This document shows, one piece after another, positions 1 through 64,000 of a stretch of DNA of 64,000 nt. Source of the stretch: Macrocybe gigantea (Eukaryota; Basidiomycota; Agaricomycetes; Agaricales; Callistosporiaceae); NCBI GenBank assembly GCA_011319805.1, contig SJRY01000066.1, forward strand, positions 62,001 to 126,000. Reading direction: 5' to 3'. A model generated the notes under the pieces. It searched no databases and had not been told where the DNA came from. It was given only the letters and a program-made list of their open reading frames with translations. The position numbers and the translations under genes were made by a program. The first letter of the stretch is position 1. The number at the start of each line of letters is the position of its first letter.

Positions 1-983
1 ATCAAGTCGCCGAAATTGTACGACTTGGGAATGCATCTCGCTCAAAATGAGTATTGGAGGCGGATGGAGGCGGATATGTAGAAACCTGAATAGGGGCCGC
101 GCCCGCACCATGTTCAAGTTTCTCCGACAAGGCCATGCGTGATCGCAGGCACGGGTGTCGCCGCCTGCACCCTGGTCGTCATCCATGCCTTTACGTGAAT
201 AGACCGCCTTGCGCCTGTGCCTTCAGAGGAACATTTGCAATGACATGCTCAACTTCCAAAAGCGAAACAGCGACGCTCACGGTACCATCAGGGTGCGCGG
301 TATGGAGGGAATTGGAACATAATGGAACTTGGGGATTAAAACGCCCGAACGGAACGACCGCACATGCCATGCCACGTCCTAGGCACAGCGTTTTGTCAGT
401 TTTTGGAGGAAACAGAGGCTCACACGTGCAGCGTAGTTAGCGCTTAACCACTCATGATCAATAAAGATTGCATCGTTACGAAGCCTGCACGAATGAACGT
501 CGCAAGAGAGCAGCACAAACCACTCGAGCTTGCATGCGGTCTCAGAGCACGCTGTGCATATGCCTCGATTTGGCCGAAAGATCGGAAGTTTCCTGCTCAT
601 GGAAAAACTAAGTTCCTTCGAGTTCTAGCAAGTCGACGCCTCTTCGACTCCAAGCGAGAAAAGGATGCTATCACGAAAAGTATGTTATGCAGTTGTACAT
701 GCAACTTTGTCATCCCATGCTCAATCAGAAGGCCTACTCACAACACAGAATCCAGTGAACGCTGAATTTTTTTTATTTCAGTGCGGTATCGCCTACGAGA
801 GCCAGGCACATTGTCATGGACCGCAACCGTCCCATCAGAACTACGATTGCACTGATCTTTGTCGAAATAGACCTCTAGATCGCTCTAAAAAAAACTCGCC
901 ATATGCACGAGAAACGTTAACACGAGAGACAGTGCCTCATTTTTCTTTCGAAGCTCTGACTAACCTGCACGAACTCTTTCAGG
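1..983. other. Intergenic, no supported gene
   Basis: Open frames here are short, overlap on both strands and show no recognisable domain, signal peptide or splice-consistent continuation. The right end is the 3' flank of the minus-strand aminotransferase gene. I see no RNA gene or repeat. Confidence 0.5.
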
Positions 984-2487
984 TCATGAGTCCAGCGCCC
1001 AACCGAACACCCGTTCGGATTCTTCCAGCCTCTCGCAAACCTTGCGGACCTTTTCGTCATCAACGTTCGCAACGGAGAACCTTATCCAGCGACCTCCTTC
1101 CCACCCGTCGGACCCTAAAGCTTTTTCATCGCAGAAGAACGCGCTCGGAAGCGTCACAACCCCCAGCTCAGCCGCTAGCCTTTTGCTTACGTTCAAAGAG
1201 CTAACGTTGACGAACGGGTGCCGCACGAAAGCGTAATAGCCTCCCTGAGAGCCAATCTTCCATCGTTTAGGTAGGGCCTGTCGGAAAAGCGCGTGCCTGG
1301 ATTCAATTGCGAGTGCGGTATCTCGAATGAAGGGCCTCATAGACTCCATCAAGGGTGCCAGTGCGATCTGAAGAGGGCGCGGGGACAGATCTGGAGACAA
1401 TCCAGGACTGTCTTGATCTGCTTCAGGAGAGTTGGGGAGGCGACGATGGCCCCTAATCGATGACCTGGGACACAGTATGATTTCGAGAAGGAGAAAAGGT
1501 GCACAAGGGTCGCTCGCCATGGCGATGCGGTCGGAGAGTTGAAGAGATCGTGGGGTGCACCTGTCAGAATGAAATCGCGGTACGTTTCGTCCAGGACCAG
1601 GGCCATGTTGTGTTCCTTTGCCAGTGTGGCAAAGGATGCGATGAGGGATGGTGAATAGATGGCTCCTGTCTATTTTTTTTTTGATCAGAAGCGGCATGAG
1701 CCTTTCATCCTTCCAAAGACGGTTGAGAAATAATCACGAACTGGGTTGTTTGGGGTTACAAGTGCGATCGCCTTTGTCTTCGATGTGATGAGCGTACTGC
1801 ATTTTTCGACTGAGGGAGCGAATCCATCTGCAGGGTAGGTTGAAAGAGGCACAGGCTTTATGCCCAGGAGGGTCAAGTCCATCCTGTACGTGTCAGTACC
1901 AATCCTCAAGAAAAACTGAAAAATTCGTACTGGTGATTGAAGTACCTATTTCTCAAGTTCAAGTCAGTAACCCAGGACGTGCCTTCAGCGGAGCAACAGC
2001 CTCACCATGGAATGGGTAGGATAACCTCATCGCCTGCATCCGCGATGCTCATGATCGTGGCGACAAAGGCCAGGTTGCAGCCAGCCGTCAACGCGACGTC
2101 CTCCACCTCCAAATCGGCCTTGCTCCCGTATATAGCCTTCATCTCCTCCGTCAAGGCCTTGCGCAAGCTGATTTCGCCGTCATCCGCGGTATAGCCGTAG
2201 CTCGAAGGCGAAGATGACGTCTCCCCGATCGCGTTGCGCAAGAAGTCTGGCGGAGGTACGCCCGGTGCGCCCTGAGACATGTCGAGCAACGGTCGCGCGG
2301 CCGTAGGCACGTACATCATCCCCCATTTTTTCGCCGTGGGTATTCTGAAGACGAACTGGGCATTAGTTGATGAAGCTGGTGTAATCGTGGCTCTGAGAAA
2401 ATTGTTGGAGTTCGGGTTCTGTGCTCACGGTGGAGTGATGGTGTTTATAACCCCTCGAGATAATCTGAAGGCTAGAGAACTTGTCAT
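984..2487 (-). CDS. PLP-dependent class I/II aminotransferase
   Basis: Fold-type I aminotransferase that would transfer amino groups between an amino acid and a 2-oxo acid using pyridoxal phosphate; the substrate cannot be told from sequence. Exons on the minus strand are 2487-2429, 2344-2006, 1945-1931, 1883-1742 and 1669-984; all splice sites are GT-AG and keep phase. Diagnostic motifs in order are LLDMSQGAPG near the N-terminus, the substrate loop NNPTGAIYSP (restored exactly by splicing), LVLDETYRDF, and SFSKSYCVPGHRLGA holding the PLP lysine. The start at 2487 gives MTSSLAFRLSRG ahead of the conserved region. The total of about 410 residues suits the family. One base appears to be missing from the C run at 1381-1384 (plus strand G run), because the frame changes between LQIC and PRPLQIAL. 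I read that as a sequence error rather than gene death, since both halves are well conserved. Confidence 0.85.
1381..1384 (-). other. Probable one-base deletion in homopolymer
   Basis: The aminotransferase frame shifts by one at a run of four C (minus strand). Adding one C would keep the family motif CLQIC-P-PRPLQIAL continuous. This is the first of many such places in the window. Confidence 0.6.
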
Positions 2488-2757
2488 TTTCCTCCCCCGT
2501 TTAAGCGTTCCGCTTGAGTTTGAGGATGGGATGGACCTACGAAGATGAATGTCGATACGGCCTGGAGTATAAGAAATGACACGCTGGACATCGGAACCGG
2601 CACAGCGGACCGAGCTAAGCGGAGCAGGGAGGGCAAACTCCCTCAAGAAAGGTGGAGTTGATACAATTGACAGATACTGGTGCTACAGGTGGTGAGTTTA
2701 CAGCTAGGAAGAGGTGCTGCGAGCCTGGCCACAGATGAGCTGCAGGAGTGGAACATT

Positions 2758-3656
2758 TTATTTCGCATTCGTGGACCCTATGCCCATCTCTGTGACAAAC
2801 TGCTCTCTCCCAATCTGCCGCATCTCCTCAACGACTTCGCCGACCTTTTGAAACTCGATCCAGCGTCGGTGTCCACTCCGATCCACGACTGGGACGTTCA
2901 CGTCCAGCCGTTCCACGAATCTGACCCTCAAAGCCAGCCACTGCATGCTCTTGACGTTTGCGACGAACTCTTCGATGGATTCTTTTCGGCCTTCGGCGTA
3001 GATCAGACCAGGATAACCGACTTTGGCAAAGCCTGTGACTGAAAGCGACGATGACCACTGCTGCAGAGAGCGTCGCTTCGTAGGGGATATAAGATGATGT
3101 GAAGTTAGTAGTGCGTGATAGGTTGATGGACTTGAAAACGAGGATGGCATCTCGTCCGACGTCGCGTCAAAGGATTTCGGTGCTTCAAATTCTGTATGCA
3201 GTAGTGGAAGAAGGTGCAGCGACAGTAGTTGGTATATCGGGTATCTGCGAAAGCCGTGATGACAAGATATCAACATGGTAGTGGGTGGACGACGTACTCA
3301 GTATCTCCGATGACTTCTAGCTGGGATCGAATGACTTCTCTCCAGTGCTCCTGCTCTTGCCGCGTCAAGTTCTGTCCCTTGACAGACATAAGCGATGACG
3401 GATTTGCGACGGATCCAGCATAATCTCGTGGAACCTCGGCCTCGAACCAGACATTCCGGGCGTTGACCTTGACCTGAATTCTTGCCGGCGACGACGGAGC
3501 CCCGAAATTCAATAAATCGGCACCATCGGCATGTGCACTGAGCAACTTGTCCCAGAGCTCCGCATCATCCAGGAATGTGAGCAATTCGTCCGGGAGCAGG
3601 GAGCACTGGATCAACCGGAACTCGTCCAACTGTTGAGCCAGGGTAGTCGAATTCAT
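2758..3656 (-). CDS. RWD domain / DUF1115 protein (RWDD2-like)
   Basis: Two exons, 3656-3298 and 3244-2758, separated by a 53-base intron with a GTACGT donor and CGCAG acceptor; splicing joins GDTE to YPIYQLL in frame. The protein is about 281 residues. Residues 1-120 look like an RWD domain (MNSTTLAQQLDEFRLIQCSL start, then alternating beta strands). The C-terminal half (SLSVTGFAKVGYPGLIYAEG, then a pattern ending near VDRSGHRRW) matches the DUF1115/Prp3 C-terminal type domain found after RWD in RWDD2 proteins. RWD domains mediate protein contacts in ubiquitin and signalling pathways; no specific role can be given. The gene is complete and clean, and its start codon is about 105 bases from the LTR element. 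Confidence 0.8.
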
Positions 3657-3755
3657 ATGTTGAAACTCATCACGTGGGCTGCCGCAATCAAACTTGGACC
3701 CACACCGTCCGAACGCAGTTGGTTGAGCTCATGTTTATGACATTTGTCATGTATA

Positions 3756-3760
3756 ATTCT
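3756..3760. repeat. 5-bp target-site duplication, left copy
   Basis: ATTCT lies directly before the 5' LTR and is repeated directly after the 3' LTR at 5367-5371, as expected for integrase-mediated insertion. Confidence 0.9.
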
Positions 3761-4016
3761 TGTTGGAAATGGAGTGTTCCGATCGCAACGCCCGTTGGTC
3801 CGACTGATGGGTTTGAAACGGTTCCTATTCCATCTTTGCAAATTCTTATCTGTTTCTTATCTATAAGTAGTTGTACTGTTGATGTGCCCCTCCCCATCCG
3901 TTTGCCTCACGAGCTCACCGAGGCCAAACTGAATCTATTTGTTTTGCTGCCCCCTGCCCTGCTGTTCGACTCGCCATCCGCTGGCTGATTTCCCGCGTCG
4001 CGCTCGAATTCTAACA
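3761..4016 (+). repeat. 5' LTR of Gag-only element
   Basis: 256 bp, starting TGTTGGAAAT and ending GAATTCTAACA. It is identical to the copy at 5111-5366. A TATAAGTAG-like stretch occurs near the middle (CTATAAGTAG) and could serve as its TATA element; that is inference. Confidence 0.95.
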
Positions 4017-4026
4017 CAAACGGATC

Positions 4027-4048
4027 CTGCCTATTTCGGAAGAGGCAG
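4027..4048 (+). other. Small stem-loop just after the 5' LTR
   Basis: CTGCCT and AGGCAG form a perfect six-base stem around a ten-base loop in the untranslated leader. In retroelements this region carries primer-binding and packaging signals. Any function here is inference. Confidence 0.3.
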
Positions 4049-4186
4049 TCAAGAATTTCCCTTCCCTGTTGACGCCCGCAGCACGCTACGCTGCAGAAGA
4101 AGGTGTGGTATCCTCTAATACCACAGAAGACGTGAAGAAGACCCCCCCTCCTTTCCCTTCCCCCACCTATCCACCACCCTGCCAAG

Positions 4187-5032
4187 ATGACCAGCACCGA
4201 AAACACGGCGCATTTCGCTCGCCTCAACGACACGAACTATGCAGAGTGGGCCGTGCGAATGGAAGCCACCCTCACCAGATACTCGCTGTGGAAAGTGGTC
4301 GATGTCACCGTTGACACTGCCGGGAAGTCAGAAGAAGCGATCGCCGCAGAAATACAAAAGAGGAAAGCCGCACGAAAGGAGGACGACATGGCTCGGGCAC
4401 GTGCTGAGATGATCCTCCGAGTCGAGGATAATCAGCTTGTTCATATGAGCTCCCGTGACCCCATGGAGATCTGGCAGACAATCGAACGTGTCCACCGCGC
4501 TGCCGGTTTTGCAACCAGCTTGTCCCTTCGCAGGCGTTTTCTCACCGCCAAGAAGGGATCGGAGCAGTCAATGCAAGCCTGGATTGGCTCTGTTCAAGCC
4601 CTCGCTTTCCGGATGGATGCAGCCGGTATTTCCGTTACTGATCAGGACAAGATCCTCGCTATCACCATGGGACTCCCCCCTTCCTACGACAATGTCATAA
4701 TCAATTTTGATTCCATGTCCCCCGATGCCTTGACGCTCGACCTCGTTATCGCTCGCTTGCTGAATGAGGAAGTCCGTCAGAAGACTGCCGCACCGATTGT
4801 AAAAGCCGAAGAAGAAGAAGACGAAAACGTAGCGATGACCGCCACCCCGGGCCGGAGCCGTACCAGATCAGAAGTTAAGTGCTACTTCTGTGACGCGATC
4901 GGGCATTACAAGTCAGACTGCCCGGAACGCAAAGCATGGGAGAAATCGCAGACGAAGAAGAAAACTACGGACACAGCTGCCGCTGCCTGGGAATCGGATG
5001 ATAGCTCAGATGGCAGTGGGTTTGAGCTTTGA
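4187..5032 (+). CDS. Copia-type Gag polyprotein
   Basis: 281 residues, uninterrupted, with an ATG 171 bases after the 5' LTR. The N-terminal part (LNDTNYAEWAVRMEATL) is the characteristic start of the Copia gag/UBN2 domain, which builds the capsid-like particle. The middle holds the family pattern EIWQTIERVH ... LRRRFLTAK ... ILAITMGLPPSYD. A C-terminal CCHC zinc knuckle (CYFCDAIGHYKSDC) would bind RNA. The tail is acidic and Ser-rich and ends in a stop 78 bases before the 3' LTR. No frameshift is needed, unlike most host genes nearby. The product would package element RNA in cytoplasmic particles; reverse transcription must come from elsewhere. Confidence 0.92.
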   Translation: MTSTENTAHFARLNDTNYAEWAVRMEATLTRYSLWKVVDVTVDTAGKSEEAIAAEIQKRKAARKEDDMARARAEMILRVEDNQLVHMSSRDPMEIWQTIERVHRAAGFATSLSLRRRFLTAKKGSEQSMQAWIGSVQALAFRMDAAGISVTDQDKILAITMGLPPSYDNVIINFDSMSPDALTLDLVIARLLNEEVRQKTAAPIVKAEEEEDENVAMTATPGRSRTRSEVKCYFCDAIGHYKSDCPERKAWEKSQTKKKTTDTAAAAWESDDSSDGSGFEL

Positions 5033-5110
5033 AGAGCTGAAGATTACGGGGGTGCGCTGACCCCCCCCCCCCTTTTTTTGATTATGGTTGGCGTTGCGCT
5101 CGCGGGGGTG

Positions 5111-5366
5111 TGTTGGAAATGGAGTGTTCCGATCGCAACGCCCGTTGGTCCGACTGATGGGTTTGAAACGGTTCCTATTCCATCTTTGCAAATTCTTATC
5201 TGTTTCTTATCTATAAGTAGTTGTACTGTTGATGTGCCCCTCCCCATCCGTTTGCCTCACGAGCTCACCGAGGCCAAACTGAATCTATTTGTTTTGCTGC
5301 CCCCTGCCCTGCTGTTCGACTCGCCATCCGCTGGCTGATTTCCCGCGTCGCGCTCGAATTCTAACA
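5111..5366 (+). repeat. 3' LTR of Gag-only element
   Basis: Identical in length and sequence to the LTR at 3761-4016. It is preceded by a short G-rich stretch (GCGGGGGTG) that could be a minimal polypurine tract, and by a C/T run near 5060-5080. Confidence 0.95.
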
Positions 5367-5371
5367 ATTCT
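5367..5371. repeat. 5-bp target-site duplication, right copy
   Basis: ATTCT, matching 3756-3760. Confidence 0.9.
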
Positions 5372-5548
5372 ATATGCAACACTTTTCCCGCGGGCATTCC
5401 GATTGATTCTTATTTGAAGAGTACAGTTATTTCCAGCCAATGAACCTTCGGCAGTCGGAACAAGTCCGTTGACGCTCCGTAGCCAAGGAGAATTAATTAA
5501 AATTGTAGTGTTCATCCCCAGATCCCGAGGCGAGCATAATTACTATAC

Positions 5549-6228
5549 ATCAAAACCCGCCTAGACATCCATCCAGGGCCATCTCTTTACTTGATAACTC
5601 GAAGGAATCGCTCGCCAAATGCAAAGTGGATTGCCGTCTGGATATCTTCTGCTGCTTTCGCTTGGCCTTGAGCTGAGCGACCGAGAAAGGCATCAAGGCG
5701 AAATCGTTGCTGTCGTACAACTCGTCGGAGGTGTGGTCGAGTGGCGGCGTGCCGGGGTATGAGTCGTGAAATGCATGAGAGGTATCGAAGGATATGATGG
5801 GTGAGCCTGCGCCGTGTACGAGTGAGCCGAATGCATGGAGGGCGAAGACAAGGATGGAGAAGGGAAATTAGAGATGGGCGAAGGCGAGTCAACCGGTGTT
5901 TGGCGCACGGACTGTCGCTCTATCATCTCAAAGGCCCGTGGATGGAAATAGCTCCCTATGGGAGTCGAGACTCGTCGTCGCGTAGCGCCGTCCTCATTAT
6001 ACACCCTCCCACCGCGCTCGGGAAGGGCGCAAGCGTTCGGAGACACAGCGATCGGCGCGCGGTCGTACACGAACGGGGAGTGCGTCGGGAAGGTTGATGT
6101 CAGCGTCGGCGTCGGCGGAAAGTGGACGTGTGGTGAGTGGAGGTATTTGAACGGCAAGGCGGTCGAGGGCGAGGGCAGGCCCTGGCAGAGCTGAGCGTCT
6201 TCAGAATGGGTCGTGGTCGAGCCTTCAT
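5549..6228 (-). CDS. Ser/Pro-rich hypothetical protein (copy 1)
   Basis: I recognise no enzymatic domain. The first ATG of the frame at 6228 gives a basic start containing PILKTL. Then come a conserved block SPHVHFPPTPTL and YDRAPIAVSP, a Ser/Pro-rich middle, and a charged C-terminus with NDFALMPFSVAQLKAKRK. The SPHVHFPP ... YDR(A/G) block is shared with the gene at 7029-8392, so the two are relatives in tandem. Reading it as one protein needs frame changes near 6190 and near 5780, probably one missing base each. It is likely disordered and intracellular, with no signal peptide. A TATA-like box lies about 260 bases upstream. Confidence 0.55.
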
Positions 6229-6484
6229 GATCCGATGCGAGGCAAACCCTCTTCAACGAAGACTTGACCAGCAAGACAACGTTAATGAGGTCGTAGGCGT
6301 AGGCAGGGAGGCAGCGGTGTCGACATGTACCTATATGTAGACCGTTGCCTGGATGGGAATCAGCCGAGGGCTAATAGATGCTCGGACGACTTCGAACTGG
6401 ATATGATAGATCAGTTGATTGCTGAATGAGCTAATAACGCTGGTCGGGCGAACGTTGTTGTTGCCTTGTATCGCTGCCCGGGGC

Positions 6485-6493
6485 TTATATATC
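6485..6493 (-). promoter_or_regulatory. TATA-like box
   Basis: On the minus strand the sequence reads ATATATAAG within CCGGATATATAAGCCCC. It precedes a leader that has no ATG until about 6328. It is the best promoter candidate for the gene ending at 5549, and the leader may contain a spliced intron. Confidence 0.4.
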
Positions 6494-6499
6494 CGGTGA

Positions 6500-7028
6500 C
6501 GCATCCTTGCCAACCGGAAAACGCACGCTGTGTGCGAGGGCTGTTGCAACGGATGTACATACGTAATGGCAGGGTATCCGGCTTTTTGTGTTCTGAATGT
6601 GGGATGTTTATCAGGAGGCAGTGCGAATGCGTGTTCGGTGGGGTCCGGTGGAGCATAGCAGCATAGGACGAGTGCAATGCGCCAGTTTATGTTCAGATAA
6701 ATGTCGAATATGGAATAGCTTGGACCTATGAGCCTGAAAAGAGAGCAATGGATTTTGTGTCAGATGTGAAAGAAGAGTCTGCTGACTATTTGCAGGTCAG
6801 GTGTAGACAACGTTGCCCATGCGACTGGTTCAGCCGACCGTCACTGCCTCAACTCGACATCACATCACACGTGCGGTCCAACAGCTCTGGCGCATTGTAT
6901 CTGCATTGCATTTGACGATATGATACAAACTGCAAATGACAGGTAATGTCCATGATATTACAGAATTGAATACTTTGAGAGTATAGCCAAAGGATGACAT
7001 GGGAAACAATCACTAAGGAAATCTTGGA
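6500..7028. other. Intergenic between the two Ser/Pro-rich genes
   Basis: It holds the distal promoter region of the gene at 5549-6228 and the 3' flank of the next gene. I see no supported coding frame. Confidence 0.4.
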
Positions 7029-8392
7029 TTATTCGGCAAGTATCTGTAAGTCGGTATCGAACACCAGCTTCATTTGCCTATCTCGCCCATGATGCCATTC
7101 GGAATATCCCTTGGAAAGTGGAGCTCTTATCACCTCACTCACGCCCCATGACTGCAGGGGCCGGATAAGCGATTGCACTGTCCATACCCTGCATGATCGC
7201 GACGGTGAACGAAGGAAAGGCCGCAAAGGGTCATTCGGAGAGGGCGAAGCGACTAGGGACCGTTTCATCATGGGCCTGGGACTGAGCAGGGACATCGCAG
7301 CTCCAGCCCGGTGATCGTTCTTCCGCGGTAAACCGGGGGACCACAACGAACCGTCTGCCTTTCCGAACAAGATCGATGGAGCGCCAGGGGAGACGAGAGA
7401 GTCCTCAACGGCAGATGTCGGATATCCAGGTGACAGACAATCTTCTGGGCCCTCGTGGAGTGAGACGGACTGCCAGAACGCCTGACTGAGACGGGTGCTG
7501 ACGCTAGGAGGCGAAGGAGAGTGAACGCTGAGGTTGAGCGGGGCCGGGGTGGGCCGCGTGACGGTGACTCGCGGCGATTCTTGAATGGGTGTCAAAAGCA
7601 CTTTTGCGTGCGGCGAGGGCGGTCGCATCGCCGTCGCCGCGAGAGCCGGGCGCCGTTTCGGTTCGGTTTCAAGGGAGCGAGCGCGCGCGGGTTTGGACGG
7701 CGCCTTGGCGTTTCGGTTGGGCCAGCGGCCACGAGCGTCTTCCTCGCTCCCGACTTCCATCTCCTCGGCTGGAGAGACGGGAGCGGAGGGGTACGGCGAG
7801 CGCGGGTACGAGGAGAGGGCTTTGCCGAGCTCCTCCAGTCCGCGCGTGCCGCGTGGCGCTCGAGCGGAGAGCTCCTCGAATCGAACATGGCCAGGCGCTT
7901 TGTAAGGCTTGGGAGAGCGGGGGTCTTCGAACTGCGGCACGACTAGCATGGTTGGGGGATGGGACGAGGCCTTGTAAGGTTTAGGGGAGCGCGGATCCTC
8001 GAATTGAGGAACCTCTAACATCCTTGCGGGCTCGGACATGTTTTTGGCCTTGGGCGGGTCTGATAGTTTGAAGAAGTTTCCGGAGGGCGAGTTGATGCGG
8101 GACCCCCATGGAGAGACCTCTAAGGAACTCGGCGACATGACGATGGCGCCTCGGTCGTACGTGCCAGGGGAGAACGCCGAAAAGGTCGCCGCCATAGCAG
8201 GCGAAGGCGGGAAGTGCACATGGGGAGAAAACTTGGAGAAGTAACTTCGATGGAGAAGCTGGCCGCATAGGGGAACGGATTGGGCGACAACGGCAGCGGC
8301 GCTGGTCTTCTGAGGATGGAGCGAGTCGAGGGGCGGATGAGCACCCTGGCAGGAGACTTGACACTGTTTCTGAGGATGGACTGAGAGGCCAT
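7029..8392 (-). CDS. Ser/Pro-rich hypothetical protein (copy 2)
   Basis: About 450 residues from ATG 8392. The N-terminus contains SILRNSVKSPARVLI and a second SILRRPAP. The block SPHVHFPPSPAM ... SPGTYDRGAIVMSP is shared with the gene at 5549-6228. A 17-residue unit (VPQFEDPRSPKPYKA) is repeated twice in tandem, followed by a long Ser/Pro/Arg-rich region. No catalytic motif, signal peptide or membrane helix is visible, so a disordered regulatory or scaffold protein is the best guess. The frame changes once near 8245, just before SPHVHF, most simply by one missing base. The G+C-rich body creates long false frames on the plus strand. Confidence 0.6.
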
Positions 8393-9189
8393 GTTGAGCT
8401 TGTGTTGGGTATAAATATGCAGGAGGATATCGAGCTGGTTGCGAATCTACGCTTGCTTGTTTAATTGATCGAAGGCTTGCAAAGACACTGTCTTGACCAG
8501 CAATGGCAGGCTCGCAAGAAAGCTATAAGGACGCGTAAGTCAGAGGTACGCGAAGAGTGAATGTATGTTTTTTTTTTGCTCACGTCGTAAAAGGTCGTAA
8601 AAGTCGTAAGAAAACTGCTCGAGTCTCTCTCAGCGACGAAATTGGAGATGGAAGTGGGTCACGCCATTCACGGGAGGACTTGCATTATAGGATCAGTCGT
8701 CCGGTCGTCATAGATACTTCACCGCATGCAACAAGGACAAATTCTGCCTTGGTGCACCGCATTCGCCTCGTCCTCGCCACCTCGTGAATAAGCGACTCTT
8801 CCTCCCCTTTGCAACCAAGTAGCGCAAAGCACTAGTGCATGCGGAGAATGTGAACCTGAGATCGCTAGACGCGACTGCCTGAGTCGATACGAGTATTACT
8901 CCGGGGCGTTCCATGTCTTCTGGGATGCGCATGGTCGTCTACCTCTATTGCTTCCGTTGAGATGTTCAAAAAAGTCTGGTACAAGGCGAGACTACATATT
9001 GCACGTTATGTTGGCACCCTGTGATAGCGATCATGTTGATGCAGCCCATGATCCATCCATCTATCCACGTCAAATCGCTTAGAAGTCACTGGTTGCAATG
9101 CAACGTCTGCTTAGAGCCCGAGTGCGAAATCCTGGAGGAGCTCAACATTCTGCGCTGTATTTGGGCAAGCCAGGCATGGACCTCAGGAA
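8393..9189. other. Divergent intergenic region
   Basis: It separates the minus-strand Ser/Pro-rich gene from the plus-strand DUF726 gene and should carry both promoters. No convincing gene or RNA is seen. Confidence 0.4.
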
Positions 9190-12100
9190 ATGCCAGTGAC
9201 CTCGACTCAGCCGACGAACAATGTATTCGACGATGATGATGATGAAGGCTGGCAGGACATGCCCATCGTCCGAGAGGACACTTCCACCAGCGGGCTAGAC
9301 GAGGAAGATCAGAAGAAGTACCACTATGTGCCTCCTGCAAAGGGCGGCAGCACGACGAATGCGACGGGCAACTTGCTCGATATAGATGATTGGGGGAACG
9401 ACTGGCGATCCAAAGTCGATCAGAACGAGAGCGAGTATACGAGACTGCGGGTGTCCGAAGAAGACGAGGCGGACGAGGTCCATCTGCGCACCAAGTACCT
9501 CTTTGATGAGGACAAGGCGATGACTCCTCTGAGCCAGATGCAAGCCACCAAAAATCTCCTCACAGAAGCTCAGCGAATCGCCTATGTCGGTCTATGTGCG
9601 CTAACGAGTCGGGAGATGGCTCAGGAGCTCAAGCGGGTGAATCGAAAGGAGCTGAAGGCATCAGTGGGCAACTTGGAGCTCTGGGCGTTGAAGATCATGG
9701 GCCGATTGTACTATCATATGGAACTCGAGACTGCAGGTAAGTGGTTGTCGTCCACGAATCCATCGACTTGCTGAACATCGCCCATCACGATAGAACAAAA
9801 AATGATTGAAAGTCTCGCTGACCATGGTGTACAAGCGATGGATTTGGTTCCCGCTCTTATGACGACTCGCACCGTAGCCAATCCGGAATACGACCCGGAA
9901 GAGGCCCGCCGGCAAGCGGAAGACACCCAACGACGAGCAGCAGAGGAGGATGGCGAATCGACCTCTGACAAGACGCTCGTAGAAGAACCGTCACCTACAA
10001 CTCCGACCCCTAGCAAAGCGAACGGGACTCCCCACCATTCGCACGCTTTATCCACTTCCTCGACCAAAACCTCTTCCCCCCTGCTCCATACCAAACGACT
10101 ACTCGAGTTCTCAATGACACATCCACGTCGACTATTCCTGGCGTGTCTACCTCTCTATCTGCAGCGGATGAGAAAGTCACCCTGGACATCCGATGGACCG
10201 TCCTATGTGACCTCTTTCTGATTTTAATCGCGGACAGTGTATACGACGCCAGATCACGCGTTCTACTCGAACGAGTCGCCTCGAAACTGGGGCTCGGTTG
10301 GCTTGACGTAGTGAAATTCGAGAGTCGTGTGACCGAAGCACTTGAGATTCAAGAAGACGTAGAGACAATGGAAAACAGGGACGTCATCGAAGGTCAGAAA
10401 AAGGCCGCAAGAAAGAGGCGATATATGATGCTTGGCTTGGCCACTCTTGGTATGCACGTCCTTGCAACCAGTTTCTTTCTTTCCCCCCCTCACTCCTTGA
10501 GACAGGTGGTGGACTGGTCATTGGTTTGTCCGCCGGTTTGTTAGCTCCGGTGATAGGAGCTGGTTTAGGCGCTGCGTTCACAACCATCGGCATATCGGGC
10601 ACGACTGGTTTTCTCGCTGGAGTCGGAGGTACCGCTGTCATCACGACAGGAGGAGTATTGACGGGTTCCGGCATCGCCGTTCATGGCATGGCTAAACGCA
10701 CGCAATACGTGAGAACTTTCGATATCTTGCCATTGCACAACAACAAACGCGTCAACTGCATACTGACCGTTCCAGGGTGTGTCTCGACAGCTTTCCCTTG
10801 TGGGAAAATTCTGACGTTGGATGATCGGCCACCGTTTATTTCAGGTTCATGAATGGGATCCACGACGACGTACGGCTACCATTTAGCGTCCTTGACCCGA
10901 TTGTCGGAGACGTCTTCAGCGTGCTATGGGAGCCGGAAATGATTCGTGAGACGGGTAGTGCTCTGAAGATTTTGACGGGTGAAGTTCTCTCGCAGATTGG
11001 AATGACTGTTCTACAGGCAACCGTCATGTCGGCGCTGATGAGTGCGCTTCAGTGGCCTATCAGTATGTTCTGACACGTTCGTGGCTCCGAGACGATCCTC
11101 TAACGAACGGGCATCAGTTCTCACCAAACTAGGTTACCTGATCGACAATCCATGGAACAATGCACTCGACCGTGCACGGGGCGCTGGCCGCGTGCTAGCA
11201 GACGTCCTCATACATCGGCATCTAGGTGTTCGCCCAATCACGCTGATAGGATTTTCTCTCGGTTCTCGTGTGATCTTTTACGCCTTGCTCGAGCTCGCGA
11301 AGCAGAAAGCGTTCGGCATCGTCCAAGACGTGTTCCTCCTCGGCGCAACCGTGACCGCTTCGACGCGCACGTGGTGTGAAGTCCGTTCCGTCGTTTCTGG
11401 GCGATTTGTCAATGCGTTTGCGCGCAACGATTGGGTTCTCAACTATCTGTTCCGCGCCACCAGTGGAGGAATCGGTACGGTGGCCGGATTGAGACCTGTT
11501 CAGGAAGTGCCCGGCCTGGAGAACGTCGATGTTACAGACAAGATCGCGGGCCATATGAGCTATCGCACCTTCATGCCTCTGATATTGGACCAGCTCGGTT
11601 TCCCTGTGTCCTCGGACTACTTTGATGAACCGGAGGTACGTGACTTGTGGCTTTCTTGTATGGCTATGCCAAGGTTGACCGTCTCTGCTCCGTGAAGGAA
11701 CCCGAGTTTTCTGAAGACCGAATCGTGGAAAAAGAGAGGATGAGGTGAAAAAGAAAGGCTGGTTTTCGAGAAAGAGGAAATCCACGATGCCGCAGAAACC
11801 TGTTTCGCGGCCGCCCTCGGCAGCTACGTTTGGAAAACTTACTCCAACGCGTAAATCAACGTCATCGGAAGATGGACTACCGCCTAGAGAGCCGTCCAGT
11901 GGACCGTCTACTCCCACTAAAGCGGAACATGTCCCTGGATCCGGTCCACCGACGCCTCCCAACGAGCCGGGCACTCCTAGTCACCTGCCCGTTCGCGCTG
12001 GATTCGATTTTGACGCAATCAGAGCGATGTTGAAGGACTCTGAACACGAGGTCGAATTAGGAAAGGTTCCAGCTACCGAGCGTCTGGACACAGTTCGCCC

Positions 12101-12698
12101 TGTCGATCTCGAGACGCCCCATATCAACCGCGTTGAAATGGTGACATCTGAACATCACGCTACCTCCGAAACCCGTTCGGCCATTCCACCAGCACAACCT
12201 TCACAATCGTCCAGCACCGCCACTTCGGAACACCTTTCAAACACCCTCTCAAGCGCGCTGTCACTTGGCGACGAACGTGACGATGACGACGATTCCGATG
12301 AGGAGAGAGCTTATCAATCACATATCGGGCCTTCTTACGGCGATGCCTCGGTCGTGACTACTCCTCGTCCGCCTTCGGGTAATTTTTCATCCTCGACTTC
12401 GACGATGACCGGTCTCAACTATGCAGCCACCTGGAATTCCTCCAACGCATCTAACCTTCACTCGTTTGACAATAATATTTACGATTTCAACAAGTCATTA
12501 ACTTCACCATCGTTTGCATACCCTTCATCCTCCCTGAGCACCAGCACCTTCCCATCGTATCCCCCGTCCGACGGCGGGCTGTCCTTCGGCGGCGTGGATG
12601 GGTCCATAACGGTGCCGAACCCGGATCCATGGCAAGTCCCTGCAGAGCTGGACAAGAAGAAGGCAGCGGACGTTCTGAACTCGAATCCCTGGTCCTGA
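9190..12698 (+). CDS. DUF726 family membrane hydrolase-like protein (TMCO4/Mil1-like)
   Basis: Large protein of about 1,050 residues. Clear exons are 9190-9736, 9794-10449, 10506-10776, 10845-11062, 11118-11635 and 11698-12698, with GT-AG introns of 50-70 bases. After an acidic N-terminus comes a helical region, then a Gly/Ala-rich membrane segment (GLSAGLLAPVIGAGLGAAF), the family signature KRVNCILTVPGFMNGI, and an alpha/beta-hydrolase nucleophile elbow GFSLGSRVI. The C-terminal tail is basic then Ser-rich, ending NPWS. DUF726 proteins include human TMCO4 and yeast Mil1 (linked to AP-1 clathrin traffic); enzymatic activity is not established. Frame breaks near 10050 and near 11743 look like single missing bases. 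Confidence 0.85.
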
Positions 12699-12990
12699 TC
12701 CCGATCTTGTCGCGCCTGCCTGGAAATCTAGATACAACACCTAGCATTCACGCACACCATCACAATGCATCTTCTACGCAAGCACCGTCTATTTTTTTTT
12801 TCCATCTCCTCGGAATTCTAGGTTGCTCTACCTTGGGACTTTTTCCTACTTCACCGTGTAACCTTGCCGTTTCTTCACCGATGATGTGTACATTTTCGCA
12901 CTTAATATTCAGCATGTGCCACCTACATTTCGTCTCGGGGAAGTATGCACAGATTAAAGGAGAGGATTGCGTTATCGAAAAGAAAAATAA
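12699..12990. other. 3' flank of DUF726 gene and tRNA gene
   Basis: 292 bases between the stop codon and the tRNA end. It contains a T-run and no supported frame. Confidence 0.4.
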
Positions 12991-13092
12991 TGCCTTCTGC
13001 AAGGCTCGAACTTGCGACCTCAGGATTTCGCACTGCACGTGCATCATACGTAAATATGAGACCTGCGCTCTAGCCAACTGAGCCAAGAAGGC
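12991..13092 (-). tRNA. tRNA-Met (CAT), elongator, with intron
   Basis: On the minus strand the gene starts GCCTTCT and ends AGAAGGC plus discriminator A, giving a perfect 7-bp acceptor stem. The D-arm (GGCTCAGTTGGCTAGAGC), T-arm (GCAAG TTCGAGC CTTGC) and anticodon loop CTCATAA are all present. The anticodon CAT and the U31/U39 mismatch fit elongator initiator-unlike tRNA-Met. A 28-base intron sits at the canonical place one base after the anticodon. Total 102 bases. Minus-strand orientation, between two plus-strand genes. Confidence 0.92.
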
Positions 13093-13255
13093 ATTGACGT
13101 GTTGGCTTGACGGATTAATCCATCAATTGATAATTCCGCATAGCTGGATATTATATAATTTTTAAGTCGACATTGCTAATGAGCACGCCAGACTTATCTT
13201 TCACCTCAAAAAGTCTTAAGATAACCATGGGACCACTCCCTTGGCCTTCAATATC

Positions 13256-15662
13256 ATGTCCCGAACTCATTCCCACCGCCTCAGCCAGGCGTATCGCTTA
13301 TTCTAGCTTTCAGATTCCAAAAGCCGACCTATACAACGCTCATCATTGGCACAGGCACCCAGGCGGCTTCTCGTGCTTTTTCTGCCTTGGAAGCGGGCTC
13401 TCATGTCATCGTTCTTGGTCGAGGTGATTTGGAAGCAGATTCCGCGGCATCTGAAGAGCTTCGATGGAGAGTAGAACAAGGCCAAGTGGCGTATGTCAAT
13501 TGGTACTCTCTTCTGCCGGTCTCAGTGTCGTCTCATTCACCTTCGACGCCCTGGAACGAGGATCAGGAAATAGAAGGATTGGACAGCCTTATAAAGGGGC
13601 TAAGAGAAAAACAAGGCAAGGTCATCAAGTTGGTCTGTGTTACGGACACCCTGTCGTCTTTGTCTCATGACCTCCGACTCCGCCGCACACGATCTTCGGC
13701 CACGAAGATTTATGACTTGTTTGCTGGTCGAAATATACCTGTCAACACTACAGACATGCCTGATCTCTGTGACTTTACTTTTACTTCCACTCATCGGTTC
13801 GTCTCTTCCTCCACCAATGACAACGAAGGCGAAGGCCTTCGACATGGTCTGTCGCATCTTCAAGTCGGGGTGACGACGAACGGTCATGGATGTCGACTTG
13901 CTGGGCGGATCAAGCGAGAAATTGTGGCGAAATTGCCAAAGGAGGTTGGAAGGGCAGTTGAGATGGTAGGCAGGATGCGAGCTTTGGCAAAAGAAGCGGC
14001 TTCGCAGTCGACGACATCGAAATCGGAAACGGGGATGCAGGATGGCGAAAAAGCCAGAGCAGGGACAGAGCGCGAGGAAGTCGAAGTTGACGATGAAGGC
14101 GACGACGAATTCAACGAAGACGCTGGTGTCCTGACACCTAACCGACCGGTCCCATCTCGATCAAGCAGCGACTATCAATCCGAAACGGATACAGAACGAG
14201 CAAGACGTCGTGTGAGATGGGTGGCCCAAGTCAGCGAATATTGGCCGTTTTCGAAACTAGCCAATTTGTCTGAAGCGGAAATGAACGATATCTTGTCGTC
14301 GTCGGCCCCTCAGGCAATATCATCGACACCGGATTCGATTCCAATTTCACTTCATTCCCTCGCGCTACAGACATTACCTATGCTCAAACCAGGGCGAATC
14401 CTCTTGGTGGGCTCAGGACCTGGCCACGCATCCCTTCTAACATTGGCAACTCATACCGCTCTGACCCAACAAGCCGACCTTGTCCTCTCTGACAAACTCG
14501 TTCCAGATTCAGTACTCAACGTGATACCGAAACACGTTAGGATTAAAATTGCTAGAAAATTCCCAGGCAACGCGGATGGCGCTCAGATCGAAATGATGCA
14601 CGATGCTGTTGAAGCTGCAAAGAAAGGCTTATGTGTTGTTCGCGTACGTACTGCTTTTTGACTCTGTTAGAAGACTTGTGGGATCTCATCAGTCCTCAGG
14701 CAATATCATCGACACGGATTCGATCGATTCCTTTCACTTCGCGCTACAGACATTACTATGCTCAAACCAGGGCGAATCCTCTTGGTGGGCTCAGGACCTG
14801 GCCACGCATCCCTTCTAACATTGGCAACTCATACCGCTCTGACCCAACAAGCCGACCTTGTCCTCTCTGACAAACTCGTTCCAGATTCAGTACTCAACGT
14901 GATACGAAACACGTTAGGATTAAAATTGCTAGAAAATTCCAGGCAACGCGGATGGCGCTCAGATCGAAATGATGCACGATGTTGAAGCTGCAAAGAAAGG
15001 CTTATGTGTTGTTCGCGTACGTACTGCTTTTTGACTCTGTTAGAAGACTTGTGGGATCTCATCAGTCGTACTTTCCCTAGCTAAAGCAGGAGATCAGCGG
15101 TGTACGCTCGTTCCGGTGAAGAAGTTTTATATTTCCGCTCGCAAGGTTTCGAGCCTCTGGTTATACCCGGTCTCATCCGCTTTGGCCGGCCCGCTACTAG
15201 CTGGTATACCCATCACTCAGCGAGGAGTCGCCGAGTCATTTATCGTTTGCACGGGGGTTGGAAGAGGTGGCAAGGGCGTAAAATTACCCGGATATGTGAG
15301 GAGTAGGACACTCGTGATTCTTATGGGCGTAGCGAGGCTGAAAGAAGTCGTCGACCTTGATTTCACCGATTCCCGATCCGCCGCTTACTAGTGCCGAACG
15401 TAGCAAGGGAAGACGAGACGGCGGAGAATACCCAGGTCATACGCCCATTGCTATCGTCGAAAGAGCGTCGATGCCCGATCAGCGTGTCGTTTCGTCGACG
15501 CTTGATAACATCGTTAAAGCCATGGAGAGTGTTGGCGAACAGAGACCTCCGGGCATGATCATCGTCGGTTGGGCGGTGCTTGCTCTGTGGGGTGCTGGGG
15601 ATGTGACAGTGTTAGATGAAGGTGGAGATGATAACAAGAGCGGTTTGAGGCAAAGAAATCTA
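13256..15662 (+). CDS. Siroheme synthase / uroporphyrinogen-III C-methyltransferase (MET1-like)
   Basis: Siroheme biosynthesis for sulfite and nitrite reductases: methylation of uroporphyrinogen III, with an N-terminal Rossmann domain resembling precorrin-2 dehydrogenase (IIGTGTQAASRAFSALEAG, VIVLGRG). After an acidic linker comes the methyltransferase domain, GRILLVGSGPGHASLLTL and ADLVLSDKLVP, then YARSGEEVLYFR, ALAGPLLAGIPITQRG and IAIVERASMPDQRVV. Most of the first 430 residues are open in one frame (13387-14661). The start is uncertain: ATG 13256 needs one extra base to join SFPPPQPGVSLILAF. An intron (GTACGT donor) follows CVVR. Bases 14308-14693 are then repeated with small deletions at 14694-15066. 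Downstream the frame breaks again near 15095 and 15168. I think the locus is intact in the organism and misassembled here. Confidence 0.8.
14308..14693 (+). repeat. Direct duplication within siroheme synthase gene, copy 1
   Basis: 386 bases starting CCTCAGGCAATATC and ending GGATCTCATCAGT. It spans coding sequence plus the first part of an intron. Reading frame intact. Confidence 0.9.
14694..15066 (+). repeat. Direct duplication within siroheme synthase gene, copy 2 (noisy)
   Basis: 373 bases. It is the same sequence as 14308-14693 but with several small deletions and substitutions scattered through it, including in the coding part. The duplication starts and ends abruptly, without regard to exon limits, as expected for an assembly join of an uncorrected read end. 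Confidence 0.85.
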
Positions 15663-15665
15663 TGA

Positions 15666-16270
15666 GAAGGACGAGAGGCGAGTGAGGAATTGGTTGGGAG
15701 GGTCTGCAGATGCACATTTGTGGAAGGTTAAGGAGGGCTTAGACGATGGCTGGGAAGCAATTTCATGATCTGTTGGTCTGATTCTTTCGGATATTTCATA
15801 TTTCATCATAGACAGAGGAAGGCAACATGGATTTTCAACATTTCACGAGTCATCTGAAAGTCATTGACATGCTGAATTCCTTGCGAAGCGCACAATTCGC
15901 CTATGATAGACTTCACTGTAAATCGATCGGATTCTCGTTCTAGACTTGTCGACTAAAAGGTTGTTCACGTCCAAATGTATAATACCATTCTATTAAAATG
16001 TCCACCGTTGTCACGCTCATGGTTGTAGAGCCTTTCGAAATCAATGAGATCATGAAGGAGTGATACGGCGCCGGGTTCGGGCGGTACTGAATTGCTGATG
16101 GAAAGCTCGGTTCTGGGGCAGAGGATGCTGTAACAGAGACGAGACGTGATATATTGATACCATATTTACAGCCAGAACCTGCTAGCCGCATGTTTCTACT
16201 GCTCACTGCATTCATGGGACCATATGACGAGGAAGGGTGGGCTAATCAACACGTTAAGCAACTCCTGAAA
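15666..16270. other. Convergent intergenic region
   Basis: 3' flanks of the siroheme synthase gene (plus) and the Crinkler-like gene (minus). No supported gene. Confidence 0.4.
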
Positions 16271-19200
16271 TCAGTAAACCTTCGCCCGACCCAAATCCTC
16301 TCCATGCTGTGGTGCGATTTCGTAACCGATCGTCGTGTGATAGAATTCGGGCTGAATATCCTTCAGCATCGGCCTCCGCAAAGGATCCTTCTCCATTAGC
16401 ATGTCCGACACCTTCAATATACGGTCTATATGTGTCGGAGGCCAAAACGCAACGATGTATTGAACCAAATGCCCGATTGCCCACAAATCCGCTCGAATAG
16501 CGCTATACGTTGAGTGGTCTTCAACTTCGGGTGCCGTCCAGTCCTCCGTTCCCACATAGCCGGAAACCGTGTCCTCGACGCTATGTACGCGGCACGCCAA
16601 GTCAAAGTCGATGATGTGTACGCGCTTGGAAAAGGTATCGATCACGATATTCTTCGGCTTGATATCGAGATGTGCAATTCCATGTTCATGCAGGAACGCG
16701 AATCCTTCTATCGTCTGTCGCAGCAGCTCATCGGCACCCATAGGCCAATCTCGCGTGGTAGCTCGCTGAGTGGTAACATCTTCGGCATGACGATAATACA
16801 CTTGGACGGATCGTTCGTCTCTACAATGGCTTTGACGGGAACGACGTGATTCCGAGTATCTGATATTAATTTCGACGATGTCAGGTATTTGATGATATCC
16901 AGTTCCTCATTAGATTTGTTAACGACTTTGACAATATATCGTTCATGCGACTTGCTTTCAGCGATAGCGAGATGAGGGTACTACGGTGAACATTAGCGAC
17001 ATGCGTCTGACGAAAATATATGAGAGACGTTACGTGTTTGAGATTTTCGATGATTCGGTAACCATATTGAAGCAAGCTTGCTGCATGTTCATGGATTGTA
17101 GGCAGTGTTCCAGATCCGCCATTGCCTTTGCTCGATTGCCTCCCTGCGTTTTTGCCTGATTGTCCACCATCACCACGATCTGAATTCTTGGAGGACAGGG
17201 CGTGCTTGTGAGTTTGCTTCACCAGGTTGCTGACAAGGTTAACCCAAGTCTTCTTTCCTGGGTCGAATCCATCTATTAAAGTTTGATAGATGTCAAGATA
17301 GTTGAACAGTTCGAAAAGGAATCTAAAGCAATCAAGAGGGTCCGAAAGCTTGAATACTTGGTCGTGGATCATTCCGACCTACAAAAAAATGTTAGATTTA
17401 ATCTATACATCATAAATTATCACATACACGTCTGCCATTATGTGACGGCGGTTGATAGACGAGATATCGTTCGACTTCAAACTTTTTGTTGACATAAAAG
17501 CAAGGTATGATCAAGTCTCGGTTGTTCTTTCGAAGTTCGTTGCCGACTCGGACATAGACTGCCGCTTGCAGAAGCATCCGATTCCTGTCCGTTCATCATT
17601 TAGAGAGATAGTTTCGTTAAGAACAGCCGGGCCGTAAGGTGTTTTAAGTGCGAAATCGCTTTTTGGACGTATCTTCTGCCTTCGGCATTGTCAACCGCCT
17701 GGCTCTGATTGATCTCTTGGACGATTATGATCGGTTCGACTGTGACGCCCCTTGAAAACATGAATAGCTGAACTCGTCGCCAAAACATCAATCTTACTTA
17801 TCGTAGCCTTCCAGTGTTCGGAAAACCGGATCGACAGTGAAAACGGTGAAGTGACTTTCTTTGAAGAAAGAAGACTTCGTATTGATTGTAGCGACGTTCG
17901 GAGCACAATCGATCATCGCTGCAATATAGGCGCGAATCTCATGCTCAACAACATTTGCGTCCTCCTCGACTATCTCGAAAAAATCGGAAAATCTTCGGCG
18001 CAATATAGTTTCGAGGTATCGATATTTTTCCTACAATGATAGTCAATTAAAGCTTCGATGAGATACGGATTTCATGCATTACCTGATCCCGCAAAGACAA
18101 TTTCCTCTTCTTCTTCAGGTTATAAAGAAATTGAACCACGAATTCAGGATAATCGGTGTCGCCGGATAGCACTGGTTGACCTTCGTCGAAACTGAAACGA
18201 AGATCAATATCATTTCTTGGATGTCGGATGTCATCTTCCTTCCATTGGTTGAATTTGTGAACGTGAAGAATTAGGTTGGCAACATCTCCCACAAGGTCCT
18301 TTATTCGCTCTAGCGGTTCCTGTTCTGTGTGGCGCCATAAGAAATCGGCAAGCACAACACAATTCGGTGCAACCGTTCTGCTCACCTCTTGGTTCTTCGG
18401 GCGGAGGTTTCACAATAATATGAACGCTCTCTTCCTCTATTTCACCAGGAAAGAGTGGCCCCAGTCTCTTCACAGCCAGCAATGATCGTTCATTAACGAG
18501 GTCCAGCTTTTCAAGCTGCTCACTGAAATCATCGTCGACGGGGATAGAAACCTTCCAGACATCGAGGTCGGAAGCAGGGATGTGGTCGAAAGCCGGTTTC
18601 TTTTCCTCTTTTACCGCTCTCCTCAGATCCCCCACATTCTTCGTCGCTGGAATTTCAACTGAAAAGATACGGTTGATAGGATCACCGAACACGAGACAGT
18701 TGAGTTTGAGCAGCGGCGGCAGCAGAGAATCTACACTTTGGTTGAAAGCTACCGAAATCAGAAAAAAGGCATATCAGCGCCACCGTTCTGCTCACCTTTC
18801 CTTGGTTCTTCGGGCGGAGGTTTCACAATAATATGAACGCTCTCTTCCTCTATTTCACCAGGAAAGAGTGGCCCCAGTCTCTTCACAGCGGGCAATGATC
18901 GTCCATCAACGAGTCCAGTTTTCAAGCCGCTCATAAAATGGTCATCGAAGGGGATAGAAACCTGCCAGAGAGCGAGGTCGGAAGCAGGGATGTGGTCGAA
19001 AGCCGGTTTCTTTTTCTCTTTTATCACATCTTTCAGGTCCGCCACATTCTTCGTCGCTGGAATTTCAACTGAAAAGATACGTTGATAGGATCACCGAATA
19101 CTAGACAATTGAGTTTGAGCAGTGGGAGCAGCCGCGAATCTACACTTCGGTTGGAAGCTGCTGAAATCAGAATGATTTCGAAAGGCAAGAGAAATTCACA

Positions 19201-19523
19201 CTCACCTGACGGAGCCTTAACAATGACGTCCAGGTGGTCTTCCATATGATTCGCAAAGCGTGACGATAGCATCGTGCGAAGCGATAATGGCCTCAGACGT
19301 GTTAAATCGAGCTTCTCCATGTTTTCCTCATAGCTATCATCGAAAGCGATAGAAACCTGCCGAGATCGAGGTCAACAGCGTCGATGCCTTGGAATCTGTC
19401 GCTGTCGCTGTCTATTATCGCATCCTTCAGTGCTCCTACGTCCTTTCTTGATGGAATTTCGACAGCGAAAGTGTCATCGTAATCATCGCCCTGAATCCAA
19501 CAATTAAGAACGAGTGTAGACAT
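16271..19523 (-). CDS. Crinkler-like protein: three N-terminal header units plus C-terminal protein kinase
   Basis: Multi-exon gene from ATG 19523 to a stop at 16271. Three successive units of about 100 residues each match the ubiquitin-like N-terminal header of Crinkler (CRN) proteins: each starts LNC(L/W) then (F/Q)GD, has an FAVEIP or FSVEIP strand, and units 2 and 3 carry FDHIPASDL and VSIP. Units 2 and 3 are near duplicates. A middle region of about 400 residues (18385 down to 17040) has no domain I can name. The C-terminus is a kinase: beta-3 lysine in YIVKVV, catalytic loop HLDIKPKNIV, metal motif DFD instead of DFG, and GTEDWTAPEV. In Crinklers the header targets the protein and the C-terminal domain acts on the recipient. 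Frame breaks occur near 19362, 19081 and 16748, each explicable by one missing base. No signal peptide is seen. Confidence 0.72.
18369..18763 (-). repeat. Header-unit duplication, copy encoding unit 3
   Basis: About 395 bases, highly similar to 18781-19172. It includes the complete header exon and part of the adjacent intron, so it arose as a DNA-level tandem duplication. Confidence 0.85.
18781..19172 (-). repeat. Header-unit duplication, copy encoding unit 2
   Basis: About 392 bases in direct orientation with 18369-18763. It has one G fewer in a GG run near 19081, which breaks the frame at the start of the unit relative to its twin. Confidence 0.85.
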
Positions 19524-20861
19524 GGTTGTTGATTGCACGTGTTCGAAACGCGCAGGTCATATTAGCACTTTGAATATTCCCACGCCCCTGAACAAAGCAT
19601 CCAAAACGAGATTACAGCAGTGATGTGGAAGAAGAGTACTTAATAAAAGTCCGCGCATTCACAGAAACATATGAAGAACTCTGATGTAGACAGGGTATAT
19701 AACAATGCGTGATCAAAAAATTACGCGGTATGTGCAAGACGTGCGAGCAAAACGAGTGGAATCATGCGTAAAAGGTATCCAAGAAAGTAACGTGAAAGAG
19801 TCCAGTGAAATTACGAATCGTCCACGACAGTACGAAACGGCGTGCGCAAGTTCAAGCTTCAAGGTTGGGCGACGCGATCACGAATCGCCCTTTTCGTGCA
19901 CAGGCGGCGGGTTGTCCGGCGCTTCTAGTCGCAATTCTTCGTTTTCACGTCGTAATCTCAACCTGCCTCTGCAGCTGGTTAACCGTCATGTTCGGGTTCA
20001 CCGTGCCAGGATTTTCGAGCCGAGTCAGCAGATCGCGCAAAGGCTGTCCGCCTCTGCTTCAGCCGGACATAAGGACGACGACGGGCCTGGGGCCTGCCGT
20101 GGCCACGGTTGATCCTAAAAGAGTGGCAGATCGTGAAAACTGGGATGATGCAGAAGGCAGTGCTCGAATTTTGACATAAGCTCAACCTCGACAAACCAAT
20201 CATCCGACATCGTCCCTTTTCCCAACTCTGCAAGCAGAACAATGAGGCAAGCCATCGCTTAGAAGCAAGCAGATGCCGATCAGGATTCCCGCTATGGCTG
20301 CGCCCGAGTCCGCGCGTTTATGGTTTAACATTGCAGCAATCGCCCTTGGCAGATACAGCGGGCAGTGGGGCGTGACGATGGCGATGACGATAATCCCAAC
20401 CATTGGCGGACAGTCGAACGAGGGAGCAAAGGACGAAGCACAGAAAAGGATCCGAAGCAATGCCAGCAAAACCGCAGCCTCACAAGGAAAAGAGCAACAC
20501 GCGACTTTTGACGAAAGAGCGAGCATGGCCTAGACGACTCGCATGAACAAGAAAAACGGGCGGCACCAGTGGCACAGAACAGCATCGCAGAAACAACAAA
20601 ACGAGAGTCCCGCGGTGGCCAGAAACCAAAGAACCAAAAGACGTTGCCAGCCTCTTCGCTCCGAGTCTGGACTCTCCAAAGCCCAACACGTGTCGCACCG
20701 CACTACTCTGAAAATGGCATGGCTTGAACGTTGCCACTCAAACTCCAATTCGTGTCGTGCGCACACAACCTGGATGTCGATCTCTGTAACGCCCTCGCCC
20801 GCTTCGATATCCCCTTGCCTGGATGATAGAATCGGTTATTCCAGACCAGCACAGCTCTTCA
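19524..20861. other. Intergenic region
   Basis: Promoter side of both the Crinkler-like gene (minus) and the lectin gene (plus). Open frames on either strand here are short, basic and unconserved in character. I see no gene. Confidence 0.4.
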
Positions 20862-20868
20862 TATAAAA
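20862..20868 (+). promoter_or_regulatory. TATA box of lectin gene
   Basis: TATAAAA within TTCATATAAAAAGAGC, 123 bases before the lectin ATG. The leader between them may contain a short intron ending CACATAG just before the start. Confidence 0.45.
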
Positions 20869-20984
20869 AGAGCACGATGGCGTGCCCACCCTCACAATCT
20901 TCAGAAACTCGAAACTCAAAATCAACAAGGTCAGAAAACCTGTTTCCTCACACGCCTTCACCATCTCTGACATTCACATAGCAC

Positions 20985-22088
20985 ATGACATCCTGGGGCG
21001 AAAACCGCCTCGATCTCTTCATCGTCGGGACCGACTCGGCGCTCTACCACAAGGCCTGGGACGGGTCCGTCTGGCACCCATCCCGCTCAACCTGGGAGCG
21101 CCTCGGCGGCCAGATCGTCTCCTCCCCTGCATCGATCGCACGGGGCCCGAACAGGCTCGACGTCTTCGCGCTCGGCAGCGACCACGCGCTGCACCACAAG
21201 TGGTGGGACGGGCACAGCTGGGGCCCAGCGCGTCCGAGTGGGAGAACCTAGGCGGCAGGTGGGTAGAAAGTCCCTCCGTCGCATCATGGGGCCCGCACCG
21301 CCTCGACGTGTTCCTCGTCGGGGAGGACCGCGCGCTATATCACAAGTTCTGGGACGGACACCACTGGAGCGCCGGGTTCGTGAACCTGGGCGGAACGCTC
21401 CTTCCTCTCCCTCCGTCGTGTCTCGCGCGCCAAACCACATCGACGTGTTCGCAACCGGGATCGACGGCCGCATTTACCACAAGTATTGGGACGGGAAGCA
21501 CTGGGGCCCTCACGGTGCCGACGGTTTTAACAGCATGGGCGCTATGACCGTCAGCCGGCCGATCGCGGTGTCCTGGGGCCCTGATCGGATCGACCTCTTC
21601 CACGTTGGTACGGACTCGGCGCTGTACCACAAGTGGTGGGATGGTTCGCACTGGGGACCGGATGGGCATTCTGGGCACTGGGAGAGGCTCGGAGGCGTCT
21701 GCCATGGAACTCCCGAGGTCGTCTCCCGAGGCAAGAATCTCCTCGACGTGTTTGCAATTGGTATTTGTCGTTCTTTCTTTTGCGAGGGGCTGAGATCGTC
21801 TGATGGCGTCTGCTTCATTTCAGGACCAGACTCTGGCGTGTACCACAAATGGTGGAATGGCAAGGCGTGGGGACCTAGTGTCACGGATATGAGAACATGG
21901 GTGGGATCGTCATTCGCGACATCACGGCTGTGTCCTGGGGCCCGAACCGCGTAGATGTCTTCGTTGTCGGGACTGGAGGAGAGATTCTGCACAAATCCTG
22001 GACCCCATCGACCCGCTGGGCTCCGTCATTAACGGGATATGAAGCTCTGGGAGGCATCAGCTATACCCCAGTAGCCTCACCATCCTAA
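20985..22088 (+). CDS. Seven-bladed beta-propeller lectin (PLL/DUF346-like)
   Basis: About 345 residues composed almost wholly of seven repeats of about 48 residues. Each has the pattern SWGPNR(L/I)D(V/L)F, then [13 protein letters not shown], then W..LGG. This is the repeat of Photorhabdus luminescens-type lectins (PLL, DUF346), closed seven-bladed propellers that bind fucose or O-methylated sugars between blades. The start at 20985 opens directly at the first SWG strand and the C-terminus supplies the closing strand, so the propeller is complete. One intron, 21761-21823, interrupts blade 6. No signal peptide: a cytosolic lectin, as with many mushroom defence lectins. Frame changes near 21225, 21400 and 21888 fall between blades and look like single missing bases, the first in a G run. 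Confidence 0.85.
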
Positions 22089-22817
22089 ACAAGTTTAGTT
22101 TGTTTTTCGGTGTCTTGCTTTGCTTTGCTTGCTTCGCTTGGAGACGTGTTCTAATGTGTACTTGTACTTTACTTCCCGTTCACTTTGCCAACAATTTGAT
22201 GAAACCTTGTCCACGTACGCGGCCAGAAATACATGAACGGAGCCCAACAGCTAAAGGAGATCACTGGAAAGTCCTCTCTTGCGTTGCGGCTGGACTCGAG
22301 GGTTGCGTGGCCAGTCCTCAGGACTATCTGGCTGGCTTCAGACAACAGCAGGTCCTCCATTACCAGCTAGGCCGGGGTCAGAGAAGTCAAGCGCATAGAC
22401 CATTTGTATGCGGCCAATTGAACGATAGGAAAGCAGAGGATATGATCCAGGAAGCGTTGAAGCAAAGTGCTGACGACCGAGGTCAACATGTTGCTGTCTG
22501 TTTTATGTAATCCATCATATCACGTCACATGTCATCAACTCGTCCGCCCAACTCGGGGAACTCATCGCAGCTTACGCATCTCGATGCACTGAGGGAACTC
22601 CGATAGAAAAGACTACGGACAAGTGGCCATCGCACACAGCAATGCCTAGAGACTAGACCGCATTCAACGACCCAAAAAAAAAAAACTGGATAAGATGAGC
22701 TAGTTCGAATTCGAAGGGTTGATGGCGGCGATAATTCGAACCAGCTGTCAACACAGACGCCCCTCTATTAATGCACGACTCACGCAAACCCAGCTTTTTT
22801 TTCGCCGTTCCCCAACT
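22089..22817. other. Intergenic region
   Basis: A 411-base open frame (22100-22510) shows no domain or conservation pattern, and I do not call it. An A-run lies at 22675-22685. Confidence 0.4.
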
Positions 22818-24171
22818 ATGAGCTCCACAGGCCCAGCTCCGTTCCGCCCGCCGAGCAAAACGTTTCCGTCCGGGATCTACAAGTTGCGTGCGTCCGATCT
22901 TATTATGGCTGTGCAACGTACAACGCGCAACGCCCGATCTTGTTAGCTTGTCGATCGAGACTTACTCATCCTGTGCCAGGGTGTCGCGCCTATCTGTCGT
23001 TGTGCTTGCCGTCCTTGGCGGTCTCTGGATCTTGGCTGCGAATTTCTCGATCAGCAGACGTCATGTGCATCTGCAGAACTTGGCATGCCTGCGGCCGGTG
23101 AGTTTGTTGCATGCTGATCTTTGAAACCCCAGACTCAACCCCCCTCCTCGTAGACCTTGAAGACATCATCACCAACAGCCCCGGCGCGACACAGATCGTC
23201 ATCCGCACGACACCGCCGAACGGCGCAGGCCTCGGCTCCGTCGTCGCACAGCTTCGCAGCAGCGCCGCGTTCGCAACGATGCTCAACGCCCGCCTCGCGA
23301 CGTTCGGTGTGCCCTCGGACCACATCACGCACTACGCCGCCGCCTCGCTCCTCCACATCGACCGCCTGCCCTCGTCCCTCCCCCAAGGTGCACGCATATG
23401 CTCCCTCCGCACGTCGCCGCACCACGAGCGCAGCGTCGAGCTGGTGCGCGCGTGGTGCGACGATGCCGGCGGTGCGGGTCCGGAGGTGCGGAACGCCACG
23501 GCGGCGCGCGAGAAGGAGGAGCGGCTCAGAGCGCTTTGGGACCCGCGTGCGTGCGGCGTCATTCTGGACGACAGACCCTGGGACGTGCATTACGATATGA
23601 GCAAGTGCACGTGGCGCTGGGTCCGCGATGTCTTTGCCTCCCTCGCATCCGAGCTCGAGCCCGCGCCCGCGACGAACCGGTTCGGAGCCAAGACGACCGG
23701 AATCGGGCTGCACATCCGGTGGGGCGACATGTCTCTGGCGAACTACACCTCTGCAGACGACCCCGTGCGGCCGGAGCGCTCGACGCCTGTCCCCGTCGCC
23801 GCCGCGCTGCTGCGCAAGCTCCGCGCGTGCGGTGTACACGACGCGCTCAGCGTGTACATGGAGTGGCACAACGACACCGTCCTCGCGGGGCTCGGCGCGC
23901 ATGAGCTCGCGCGAGAGGACTATCGCGTCGTTGATTCGGGTGATTCGGTCAGGACTTGCTCGACCTTGCTGCGAATCGCGTCCTCGTGCTCGACGTCAGC
24001 TCTTGGACCGTCCTTGCGCACCAGATCGCAAGTGAGGGAGGGCTGACTGTCATCCCGGACAATGACCTGTTTGGTATTGGTTGGTACGATAACGGTCTCA
24101 ATCGCGTCTTGAGGTGGCACGAGGTCCTGGATGGTTCGTGTGAGATGGTTTTGGACGCCATTGACGGGTAA
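22818..24171 (+). CDS. Type II membrane glycosyltransferase-like protein (fucosyltransferase-like motif)
   Basis: A short cytosolic N-terminus (from ATG 22818, with uncertain splicing) leads to a signal-anchor helix (LSVVVLAVLGGLWILAANF, about 22995-23050). A lumenal domain of about 330 residues follows, open from 23111 to 24046. It contains DDRPWDVHYDMSKC and GIGLHIRWGDM; the latter resembles the HxRxGD sugar-nucleotide motif of fucosyltransferase-fold enzymes. The C-terminal part continues in another frame from about 23945 (LDLAANRVLVLDVSSW ... IGWYDNGLNRVL), implying one missing base. Very high G+C creates long antisense frames. The Golgi location and transferase role are inferred from architecture only. 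A decayed copy of its 3' end lies at 25745-25998. Confidence 0.55.
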
Positions 24172-25744
24172 AGCGGCCTGCGTGGGATGGCTCTTGTTGA
24201 TGGCGCCTAGTTTCAACTCGACTTGGCGTGTTCCCCATGTCACGAGAAAGTGTTGTTATGCTCGTCTACGAGACTGATTCCTTCGCATGCTGCTGTAAAA
24301 ATGCACAACTGTGGTGCCCCACCGTCAGGTGAAACTTTCGCATACTGACCGGAATTTCAGAGTGAGGTCTTGGCATGGACAGAGGGACTGTCTCCTTGTC
24401 TTGCTCACTCTCTTGTCGCTCAGACCATTTGATCTACATTAATCTTCATTGCTCACCCTCCCTCGCCTCTCGTCTCTCGCGTTAGACCACCAAACAGGGT
24501 TCCCAGCCGGAAATATGGTGCAGCACTGCAAGAGGTCCATTCCCGTCTCTCACAGCACATCTTGGCCCACTCACTTTCCTGGGGAGAGTATGCTGATACT
24601 TTTCCCCATTAAGGTACAGGCCCATTTCACAGCATCTGGTGCGCTTGCTAGGGAAAGGACGAAAATCATAATTAACAGTTCATCCAAATATAGTAACTGG
24701 TGAAAAGCACCGTGGTTCGTGCTGATTGAGCCCGCCAAAATAAGATCCCTCGGAGTGTGCTTGAATCGAGATACCAGGGCAGGCAGGTTTTCTCACCCCC
24801 TTGAGAGCGCCTATCTAAACCCTGCCAAAAATAATTTGTGACCCTTTCCCAGAGCTAGCCTTTGCTAATGCCGGACACACTGGAAGACAAACTCTGGCGT
24901 GTTCGAGGCATTTGGCGCCTATCACGATGCCAAACATCTCTACAATGAAAGAAGGTAAATACTTGTAGAAAAGCAGACCCCCCCTGCACCTCCAAGCCTT
25001 CATTCGACTCATCCTATCATACTGCTCGGCAGAGACTATGTTCCTCTCGTGCATCGTCACACAAAAGAACAAGATGCTAGGCAAGACTCCAAGCACTGAC
25101 ACAACCCAAGAACACCCGCCGCCAAGCGACCTCATCGCAAGGTCTATGACACAGTATGCATTAAGAGAGTAGAACAATTCAAAATTACTGATAAACTGCT
25201 TGCTTCCTGCCAATCACAAGCAATCCCCCTCCGACGCCGCTCAATAATCGGAGGGAGCATATCAAGCAGCCGAAGAAAAAGAAGACTTGGCTCTCCATCT
25301 TCGCTGTAGACACTTATTCTTTTCCGAATTTTCGTCAGTTGACATCGCACCATCAGCGTAGGACGGACTGAACGTCATCACCTAACATGTTGAGAGCTTG
25401 TCCTTTGAACGGCCTTTGTCTAAACAGAAAATACGGGGAGCAAATTTTGAGGAGCGGCAGGGCAGACGCCTAATTTTCAGTAGTACGCATTCGCATCTAA
25501 GCATGTAACATCAGAAGTGTATATACCTATAGGAAAAAGTTACAAACTTTAGAAACAGATAGGATCGCGGCCATGATCGTTTTTTTGCCTTGGGAAGATA
25601 TTTGAATGGAGGAACTGAGGAAAGCAGTGCAAAAGGGTGTTGACATGTTCATCTACCGGGTCAAAGCACAGAATGGTCGTTTATGTTTGTAAAAAGCCCC
25701 GCCCTCGCCGTCCTCGGGACCGGGACCCACGGGCTTATACAGCC
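24172..25744. other. Gene-poor stretch
   Basis: No supported gene. A minus-strand frame at 24815-25213 has hydrophobic segments but no recognisable domain, and its possible continuation at 25144-25353 overlaps it in another frame. It may be remains of a membrane-protein gene. Confidence 0.4.
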
Positions 25745-25998
25745 GGACCGTTGGGTCGTTGGTTCTGGCAATTCCATCGAAGACGTGCTCAATCTTGCTG
25801 CGAATCGTGTCCTTGTGCATGATGTCAGCTCTTGAACCTCATGCACCAGATCTTCCGCGAGCGAGGGTGCGCTGTCGTGCTGGACAATGACCCATTTGAC
25901 ATCGGTTGGTACGATAATTGTCTTAATCACGTCTTGAGGAGGTACGAGGTCCTAATCGAATCCTGTGAGATGCTTTTGGACACGATTGGCAAGTAGAA
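25745..25998 (+). pseudogene. Decayed copy of the 3' end of the glycosyltransferase-like gene
   Basis: It aligns along its whole length with 23930-24171: matching stretches include CTTGCTGCGAATCG, GGTTGGTACGATAA and TGTGAGATG. It carries in-frame stops (for example directly after GATGTCAGCTCT) and indels. No upstream part of the gene is recognisable, so this is a truncated duplicate. Confidence 0.8.
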
Positions 25999-27668
25999 TG
26001 GCTGATGCACGAGATGGCCTTTTCGTCTGTCATAGTGCTCATCGCCGTTGGCTCGGTTTTGAGTCGACTTGCCTCTTTCAGAATGTGTATGAAATCGAAT
26101 CAGTTTGGTATGATGTCATTTGATTCACGTACATTGTCAGGCATGGAATAGGGAAGAAATTGGGGGTCTGACAAATTGTCGTTGTCAATCCAGGCCTGGC
26201 AGGCTTCTCGAGGGATATCTAACAACACCTGATATGTCAATCTATAAACAAAGTAATCAATCATGGATACAAAAACCCAAGGAATAGTCACGGAAAAAAG
26301 AATATACCATGACCGCATCTCTCTTGTCACACCTCGATCATCACGAGCCAGCTCGGTTCATCTGTGAATCTGTGTTTGGCGAAATACCTCTTCAGATGTC
26401 AGGAGGCGGAAAAAAGTTGTTGTAGCATATAGAAGGCAATTACCATATGTTTCTGCGTTTCGCTTTGAGCTTTATCGTGAACTGCATGGTGAACCACATC
26501 GATGCCCCGCTGCATTCAGGTTCCGAATGCTTGGACAGAATGAGCTAGTTACCATAGGAGAAAGCCCATACAGCAGCGTTGGGACAACGAGACAGTGGAC
26601 TTAGAAGTACCATGTTGCTTGGTGCATTGTTTTGTAGAGCTAGTCACTGTGCCAGCAGGATACAGGAAACGTGCATGCGGACTCGGAACACTTCCTCATC
26701 GTGGTCCTGAAGGCAAATCTGACAGTTGGGGACGAGATATCTAAAGGAAAAAAGACGTACGGGCTTCTGAAATGATGATGCAAATGATTCTTTCCTGTCC
26801 GCGGACTGAAGGAATTGAAGGAATCGGCTGCGGAAGGGCGTTGACGAGGGGAAAGGTGCACAGGATGGTGGTTGGTTGATGTTTGTTGTTGATTTGACGT
26901 AGTCACTGTAGGCTCACCATCATACTGAACAATGAACCCGTTTGGCATCAATCGTGTTCTGCATGGTGGTACCGGTCCATAACTTTTGTCGACAAGCCCG
27001 CTCTAGACTAGATACCAGCTCAATCTGTATGCAGCGAATTTCGCGCACAACGCACCTGGACACGATTCTCTCTCCAGCATGTCCTCGTTGACTGGTCAAT
27101 CTTGATCAATCTGGTCAGAGGACGGGCATAATCCAACCAACGCGTGCTAGATGCACTCGAACCGAGCCATCTTCCCTGGTCCAAGTGCCACTGAGCAAAT
27201 AGTATGCTTAGTAAAGTCCGATATGATCTCGCGTAGCCTGAACAGGATGGGGGCTGAGGGCGACAATCAGCGACTTTTACCAAGCTAAGTGCCCATCATG
27301 GCAAGTTACCCACGCTGGTTCAACAGCTTGTCATTCCTAGCTCAAGCGCCAAAAGTGCATTTATGGACCACGGCTCCCATACTTTTGATGAGCCCGCTGG
27401 ATGAATGGCCTCCTGGCTTCCGGGATTCAACACCCGGCGACCCTCTATCAGCGACACAATAATACTTGTGGTGCCCATCTGTCATGCCTCTTGTGCTGGT
27501 GACCCGCAGGCATTTTAGGAACACAAATGTATACATTTACAGTACATTTCACACGACGCCCCTACAGTGCGACAAAGTTCTGAACAAAAAAGAATGACGA
27601 TGACTCCCAATCCGTAAAGACAGGAAGATGTACTCTCTGAAGTGGGGACCATAAAGGACGCCGAGCGT
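25999..27668. other. Gene-poor stretch
   Basis: A minus-strand frame at 26100-26330 contains a hydrophobic helix (YILFSVTIPWVFVSMIDYFV) but I cannot link it to a gene. Other frames are short. No RNA gene or clear repeat is seen. Confidence 0.35.
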
Positions 27669-27953
27669 TCACCAGCGGTGGTGATGCCTGTGCTTGCGAT
27701 GGCGGTGGCGACGATGGCGGTGGCGGCGGTGACGGTGTTTCCTGCGCCTGCGACGACGCCTGTGGTCCAGATCGGCGGCTTCGGGCTCGGGCTCCGGAGC
27801 TCTCAACTGCTCAAAAAAAAGGAAAACCCTTCAGAAGGAAATGCATAGGGCGAGATGTTGGCAACGTACCTCCAGAGCTTCGACCTCGTCAACAATGGGG
27901 CTGGCGAGTGCGCCGCCGAGGAGTGCGAGGATGGCAAGTATGGCAAACTTCAT
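27669..27953 (-). CDS. Small secreted Arg/His/Lys-rich protein (copy A)
   Basis: Two exons, 27953-27870 and 27806-27669, with a 63-base intron (GTACGT donor, GAGCAG acceptor) in phase 0; 73 residues. A signal peptide (MKFAILAILALLGGALA, cut before SPIVDE) is followed by an acidic spacer (LRAPEPEPEAADLDH). The tail of about 30 residues is built only from R, H and K, in repeats such as RRHRHRRHRHRKHRHHH. No cysteine. It is paralogous to the gene at 29376-29709 in intron position, signal peptide, spacer and tail, and is divergently oriented to it. Similar composition occurs in histatin-like antimicrobial and metal-binding peptides; the function here is unknown. The frame is clean. Confidence 0.85.
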
Positions 27954-28006
27954 TGCTGAGCTGGGATGCGGATTGTGAGATGAGCTGTATGCCTTTCGAG
28001 GGCAGG
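27954..28006 (-). promoter_or_regulatory. Leader of secreted protein copy A
   Basis: It contains CGAAAGGCATACAG and GCATCCCAGC before the ATG, both matched in the leader of the copy at 29376. The similarity shows that duplication included the promoter. Confidence 0.6.
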
Positions 28007-28014
28007 TTCTTATA
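28007..28014 (-). promoter_or_regulatory. TATA box of secreted protein copy A
   Basis: TATAAGAA on the minus strand, in the context GGTATAAGAACC, about 54 bases before the ATG. Confidence 0.6.
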
Positions 28015-29294
28015 CCATGAACCCGGTGGTGTTTAGCTCGATAGTCGAACTCACTTCTCCCCTCCTATTCTCCGTTTCCTCGAGACATTGTACGACACGG
28101 CCAAGAGAGCATGTCCAGCGTTGTTTGATCATCGCCGCCGCCGCCGCCATCCTTGCTCAGACACTCCCGCTACGCCAGTGGCACATTCTGAGATCGTCGC
28201 CAAGCCATGCGGGTTCATTCCGAGCTAGGACTGTGTGCAAACTTTACTTGATCTCGTCGGCGTTGGCTTCCGTCTGTCGCGCCTGCAGGGAGAGGATCAC
28301 TAGAAACCTTTCGGAGCAACGAGATCGTTGGCATATTTTTGCCCAAGTCACTGCTCTTCTGTGTCGTGCGCGTCATGTGTCTACGGCTAACCAGAGAGCA
28401 ACACCATGAATGAAAATAGATGAAAACGAAAAAAAAAACCTATCCCCTAGCATAAAAGCAACGCTGTCGGCATAATGGAACTGTGAAGCCGGTTTGGCGA
28501 GAACGAGGTGCGTAAAGTCTCGAGGCCCCTTATTGCAGGTTCCACGTGACGTTATAGCAGTTCGCGCAAGATCACGCGTATTCCTTTCCGCGCTCCACCC
28601 ATGTGTCGCGTGGACCAACAGGCCTCCTTCCTGTCAATATCCACAGTGCGAATCTAGACCGCATGGTGAAACCAAAAGCTTAACCAGGACTAAGGTCGGC
28701 GCCGGTCTCTCAACTTGCCGTTTCGCTTTTGCAAGAAATGTACCGACTTGCCGGATGAAGAGTCCAAGACCAGCGGAACAGTGTGACACTTCTCAGAATA
28801 CGGAAGGAAGAACCAGTCCCTCGTGACGGATGGGACATTTTCAGGTCATTGTCTAGATTTCGGACTGTCTTGCGTTCATTCCAACTTTAGCGAAACGCGC
28901 GTTCGGTGTTGGACGATGGCAGCAGCTCCATGGCGAGCGGGCCGACGCCGCCGGTGGGGAGGTGACACAGGCGGATGGTGTGAATGTCTTCTTTTTTCCT
29001 TTCGCGCGGACGTCTTGCCTTCGATTCTTCCGAAACGCGGGTCCGACAATGGACGACAACGGTGACGACGACGACAACGGTGGTGGTGGCGGCGGCAGTC
29101 ATGGAAGACAAGAGCATTGGACGAGGAGTCGGAGTCTGCCCCTCTCTCTTCCACTTCTTCGTCTTGGAGTCTCGGGACGTTCTCTTCCCTGGGTGGGGCT
29201 TGTGTCTCGAGGATGCTCGCGAATAGGAGGGGAGTGCTGGGCGCGTCACTTTGCTGAACACCACCGAGGGCCCTTCGCTGCATGGACATTCAGG
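28015..29294. other. Shared divergent intergenic region
   Basis: About 1.3 kb between the TATA boxes of the divergent secreted-protein genes. The right half is G+C-rich with GAC/GGT/GGC triplet runs near 29050-29100 that generate long, low-complexity frames on both strands. I do not call a gene. Two similar stretches beginning GAAACGCG occur near 28890 and 29032. Confidence 0.45.
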
Positions 29295-29302
29295 TATAAA
29301 AG
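29295..29302 (+). promoter_or_regulatory. TATA box of secreted protein copy B
   Basis: TATAAAAG, in the context CAGGTATAAAAGC, 74 bases before the ATG. It is followed by CGAAAGGCCTACAG, shared with copy A. Confidence 0.65.
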
Positions 29303-29375
29303 CTAACCGCGAAAGGCCTACAGTCTCCAGGTTAACCGACCTACCACAACACACTACACAGTTTGCATCCCAGCA

Positions 29376-29709
29376 ATGAAGTTCGCCATCCTCGCTATTC
29401 TTGCCATCCTCGGCAGCGCGCTCGCCAGCCCTGTCGTCGATGAGATCGAGACTTGGAGGTATGATATTCGTTCCTGCCGGCCTGCGTTTCCTTCCCCCTT
29501 CTGACTGCGCTTGCTTTGCTGGTTTCCTTTCCATATTTATCCAGCTGAGAGCTCCTGGGTTCGAACCCGATGATTCGGACCTCGACCATAAGCGTCGTCG
29601 CAGGCACAGGAAGCATCGTCACCGCCGCCATCGCAAGCACAGGCATCGCCGTCACCGCAAGCACAGGCACCACCGCCACCGCAAGGACAAGGACGACGAC
29701 GACTGCTGA
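29376..29709 (+). CDS. Small secreted Arg/His/Lys-rich protein (copy B)
   Basis: Exon 1 is 29376-29458 and exon 2 is 29545-29709, with the intron in the same place as in copy A. Signal peptide MKFAILAILAILGSALA, cut before SPVVDE; the spacer is LRAPGFEPDDSDLDH. Then follow about 33 residues of R/H/K repeats (HRKHRHRRHRKHRHRR type units) and a distinctive acidic end KDKDDDDC. Exon 1 is one base shorter than its paralogue (83 against 84), breaking the frame just before the splice site. I read this as a missing base near 29452. The product is about 82 residues, presumably exported; its role is unknown. Confidence 0.8.
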
Positions 29710-30547
29710 TCGGTGCACGCTACGCATCCAAGCACGTCCCTCCTTCCACGTCCGATGTGATTCACTGTCGTTTCTCCCACCTTTACGGCGGTCGTTCCTG
29801 TCTTTACTCTGGACCTTTTTTTCTTTTCCTTTTCTCCAAAAAAACGTTGTACCACGGTCGTTGTATCGTAGTTGCTCGATTGTAGGAAAAGAAAAATTAA
29901 AAAAAACGTGTGTTCGTCTCTTCCTTCATTGTGTTTGTTCCTGGGAGAGTGAACCTTGGCCTGGAACGCATGACGTGCGCGCCTGCTGACGAACGCGAAT
30001 TTCCTATCCTGAGACGTGAACCAGATCATGACCCAAAGTAATCGCCCGACACGCCAGTTGAACAAATTCTGACAGTTATGTTGATCGCCAAGACGTACAA
30101 TGAGGAGGACGCGGCGTAATCACTGATTCGAGTTTGTAATCGTTGTAGGCGCCTGTCATCCGACACAGATGTGTAAGATTATTCCAGATGCATCGAAACG
30201 GAAGTCCAAAAGCGAGGTCCTCGACTCCACAACGCGTGTTCTGCATATCCAGAAAATGCGGAAAGCTGGCAGCAGAGGAATGGTGTGCGCGCCGATGAAA
30301 CACCATAGTCATCTTCTACCCAGCTCTTTATCGGAGATTGAGCTAACTATGCGGAGGGAGCCTCAGGCTAGGTATTTGGGCTGGAAAGAGTTAGAAAGCC
30401 GCATGCGCTGCGAAAATGTCTCGACTGTGATGAACTTTGCACTCATCACGTGACCAAATGAGGAGCGCATGAGAAATGCGATATACAGGAATAATGAATT
30501 ACAAGAGACACATGAGCGATAGAAATGCTAAGTTGGCCAGGTCAACG
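29710..30547. other. Convergent intergenic region
   Basis: 3' flanks of secreted protein copy B and DSK2. No supported gene. Confidence 0.4.
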
Positions 30548-31972
30548 TCACAGACCCCCACCACCGAGTATATATTCGATCGCCGAATGAACGTTTCCGC
30601 CAGTGGCAAGAAGAGCACGGATGTTTTGTGATGCATTCGTAAAGCCCATGTCTTGCAGTTGCTAGAAAAAGAGAACAAAATGAACAGTGAGCCGATCTCT
30701 TTACACACGCGACGTACTTGCAGCTGGACCTGGAACCGCTCCTCCGGCGGTCTCGTATCCGCAGGCTGCGACGGTGCCGAAGGGAATCCACCCAATGGCC
30801 CGCCACCGAACATCTGCTGCATCAGCGCGGGATTGAACAGAGGGTTAGGCGCTCCGGAACCCGGTTGGCCAAAAAGGTTGAAGGGGTTGGGTGGATTGGC
30901 CGTCCCACCTGTCGACGGTGTTGTCGTACTCGAGGCGGTATTCGAAGTTGTGCTCGTGCTTGTGGGGGTAGTTGTAGCTCCGCCTGGAGTACCAGGGGCA
31001 GGAAATGGTGTCGCTTGGCCGAATGGCCCACTTCCACCTCCAAGTCCTCCACCGTTGAAGAGGGAGGCCATGTCCATCATGGCTCGCAGTCGTTCTGGGT
31101 TTGAGCTAAGTGGCCCGATCAGTATCGACGACGACGCGGAAAGACAAAATAGCCTGACACTATCTCTCTAAACTGCTCGCTTTGGAACATCTGTCGTAGC
31201 TGAGGGGCGGCGCCCTGAAGCTGAGGGTTCATCGAGATGATCTGGTCGAGAATGGCAGGGTTAGACATCATGCTGGCCATCTGCTGCATGAATTGTGGAG
31301 AGTTCATCATGTTTTGCATCTAACATGAGAAAGTCAGACAGACGCGGTAAAGACGGCGGGGAGGGGACGACAGAACCATGTTGGGGTCGTTCGGATTGAG
31401 TCCCATGTCGGCAAACGGATTCAATCCGGCCATCGCGCCGAACCCGAGGTGGCTGTTGAGCTGCGTGAGCGGATCGTGCGGGTTCTGGCCGGCCTGCATC
31501 GTTGGAGTGGCTGCGGGGCCGCGGAGCGTGCAGATGATTCTGTCGAGCTGGCCATGGACTTGACCATGTGTATCGTGTGCGAGGATTGGATCTTGTACGT
31601 CGCCAGAGCGTCTTCATCCTTGCGATGGCACGATGAGTGACACGGCATGGAGCGGAGATGCGGTTACGGCACCTTCAATACGCGGCCTGAGAGTCGGATC
31701 GAACGGTCAGAATGGGTCCAGGAACCTTGAGCGACTGAGCCTGGCCACGCACCGGAATAGATAAGACGTTGGCGGCCTGCTTCTACGTTCGACTTTTCTG
31801 CGATGGCCTGCTTGAGCTCCCCGACGGTCTTGTCCGTCGTGATGGATATCTGGAGCTTGAGCTCGCTGGGCCCTGGATCCGTTCATTCGCATACGCTGCC
31901 TCGTCACTGGTGAGAGTCGTACGCACCCTTGATGTTGATCTGAATCTCTGGCGCTGTGCCTTCGTCGGCCAT
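30548..31972 (-). CDS. DSK2: Ubiquilin / DSK2 ubiquitin-receptor protein
   Basis: Shuttle factor that binds ubiquitinated cargo through UBA and the proteasome through UBL. From ATG 31972 ([16 protein letters not shown]) the N-terminal ubiquitin-like domain is spread over four short exons: [15 protein letters not shown], then [12 protein letters not shown]. Then come [19 protein letters not shown] and the STI1-type region [21 protein letters not shown] Gly/Pro/Thr-rich linker follows, and then a C-terminal UBA domain ([20 protein letters not shown] ... AIEYILGG) in the last exon, after a 55-base intron. Most introns have clear GT-AG ends. The frame changes once near 31525, between VKSMASS and [11 protein letters not shown], probably by one missing base. 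It is a housekeeping gene expected to be intact. Confidence 0.92.
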
Positions 31973-32144
31973 CGTCGTTGAAAGCCAAGGATGATGAGGC
32001 GGCGTGTTTGTCGTTGTTGCATCTACTGGCCCCGCGCACGGAGAGTCAGAAACTTCCAGCAAAACTTGCCCCGGTCCCCGAATGCGATAAATTGCCGAGT
32101 TCTATTGTACAAATGATAAGAGACAGGGTAAAAAAAAACAACAA

Positions 32145-33980
32145 CTATGTGCTCCTGGTCATCTTCCGTGCGATCAGTACGACGCCACGAGTGCTCGCTC
32201 GACCGCCTTCCACCACCTTGGACGCACACCAATGCACGCCGTACACCAGAAATTGCATCGTCATGATCAGCCCGATGGCGAAGCAAGTGACGAGCACGCC
32301 AATGGGCCACACCTCGAACGCGACCAGGCCTAGGAAACCCATCAGAGACACCGCGGAGGCGACCATGCATAAAGCCGGAACCCGCGCGGAAAGCGTAAAG
32401 AAGAAATACGATCCGTACAGGTCGCGGGCTCGGTCCTGAATTGCGCAAAATCTGATCAGAGTCCTGTAAAACCGGGAAGAGATGGAGGTGCATACGATAA
32501 ATGTATGTAGACTGGCCCAATTGTATCGGAAAAGGAACCAAGCGTCGCAGGCGATGCCAATTCCAGAGGCGATGCTACTCGCCGCTATCGCCTTCCGAGC
32601 ATAAGAATCCACAGAAAATATGGCATCCGACGACATGGCAAAAACCGCCGCATTAACACTGGGGAACGGGAGACGTCAGAACTGATACATTACGATCAAG
32701 TGGGACTCACGCTGCTAGCGCGACGAGCTTTCAAAGGTAATCAGGCTAATCTCATGCTGGAAGTATAATGGTCGTGTGAACTCACCATCCCTCCAATAGA
32801 CATCCATTCCGTCTGCAAGCGAGTGAAAACGGCTTCATAATGGGAATCCAACGTCGCCGATTTGAGCTCGCTGTACAGGGTGAACGAAGAGAGCAGCCGC
32901 TCCAACCGATTCAGGCTAGGAGGGACCTCCACCTTCTCCGTGTACTGAGGGAGCAGCGAAGCAGCGAACCAATTTTCTTGCTCGGTGATGGTGATGGCGC
33001 TGCTCGAAAACGACTGAATGACGGTGTTGCTATCGTAGAACGGGTCATCGTCCTCGAAGGGTCCGGTCAGGAACTCGTCTGCAAAAGGCTTTCGGTCCTG
33101 TAGACCGGCATCGTCGTCTGTCGAGTAAATTTCATCCCCACTATCGATCGCGTATCCGCGTATCCTCCTCCTTCTCAACCCTGTCGTGGCTGTATCGTGC
33201 GCTTCGTGCACTGATACCGTCGGTGAAGGTAGATCGATCGGGCTTGCAGAATCTGACCCCGAGGCTATGACAGAAGCCTTAGTTACAGACAGCGGGTGTA
33301 GAAACAGCACAAATACATGAGCTTAAACCGGACTCCCAATCTTGATCACCTGAAGAGCCTTCAAGGACCAACGGACGCGGAACGTGGGGCGGCGAACAGA
33401 GCTTGAGTTGAACCGACGCTCCGTTTTGCGCCTTGCCGCGAGATGCGACGGACTTTTTTGATGCCAGGAAACAATTCAGCCTGACCTCTAGTTCTTGCGC
33501 GAAAAATCAGATGGGCCGTTTTATGGCAGGCGAACCGGAGCTTACTTGAATGAGGCTCCATTTCCTGTTTCCTCAGCAACTCGCCCAGAGTGTGCGAGGC
33601 CATCGCCACCAACTTTCTCTTCTTTCCCTTTTTCTTGCTCTGCGACCGATGCCATATTTTGATATCGATGTGCGAATGGGCGTCGACGTGAGGGCTGAAA
33701 GGTGTCAGTCGGGGACAATGTCAAAAGGAATGCTTGACGAACACCCAGAAAAGGTCCTTCAGGTTGGGATTTTGCCCATCTGTTCCAAAGACCGTCTCGT
33801 AGAAATGGTGCTTGTCGACCTCGATAGTGATAATTGGCCGCCACCATTTCTCAGGCCTCATCAAACGAAGCCCATTCGCTCGTATGACTAGAATATGTAT
33901 TGTTGTCAGATCATCGTGGAGCTTCAACGACGACAATTGAATAGCGACCTGTAATGCACCACGGGCTGAGCAAGAACCAG
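32145..33980 (-). CDS. C2-domain protein with C-terminal membrane helices
   Basis: One gene by my reading. The N-terminal part (about 33960-33540) looks like a C2 domain: VIRANGLRLMRPEKWW, EVDKHHFYETVFGTDGQNPN, DIKIWHRSQSKKKGKKRKLV and ASHTLGELL. After a Ser/acidic linker, the conserved membrane region begins with QYTEKVEVPPSLNRLERLL and SELKSATLDSHYEAVFTRLQ. Helices follow around ALAAVNAAVFAM, ASGIGIACDAWFLF, ALCMVASAVSLMGFLGLVAF and GVLVTCFAIGLIMTMQFL. Clear exons are 33264-32786 and a 17-base exon near 32730-32714; an intron (GTATGC donor) falls before DRARDLYGSYFFF. The start codon is not resolved, and the frame shifts near 33755 and 33560. C2 domains bind membranes or proteins. The role is unknown, but the architecture is common in mushrooms. 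Confidence 0.65.
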
Positions 33981-34239
33981 GGTCAGAAACATGATCTCCA
34001 TCGTCGTAAACGACCAGCGCACCTGTCGTCCTGCATAGCTCGTCGTCAAGAATGTCGGCCTGCCGATGGAATACGAAGGAAAGAAACAAGGGCCCGTTTC
34101 CATGAATAAAATGACCGACGAGTTCGGCTCAGTAAAATTGGCGGCTGTGCCTGCCACTGGTCATCAGTTGATCGTGTTCTCGCCTTTTCTCCTCTGATAT
34201 GCGACTTGCTCGTAAACACAGCCGCAGTTAGAGTCCGCC

Positions 34240-35229
34240 ATGTCGGCGACGACGACTCCCCTCAAGCGACATGAGGACTTTTGGTTCTCGGACGGCTCTG
34301 TCGTCGTGGTCATCGAGTCCACAGGGTTTCGAGTCCATCAGTCCCTTCTTGGCAAACACTCTGACATCTTTCACGACCTCTTCACCGTCCCGCAGCCCAC
34401 ATCCGACGTCGCACAAGTCGACGGCTGCCCAGTAGTCCAGCTGACAGATGCTTTGGCCGATTTCACAGACACTTTGAAGGCCATCTACGAACCGCTGTAA
34501 GTAAGAAGGCTCTTTATCATGCTCGGCGAATGTCTGAGGTTTTTTTTTTCTCTTTTTGACCTCGCGAGTTTTTTCGACAACCTTCCCAACAATGCTGACC
34601 TCGCCACACGGATGTCTTTCATAGCAGGGATACTCAGGATCAGCACGAAATACAACATCAAAGTTCTCCGAAATAAGTGCATTGACATTCTTCGAGAGAC
34701 GTTTCCGACCACGCTAGCCGGCTGCGACGTGCTCTTGTCCTCAGATTACAAGTATGTAACTGCCGAGATTGTTCGCGCTATCCCGCTGGCGCGCGAGACC
34801 AACGTTCCCGAGATCCTGCCGTGGGCATTCTACATCTCCACCCACCTACCGATCGACAAGCTGCTCAGCGATCCCGTCCTCTCTTGGAGCGACAAGGCGC
34901 TCACCCTCGCCGGCAAGGAACGCTTATGGGAGATACAAAAGACGCGCACGCACAAGTTTCTCTTTGATTTCGCCATCTCCCCGCACTGCCAGACCGGATG
35001 CCGCTCCATTCTGCCCGCGATGATGACCTGGCGCGAAGTCGAGCTCCTGCGCGTCAGCCCCAACCCCCTGGAGCGCTACGAGAAATGGTCATCCTTGAAG
35101 CTCTGCAGCAAATGCGTCGATTATGCAGAATCCCAGCACAATTCGGCCCGTCAGGCAGCTTGGAAAAACCTCCCCAACATATTCGGTCTAGGCACTTGGG
35201 AGGACATTCGTACGGAGCAGAACCGCTGA
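34240..35229 (+). CDS. BTB/POZ domain protein
   Basis: Two exons, 34240-34496 and 34569-35229, with GTAAGT donor and GCGAG acceptor, in frame; about 305 residues and fully clean. The start HEDFWFSDGSVVVVIESTGF RVH is the classical beginning of fungal BTB domains (FW..DG.V.L..E...F.VH), continuing LLGKHSDIFHDLF and ISTKYNIKVLRNKCIDIL. The C-terminal half, with an HCQTGC and LCSKCV cysteine pattern, is typical of the large family of basidiomycete BTB proteins. BTB domains dimerise and often bring substrates to Cullin-3 ligases, but this expanded fungal family is uncharacterised. Confidence 0.88.
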
Positions 35230-35515
35230 TGCAGTTTTCAGACTCAACGAATGCGAGCGTAGTTGGTATAGATGAAAAACAGTGAAACCGTATTATGAGT
35301 GGCTATATTACTTGTGCTTGGTATCCGAAAGCTATGTGTACTGAAGAAAAAAAAGTCCTAGACAGCGGTTCATGTCCGTCAAATGTCATGTGGGCGCGAC
35401 TGGAACGTAAGATCGTGAAAATGGAAAAGGACAAAAGTCATAAGGTAAGCGACGGACAACTCAATTGACCGTCGCAACCGCGACAGCTTAAAGAGTGGCT
35501 TGGTGATGAAAGAGA
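35230..35515. other. Convergent intergenic region
   Basis: Short 3' flanks of the BTB gene and the Ser/Pro-rich gene. No gene seen. Confidence 0.4.
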
Positions 35516-37493
35516 TCATTTTAAAGCCCGAAGCTTTTGAATAACGTCTTGCATGTCCGGGCGGTTCCATTCACCGCTCCATCCCTGCCTCCGTTCTCGC
35601 CTCGACACCAAGCCTCCAAAGGGAACTTCGGGTGGCGCTAGCAGATCGGCTCTCGAGGCAAAGGAATGGCGCTATCAGCAAAGGGCGTGTCTGGGCGAGG
35701 GAACAAGGGCAGAGATGGATTCGAGGCGTTACGCTGCGAAAGGGGCAGGGACTCTTTGGATGCGCTTCGAGATCCGTTGGACAGAGTCGGCGTTCGAGAG
35801 CGAACAGAGGACTTGTCGGCGGCTTCTTCCTCGTCCTCGTCCATGACCAGCCTGATCGAGGGCAATTGAGAAGGATACAGCGACGCCCGCGGTTTTGAAA
35901 AGACGATGGGGGACAACATCAGCGATTCGGGTCGTGCCTTGGCGTCGACGTAAACCTCGGGTGAGGTTTCAGATTCGTCGCGGGGCACTTCGTCCTGGAG
36001 ACGGCTCGGAGTAGAAGATGAAGGAACGGAGATGTGGTCAAACACGGGAGACTGGGGGACGGAGGGAGACAATGGCGCGGTCACATCGACAATCCTGTCT
36101 CGCAGTGGACTCGTGGGAAGCACCACGGAGGTCGAGATGCTTGCGCGACGTGCCAGTCTCTCTGCTCTTTTAGCTTCTTGATCATGGGACGTCGCCGTTG
36201 CATTGTCGTCCTCTCCTCGGCCGCGGCAATCTTAATATCGTCTGGGACTGCCGTCGGCTCAGAAAACATCATAGGCGTAAGGACCATAGACTCGGGACGC
36301 GGGGCGGGTTGATCGGGACGCGGGAGACGGGCTTGATGTCGATGTCGGGCGGCCTTTGCTTACGCTGGGGTTTGGCAGTGGGTGGGCCCTCGCCGTCCAG
36401 GAGATCGCGGGACTTGGAACGCGCATGACCAGACGGCAGAAGGGAGGCCGTCATCGACGTCAGGGTAAAGCTCGCACGGCGAGCGAGCCGCACCACTTTC
36501 TCCTTCTCCTTCTGAGCCCTGCTGACGGCCTCTGTTTCGGGACTGGGAGGATCGGGGAACACATTGACATTCAGGATCGGCCTCGTACCTCCGCGGTAGA
36601 CGAGTTCGGGAGGGACGTCTTCCCCCAAGGTCTGCATCACCTTTCGGTACCTGCGCCTCCTCTGTTCTTCTTCTGACGGGGCACAAACTCAGGGTAAGTT
36701 GGTGAAGGTGGCCTCGGCCGAACTCGCATAGGCCGCACAACTGTGGGCTCAGCGTAAGGCTCCGCACCAATGTCGACGATAACAGAGTCGTCGTGGAAAT
36801 TGCTTTCTGTGAGGTGCAACGGAGGGGGGACGTGAAGAGGTGATTTCTTACGGTCTTTCCCATGCTTCTTCCAACTGTACCCGGAACCGTTGGAGGAAGT
36901 GGAGTCGAATGAGGGTCGAGGAGTCTGGAGGATAGGATCATCGTCTGGTGTAGGGATAGAGGATGAGGCCGAAGCGAACGACTCGCGTGATGAATTTGAG
37001 GAGAACAGGAAGGCTTTCGGATTGAACCTGGATTTTGTCTTGGGTTTGATGATCTTTGGGAAGGTTCGTGAAGATGACGTGCAGGAACTTCAGAGCGAGT
37101 AGAAATGAAGGAACGAACGGAACTGTTCGAGGACATAGACATCGCAATGGAGGGAGCGGTACGCTGAGAGAAGGCCGAAACGAAGGAGACGGGAGTCAGG
37201 GGAGAATCTGCGGTGGGGATGCCGTGATTCGGATTAAGCACGGACAGAGTCCGGTTCACGCTCGCGGCGAAATCGGAGTCCTGAGATGACCTCTGTCTCA
37301 TGCCCATATCTGCTCGGGTGTACCAGGGACGTCGTTCCGGACGACGAATAGAGCTGAAAAGAGGAGACTGTCCCGTCGAAAACATGAGCCAGTGGGCAGT
37401 ACGGTCAGCGAACAACTCACGTCGTGGTGTGATATACTCTATTGTTGGATAATCCGGTCAGTCGTGTGATGCGTCGATGCGAATACCTGTCAT
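35516..37493 (-). CDS. Ser/Pro-rich hypothetical protein with conserved GWSGEWN tail
   Basis: About 600 residues. A tiny first exon (ATGACAG at 37493-37487) appears to splice to a second giving MTEYITPRR, then SIRRPERRPWYTRADMGMRQ. The body is Ser/Pro-rich (TADSPLTPVSFVSAFSQRTA), with ILNVNVFPDPPSPE, two RLARRAS motifs, and DIKIAAAEERTTMQRRRP. The C-terminus, PEVPFGGLVSRRE ... GWSGEWNRPDMQDVIQKLR, is a tail I recognise from many mushroom proteins of unknown role. The frame changes several times (for example near 36170 and 35642), so the middle is provisional. No membrane segment or signal peptide. Possibly a polarity or cytoskeleton regulator, but that is a guess. Confidence 0.6.
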
Positions 37494-38312
37494 GTCAACT
37501 CTGGAGCAGATGTCCTATCGGTTGGCTAGACGCAGCACAGTTTTATCCAGGTTTCCGGCTGTAAAGTTGGTGGTATAAGCCAGCATCGACTTCAGCAATT
37601 CCTTTCAGGAGCGTTCTGAAACTGTAATCACAGGTAAAAAATGCAAACCGGGATATGAACGAGCCTGGACTCACAGAGGTTGGATTCTCGAACCATATGG
37701 TCGCTCCATCGCAAGAAGTTGTTGTCCTCCATGGCAATCATCAATGTTCTGTCCATCAATTGCAACCGACAGGCCACGTTTTCGCAGTCGACATAAACAG
37801 TCATAAATATGCACCCCCGGAAACAAAGACTTCGAAACCACAATCCAAAAACCTTTCGACGTGGTTGCAAAGTCTGATTGGTACAGAGAATAGGCAGTGC
37901 TTCTTCCAAGGTCCGAACAAGTCTTATTAGGGAAACACTTCGTTACCGCAATAACGGGCACGGAAAGGTGAAGTCCTTGCTTGTGAGATGAGTCGCATGC
38001 GGGGAAATTCCGTACCGTGGTGTCCACACCGACGACGAGGATAATATAGTGATCTCACCTGCAGAGACGAATGATATATCTAGGGCCCATGTATAACTAG
38101 CCAACCCCTCCTGCTGATTGCGTCTGAATAGAGGGGTGACCCGTAGTCCAACGAGGGCTTACATAGACAATTTAGACGAAGAGGCGATGGGTCGGGGCAA
38201 TGTCAGTGTCAACGGCCTTGACCACAACTTGTAAAGAGCTAGTTGTCAGTCCGTCGCGTCAAAGAATATCCAACACCTCGATTGATGAATACAAGTCCTT
38301 CTGATTATAGTA
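37494..38312. other. Intergenic region left of the hAT element
   Basis: Short frames on both strands (for example 37628-37909 minus) lack any recognisable feature. It is the likely promoter region of the Ser/Pro-rich gene. Confidence 0.4.
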
Positions 38313-38320
38313 TGTTGAAG
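38313..38320. repeat. 8-bp target-site duplication, left copy
   Basis: TGTTGAAG directly before the left terminal inverted repeat; repeated at 42772-42779. Eight bases is the hAT-superfamily length. Confidence 0.93.
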
Positions 38321-38343
38321 CAGTGTTGTGCCAGTCGGCGACT
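38321..38343 (+). repeat. Left terminal inverted repeat of hAT element
   Basis: It matches the reverse complement of 42749-42771 at 22 of 23 bases, starting CAGTGTTGTGCCAGTCGG. Subterminal GTCGAC/AGTCGG motifs follow to about 38430. Confidence 0.93.
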
Positions 38344-38554
38344 TTAGGTTGAAGTCGGTCAGACGACTAAGCCCGACCAAGTCGACTATACGTCGGCTAT
38401 GATGGGGGGTCGCCGACTATTGGCCGACTTTGCCTTTTTGAGGAATGATTACATAACTTGCTAAAGCAAATACAATCGCGATTATAATTCTGCATTGTCG
38501 TCCCTCCATCTCCCAAAACTCGATCCATTAGGGACGGCCGGCGTAAGAGATGCC

Positions 38555-39050
38555 TCAGATTGTAGTGAGCGTTCCACCGAGGTCGAACCGATGTCTCGAT
38601 TGGTGTGCTGATGGTGATCGTTGCATCAAAGTTGAAATAACCACTTGCAGAGACAGTGATCTGTTGTTTTGCGATGAATATCCAGACGCTGTGTAATTTG
38701 CAACAGTGGTTCTGACCTTATACTCATTGCTATCTAAGATGACATGAACAGATTGCGGCTCTGGTTGCGGATTCATTGAATTTTCATCTCTTGAGATCAG
38801 GGATATCTTTATAGTGAGATTACAGTATTCTAGTGTTCCGAGCTTTCTCACAAGAAACAGCGAAAGTGATCCTTTTCAAACCTTGAGGTTGTTTTTCCAT
38901 AACCTCGGAGACCATTGACATATCGTACATATCCTCCAGTCTTCTACTTCCCCGATAATATGCCGCTGTGCTCATTAATGTGAGTAACTCATCTTTTTTT
39001 TTTATCGAAGCAGTTGACTGAGTCGATTCAGCCATATTATTACGGTTCAT
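38555..39050 (-). other. Minus-strand open frames inside the hAT element
   Basis: Two adjoining frames (39050-38820 from ATG, then 38851-38555) overlap and would join by a one-base frame change near 38835. Together they give about 160 residues rich in alternating hydrophobic/polar segments (beta-strand-like: KRITFAVSCEK, NLTIKISLISRDE, VHVILDSNEYKVRTTVA). I recognise no family. It could be a passenger gene, a host-gene remnant captured by the element, or chance. Confidence 0.3.
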
Positions 39051-39176
39051 GCTGATTCCTCGCTATTAACTCGGTCAATTTAGCTATATTATCACAGTTC
39101 ACGCTGATTCCTCGATATTAACTCGTTGATTCAGCCATATCATTACAGTTCACGCTGATTCCTCGATATTAACTCG
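39025..39176. repeat. Three-copy tandem repeat, unit 49-52 bp
   Basis: Units at 39025-39073, 39074-39125 and 39126-39176 share the pattern CAGTTCACGCTGATTCCTCG and ATATTAACTCG with few differences. They end 58 bases before the transposase ATG, so they are in its promoter or leader. Confidence 0.85.
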
Positions 39177-39234
39177 GTCTACCTCCCTTTTCCCACTCCA
39201 AAAAGAAAGAATTCAAATACAGCCATAGTTGAGG

Positions 39235-42200
39235 ATGTCTCTAGGCTCTCAACGCACATCGCTTGTCATGGCCCCCTCTGCATCGCGCCCTCGTGGATGG
39301 TGGCGAGCGTACTTCAAAGACCATCCTGGCTACTCTCTGTCTGAGAAGAGCGCTGATTGCTGGGCGAACGCAAAAAAAGACAAGGTCAAAGTCATCTGTA
39401 TCAAATGTCTCGATCGCAAGATTGGTGAGGTTATCATGCAGGATAAAGATGCCGTCCAACAGGGCATACGGCTCACTATACGAACATCTGATGAAATAGA
39501 GCGATTTTGTGCGTATCGATATAATTGTCATTTTAGATCTTTGTACTTACACATGTCACATCCTATTATAGTGTGGGCGGCAGATAAAAGCACTGCTGAC
39601 CGTATGTGGCTCGAATCTCGTGCAGAAACACTATGCAATCACCTCGCATCATGTTCGCTGCAGCCTCCTGATATTCAAACTCGCGCTCGAATGGAAAAGG
39701 TTCAGAAATCTCCCCGAAGAAATTGGCCAGTTATGGCCACCGATTTCCCTTTATCAGCAGTCCCTTTTCCTTATGCAGGTCCGAGTCAGTCTCAACAGCC
39801 CGTCCTTCCATCTGGATCCGCAGCGCCAACCTACTTACATCTTGTTCCCCCTTTGCCACCTCATGCCAACCTTCATCTATCGCATCCATATGTTCGCTCC
39901 ATTCGCCATTCCCACTCAGCTCCTGATTTACAGCACCCATTTCTCTTTTCGATGGCACCATCAACAATTTCTTCGGTATCAGATCCTTCGACTCTTTCCC
40001 CGAATGATAGCATATCCCATCGAGGGAGTCCTGTGCCTTCTGATATTTGCCTTCCAGTGCCCTCTAAACGAGTGAAGCGAACGATCTCTGGCGCTTATTC
40101 TGCTGTTGATGCAGGTGCTCCTCAAACAGCATCTTGGTCTGATGCGTTCCAAGAATTATATGAAGATCTGCTCGCTCAGCTCACTGCCTCTGCGGATTTT
40201 CCCTTAAATTGGCTTAGCAATCCCATCTGGCTCAAATTCAAAGATACATTCATACCGAATGCTCGGCACATCACTAGAAAACAGCTCACGTCTCGTATCC
40301 TTCCGAGGATCTTAAAGAAAATACGTGCAGATCTTCGAGGAAAGACTCATGGAAAACTTGCAACGGCGCAATGTGATGGTTGGACCGGAGGGAACAATCA
40401 CCATTTTCTTGCTTTTCTGATCACAGTCGAGCGAAAGGTAAGATATCTGCTTTGTACTACCAGTACTTTGACTCATTTCGACATCTTGTTATTTGCCAGA
40501 TCTATACAGTAGACATTCAGGATATGACAACGGAGAAGAGAACCGCCCAAAATCTTCTAGAAATGATGCTCACGCTTATCAAAAAACTGGAGTCAGAGTC
40601 AGAATGGGGTGTCAAAGTCATCGCCTTCACAACGGATGCATCAGGAGAATCCAGAAAGGCGCGGCACCTTCTTCACGAGAAATATCCTTATCTTGTCACG
40701 CCAAATTGCTTCGCACACCAGGTCTGTATTGATGCCTTTTTTTTATTTAAGATTCTTACCGTCTTTTCCAAGATTCAGCTTATTGTTGGCGATTATATGA
40801 AGGTCAATGGAACGACCTTTCTTATTTATGCAGAAAAAGCAAACGAGGTTATTTCCTGGCTCCGCAGCAAGATCGCAATCCTTGCTTTGATTCAAGAACT
40901 ATCATTACGACACAATGGCCGCTCTCTTTCAATCATCCGACCTGTTCCTACTCGTTGGACAGCCTACTATCTTGCATACTGCCGATTACTCGAGCTTCGC
41001 ACTTGTTTGGAGTATATCATTGCGAATGATGCTATGCGTCCAGTTACCGAACGATTCCTCATTACTGGAGATACAAAGGCAAGAGATAAGGCAGCGAAGA
41101 TGGTGGAAATTCTTAAGGATCCTAACTTTTGGCATGCACTTGCTCGGTGAGTAATAAATTGTTCGTAGATCTATTTAAGAAATTCTGATTTAAAAGACTC
41201 AGAATCAAACACCACCTTGCTCCCCTCGCCATCGCAGCGAATGTGACACAATCAACTTCATGTAGGTTAGATGAAGTCTTGCTCACATTTGGTCGTCTTG
41301 CCATGGAATTCAGAAAGTTCGATGAAGAGGACAAGCCTGTTATTGACGGTGTCCTAGCAAGTATCGAGCACCGTTGGAAAGAAGCAGATCAAGAAGTTTT
41401 CGTAGCTGCTGTCCTCGTAAACCCATTCATCGGAAACATGCCTTTTGCACGGACAAACACCAATCAAGCCTTTTTATCGAATGGCGGGAGGAAATCATTG
41501 CTTATGCGGCTTTGGAAACGTTTCTATCCTGATAAGACTGATGCCAATATTCTCGATGATCTTCGATCGGGGGTTGAGGATTATTTTTCGAAATCAGGAA
41601 TTTTTTCGACATACAGCGAGGTTCTGTCTGAAATTCAAGGACATGCTGCACGTTTGGTATGTTTTATTGTTTTGTTGTTCATTTGCCATTATTCACGAAT
41701 AGCAGGCATTGAGCCCGGACCCTATCAAGTTTTATCAAGATCATCTCGTCGAAAATGCGCCTATACCTCCTTTTATCCAACTAGCTCTTCACATTCTCTC
41801 CATATCCCCCAATTCAGCATCTTGTGAACGCCTCTTTAGCACGCTCGGCCTTATTCTCACCAAGCTTCGCAGTAGGCTTGGTACAAAAAATCTCATCAAC
41901 CTTGCCGAACTCAAGCTACATATTCGTGATGAGCAATTGCGTCTGCTTGCGGACAATAGCTCTAGGAAAAAGCGCCAATTTGGTGTGCTTGCTAGGTCTG
42001 ACAGTGCTCCAATACCAACAACTGTGGCACAAGTGGCAGCGCCAGCGCAGATTCCGTCAATTCAGATCTCCGATGATCCATCGTTGATAGAACCAGCAGA
42101 AGCTTCCTCAGGAATCTATCCAGCGCCCAATGTTATAACCCAATCACTTCAAACCATTGTTCAAGAGATCCAAAGGTCTGTCGACGAGGAGGATTCCTCA

Positions 42201-42428
42201 ATGTTTGTTGATGACAATGTTTATGAATCATTGTCGCCATTCTCATTTACAATTGCGGAGCTTTTTGATTTCACTAATGAGCATTGGACAGAAGCACAGA
42301 TGCGGAGTGCCGTTGGCAGTCTACAGGATGAATTAGAAGTATATGAACTGTTGGAATTGGATGCTCATGGCGAGGTTGACCTCGAGGTTGACCTTGACGA
42401 TACTATGGAAAACATTCTTAGGGTATAG
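39235..42428 (+). CDS. hAT-family transposase
   Basis: About 900 residues from ATG 39235. Introns with GT-AG ends lie at about 39508-39573, 40438-40499, 40722-40774, 41147-41198 and 41657-41704, all in phase. Near residue 50 a CIKC pair, with LCNHLASC after the first intron, forms a BED-type zinc finger for end binding. The RNase H-like core shows AQCDGWTGGNNHHF (first Asp), FTTDASGESRKARHLL (second Asp), the NCFAHQ motif and PVPTRWTAYY. The C-terminal dimerisation domain is SPNSASCERLFSTLGL. No frame break is seen, so the enzyme may be active. It would excise and reinsert the element in the nucleus. Confidence 0.93.
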
Positions 42429-42469
42429 TAGTACTGCCTTTCAATCTTTGGCAGAGGCGGCCTCGCTCC

Positions 42470-42620
42470 TGATACGGTACTCTGCCATCTCCATTATCTA
42501 ATACTTTACATGTGACAAAAGTCGGTGGGGGGTCGGTATAGTCGACTTTAGCGCGTGATGTGTGGCTTAAGCCGGCTTTACACGACTAAAGTCGTTTAGT
42601 CACCGACTGGCACAACACTG
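42470..42620 (+). repeat. Right-terminal 151-bp unit, inner copy
   Basis: Begins TGATACGGTACTC and ends CACAACACTG with a full copy of the right inverted repeat. Identical to 42621-42771. Confidence 0.93.
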
Positions 42621-42771
42621 TGATACGGTACTCTGCCATCTCCATTATCTAATACTTTACATGTGACAAAAGTCGGTGGGGGGTCGGTATAGTCGACTTT
42701 AGCGCGTGATGTGTGGCTTAAGCCGGCTTTACACGACTAAAGTCGTTTAGTCACCGACTGGCACAACACTG
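42621..42771 (+). repeat. Right-terminal 151-bp unit, outer copy
   Basis: Perfect tandem copy of 42470-42620. Its end, not the inner one, abuts the target duplication. The terminal inverted repeat is 42749-42771. Confidence 0.93.
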
Positions 42772-42779
42772 TGTTGAAG
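42772..42779. repeat. 8-bp target-site duplication, right copy
   Basis: TGTTGAAG, matching 38313-38320. Confidence 0.93.
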
Positions 42780-43198
42780 AGACCGAAACAGGGACGATCC
42801 TTGCGCCGACAATGTTGACACGTGGATATATTTGGTCAAGTTCAGGACCGTTACCGAAGTCGTTGTACTCGGTGAGAACACTGGCTCTGTGCTGGACATA
42901 TTCTCGTCCTCCCTAGAGGAAATTTACGATGTCACCATAGGCACCTATTCAATCCGACAGTACTCCGACAACGAACAGGGTCACCGCATTGAACAGCAGT
43001 TGAACCATGAGGAACGAGCCCCAGCGCTAACTTCTCAGCGCTTCGCGTATTAAAGGGCGATGACCATCGCAGTATTCATCAAACTTTCACCCCTCAACCC
43101 ACTCACACCGGCATCCCGCGTAAGTAGACCACCACCTTTTCCGCAGCTTACGCTGACGACTCGACCATCCTCCCACAGATCCTCACCTCCTTCGCTGC
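42780..43198. other. Upstream region of membrane-anchored paralogue 1
   Basis: A 222-base frame (42832-43053) has no recognisable domain. The hAT insertion lies about 430 bases before the ATG of the next gene and may affect its promoter. Confidence 0.4.
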
Positions 43199-45131
43199 AT
43201 GCCCTCAAGCATCGAAGTAACCGCTCTCGTCGTCGCTTTGATTGCGTTGATCATCGCTTTGCTGCAAGTCGTACAGCAATATCTTTCTTCGGCTGTTGCT
43301 CGGGGACGGGTAAATCGAGCAGCCATCGGCGACTGGTCAGCGAAGAATCACTACGGATGGTCCTGGCGCGAATGGAAGTTGCGCGTGACCTATGCGCGCC
43401 CAGTCGTCACCGTCACACATGCAGTCAATCGCCTGGACGCTCGGGGGATCAGATTCAGAGCAAAATGAAGATGTTCTCGCCAGAATACACATGGACCTGG
43501 AGTCTACCAGACGCTGAAGGTGCCCGAGGCCTGACGCGAAGCCGCGTGCAGGTCACAGTATACAGACTCGGCGATGAACGTCAGATTCCCGTACCACGGT
43601 CGGCGCTCACGAGAAAACAACGACAAGTCATCGAGGATGTTGAAAAAAAAATGACAAACGAATACATTCCTCCGTGCAAGGGGACGTGGTGCAACATGAT
43701 GGCCGACTTGGGCGTCCGCGCGAGCGACGTTCAGAGTGACGACAACCTCGATGCCGATACGATTCCCACTGCCCTTGACGCTCCCACGATGTCCATTTCC
43801 ATGTCGGATCTCATCTGCTTTGGGTTCCTTCTCGACATGAAAATCACCAACTTCAATCTCGAGGACCGAAAACTCGACATGGTCGGAAACCTCGACTGTA
43901 GCATCTCGACGCAACACCAGCAAGGCGTCGGGATGCTGGCGCGCTATTCAGGACTCGGTGCACGCAAGACCGTGCAGCCCATGGCCTTGGACTGCACATC
44001 TCCAGAACTGGCCACGCTCATCCGGACCGCCCGCGGACAGCTGACGTTCGCGGATTGCTGTGGCGCTGTGTCCTTTTGGGGTTACAATAGCATAGAACAG
44101 GTCTTCACGTATGCACTCAGCATCATACAGGGCGAGCAATGGCAAACGGCCGACGTAACGCCGGCGATGGACATTGAAGGCGATACCGGCCTTCGTTGGA
44201 ACGGAAAGTGGGCTCAACCAAAAGTACCGATCTTGCCGTTCCTCCTCAGCATGTGCGCCAACATCTCGGTCGCGAACGCTTTCCCGCACCGCGTTTTGGA
44301 GGTATGGACGAAGGAGCAGAGGCAACGGTCGTCGCAAACGGCTTTTTCGCATATCACTTCATCCGTCGGCTTCATAGAATCACCGCCCACCCTCTTCAGG
44401 GACATGTTGACACAACCGTTCAATCTCATCAACATGCACGACTTCAAGGCGACGTACTCGTATGGGCATGAAAACGGGGGACAGCGAGGATGGCTGATGA
44501 CAAACTTTGCTGAGTTCTGCTTCCGAATGAGCCACGTATGGGAGGTGGCAAGCATGACAGACAAAGTGCCGATTCTGCCTCAAGTCAAGCGAGCGCTTGC
44601 CGAAGGCCAACTCGATGCAAACTGGGGTGCACAGTACAACTCCACGCTCAACGGTAACATGGACCAAGGACGAGGCTGGAAGATGCGCGCCAACTCCTTG
44701 CTGTGGCTGCAGGTCATGTTTTTTGACACCTGGATCGCACGCAGGATCGAAATGATCATGGGAAACCCTCTAGACGCCGATGTGTCAATCCCCGTCGACA
44801 TTGATTCGGCGACCCGTTGCACTCAGATAGAACAAAACAAAATCGAGAGAGTCGGCTGGCGGCGGTCTCGGCTGGAGTTTTCCCGACGTTATCTCAGGGC
44901 ATTAGCTGACGGCACCGATGGGAAAGCGATCAGTTTCATGACGGCAGGTGATAAATTGGAGACGCGAGTTGTTGGAGGCATATACCGATTGGAGACGCGA
45001 AAGACTGGGCAGCCGTTGACGCTGTCCTCACCCTTCGAGCTGTCGTACTGGCAGCGCGACTGGATCTGATGAAGGATTCGAGTTCGCTATTGGACCTCCA
45101 GGTGCTGGATCCCATGATCCAATTGGCGTAA
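43199..45131 (+). CDS. Membrane-anchored basidiomycete protein of unknown function, tandem paralogue 1
   Basis: About 640 residues. An N-terminal hydrophobic helix (VTALVVALIALIIALLQVVQ, residues about 5-25) is followed by SSAVARGRVNRAAIGDWSAK. Conserved points shared with the gene at 45400-47311 are CKGTW / CRATW, MLARYSGL, WGYNSIEQVF, the PILPFLL block, VANAFPH, GGQRGWLMTNFAEF, SLLWLQVMFFDTWIARRIE, and the C-terminus LMKDSSSLLDLQVLDPMIQLA ending at 45131. It recalls fungal proteins annotated 'modin', but I hold that loosely. Frame changes near 43448 (in a run of G) and near 44990 look like single missing bases. No catalytic motif is evident. Confidence 0.7.
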
Positions 45132-45399
45132 GGAGTACCCAGAGGGTCCGCCCGGACAGCTTTTTCGAGATCCGGATAAAAAGAGGAATAACGAACGGGG
45201 CTTCTGCATAATGAACCACGAACGTCGCGACATCTAGCAATTATAATAAAGCTAATAAGTTATTCCCATAATGACAATTTTATTGACAGAAGCACCTGAG
45301 TAAGTCCGATCTAAGGGACACATGGTGATTGACGCCGAATTGCATCTCTCAGCGTCTGTAGTTTTTAATAAAAATGAGAGATGTTGATTGTCAGACGAC
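45132..45399. other. Short spacer between tandem paralogues
   Basis: 268 bases, A+T-rich, serving as 3' flank of one copy and promoter of the next. No gene. Confidence 0.5.
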
Positions 45400-47311
45400 A
45401 TGGCTGGAACAGAAGTCGCCGCTCTCATCATCGCACTCATCGCGCTGTTCGTGGCATTTCTCCAGGTCTCTCAGCAGTTCCTCGCCACCGCGTTCGTCCC
45501 GAATGCTAAAGTCGGGCCAGCTTCTATAGGTGGTTGGGCCAGGAGGAACAAGAGAAAATGGTTGTGGAAGGAGATGAGGATCGGCGTCTGGTATGCACGA
45601 CCAGAGGTGACAGCGTCTGAAGCTGTGGAGAAGAGGACGATGCGGAGAGAGGCGAAGACGTGGTCGCCGTTATCTGGCTATGTGATCCAATTCGAGCAGA
45701 CGTATTTCCAGAGTCCGGAGGGATGAAGGCCACAGAAAGTGGGCCGCACATGAAAATCGTCAGAAAAGGCCACGAGGATCAACGGTCTATCCCATTGGAG
45801 GAACTTCCTCGGCGGGCGAGGGCGGCGGCATTGAATGCCAAAGGCGAGATGTCCCGGTCGAAGAAGCCACCACCATGCAGAGCGACGTGGGTGAACCTCC
45901 TTAACGACATCGGGACGAACCTGGACGAGTTGGTTTCGAGGACTAGCGTCGATGCAGAGTCCATCCCCAGTTCGCTGGACAATCCGCCGCTGCATTTGCC
46001 GATGGCGGAAGTCGTGAAGCTGGGACTCTTGTTGGATATGCAGTTGACGCACATCGATATCGAGAGACGGGAAATCGACATGATCGGTGAACACTGCACC
46101 ATCAGCTCCCAGAACCAGCAGAGCGTCGGGATGGTGACGCGGTATTCAGGACTGGCTCCCAGCGTACAACCTCCGACGACCAGATGCTCCTCGGATGAGC
46201 TGGTGGCACTATTACAGTCAGCACAAGGAATGGTGCAGGTCGGCCGAGTGTTGAACGAGTTGACGAGTTGGGGTTACAACGCGGTGTACGAGATTTTTGG
46301 AGAAGTCGTCAATCTCATCACAGACGACACCTGGACCATGGCGCATGTCAGCAACCCGGGATCGAAAATCAAACCGGACACACACTTGCATTGGAGAAAC
46401 AGGTGGAGGAATCCGACTGTGCCCGTGATTCCATTCCTGCTCGGCTTGTGCGGCAACATGGCGGTGGCGAATTCGTTCCCCCATTGCCAGACTTTGCCAT
46501 GGCGTCCAGAGGAGCGAAAGCTGGCGATGGAGAGGGCATGGAACATCATCCAGAACTCTACCGGGTTCGAGCTGGCCCCGCACAACATATTGGAAATATC
46601 GAAGAAGAAGAACATCGTCTTGATGGACGGTTACAAGGTAGCAAACGATTGGGGGTGCCATTCGGGAGGTCTGCGGGGCTGGCTTACGACGAATTTTGCA
46701 GAATTTGCGGTGAGGATAAGCGAATGCTGGGAGGTCAAGAACGGGTACATCTCATCGAAGGTGCCTATCCTAACAGAGCTGCAAGAGGTGTTTGCAGAGG
46801 GACGCTGAGCGCGGCGTGGGCGCGGGATTTCGACAAGCAGATAAAAGAAGACGAGGACCGCGACAAGAGCGCAAACGGCTTGCTTTGGCTGCAGACCATG
46901 ATGCTCGACACCTGGATCGGAAGGAAGGTGGAGCTGATCATGAAAGGCGGCACGACGACGGATCCGTCCATTCCGATCGGAGAGGATCTGGTGAGGCAGA
47001 TGTCCGAAATGCCAGAAAACAAGGTGGTCGGAGCTCGCTGGAGAAGGAGCAGGCTGCGATTCGTTTTGCTGTACTTGCAACGTCTGGCGGAGGGCGTCAA
47101 ATCCACGGGTGCGAGCTGCATGACGCGTCCGGAGGTGAAATACACAGGTGAATGGCGCGAGATGGGTAAAGGGGAAGCGCGCGACTGGGCAGAGGTGGAC
47201 GCTGTGCTGACGCTGCGAGCCGCGACGCTGGCGGCGCGCCTCGAGCTGATGAAGGACTCGTCAATGCTGACCGAGCTTCGCCTTCTCAATCCGATAATCC
47301 AGCTGGCCTAG
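45400..47311 (+). CDS. Membrane-anchored basidiomycete protein of unknown function, tandem paralogue 2
   Basis: About 637 residues from ATG 45400 (MAGTEVAALIIALIALFVAF), one N-terminal membrane helix then a large soluble part. It shares order and motifs with paralogue 1: IGGWARRNKRKW, GMVTRYSGL, TSWGYNAVYEIF, VIPFLLGLCGNMAVANSFPH, GGLRGWLTTNFAEF, LLWLQTMMLDTWIGRKVE, and the ending LMKDSSMLTELRLLNPIIQLA. Frames break near 45723 (GGG run) and near 46807, each explained by one missing base. Tandem arrangement and divergence suggest an old local duplication, possibly part of an expanded family involved in self/non-self or stress response. That is inference. Confidence 0.72.
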
Positions 47312-48116
47312 CTACATGTATTGAAATACCAATCGCATGAACAGACCTCTCGGAGCAGCCAGAATGAGGAGGGTTTTCGTGGGACAGTCAAAGGCATAGT
47401 TCACCACATCTCTGGCTTTCACCCTCTACGTAATCCTGTATCGCATCAGAAATAAACGAGCAGCAGACTCCAAATCCGAGAGCCCTTACGGGGGTAGACC
47501 CAAATGAAGACAGGAATTAGGGCATGTCGACGTCGTGAGCAGATTTCAATCCTAGAATAGCCTCCTTTTCTCCACGGAGCACTCATGCCTTTCGCTCCTG
47601 CGTTGTGTTTCAACAATCGTGCAAACGATCCGCGATAGGTGGGTGGTCCGGAGACGAACATTCATAGACAAGCCAGGATCAAGCATTTCGCTCAGGAAAA
47701 GCCGGAGAGAGAATAAATCACGAACAGTTCCGAAACACCTGTACAATGCCTACATGCCGTTATGTCCACTCTTGTCCGTGAGGAGCGTTGATGGGTGAAA
47801 CGAAGAAGGCACAGTGCAAACGAAAGATAGCCAATGTAGTCCTGCAGATAGATCATTATTTTACCCCTTGTGCAAGAGGGAGTCTGAGGGAGACTATACG
47901 TGAAAGAAACGTTTCATACATGCTACAACAAGGCCCAGGGCTCAGAGACGAGTAGAAAGGACATTGCACTTCGTCGCTAATGTTACTCGCAGCGCTCCCA
48001 GGTTATGCAAAAAAAAAAAGGAAGTCCGAACAGTAGGTTTCAGGTCATGGTGAACTGCGTGGCACGTGATTCCATAATTCTGCCACCATTTTTCATCTCC
48101 TCGCCGCATCCTGCGC
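47312..48116. other. Intergenic region
   Basis: No supported gene; it should hold the DUS1 promoter at its right end. An A-run lies at 48008-48018. Confidence 0.45.
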
Positions 48117-49882
48117 ATGCAGACCAAGCCGTCAGGCTATCAGTTCTATCGCGATGTCCTGGGCAGCCCAAAGTTCATCGTGGCTCCAATGGTCGACCAG
48201 AGCGAGCTGGTTCGTGCAATACTTATGTTTCTCATAATTACCTACTTAGCGACGTATCTGCAGGCTTGGAGGCGGCTCTCGAGGCGATACGGCGCGCAGG
48301 TCAGTACGGAGTGGAACGCTATTGAGATTTAGAGCTTATATTTCTGTACTCCAGCTGATATACACCCCGATGATTAATGCCAAGGTGCGCTTTTCTCTCG
48401 CGTTCATGTTGGCGATGAGGGTTTCATACGACCTGACGCAGATGTTTGCGAATTCGACGCACAAGGGATATCAAGAACAAAACTTTGACATCGCAAGCGG
48501 GGAAGAAGGGGATCCGACGACGGATAGACCTCTTGTTGTCCAGTTCTGCGCGAACGACGCCGACCAGCTGCTCGCTTCCGCCAAGATCGTCGAGAAACAT
48601 TGCGATGCCGTGGACATCAACCTCGGGTGCCCTCAAGATATCGCTAAAAAGGGCAGATATGGTGCATACCTCCAGGATGATTGGGATCTGATTTACAAGT
48701 TGAGTGAGTCGCTTTGTCCCTCTGACACACAACCCCCTCGGAATACTCACGCTCAACTTATCGTCTCCAGTCAACACGCTTCATACGAATCTATCCATCC
48801 CGGTGACTGCCAAGTTCCGAGTGTTCCCGACAGTTGAGAAAACCGTCGAATACGCCAAAATGCTGGAGAGCGCTGGTGCCCAGATCATAACCTGCCATGG
48901 TAGGACAAGGGAGCAGAGGGGACAAAATACTGTCTGTGATTCGGATTCCGCCTTCGTCTTCTGCCGCTCTAAACTCTGTTTCCCTTCAGGGTTTAGCTGA
49001 TTGGGACAAGATTCGTGCGGTCAAGGAAGCGGTCTCGATACCAGTGTTCGCGAATGGCAATATCCTTTTCAGTCCGACATCATTGCCTGCCTGAAAGCAA
49101 CCGGCGCGGACGCCGTCATGAGCGCAGAAGGGCAATTGTACAACGCAGCTCTCTTTGCTGGCCTTGATTCTTCGCACTTTGATACCCTCGGCTCCTATTC
49201 CACTTCTCTTTCGGACACCTCGACCCACCCAGATACCAATTCCGACTACCATTCAGACGCAGCTATACTGACACGGCATCCCCCTCATGCGGATTTGGCA
49301 CTCGAATACCTAGACATCGTCCTCTCTCTCAAAACGCACACGGCCGTCAGTGCTGTCAAGGGCCACCTTTTCAAGATCATGCGACCAGCCCTGTCTCGCG
49401 AGACAGATCTGCGTGAGAGATTGGGCAAGATTAAGGTAAATGCCAAGAAACCTCGGGAAGGTTATCAAGAATACGTCGAAATATGCGAGGAAATGAAGAG
49501 GCGGATGGATGTGAGTGATTCTGTTGGCATGGCGTAACGTCGAACTTGGCTGAAATATCATCTCAGCGAGATGCGAAGGAAATGGAGGGAACACTATTGA
49601 AAGACTTGATCAAAGTGGAACCGTCGACGGGTCTTGCCATTATGCCTCATTGGTTGTCACAGCCCTATTTCCGTCCACTGCCAGCTGTCAAGAACCCCAC
49701 TGGTAAGGCTTCATCGTCTTCGAAAATCCGAAATCACGTTTATGTTACACTTGACAGCCGAAAAGGCTTCGCTAGCCAGTAAGCGGCCAGGCTCAGATAT
49801 CGTCATAGATCGCATAGCAGAGGATCAAAAGAGAGTCAAGCTAGACATTCCAGCCAATCTGTCCGCTGCCATTCCAGCATAA
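48117..49882 (+). CDS. DUS1: tRNA-dihydrouridine synthase (Dus1 type)
   Basis: Flavin enzyme reducing uridines 16/17 in the tRNA D-loop. From ATG 48117 the start [20 protein letters not shown] is the FMN-binding N-terminus. Short exons then give [24 protein letters not shown] and [16 protein letters not shown]. Further motifs are [12 protein letters not shown], the catalytic-cysteine segment [55 protein letters not shown] and ADAVMSAEG. At least seven short introns have clear GT-AG ends. The C-terminus ends NLSAAIPA at 49882 after an intron within NPT-AEKASL. One missing base near 49072 breaks NGNILF from QSDIIACL. The gene is otherwise complete, about 480 residues. Confidence 0.92.
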
Positions 49883-50154
49883 AGTTGTTGGTATTTACTT
49901 TATCGCGTCAGTCAGCTCCGCTCGGATCTAGTTCGCGTTGAACAGATCCACTGGTGCAGTCATATCTTGCTTGCTTTGGACTCGCAGATCAGGGTGTCCC
50001 CGATAGCCCTTTCGTCTTTTGATGCAACAGCCGACATTGCAGTTATCGTCCGTTATTGAAGTTTATATCTGATTGCAGTATTCTGATGCATTCCATTCAA
50101 GGCTTAGGACTATAGACAGTGACTAGATGACTAGACGACACAATGGCACTACGT

Positions 50155-51726
50155 TTAGAATGTCGGGTACTCGAAACCCGCCATTCCAACCAAGTCGGTA
50201 TTCTCACACCTGGAAAACGTGAGTCGGAAAGCAACATAGAACTCTGGGTACTCACGTCGAGATTTGTGCGATTCCATCCGCATGGCCAATTTGCAGTCAT
50301 CATCTGTGAAAATGAAATTAACTTGATTTCATCATCGCGTCGTTGATAGAGAAACTTACCAGGGGCGAAGATGAATTCTCCACCCAACTGTGAATGGTCT
50401 CCTTCCTTGCCAACTAACGAGGGATGTTTCAAGGGCCCTTTCTGGCGCAGGGTTCGAAGAGTAAGCATGAATATCAAGGCCAGAATGAGACCAACCAGAA
50501 CGGATATCATGTTGTTCGCGAAGTGAGGGATCGTGCGCCCAGTCTTTTTGGGCTTCGGCTTGTCATTTGGGTCAGGCTCGCTGTGCATCTGAAGCAGCTT
50601 GTACAGCTCGCGAGTTGGATCAGTGAGGATGACACCTCCGAAGCGAGTCGTCTCTGCACAGATAGGAAAAAAATTGTAAGTGTGGTGAGGGCACGTGTTG
50701 AGACAGATTACCAGCGTAGGCCGCGATGGGCATCCAATCGCCGCAACCTATGACGACCACTCGAATGTCCTGGTCCAAGAGTGTTTCAAGCGGGAGTTGG
50801 CCTAGCTGAGTGACGTACGCCTTGAGCCTTGCATGAGTATCTGCGGACAGTTACGAAGGAAACGCAAGCTTGTCTGACCTGGTCTTCCTGATATTTGTAG
50901 CGATATTCAGACATCTTATCGAGTGGTTCCAGTTATAACCGAAGCGCACCTTGTTGAAAAAATGCCCTAGATCATGAACCAGTTGAAGAAATAAATCACT
51001 GGGAGAAAATCGTGGAGCGCACTGATGAAGACGCAGATCGTCATTGATCTGCAGTATATTTGAGGAAAACGAACGTTTTTTCCCGCACCGTCGAGGAGGA
51101 TGATCGTTTCCGCGGCTTTGGTCATTCTGCGTTCGCTCGGAGGCGAATACATCGCTTCCCTCCACTGCCTCATCGCACGCTCGTCTTCCTTTGGTGGTCC
51201 CCATCGACAGCCTCCATCGACGAGGACGCTTTTTTCCTCCGTTATGCCCGTCATTCGCCTTAGCTCCCCCTCCCTCCTTCACGGGCTCCCTGACTGGTTC
51301 CTTCCCTTTTTCCTTCCCTTGTACTTGCACCTGTTCCCTCCTTTGCTCCTTCCTGTAATCCTTGTCTGTTTCCTTGTCTGGTTCTCTCTCCCTCTCCTTC
51401 CCCTTGCCTTTGCTTTGCGAGAGATCGATTCGAACCTCCTTCGGCTCTGGGGCAATCGTCCTGATCTCATCGCTCCGACGGATTGTCGACGCTTTGAGCG
51501 TTTCAGTCGAGCTAGTATTTCGCAGACTCTTTGCCTCTTCCGGAGGCGTCACGATCACTTCGGGAAGGTGCTGCTCTGGCAGAGAGGAGTAGCGCGCCAG
51601 AGAGGAGGACGATGTGGAGGCTGACTTGGAGGACCGAGACCATGTCTCCGAGAGTGCGAGAGAGAGCTTGGATGATGTCGGAGTCAAGCTCTTGAAGAGC
51701 TTTTTCGGCTTGAACAGTGATGGCAT
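50155..51726 (-). CDS. AhpC-TSA_2 (PRXL2-type) thioredoxin-fold protein with membrane helix
   Basis: N-terminal 150 residues are low-complexity Ser then Lys/Glu-rich (SKGKGKEREREPDKETDK). The recognisable domain begins AAETIILLDGAGKNVRF and continues through ARLKAYVTQLGQLPLETLL and RVVVIGCGDWMPIAAYA, the core of AhpC/TSA_2 antioxidant-like proteins. After RELYKLLQM a short basic stretch is followed by a membrane helix (MISVLVGLILALIFMLTL). The tail QLGGEFIFAPG and, after two introns, a terminal GFEYPTF match the family ending. I cannot find the usual CxxC-type redox centre in the readable frames around 51000; it may be lost or hidden by a frame error. The stop is at 50155-50157. Confidence 0.68.
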
Positions 51727-52101
51727 ATCGGGGTGCGACGTGATGGATATGAAAGAACGCGCCTGAGCGCCTCTGTTATAGTGTCGGTTATAGCCCGTCT
51801 TGTCTTATCTGCACGTGTCGGTATAGCCCATTGATGCCTCGTTCTCGCCACGTTTCTTTCGGGTTCTTCACTTCCTTACAACAATCTGTCCTATTTATGA
51901 GCATAGTCCTGTATTTTGATGCAACGAGGCGAGCGACCTTTGACAATCAGTTGTGTTAAGACCCACAATGGGCGCCTGTGCTGCTTGCAGTGTGCGCGCT
52001 TGAGCGATTATCATAGCAGATAAACAAGGACCCACAAGCCACAGCCCTGCCATCACGTGACAACTAACACCACGACACTGCGGAGTGGTTCAGGCGCGAC
52101 C
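51727..52101. other. Divergent intergenic region
   Basis: Promoters of the AhpC-TSA_2 gene (minus) and EI24-like gene (plus). No gene seen. Confidence 0.45.
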
Positions 52102-53398
52102 ATGTCCACCAACAGCCTGAAAGGCCCCGAGGCCCAGGACGCTCTATTTGAAAAACCTCATCAAGAAGTTCCTGAGAATCTTGTTCGAGCGACTTTGAGA
52201 CTTCAATTTCCGCCGACATACGTCGTGGTCGGCGTTTACAGACTCTTCACGGACAGACTCCTGTACGTTCCAGCTTGGGATAAGTGCAAGCATGCGACGC
52301 GCCGTGGAGCAATAGTGGGATTCATTTGGGTGCGTATCGTCTGGTCGGAGTGTTGCAGTATCTGACATACGGCTCTTCAGGCCTTTCTTACATTCAACGT
52401 TCAACGAAAGTTTATCAAGATTTTCTTGGCCAAGTATGTCCTTTTTTCGTCGATATATGATAGCGACTAAAGTGCGCAGCTCGCCTCGTATAACAGGGCT
52501 TTCGGATGATACGGTGTTCGGATTCAAGGTCCCGTTTGGCGTGCACACTTGTCCGGTTCCTCCTCCGAGTCTGTTGGACGGCTCTTAAAAAGCGTTTGCA
52601 GATGCCGCAGTGCTGCTTCTCGGTTCTCAAATAACTTTTATCATGCGCTTCTTCCTGTCTCGCAACATTCGAATCGCCCGTGATCGCGTCTGGGCGCAGA
52701 CGATCGCCTCCAGAGGAAAGGGGGACGATTTCTGGCAACCTACGTCGAAGAGTGGGATGTTCCTCCGACAGTAGAGCCCGAATCAAAATGGGAGCGCATC
52801 GCGAAGAAGTGGTTTGGAAGCGGACTAGGAATCTTTGCCGTGAAACGAAGTCGGTCTGCAATTAACCTTGCTTTTTCAACGACTTTGTTCATGCCATTCC
52901 AGTCATTCTCTTGCCGTTTGACTTTTATCCTTTCATTGGGATCATTATAGCTGCCTGGTTAAAGGCGTTGGGTACCGCCAACTATCTGCACAAGCCGGTA
53001 CGTCACTTGCTGTATGTTCGTTTGCCCCGACTGCTCAAGAATGCACATACGACCTTGCAGTATTTTGAATCCAAGAAAATGACGCAAAAGGAAGTCGCCC
53101 TGTTCATAGAAGAACGAAATGGGATTATCGGCGTAAGCCCATGTCCGGTTCTGGACCGATTTGCCTCGTGACCGTTGCTCTCTCCCAGTTTTCGGTTTTG
53201 CCGCGGCTCTTCTGGAAGGGATACCGATAATCGGCTTGATCTTTACCGTTTCGAACCGAGCAGGTGCGGCTATGTGGGCACACGGTCGGTAGATCCTTCA
53301 CTTCAGAAATCTGGTTTGCAGACCTGACATGGATCACAGATCTTGAAAAGCGCCAGCACTTTGTCGCTGCCCAAAAGGCAAGCCGGTATGCGACATAG
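52102..53398 (+). CDS. EI24-domain membrane protein (RRT8/LDS-like)
   Basis: Multi-pass membrane protein of about 330 residues. Exons joined by GT-AG introns give VRATLRLQFPPTYVVVGVYR, AFLTFNVQRKFIKIFLAN, GFKVPFGVHTYAAVLLLGSQ, and MRFFLSRNIRIARDRVWAQT. Then follow ILLPFDFYPFIGIIIAAWLK, a YFESKKMT segment, GFAAALLEGIPIIGLIFTVS and a final DLEKRQHFVAAQKASRYAT. The segment from LLPFDFYPF to AMWAH is the hallmark of the EI24 domain; in yeast its members (Rrt8, Lds1/2) sit on lipid droplets and act in outer spore wall assembly. ATG 52102 was chosen because it is the first ATG of the frame. A missing base near 52744 breaks FWQP from the YVEEW segment. Confidence 0.8.
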
Positions 53399-53839
53399 TC
53401 ACGCGAACGTTGCTGTGTTATATTGTTTGACCGTTTAATGCATACCTGAACACTGTCACATTTCTGCTTCCAACGTTAATGGACAGCGTCCTATCCTAGG
53501 TTCTGATTGTTTGTCTATATATGTCCCCTATTATTGTGCTGTTCCGTTCTGAAAGTTTCCGACAATTGCAAAACATGGAACTTGGCCATCTTCAAAAGTC
53601 TCAATTACCCGCGCAATCTCCGCCATTGACCTTGTTCCATGCGTTCATTTCGCTTTCGTGCCCTTCACCTATGCGCTAACCATATCGCTATATTTGGACG
53701 TCATATACAATGCGTGACCGATCTGTTCGGTTACTTAAAGCCTTGCAACTCAACGGGGGGTCGAGAGTGGTCTGGAGGCCTGCTTCTTCACTACTTCGTC
53801 TCTTCTCTCGATACCCGTTCCTCCTAATTATCTGGCGGA
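53399..53839. other. Intergenic region
   Basis: No supported gene. The first exon of the next gene may begin in the last 150 bases. Confidence 0.35.
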
Positions 53840-55751
53840 AATGTCTGATTTTACCCTTGTCGATCCAAGAGGCTGGGAGTATGACCTTCACTCGGTTCGG
53901 TTGGAGCGATTCAGCCATCCGTCCCGCTTATCTGACGTTGTCTCTCGTGCGAGCAGGTCTATTCGGCGTATATTGGCTACTTTCAAGTCTATAACATACC
54001 CTGGTGAGTTTCAACCCACGCTGCTTGTCGTCGTCGTTTGATGGTGTTTGTAGGTATGAGCGAACGTGGTGCCACATTTTCTCCACCTTCGAAAGCTTCC
54101 TGTCGTTCTCTTGGCCTGTGATCACCGTCACCGACGCAAGGACGGGACGAGCCCACATTGTGACTCGTCTCACATCCATCCATGCATTCCTAAAGATGAT
54201 GAAAACAAGGTTTTGTATTTCTTTCTCCTCGGATGACCCTGTTCACATGACATTTTCAGGTTCGGAGAAACGTTGGAAGTAGCGCCCAATATCGTTCAGG
54301 TCGTTCCCTTCGAGACGTCTACCCGACACTTGCGCCGCGTTTCTGACTATGCGACGTACAAGAAGCTTTATTCTACTTTACCGGCCGCTGTGCTCTCTGC
54401 ACTAAAGGTTCGAGTCCGGGCGGGAGAATCCAAGGCGATACAGGAGCTTTGGGAAGGGAGGGACAAGACGTTCATGGCTTATCATCTGAGTGGAGCGAGA
54501 GAAACGAGAAGAGCTGTCTGGAATGGGGTTATGCAGCCGTGAGGTGCAGTCACATTGACGCGTGAGCTCTTCTTTTTGTTCTTCTCCGTGTTCTTATCAC
54601 TGATTACGATCAGCCTGGGACAATGGCCACCAGTCCCAGATTCCAATTACAGGTCATATTCTTTGCCCGCAAACCATCCATCTCGCATTAATGCCTCGTT
54701 ACAGGAAAGGTCATTACATCGTTGGCGAATACGTGGACAAGGTCGTCAACAAAATATGCCCCACGTTTCCTTGGCATGTGAGCAACGGTCATTCATGACA
54801 TTTTGCTTTTATCGCGAGCTGACTATCCTCTAGTATGCCGTAAGATCTACTTGTCATTCTCTATGAATGATGCGAATGATTGATTATTTCCCTTTTCAAG
54901 TTTGGCGACAGTCAGATAGCGTCGAAAGTCAAGCTACCCGAAATTATACAAGCCGTCATTGAGTAGTGACATTTTGCTTCGAGTTGAACTCCGCCTTACG
55001 TGCATTTGTTACTTGAAAACAGCAGTCTTGCAAGTCCAGACTCGGAAACGACTTCCAACTCGCTCGTACTTGTAGGTCATGGCATTCACGCAGACCTCGC
55101 ACGCTTGGAACAGATGAAAATCAGTAAGGATTACACTCGACTGGCTGTGCATCTTACGACGTTGTCCGCAGAGCTTCCTCATAACGTTCTTATTGTTGAC
55201 ATCACGAGCTTTGAACGTTCGTTGTACAGTGCCGGAGAGCGGGGAATGATGGTGGATGCAGCGACGGGCAAGCCCCGGATGTCCGGATCCACACTTTCTC
55301 TTGAGACCCTGCTGCTCTCCTTCACGTCGGCCGCATCATCGACCGACTCCCCAACCCAACGAGGCAGATCGTCCTCCCGAACGCGACACTGCACAACTCG
55401 GGTAATGACGCCTTCATGACGCTCTTTGCGCTGCAAATGCTGCTAGAGCCAGAAACGACGCAGGTGCCGAGCGTCAAGCGGGCGAGGTTGGGCCATCCAG
55501 GCGGGATGATGAGCCCGATGATGGACCCGGCACACATGGCTCGCTCCGGACTTCACGTTCCGATGCCGTATCCGAGCGCGTTCGGCCTTTTGTCGCCACC
55601 GCTGTCGCCTTATGATCTCTCCGGGGAACTTGGTCAGATCCAGATGGCCATGTCTCCGTCGAAATCGCCTGTGCCGTCTTTCTCCGCGCGGCTACATCCT
55701 GGGAAGAGAACGAACAGCGGAAGCAGCGGACCAACGACTAAACGCGAGTAG
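53840..55751 (+). CDS. Gfd2/YDR514C-like RNase H-fold protein
   Basis: Exons can be followed as AYIGYFQVYNIP, then WYERTWCHIFSTFESFLS, then FSWPVITVTDARTGRAHIV and TRLTSIHAFLKMMKTRFG. Next are ELWEGRDKTFMA, EKSCLEWGYAAVRCSHID, GQWPPVPDSNYRKGHYIVGE, FGDSQIASKVKLPEIIQAVI, SLVLVGHGIHADLARLEQMK, LPHNVLIVDITSFERSLYSA and LPNATLHNSGNDAFMTLFAL. The order and the GHG(I)..D...L and LHNSGNDA motifs are those of the DEDDh-type C-terminal domain of fungal Gfd2/YDR514C proteins. Exonuclease activity is not proven. A Pro/Met-rich tail ends TTKRE at 55751. The 5' exon is uncertain. Frame changes near 54500 and 55335 look like missing bases. The first acidic pair expected near FMA..LEW appears incomplete. 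Confidence 0.75.
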
Positions 55752-55822
55752 AACACCACACCGCAGATGTTATTAACATAACATCACTCGCAATTTCGCA
55801 TTCGCAGATCTGACGTTACCTG

Positions 55823-55959
55823 ATGGATTGCAGAACGTTACGGACCTTATGAACTAATCGCGTACGACATGGACAAATGAACGCTTTCCACGACGAGATA
55901 GCTTTTAATATTTACATTCTAATACTATACTCCTTGCCTATATGATGCGCCGCGTTCAT
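55823..55959 (+). repeat. Diverged direct repeat, copy 1
   Basis: About 137 bases starting ATGGATTGCAGAACGTTACG and ending GCGTTCAT. It aligns with 57293-57413 at roughly 80% with small gaps (shared AACGCTTTCCAC, ATAGCTTT, ACATTCTAATACT, CTACTCCTTG-type stretches). Confidence 0.8.
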
Positions 55960-56099
55960 AGTCTACGGCCTGTTTTTCATCTCTGCACTAGCCTCCCACC
56001 CTTCCACTCATATCGCTTTCGCACTGTGACATCAAAAAGTGTTTTACTGCTCTCTTCGCAACGCCTCTAGCGTGCTAAATGTCAATGGCGATGTGTCAG

Positions 56100-56215
56100 C
56101 GACAGGACGATTGCAGCGGCGTCGTCCACCGCTCTACTGGAAGATCGACCAAGTACATTCTCCTAATCACGGCGGACCACGGAAACGCGGAACAAATGAA
56201 ACAACCGCAGATGCT
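56100..56215 (+). pseudogene. Fragment of phosphoglycerate mutase gene
   Basis: The plus strand encodes YILLITADHGNAEQMK, identical to the metal-binding segment of the complete phosphoglycerate mutase gene (57491-59582, minus). Nucleotide similarity covers about 60 bases strongly and fades outside. It is in opposite orientation to the complete gene and lacks all other parts, so it is a dead fragment. Confidence 0.8.
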
Positions 56216-56248
56216 AGTATATCTTGCGGCATACTGTAGGACAGTCAG

Positions 56249-57204
56249 CTATGCCAAGCGAACCCATGTATTCACCGGCGATATGATGGCCTTTTCTGCA
56301 TATTTGATGTCTGATACAAGCAGGTCCAATGGGACGAACAACGGGGGTTGGTGGTGCTGGCTGGCAGATTTTATCGTCTTCAAAGTTTCCGTAGCTGCAG
56401 ACCGAGCTAGAAAAAAGAATCAATCCAACATTCACGCAAATACGAATTTCAGCACGCACTGATGATTCGGTTGGCGCCATTTATTGTGAAACCGATATCA
56501 ATCACGTTTTCAAGTGCACGCTCGACTGTGACCTTTTTCGGGTTGTCCAAGGTCGGCCAGAAACATAAGAGTTCTCCACCCACAACAAAACGCTCGACTG
56601 TGAAATCGCTCTCCCCATCCAAGGGGTTATGTTCAGGCGTTCTGAAATGTGCCATTGTCCACCATACACAAATTCGATTTCCTAGCTCACGGATGATGGT
56701 GACCAGAATAATCATGAGCAATTGGTCTGTAGAGAGATGAATGTTGGCTTGACGGGTCTGACGGCAAGTGTGAGAAGATAAAAAGGTAATGTGTAACGAA
56801 AACAGTACCAACGGAGCCACCACTCTTGCATCAAGGAACACGCCATCCTTAACGGACTGATGTGTCCAGCCGTAAGGGTTTGTTCGCCCGCGACTGGCAC
56901 GAACATGGATAGGAGGCCAGAGCGTTTCGAAAAACGAAAGGACATTTTCATCCGTTGGTGGAAAAGCACGAATAGAGTCAAGGATATCTCTGTTTTGTTT
57001 ATTCTTGTAAAGCTCGAGAAGCAGACGCAGGTAGGGTTGGCGGTAGAATGTAGAGCAAAGGAGCATGTTGCGAAGAGCGTTCATTATTTGTGCTATAGGG
57101 AGATAGCGGGTATCAGCGGTCACGTCGACGACGGTGCTTTGACCGTTGATGTTCCGTAATTCAGTGATGACCACAGGTGAGTGTGAGTTTGAGTTGAAGG
57201 GCAT
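56249..57204 (-). CDS. Hypothetical protein, lineage-specific
   Basis: About 280 residues in three exons. The long first frame starts MPFNSNSHSPVVITELRNIN. It contains RNMLLCSTFYRQPYLRLLLE and RAFPPTDENVLSFFETLWPP, then an intron (GTACTG donor, CGTCAG acceptor) joins VVAPL to TRQANIHLSTDQLLMIILV. A last intron (GTGCGT donor, TTTCTAG acceptor) leads to a tail ending SPVNTWVRLA at 56249. I recognise no named domain; the composition (balanced, moderately hydrophobic, no signal peptide) suggests a soluble protein. It sits between two copies of a diverged repeat and next to a phosphoglycerate-mutase fragment, so the locus has been rearranged. Confidence 0.6.
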
Positions 57205-57292
57205 GATGGATGTAAAGTTGGATCAGACAGGGGACTTGCGTCTCGTCTCGATCACTTTGTTCTTTCATACGGTGACTGTTTTAGTCGCTCCA

Positions 57293-57413
57293 ATGGATTG
57301 CAGAACATTACAGACCTTTTGAATTTATCGAACAACGCTTTCCACAACAAAATAGCTTTCAATATGCACATTCTAATACTCTACTCCTTGTCTACATGAC
57401 GCACCGCGTTCAT
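57293..57413 (+). repeat. Diverged direct repeat, copy 2
   Basis: Partner of 55823-55959, ending 78 bases before the 3' end of the phosphoglycerate mutase gene. Together the two copies flank the hypothetical gene at 56249-57204. Confidence 0.8.
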
Positions 57414-57490
57414 CTATCTCTTTTTTCCCTGGTCAGAACGCGAAGGACGCTCAGTGTACTCGTACATTTCTAATTTGATCTAATTCGATG

Positions 57491-59582
57491 TTAAGCATTC
57501 TTGGCAAGCAACGAATGACCAGTCATTTCTGTAGGTTGAGACTGTAAGGGTCAAGTGAAAAGGTATGGATGGAGTCCTAATTACCTTCGGGCTTGGGCAG
57601 ACCCTACGTGGATCGAGAATCGGTGAAAAGACGAAATTACATTGACAGATGGACCCACCATGATATCCAGAACGGTCGGAGCAACGTCGCAGAGCGCGCC
57701 TTCTTCGGCCTCCGCTTCTTCGTCCTTCTTGGCTGCAACGTCTCCGTCCATAATGAATTTGTACTTTTTTGGGTCGCCTGTCATGATGAACGGCACGGCG
57801 TTCGTGGTGTGTGCGGTGTGCGGCGCGCCTGTCTCCAGGTTCTTCATCTGTTCCGCGTTTCCGTGGTCTGCTGTGATGAGAAGGATGTAGCCCGCTTGCT
57901 CTGCGGCCTTGTACACGGTGCCGACTGCAGCGTCGGTCTCTGTGATGGCCTCGACGGCGGCATCGTACACGCCCGTGTGGCCAACCTGCAGAGGGAAATG
58001 AGCGAAAAAGGAATAGGACACGGACATAAACGACGATACCATGTCAGGAGGGGCAAAGTTGCACATCACAAAATCGTGCTCGCCCTTCTTGAGAATCTCT
58101 GCGACCTTATCAGCCACTCCATGTACGCTCATTTTGGGGAGCTTGTCGTATGTTGCCACCTTGGGGGATGGAATCATGTGCCGCTCCTCGTTCTCGAATT
58201 GCTTCTCTACGCCACCGTTGAAAAAGAATGTGACATGAGCGTACTTTTCCGTTTCTATCAAAATGTGAGTCAAGGCCGAAAGGATGAAGAACCGCGGCGA
58301 ACCGGCTATGTGAGCTTGCTTCACGCCCTGCTTCGACAACCACTCTGCCAAAACATTCGTCATGGCTTGAGGAGGGAATGCAACGGGGAAGGTGAATTCG
58401 GCATTGTATCTTGACATTGTCGTGATGGCCTATCGAGAGAATTCTAGTTTGTGGAAGAAATATCGCGGACGATTAATGACGCACAAGGTCTTTGGGTATC
58501 TCAACATCGACCGGCTTGTCCAGTTTTCCCAGGACGGTCGCGATCTCTCGCATTCTGTCGGACCTGTAGTTGAACAAGAACAGGGTATCGCCGTCTGTGA
58601 TGATATCGCGATGAGGGGTGCCGACGCGGTGCGAAAGAATAATCAAAACACGCCTTTGATGCGCCCAGCGTCACCGTTGACGATGATCGGCTTCAAGAAT
58701 TCGTCCGTAACGTCCTTGGCGTAGTTGGCCTTGATGACGTCGACGATGCCTGCGCTGCCTTTGCCGTCTTCTCCAACGCCCTTGATGAGACCTTCCACCG
58801 CGATTTTGACCCGCTCCCAGCGCTTGTCACGGTCCATCGCGTAGTATCGTCCTATGACCGTGGCCAACTCGCCATATCCTTCCTTTTTCAGGAAATCGAG
58901 GAGCTGCTGGCAGTATCCTGCGGCGGAGCGGGGAGCGGTGTCGCGGCCGTCGCCTAGAAAGTGGACGTAGGTCTGAGGGACGCCGACCTCTTTCGCGGTT
59001 TCCAGCAAGGCGAAGAGATGGTTGATATGCGAGTGGACGCCTCCGTCGGACACCTGGACTGGATGATGAGAGGACTCCGGAAGAAAAGCGATTTCTAAAA
59101 CCACGCGCCAGACCGAGCAAGTGCAGCCTGCCGTTCCCATCCTTTGCCCTCTTCATGGTGTCCACGATGGTCTTGTTCTTGTGAAACTGCCTCTTCTTGA
59201 TCGACATGTCGATGCGGACGATATCCTGCCATACGATGCGACCAGCGCCGATGTTGAGGTGTCTAAAGCAGCCTGTAAGAACGATCCATGAATAAAGTCG
59301 GTACCGTGCTCCCTACCCGACCTCCGAATTGCCCATGAGGCCCTCGCTGAGTCCAACAGCCGTCCCATGCGCGGCAAGGGTTCGATAGCTGTGATTCTTC
59401 GCGATGGTGTCCATGTTGGTGGTGTTGCCGGCTTCTATGGCGTTCCCTTCGAGACCCGGCTCCTTCGCGATCCCCCAGCCATCGTGCACGCTGGATGCGA
59501 GAATGAGTACCGAGCTCTTGTGTGCAGACGTGGCGAGTTATACTTGCATGAGACAGACTTTGTTCTTGACCTGGGCCGGCAT
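57491..59582 (-). CDS. gpmI: 2,3-bisphosphoglycerate-independent phosphoglycerate mutase
   Basis: Glycolytic interconversion of 3- and 2-phosphoglycerate by the two-metal, alkaline-phosphatase-superfamily enzyme. From ATG 59582 (MPAQVKNKVCLMQ) the N-terminus continues as DGWGIAKEPGLEGNAIEAGN, the catalytic-serine segment GLSEGLMGNSEV and HLNIGAGRIVWQDIVRIDMS. Then come VSDGGVHSHINHLFALLE, YVHFLGDGRDTAPRSA, GRYYAMDRDKRWERV, FLFNYRSDRMREI, DFVMCNFAPPDMV, VGHTGVYDAAVEAI, LITADHGNAEQMKNLETGAP and HTTNAVPF. Splicing of two 3' introns gives the ending MGLPKPE-E-MTGHSLLAKNA, with a stop at 57491-57493. All metal ligands I expect are present. An intron before VSDGGV seems to use an unusual GC-type donor or has an error. 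About 520-540 residues, normal for the family. Confidence 0.93.
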
Positions 59583-60352
59583 CGGTGGAATTGGGTGAGT
59601 GTGGTGGCAGGAGAATGAAATTTGTTATCTCGGGTAGATCACTACACTTTTGTGATCAGTGACCGATTTATAAAGCCTCCGACTTTTTCAGTTATAGTAC
59701 TTGTACTTGCAGCCTAGTACCTTTCCAGCCCAGTCGATGTGCCGCAGAGCTCTTTTCGTTTATTGTTTTATGGTTTGAAAGGCCTTACAAGCTGCCGTGA
59801 ACACAGCCTCCTCATCTTTTGCCCAATGGAGGTATACACTTTGTTGGCCGCGCATCGGCCGACGGCGATGGCGGATGCAAATTTTCGGAAAGTATGTACC
59901 CACATTGCCTCTATTCCCTGGACACGAAATTGACCCATCACTATGCAGATCTGCCATAACTGTGTTTGCATCGTCTGACTGACATGCACGCCCATTGAAG
60001 CTCTCCTGGTCCCAAGGCAGAACCAGGGTGGCCACGGCTGCGTTTTCCCCACGGAGCAAAAACATGCTTTGCGCTTATCAATTGAGAATCTAACCGGACG
60101 CCAGGGTCTTTTCGCAATAAATCGCAGCCTCCATCGGACCCTTGTGCACATGGTCACATTATATTTAGTGCTGGGTCAGCGGCGCTCGGCTTCACATACA
60201 AAGGTACAAAACCTGCTTCGCCACAACATGTCAATCATCTGTCAGGCGTAGACAGACTTCCCACTCAGTCCGTCTCTTAACTCTCGACTTGACAAACATA
60301 TCGCTGTCCGACGCCCTCGTCGCTTGCCGTGACCGTTTCCTCTCACCGAGGC
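59583..60352. other. Divergent intergenic region
   Basis: Promoters of phosphoglycerate mutase (minus) and the DUF6534 gene (plus). Minus-strand frames at 59760-60157 overlap each other and show no domain. Confidence 0.4.
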
Positions 60353-62202
60353 ATGCCTGATCTCGCAACGACCTATGGCTCCCTCTTGCTTGGTGCTTCT
60401 GCTGCTTATGTGTAAGTTTAGTGACTCTGCAAGTTGCTCCGGTCTCATCACCCGTCCCACTCAGGTTCAGTGGAATCGTCGGCCTGCAATGTATCATCTA
60501 CTTCAGGCTCTACCCCAACGATCTTTCGAGCACAAAGGTTTTGGCAAGTCTTCACTGAGGCATCGCTCTTTTTGTTCCGCACCTAATCTCCGTCGTCAAC
60601 TTTAGGTCTCCTCTGTATGGTAAGTTCAGTCCCTCGCGCGTAACTCTGAACCCTGCATCACGGCTTGTCCAGGATCCTCGACTTGACACATACCGCCTTT
60701 ATTTGCGCATCATTGATATACTATTTTGTAAAAAATTTTGGAATCAGTCAGGTTTCGGACAGCATTCCATGGTGAGTTCGTATCAACCCAGTTTCCAGTG
60801 GCGGACTGACTGTAAAATCGAGGTCCGTCGCTGTAAGACTCTTGCTGATCAGAAATCTTGAATGTCCATTGACTCGAGTTTGCCTCGGCGCAGTTGACAG
60901 TAGTCGTCACGGTAAGTCGTTCTCTGGAAAAGGATTGCCCGGTCACTCAACGTGAAATGAACAGGCTATTCAAACATTCATTGTACATTGGTATGGTCGT
61001 CCTTAACTCAGGTATCCAATTTCTCAACCCAGACCAGCTATTTCGCACGCAAGATACTCAAATGTGGGTCACTTGGCCCCACGGTCCTAACATCGTATTG
61101 ACTCATCCTCGTTAGCAAGCAAGAATAATTGGTTTATCACTGGCCCTATAGTAGGCAACCCTACGGCGCTCGAAATTGCGACTAACAGCCCCCCCAGATC
61201 CTGCTCGCACTGTGTCGATTATGTGAGTGGTGGAAAGTCCTGCGTGCATAAGGGCAAGAACTGATCCAACATTGCGCGGACGTCAAGTGGCAGCATGTGG
61301 TATGTGTCTCTGCACCTTTTACGTGCCCGAGCGTTGCTTGATGCAGATCCTTTCTCAGTGTCGACAGTTGAAATGTTTGTCGATCAATCCGGAGACTCCG
61401 ATGACCGAGGACTGAACCGCATCACAAACCTTTAGGGTTCGACTGCACCGGTTCTCAGCCTTCACGCAAAAGTACCCAGGTGTACGTACATTCTGGTTAT
61501 CCGTCTTTACATAAAAGTCATGATGTTCCCACAGTGGGTCTTCACATTGGGCCTCTCGCTATCGTCAGCGACGGACATCGTCATCACTGGATGGCTATGT
61601 TATTTCCTTCGGGAACTCCGCGGTCGGATTGGATCAAGCATGTCAGTCGCCGCCATAACTTGTCACGTCCTCAGACTGAAGAATATTGCCAGAATGATCA
61701 AAGTTGTCGACACCTGACCATCTACACGATCGAGACGGGAGCTCTCACCTGGTATCATGACCTTGATTTGTCTCTCCGCAGATGTTCCTGATGACTTGAT
61801 TCGTAAAACAGCATCGCGACGACGGCATCTTTGATTTGTGTGAGCATCATTCTCTCGCTCTCATCTGTCTCAGACTCTAACTATAATGCGTTCTTCCCAG
61901 TGGCTGAGCATGCCGCACAATCTCGTGTTCCTGGGTCTGCACTTCGTGATCGGCAAACGTTGGTATCAGATGGATGATCAGGGGAGTTCAAATGCCAAAG
62001 GTAGCTGACGCTCTGTTGTCTAGTGTATGCAAACTCGTTGCTCGCTTCCTTGAACACGCGAAAAGAGCTTCGCCGGATGCGCACAAGACATAGGCAATGG
62101 GTGCACAGCAGCGTGCCTGTCCTTTCGACGACAGTGATGACGTCGACCATGCAGACTCAGTTGACCGGTGTGCCGGTGCGTTCTTTTGCAGTTCTGTTGT
62201 GA
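60353..62202 (+). CDS. DUF6534-type multi-pass membrane protein
   Basis: A family greatly expanded in mushrooms, with seven or so helices and no known function. ATG 60353 gives MPDLATTYGSLLLGASAAYV, then after a short intron FSGIVGLQCIIYFRLYPNDL. Helices follow around ILDLTHTAFICASLIYYFVK, NNWFITGPIVG, VFTLGLSLSSATDIVITGWL and TLTIYTIETGALT. The family end signature SMPHNLVFLGLHFVIGK and YANSLLASLNTRKELRRMR follow. Many short introns and some frame changes make exact exons uncertain, especially 60600-61500. The stop chosen is TGA at 62200-62202. Confidence 0.7.
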
Positions 62203-62549
62203 AAGCTGCGGACGTCTTGATTGATCGGCATTTCCAGGAGGAAGCTTACAAGCCACCGTCGACTGCAAGGCAGGTCCGTCTTTTCATGAAATTTGTGGAC
62301 GCTTTCAGTGGCATCCTGAAGAAATTTTTAGTTGCAGATCAGCGTGGAGCGGACGATCGAACATGAAGTCGTTGAGGAGAGAAGACGTTCTAGAAGGCAG
62401 TCTCGTTATCCGCTGGCTTGGGATGTACCTGTACGTCCCCTGTAGATATCCGACGATCTCTTATTAAGGAATTTTGTAATGTATACATCTGATATCATGT
62501 CAATAATATATTGCATATGTGGTCTTCGACTGGTATCTAAAGGGTGGTC
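62203..62549. other. Convergent intergenic region
   Basis: 3' flanks of the DUF6534 gene and the small secreted protein gene. No gene seen. Confidence 0.4.
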
Positions 62550-63248
62550 TTAAGGCGGCTTTACGAATTCAACGTGCTTGGCGGTGGTCTTTGCGCTATT
62601 AGTAAAGCCCTGCCATGCCCACTGGAATTGATGTAAGATCTTCGACCATTTCGGATGTAAGAAAAGCGACGCACATTCAGCCAACCTCCGTCGCCCTTCA
62701 AGTCGAAGATTCCGGCACCGCAACTATATATTTCATATCTGCATAGAGTAAGCAGTTAGGTTCACCTCCTCGTGGAGGGCATAAAAAGTGCGGCTTACCC
62801 CGTGGTTTTATGAAGCCAATGAAGGTTGAATTCGACGTGCTGATGATCAAGTCCATCGCAATGTACATCATGCTTGGTATGAACAATGACGTAGTTCCTA
62901 TGGGGGTTCTTGGCGAACATCTCTTGGACGGTCTGCTTCGTGTACTGCGAACGAGCCTGTATTTATCCGTGAGAGGGCCTGCATCGGTACATGACATGGA
63001 CAACAGGACCGTACGTTTTTCGTCTCTTCGATCTTCCTCTTGATGCCTCCTACGACCTTGGCGACGAGTTCCCCGAACTTCACTACAATGCCAATTTGCG
63101 GACTGCGCGCCTCGAGATTCTGCGTCACCGGTTTGAGGTTGGAAAGTGCAGCACCATGGCCGGCAGCCGACGGTGATGGCAGCGGAGCGGAGCACACCGC
63201 GATAATGAGAATGCTGCAGAATAGAAGGAGGCCAAGGCGTGGCTTCAT
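62550..63248 (-). CDS. Small secreted protein, basidiomycete-specific
   Basis: About 165 residues in four exons from ATG 63248. A clear signal peptide (MKPRLGLLLFCSILIIAVCS, cut near SAPLPSPS) precedes a Ser/Ala spacer and KFGELVAKVVGGIKRKIEET. After introns with GTACGG and GTAAGC donors come YTKQTVQEMFAKNPHRNYVI, HDVHCDGLDHQHVEFNLHWL, YSCGAGIFDLKGDGGWLN and the ending WAWQGFTNSAKTTAKHVEFV. The GDGG(W)xNWA motif and the His-rich middle recur in mushroom small secreted or stress proteins as I know them; no enzymatic role is established. One frame change near 62960, where the exon after the first intron joins. Confidence 0.72.
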
Positions 63249-64000
63249 CTTTGGGTTGAAGAGGTTGCGTATTCGCCCTGCGAATAGCGTCAGACCAGCT
63301 GTGTGAGGAAGAGTTGGACGGCCGAGGCGAGGTATTTGTAGGACAACGTGTATGGGTGGCCATCGCTTTTGATGAGATGATAAGCGGGTTCACTTCCTGT
63401 TCACGGAGAGAGCGAATAACGAATAGAATTTCTTACGTCCAAATGATGCGTGCTCATTAACCTTCATTGACCAGGATCAAGCACTGATCGACATATCCAG
63501 ATATGGCATAGACCCCTAATCCAGTTTGTCGAAAGCCCCTTCAGTCGCAAGACAAAAACAACGACTGGATGTTCGTGTACCGTTTGTTGGGATGTGCTGG
63601 TGGAGTACATAAAACCATTTGTCCTTTCTAAACATGTTGCACATCATGATCGTTCGTCTCGAGGGGTAGGACGAGTGTTTCAGAGACGGTGTGACATCTA
63701 CACTCGTGGCTGTGACATCGTCGTAGGCCCTAGCTAGAACAGAAAATCGGACGTTCCTGCTCAAATTATTGCTATGCGACATCTTTCTTATCCTCCTGGA
63801 ACGTAGATATTCGGCACAAGGCATGTCCAAGAACGACTCGTTTTCTGTATTCGCCGCGGCCCAGGTGCATCAATTGCATCTTGCCGGGGTATGATCGGGG
63901 ATAACATGCTTGATATCACAGTAACTTACCAAGTTCGTGATCTTGTTGACCATCTTCCATAGCACTCGAGCATAGTATGCATACTGTCAGTTGAAGCGCA
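63249..64000. other. Right end of window, no supported gene
   Basis: Promoter of the small secreted protein gene, then unassigned sequence. A minus-strand frame at 63516-63830 has no recognisable features. A gene continuing beyond the window cannot be excluded. Confidence 0.4.

Follow-up and report, generated by a model that had tools for sequence, protein, structure and literature searches.

Does an LTR retrotransposon that encodes Gag and no Pol represent the remains of a complete element, or can it be a mobile element of its own kind? Non-autonomous LTR elements are often taken as decay products. The question was raised by a locus in a 64,000-nucleotide stretch of DNA (the window), bases 62001-126000 of contig C66 in the 41.2 Mb, 333-contig assembly of the fungus Macrocybe gigantea, where the gag-only form looks stable, diversified and recently mobile. 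The evidence presented here supports, with a probability of about 0.8, the reading that the window element belongs to an old fungal lineage of semi-autonomous LTR retrotransposons that encode Gag alone and borrow Pol in trans.

A complete element with one gene

The element spans positions 3761-5366 of the window (1,606 bp) and is a complete LTR element, with direct LTRs, TG...CA ends, a target-site duplication and a polypurine tract. Its features are listed below; the ten LTRs aligned to assess the proposed primer are two from full copies and eight solo rows.

3756..3760, no strand: left target-site duplication, ATTCT, found once on C130, the counterpart contig with the empty site
3761..4016, forward: 5′ LTR of 256 bp, TGTTGGAAAT...AATTCTAACA, with 19 LTR matches in the assembly
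3862..3867, forward: TATA-like box TATAAG at LTR position 102, in 10 of the 10 LTRs aligned
3896..3904, forward: proposed RNA 5′ end and self-primer ATCCGTTTG at LTR position 136, intact in 8 of the 10 LTRs aligned
4017..4025, forward: proposed primer-binding site CAAACGGAT, abutting the 5′ LTR, an exact 9-nt complement of 3896-3904
4187..5032, forward: intact gag of 281 aa, Copia-type capsid plus CCHC knuckle, C-terminus ...SDGSGFEL
4880..4921, forward: CCHC zinc knuckle (CYFCDAIGHYKSDC), spacing C2-C4-H4-C
5090..5110, forward: conserved pre-LTR motif with polypurine tract GGCGTTGCGCTCGCGGGGGTG
5111..5366, forward: 3′ LTR, same sequence as the 5′ LTR
5367..5371, no strand: right target-site duplication, ATTCT

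As the original prediction had stated, the two LTRs (3761-4016 and 5111-5366) do not differ at any of their 256 nt, and the 5-bp duplication ATTCT flanks the element at 3756-3760 and 5367-5371. The only long open reading frame (4187-5032, 281 aa) ends 78 nt before the 3′ LTR, and therefore there is no space for pol. It matches Pfam Retrotran_gag_2 (E 2.9e-25), as expected of a Copia-type gag (Pseudoviridae), and its CCHC knuckle is also matched (E 2.8e-5), in agreement with the claim of one intact Copia-type gag without room for pol. A single LTR-bounded gag ORF without pol was found in all four full copies in the assembly, and the likening to TR-GAG elements was sound in this respect. The Pol order protease-integrase-RT-RNase H is not found in the window element, where pol is absent; being Copia-like by gag alone, the element is therefore not classed as a Copia element.

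In the AlphaFold model of the window Gag (mean pLDDT 86.7), most of the chain as far as residue 201 is helical. A profile built from 50 Gags matched the Drosophila Copia VLP protein (8vvw, 8s41) with E 1.4e-26, and the other PDB matches covered little beyond the zinc knuckle.

Copies, empty sites and a second family

Eight of the 19 LTR matches are the LTR pairs of four full copies of 1603-1606 bp (family 1), located on C66, C265, C161 and C259. The LTR pair is identical within each copy, each copy has its own separate 5-bp duplication, and the four Gag proteins are identical. The gag genes (190 synonymous and 653 nonsynonymous sites) showed 0-5 synonymous and 0 nonsynonymous differences in the six pairwise comparisons and, as judged from these substitutions, the family 1 Gag appears to be kept under selection. 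Recombination between the LTRs of an element leaves a solo LTR, and the remaining 11 matches correspond to seven solo sites and one fragment (C175). The solo sites are on C85, C292, C257, C220 (the same site as on C133, in two pieces), C65, C244 and C33 (the same site as on C3). Exact 5-bp duplications are found at six of the seven, with a mismatch at the C257 site. The solo LTRs are 89-100% identical to the window LTR and therefore are not all old. One solo-LTR site is present on two contigs, at C220:8253-8508 and C133:134923-138408, which suggests haplotype contigs in the assembly. On C133 the solo LTR is split by an insertion of roughly 3.2 kb whose ORF looks like a Tc1/mariner transposase.

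Flanks of 1.0-1.2 kb from each full copy were searched against the assembly, and second contigs were found for all of them: C130 (99%), C49 (99%), C185 (100%) and C17 (96%). All four insertion points are empty on the counterpart contig, where the target is found once (ATTCT, GACGT, TCCAC and ATATC). The joined flanks aligned to the empty contigs at 113/115, 109/115 (6 gap positions), 115/115 and 110/114 positions, and an exact 30-mer spans each of the four joints. Clean excision is not known for LTR elements; therefore, the empty counterparts are pre-integration sites. With a single target at four of four counterparts, the insertions are recent and are not deletion products, and the recent insertion proposed originally is upheld by both the identical LTR pairs and these sites. 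The census suggested as a check, taken within this assembly, returned four full copies, seven solo-LTR sites and four empty counterparts, and the lack of a second copy, which the original prediction had set against itself, is contradicted by three further full copies in the assembly. The paired contigs are taken to be two nuclear haplotypes of one strain; if they were duplicated segments instead, insertion is demonstrated equally well. A chance origin of the window structure was excluded by the three additional full copies with their own duplications and the four empty sites. Assembly duplication was considered as an explanation and rejected.

A second family was found on C257 and C332, which encode Gags 39% and 38% identical to the window Gag, respectively. 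Both are complete gag-only elements with 220-bp LTRs (95-96% identical) and the target-site duplications CTTGC and CACAG, taken from the sequence. Their start-to-start LTR spacing is 1334 bp versus 1350 bp in family 1, and gag, of 270 aa, is the sole internal ORF larger than 115 aa. Between the two Gags there are 8 synonymous and 11 nonsynonymous differences (dN/dS about 0.4), a point against the reading favoured here. A further copy, on C217, is truncated at its 5′ side. At C217:60473-61108 this truncated copy has another LTR end (TGTTAGGCTAGACG...) on both sides, in inverted orientation to each other, an arrangement that looks like capture in a rearranged element.

The two families share a motif across the 3′ LTR junction, GGCGTYGCGCTCGCGGGGGNG followed by TGTTGGAA. 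Allowing up to 3 mismatches, it was found in the assembly at exactly the seven gag-only loci, with 3 mismatches at C217 and 0 at the other six; the reversed control had no match in the assembly. A hairpin around the polypurine tract (GGCGTTGCG / CGCAACGCC), apparently covarying between the families, is not claimed: it is absent from the best fold of family 1. Compared with mononucleotide shuffles, the two families gave z-scores of -0.6 and -2.0, and four resident Copia junctions gave -2.7, 0.5, -2.0 and 0.2. Possible hairpins with arms flanking the polypurine tract and LTR start, with weak statistics, were also noted in several families, at window positions 5090-5142 and at the resident Copia 3′ junctions.

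Relatives, resident Copia elements and priming

A search of about 5.8 billion proteins found 180 relatives at E<=1e-3, with lengths of 155-491 aa. The 120 matches listed are 44-73% identical to the window Gag and come mostly from short contigs without a species name; named sources among them are Pleurotus djamor, Bondarzewia mesenterica, three Mycena species and Gymnopilus dilepis. Three species from different orders, Bondarzewia mesenterica (Russulales), Mycena venus (Agaricales) and Phlebia brevispora (Polyporales), belong to the Agaricomycetes, in line with the fungal origin that had been proposed. The Gag was not found in viral contigs or in prokaryote genome contigs. Proteins of gag-pol length were searched with a query lengthened with filler, a procedure that needs shared short words and may miss distant relatives. 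One such search found no gag-pol with the window type of gag among proteins of 570-1813 aa, and its sole match was a Phlebia brevispora model in which an unrelated N-terminus is fused, without pol. The family 2 query (520-1654 aa) retrieved one gag-pol, P0122, which is 30% identical to family 2 and 29% to family 1 and is therefore not closer to either family than the families are to each other.

The knuckle is present in 110 of the 120 listed relatives, and at least 25 residues follow it in 99 (21 rows were dropped). In these 99 the tails after the knuckle are 25-46 residues long (median 33), with a mean of 5.3 D/E in the last 16. The last residue is F in 61, W in 25 and L in 3, and an aromatic residue is found within the last three positions in 89. 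The protease motif D[ST]G[AC] after the knuckle was found in none of the 99 listed relatives with a readable tail. The Gags of the two M. gigantea gag-only families end in L, not F or W. We read these acidic tails of the stand-alone Gags as a stop kept in place by selection. By protein sequence the stand-alone relatives in other fungi appear gag-only, and some of them may have a separate pol ORF next to gag.

Two gag trees were compared. The first included 27 of the 120 listed relatives, the three gag-only Gags of the assembly and 19 resident gag-pol Gags, and placed all the gag-pol rows on one side with support 87/44. The second, with 18 relatives, the same three gag-only Gags, seven resident gag-pol Gags and P0122, gave support 90/59 for the same split. 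Long-branch warnings accompanied both trees, and the gag-only side is modestly supported. Joining P0122 to family 2 was disfavoured (p-AU 0.0165), and joining it to the family 1 type was not firmly rejected (p-AU 0.057).

The assembly contains 117 RVT_2 matches. Proximity of gag and RT was assessed for 69 of 75 gag matches (the six lowest omitted) against 95 of these 117; the 22 omitted were mostly weak or second pieces, one of them sharing a contig with a gag-only copy more than 700 kb away. A same-strand RT in the 9 kb following gag was found at 0 of the 7 gag-only loci and at 42 of the 62 other gag loci. Since it was also absent at the other 20, the absence of RT proves nothing by itself; it is the LTR-bounded form that does. 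Identity to the window Gag is about 25% for the resident gag-pol Gags that score best, and a few weaker ones are 30-34% identical over short stretches. A pol-bearing relative with the same LTRs, the other finding named in advance as adverse, did not appear: the LTR pairs among the 19 matches belong to gag-only copies and none to a pol-bearing element, nor was a pol-bearing element with the conserved 3′ motif found in the assembly at up to 3 mismatches. The gag-only lineage looks old and diverged rather than newly derived from an autonomous family resident in the assembly.

The absence of pol together with demonstrated insertion points to mobilization in trans, in support of that part of the original prediction, and the autonomous Copia partner that it named is the likely donor. 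The second family, the stand-alone relatives, the empty sites and the probable self-priming go beyond that prediction. Among the resident elements seen, the LTR ends make the Copia of C310/C270 (TGTTGGAA...TTCTAACA) the best candidate; it shares its first 8 and last 8 bases with the window LTR. Its open frames are of 1571 (C310) and 1532 aa (C270), its primer site is of the tRNA type, and its Gag was not detected by the window Gag search; it is a lead only. The C310 copy (C310:65400-72200), with its 1571-aa frame and LTRs identical over 231 nt, looks recently active. In another Copia family, on C285, a 3′ LTR ends beside the apparent 3′ part of a tRNA gene, a second tRNA-like stretch lies further on, and targeting near tRNA genes is possible.

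The resident Copia loci with a placed LTR end (C224, C131, C310, C248, C94 and C259:128767) have GGT[TC]ATGGGCCC directly after the LTR, and the same sequence was found at C212, C311 and C259:129388, where the LTR pair was not placed. The 14-mer GGTYATGGGCCCCG, which we take to represent the anticodon half of initiator tRNA-Met, matches the assembly exactly at 60 places (control, 0), all of them outside the seven gag-only loci. Instead, the LTR is followed by the nine bases CAAACGGAT in family 1, CAAACGCGC in C257 and CAAATGCGC in C332. In self-priming of the Tf1/sushi type, bases beside the 5′ LTR pair with the RNA 5′ end. The family 1 site is an exact complement of LTR bases 136-144, and the patterns used found a single TATA-like box in this LTR, 34 nt before them. 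In C257 the site and bases 154-162 of the 5′ LTR, 33 nt after the TATA-like box, form a 9-nt stem that includes one G-U (7 nt exact), and the 3′ LTR contains the exact 9-nt complement of the site. The C332 pairing covers 8 nt with G-U allowed, 4 of them exact.

The observed stem was equalled by 93 (C66), 11 (C257) and 138 (C332) of 5000 shuffled LTRs, while the autonomous LTRs of C224, C310, C248 and C94, with stems of 10, 8, 7 and 4, were equalled by 491, 1773, 3744 and 4996 of 5000. When only exact pairs were counted the numbers were 37 of 20000 for C66 and 203 of 20000 for C257. As background, 9086 window positions were scanned for a 9-mer complementary to part of the 256 nt before it, and 17 had one. 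In the predicted folds, the site is paired with 8 of the 9 primer bases in C66 (probabilities 0.56-0.83), with 9 of 9 in C257 (0.94-1.0) and with 7 of 9 in C332. Taken together, these pairings and folds make it likely that both gag-only families are self-primed.

Explanations and known systems

In the semi-autonomous reading, transcription is predicted to start about 34 nt after the TATA-like box. The RNA would encode Gag alone, and Gag, by its sequence family, would form a Copia-type capsid around the RNA. The RNA 5′ end would then fold back onto the nine bases beside the 5′ LTR and act as its own primer. Reverse transcriptase, RNase H, integrase and, if needed, protease would be supplied in trans, most likely by a resident Copia element. 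The cDNA inserts with 5-bp duplications, as observed at the four copies. The lineage would have persisted without pol until it split into families with 39% identical Gags; an old pol-less lineage is proposed because there are two families in the assembly and stand-alone relatives elsewhere.

One alternative is that the element arose by plain internal deletion from an autonomous Copia family that either persists or was lost recently. This has a precedent in Arabidopsis, where the TR-GAG AT5TE33540 is described as highly similar to a potentially autonomous ATCOPIA63 member (PMC8704663). It is very improbable here, given that the window LTR pairs occur in the assembly only in gag-only copies, the best-scoring resident Gags are so distant (about 25% identity), the 3′ motif is limited to gag-only loci, and the same gag-only form recurs in a second family and in many stand-alone relatives. 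The identity of Gag across four copies could also reflect a host-domesticated gag gene carried in a repeat, an idea scarcely credible for a sequence with LTRs and duplications at four unrelated sites, each empty on the counterpart contig.

The remaining alternatives concern parts of the cycle. Priming by a tRNA fragment, with the LTR complement a product of chance, deserves serious consideration even if we doubt it. From 1345 first-look candidates 63 were scored and 38 tRNA genes were read, and two of these 38, L110 and L121 (Ser(CGA) or, with an intron, Arg(UCG), by ARAGORN), match the family 2 nine-base site over 9 nt; the tRNA required by the resident Copia site is not among these 38; and the self-primer stem is short, the exact match to the 5′ LTR being 7 nt in C257 and 4 nt in C332. 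However, family 1, the recently active one, matches this type of tRNA over only 6 nt and its own LTR over 9, the primer end would fall in the anticodon stem (as the drawn fold is read), and both families have the LTR complement at the same distance, 33-34 nt, from a preceding TATA-like box. A different donor, a self-priming Ty3/gypsy element of the Tf1/sushi kind instead of Copia, would fit the self-priming described for that group (PMC6317226) and the half-tRNA-Met type of the resident Copia primer sites read. Such a donor is unlikely, since the window Gag is Copia-type, the C310/C270 Copia LTRs share both terminal 8-base stretches with the window LTR, and self-priming is predicted as well for the plant Copia lineage TAR (PMC6317226).

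A broader and rather speculative extension of the semi-autonomous reading is that Agaricomycetes harbour an ancient two-component retrotransposon, with capsid, RNA and primer on a 1.6-kb gag-only element and the enzymes elsewhere, in which the F/W-ending acidic tail would serve as a docking peptide that loads foreign Pol. In the stand-alone Gags this tail stands where gag-pol proteins continue into protease.

If the semi-autonomous reading is right, near-identical contigs that differ by an insertion offer a simple system to study how a capsid without Pol acquires Pol, and the element bears on the minimum size of an LTR element. The question is also raised of whether self-priming spares a dependent element competition with its donor for tRNA primers. 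The literature consulted on TR-GAG, non-autonomous fungal elements, gag-only basidiomycete elements and self-priming Copia, mostly in non-subscription journals and in part only as excerpts, contained no fungal gag-only lineage.

The closest known systems share some of these properties. The TR-GAG elements of plants have LTRs, a single gag ORF and no pol (PMC8704663, PMC10025401), and there is evidence of their transposition in Arabidopsis ddm1 (PMC8704663); the window element resembles them in all four respects. It differs in its host, a fungus, in its size (1.6 kb versus a median of 4,837 bp reported for plant TR-GAG) and in being probably self-primed. Whereas the Arabidopsis TR-GAG is highly similar to a potentially autonomous relative, none was found for the window element. 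In wheat, RLG_Sabrina_SA and RLG_WHAM, described together with RLG_Wilma, code for Gag, lack RT and integrase and presumably depend on a partner, and barley Sabrina and WHAM have very little homology to their proposed partner BAGY2 (PMC9744471). Gag coding, the absence of RT and integrase and partner dependence are thus shared; nevertheless, those are high-copy Gypsy elements of plants that encode Gag plus protease, Sabrina_SA being 8.1-8.3 kb (PMC9744471).

The Tf1/sushi elements are self-priming retrotransposons (PMC5445492, PMC6317226). The window element is predicted to share with them the pairing of bases beside the 5′ LTR with the RNA 5′ end, but they are Ty3/gypsy elements with pol and it has a Copia-type gag alone and a 9-nt primer. 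GalEa, a fungal Copia, has a 5-bp duplication, LTRs of about 235 bp and no tRNA primer site; its 9-nt site is palindromic and forms a local hairpin, its knuckle is C2-C4-C4-H, and its authors looked for a complement to the site in U5 and found none (PMC5445492). The window element is likewise fungal and Copia-type, with a 5-bp duplication, LTRs of similar size and no convincing tRNA primer site, but its site, CAAACGGAT, is non-palindromic and has an LTR complement, and its knuckle is C2-C4-H4-C. The likeness of the Gag profile to the Drosophila Copia VLP protein extends over positions 11-267 of 285; that protein presumably comes from a pol-carrying element. Against the known TR-GAG and semi-autonomous elements, what is new is an element that is small, fungal, apparently old, recently mobile and probably self-primed.
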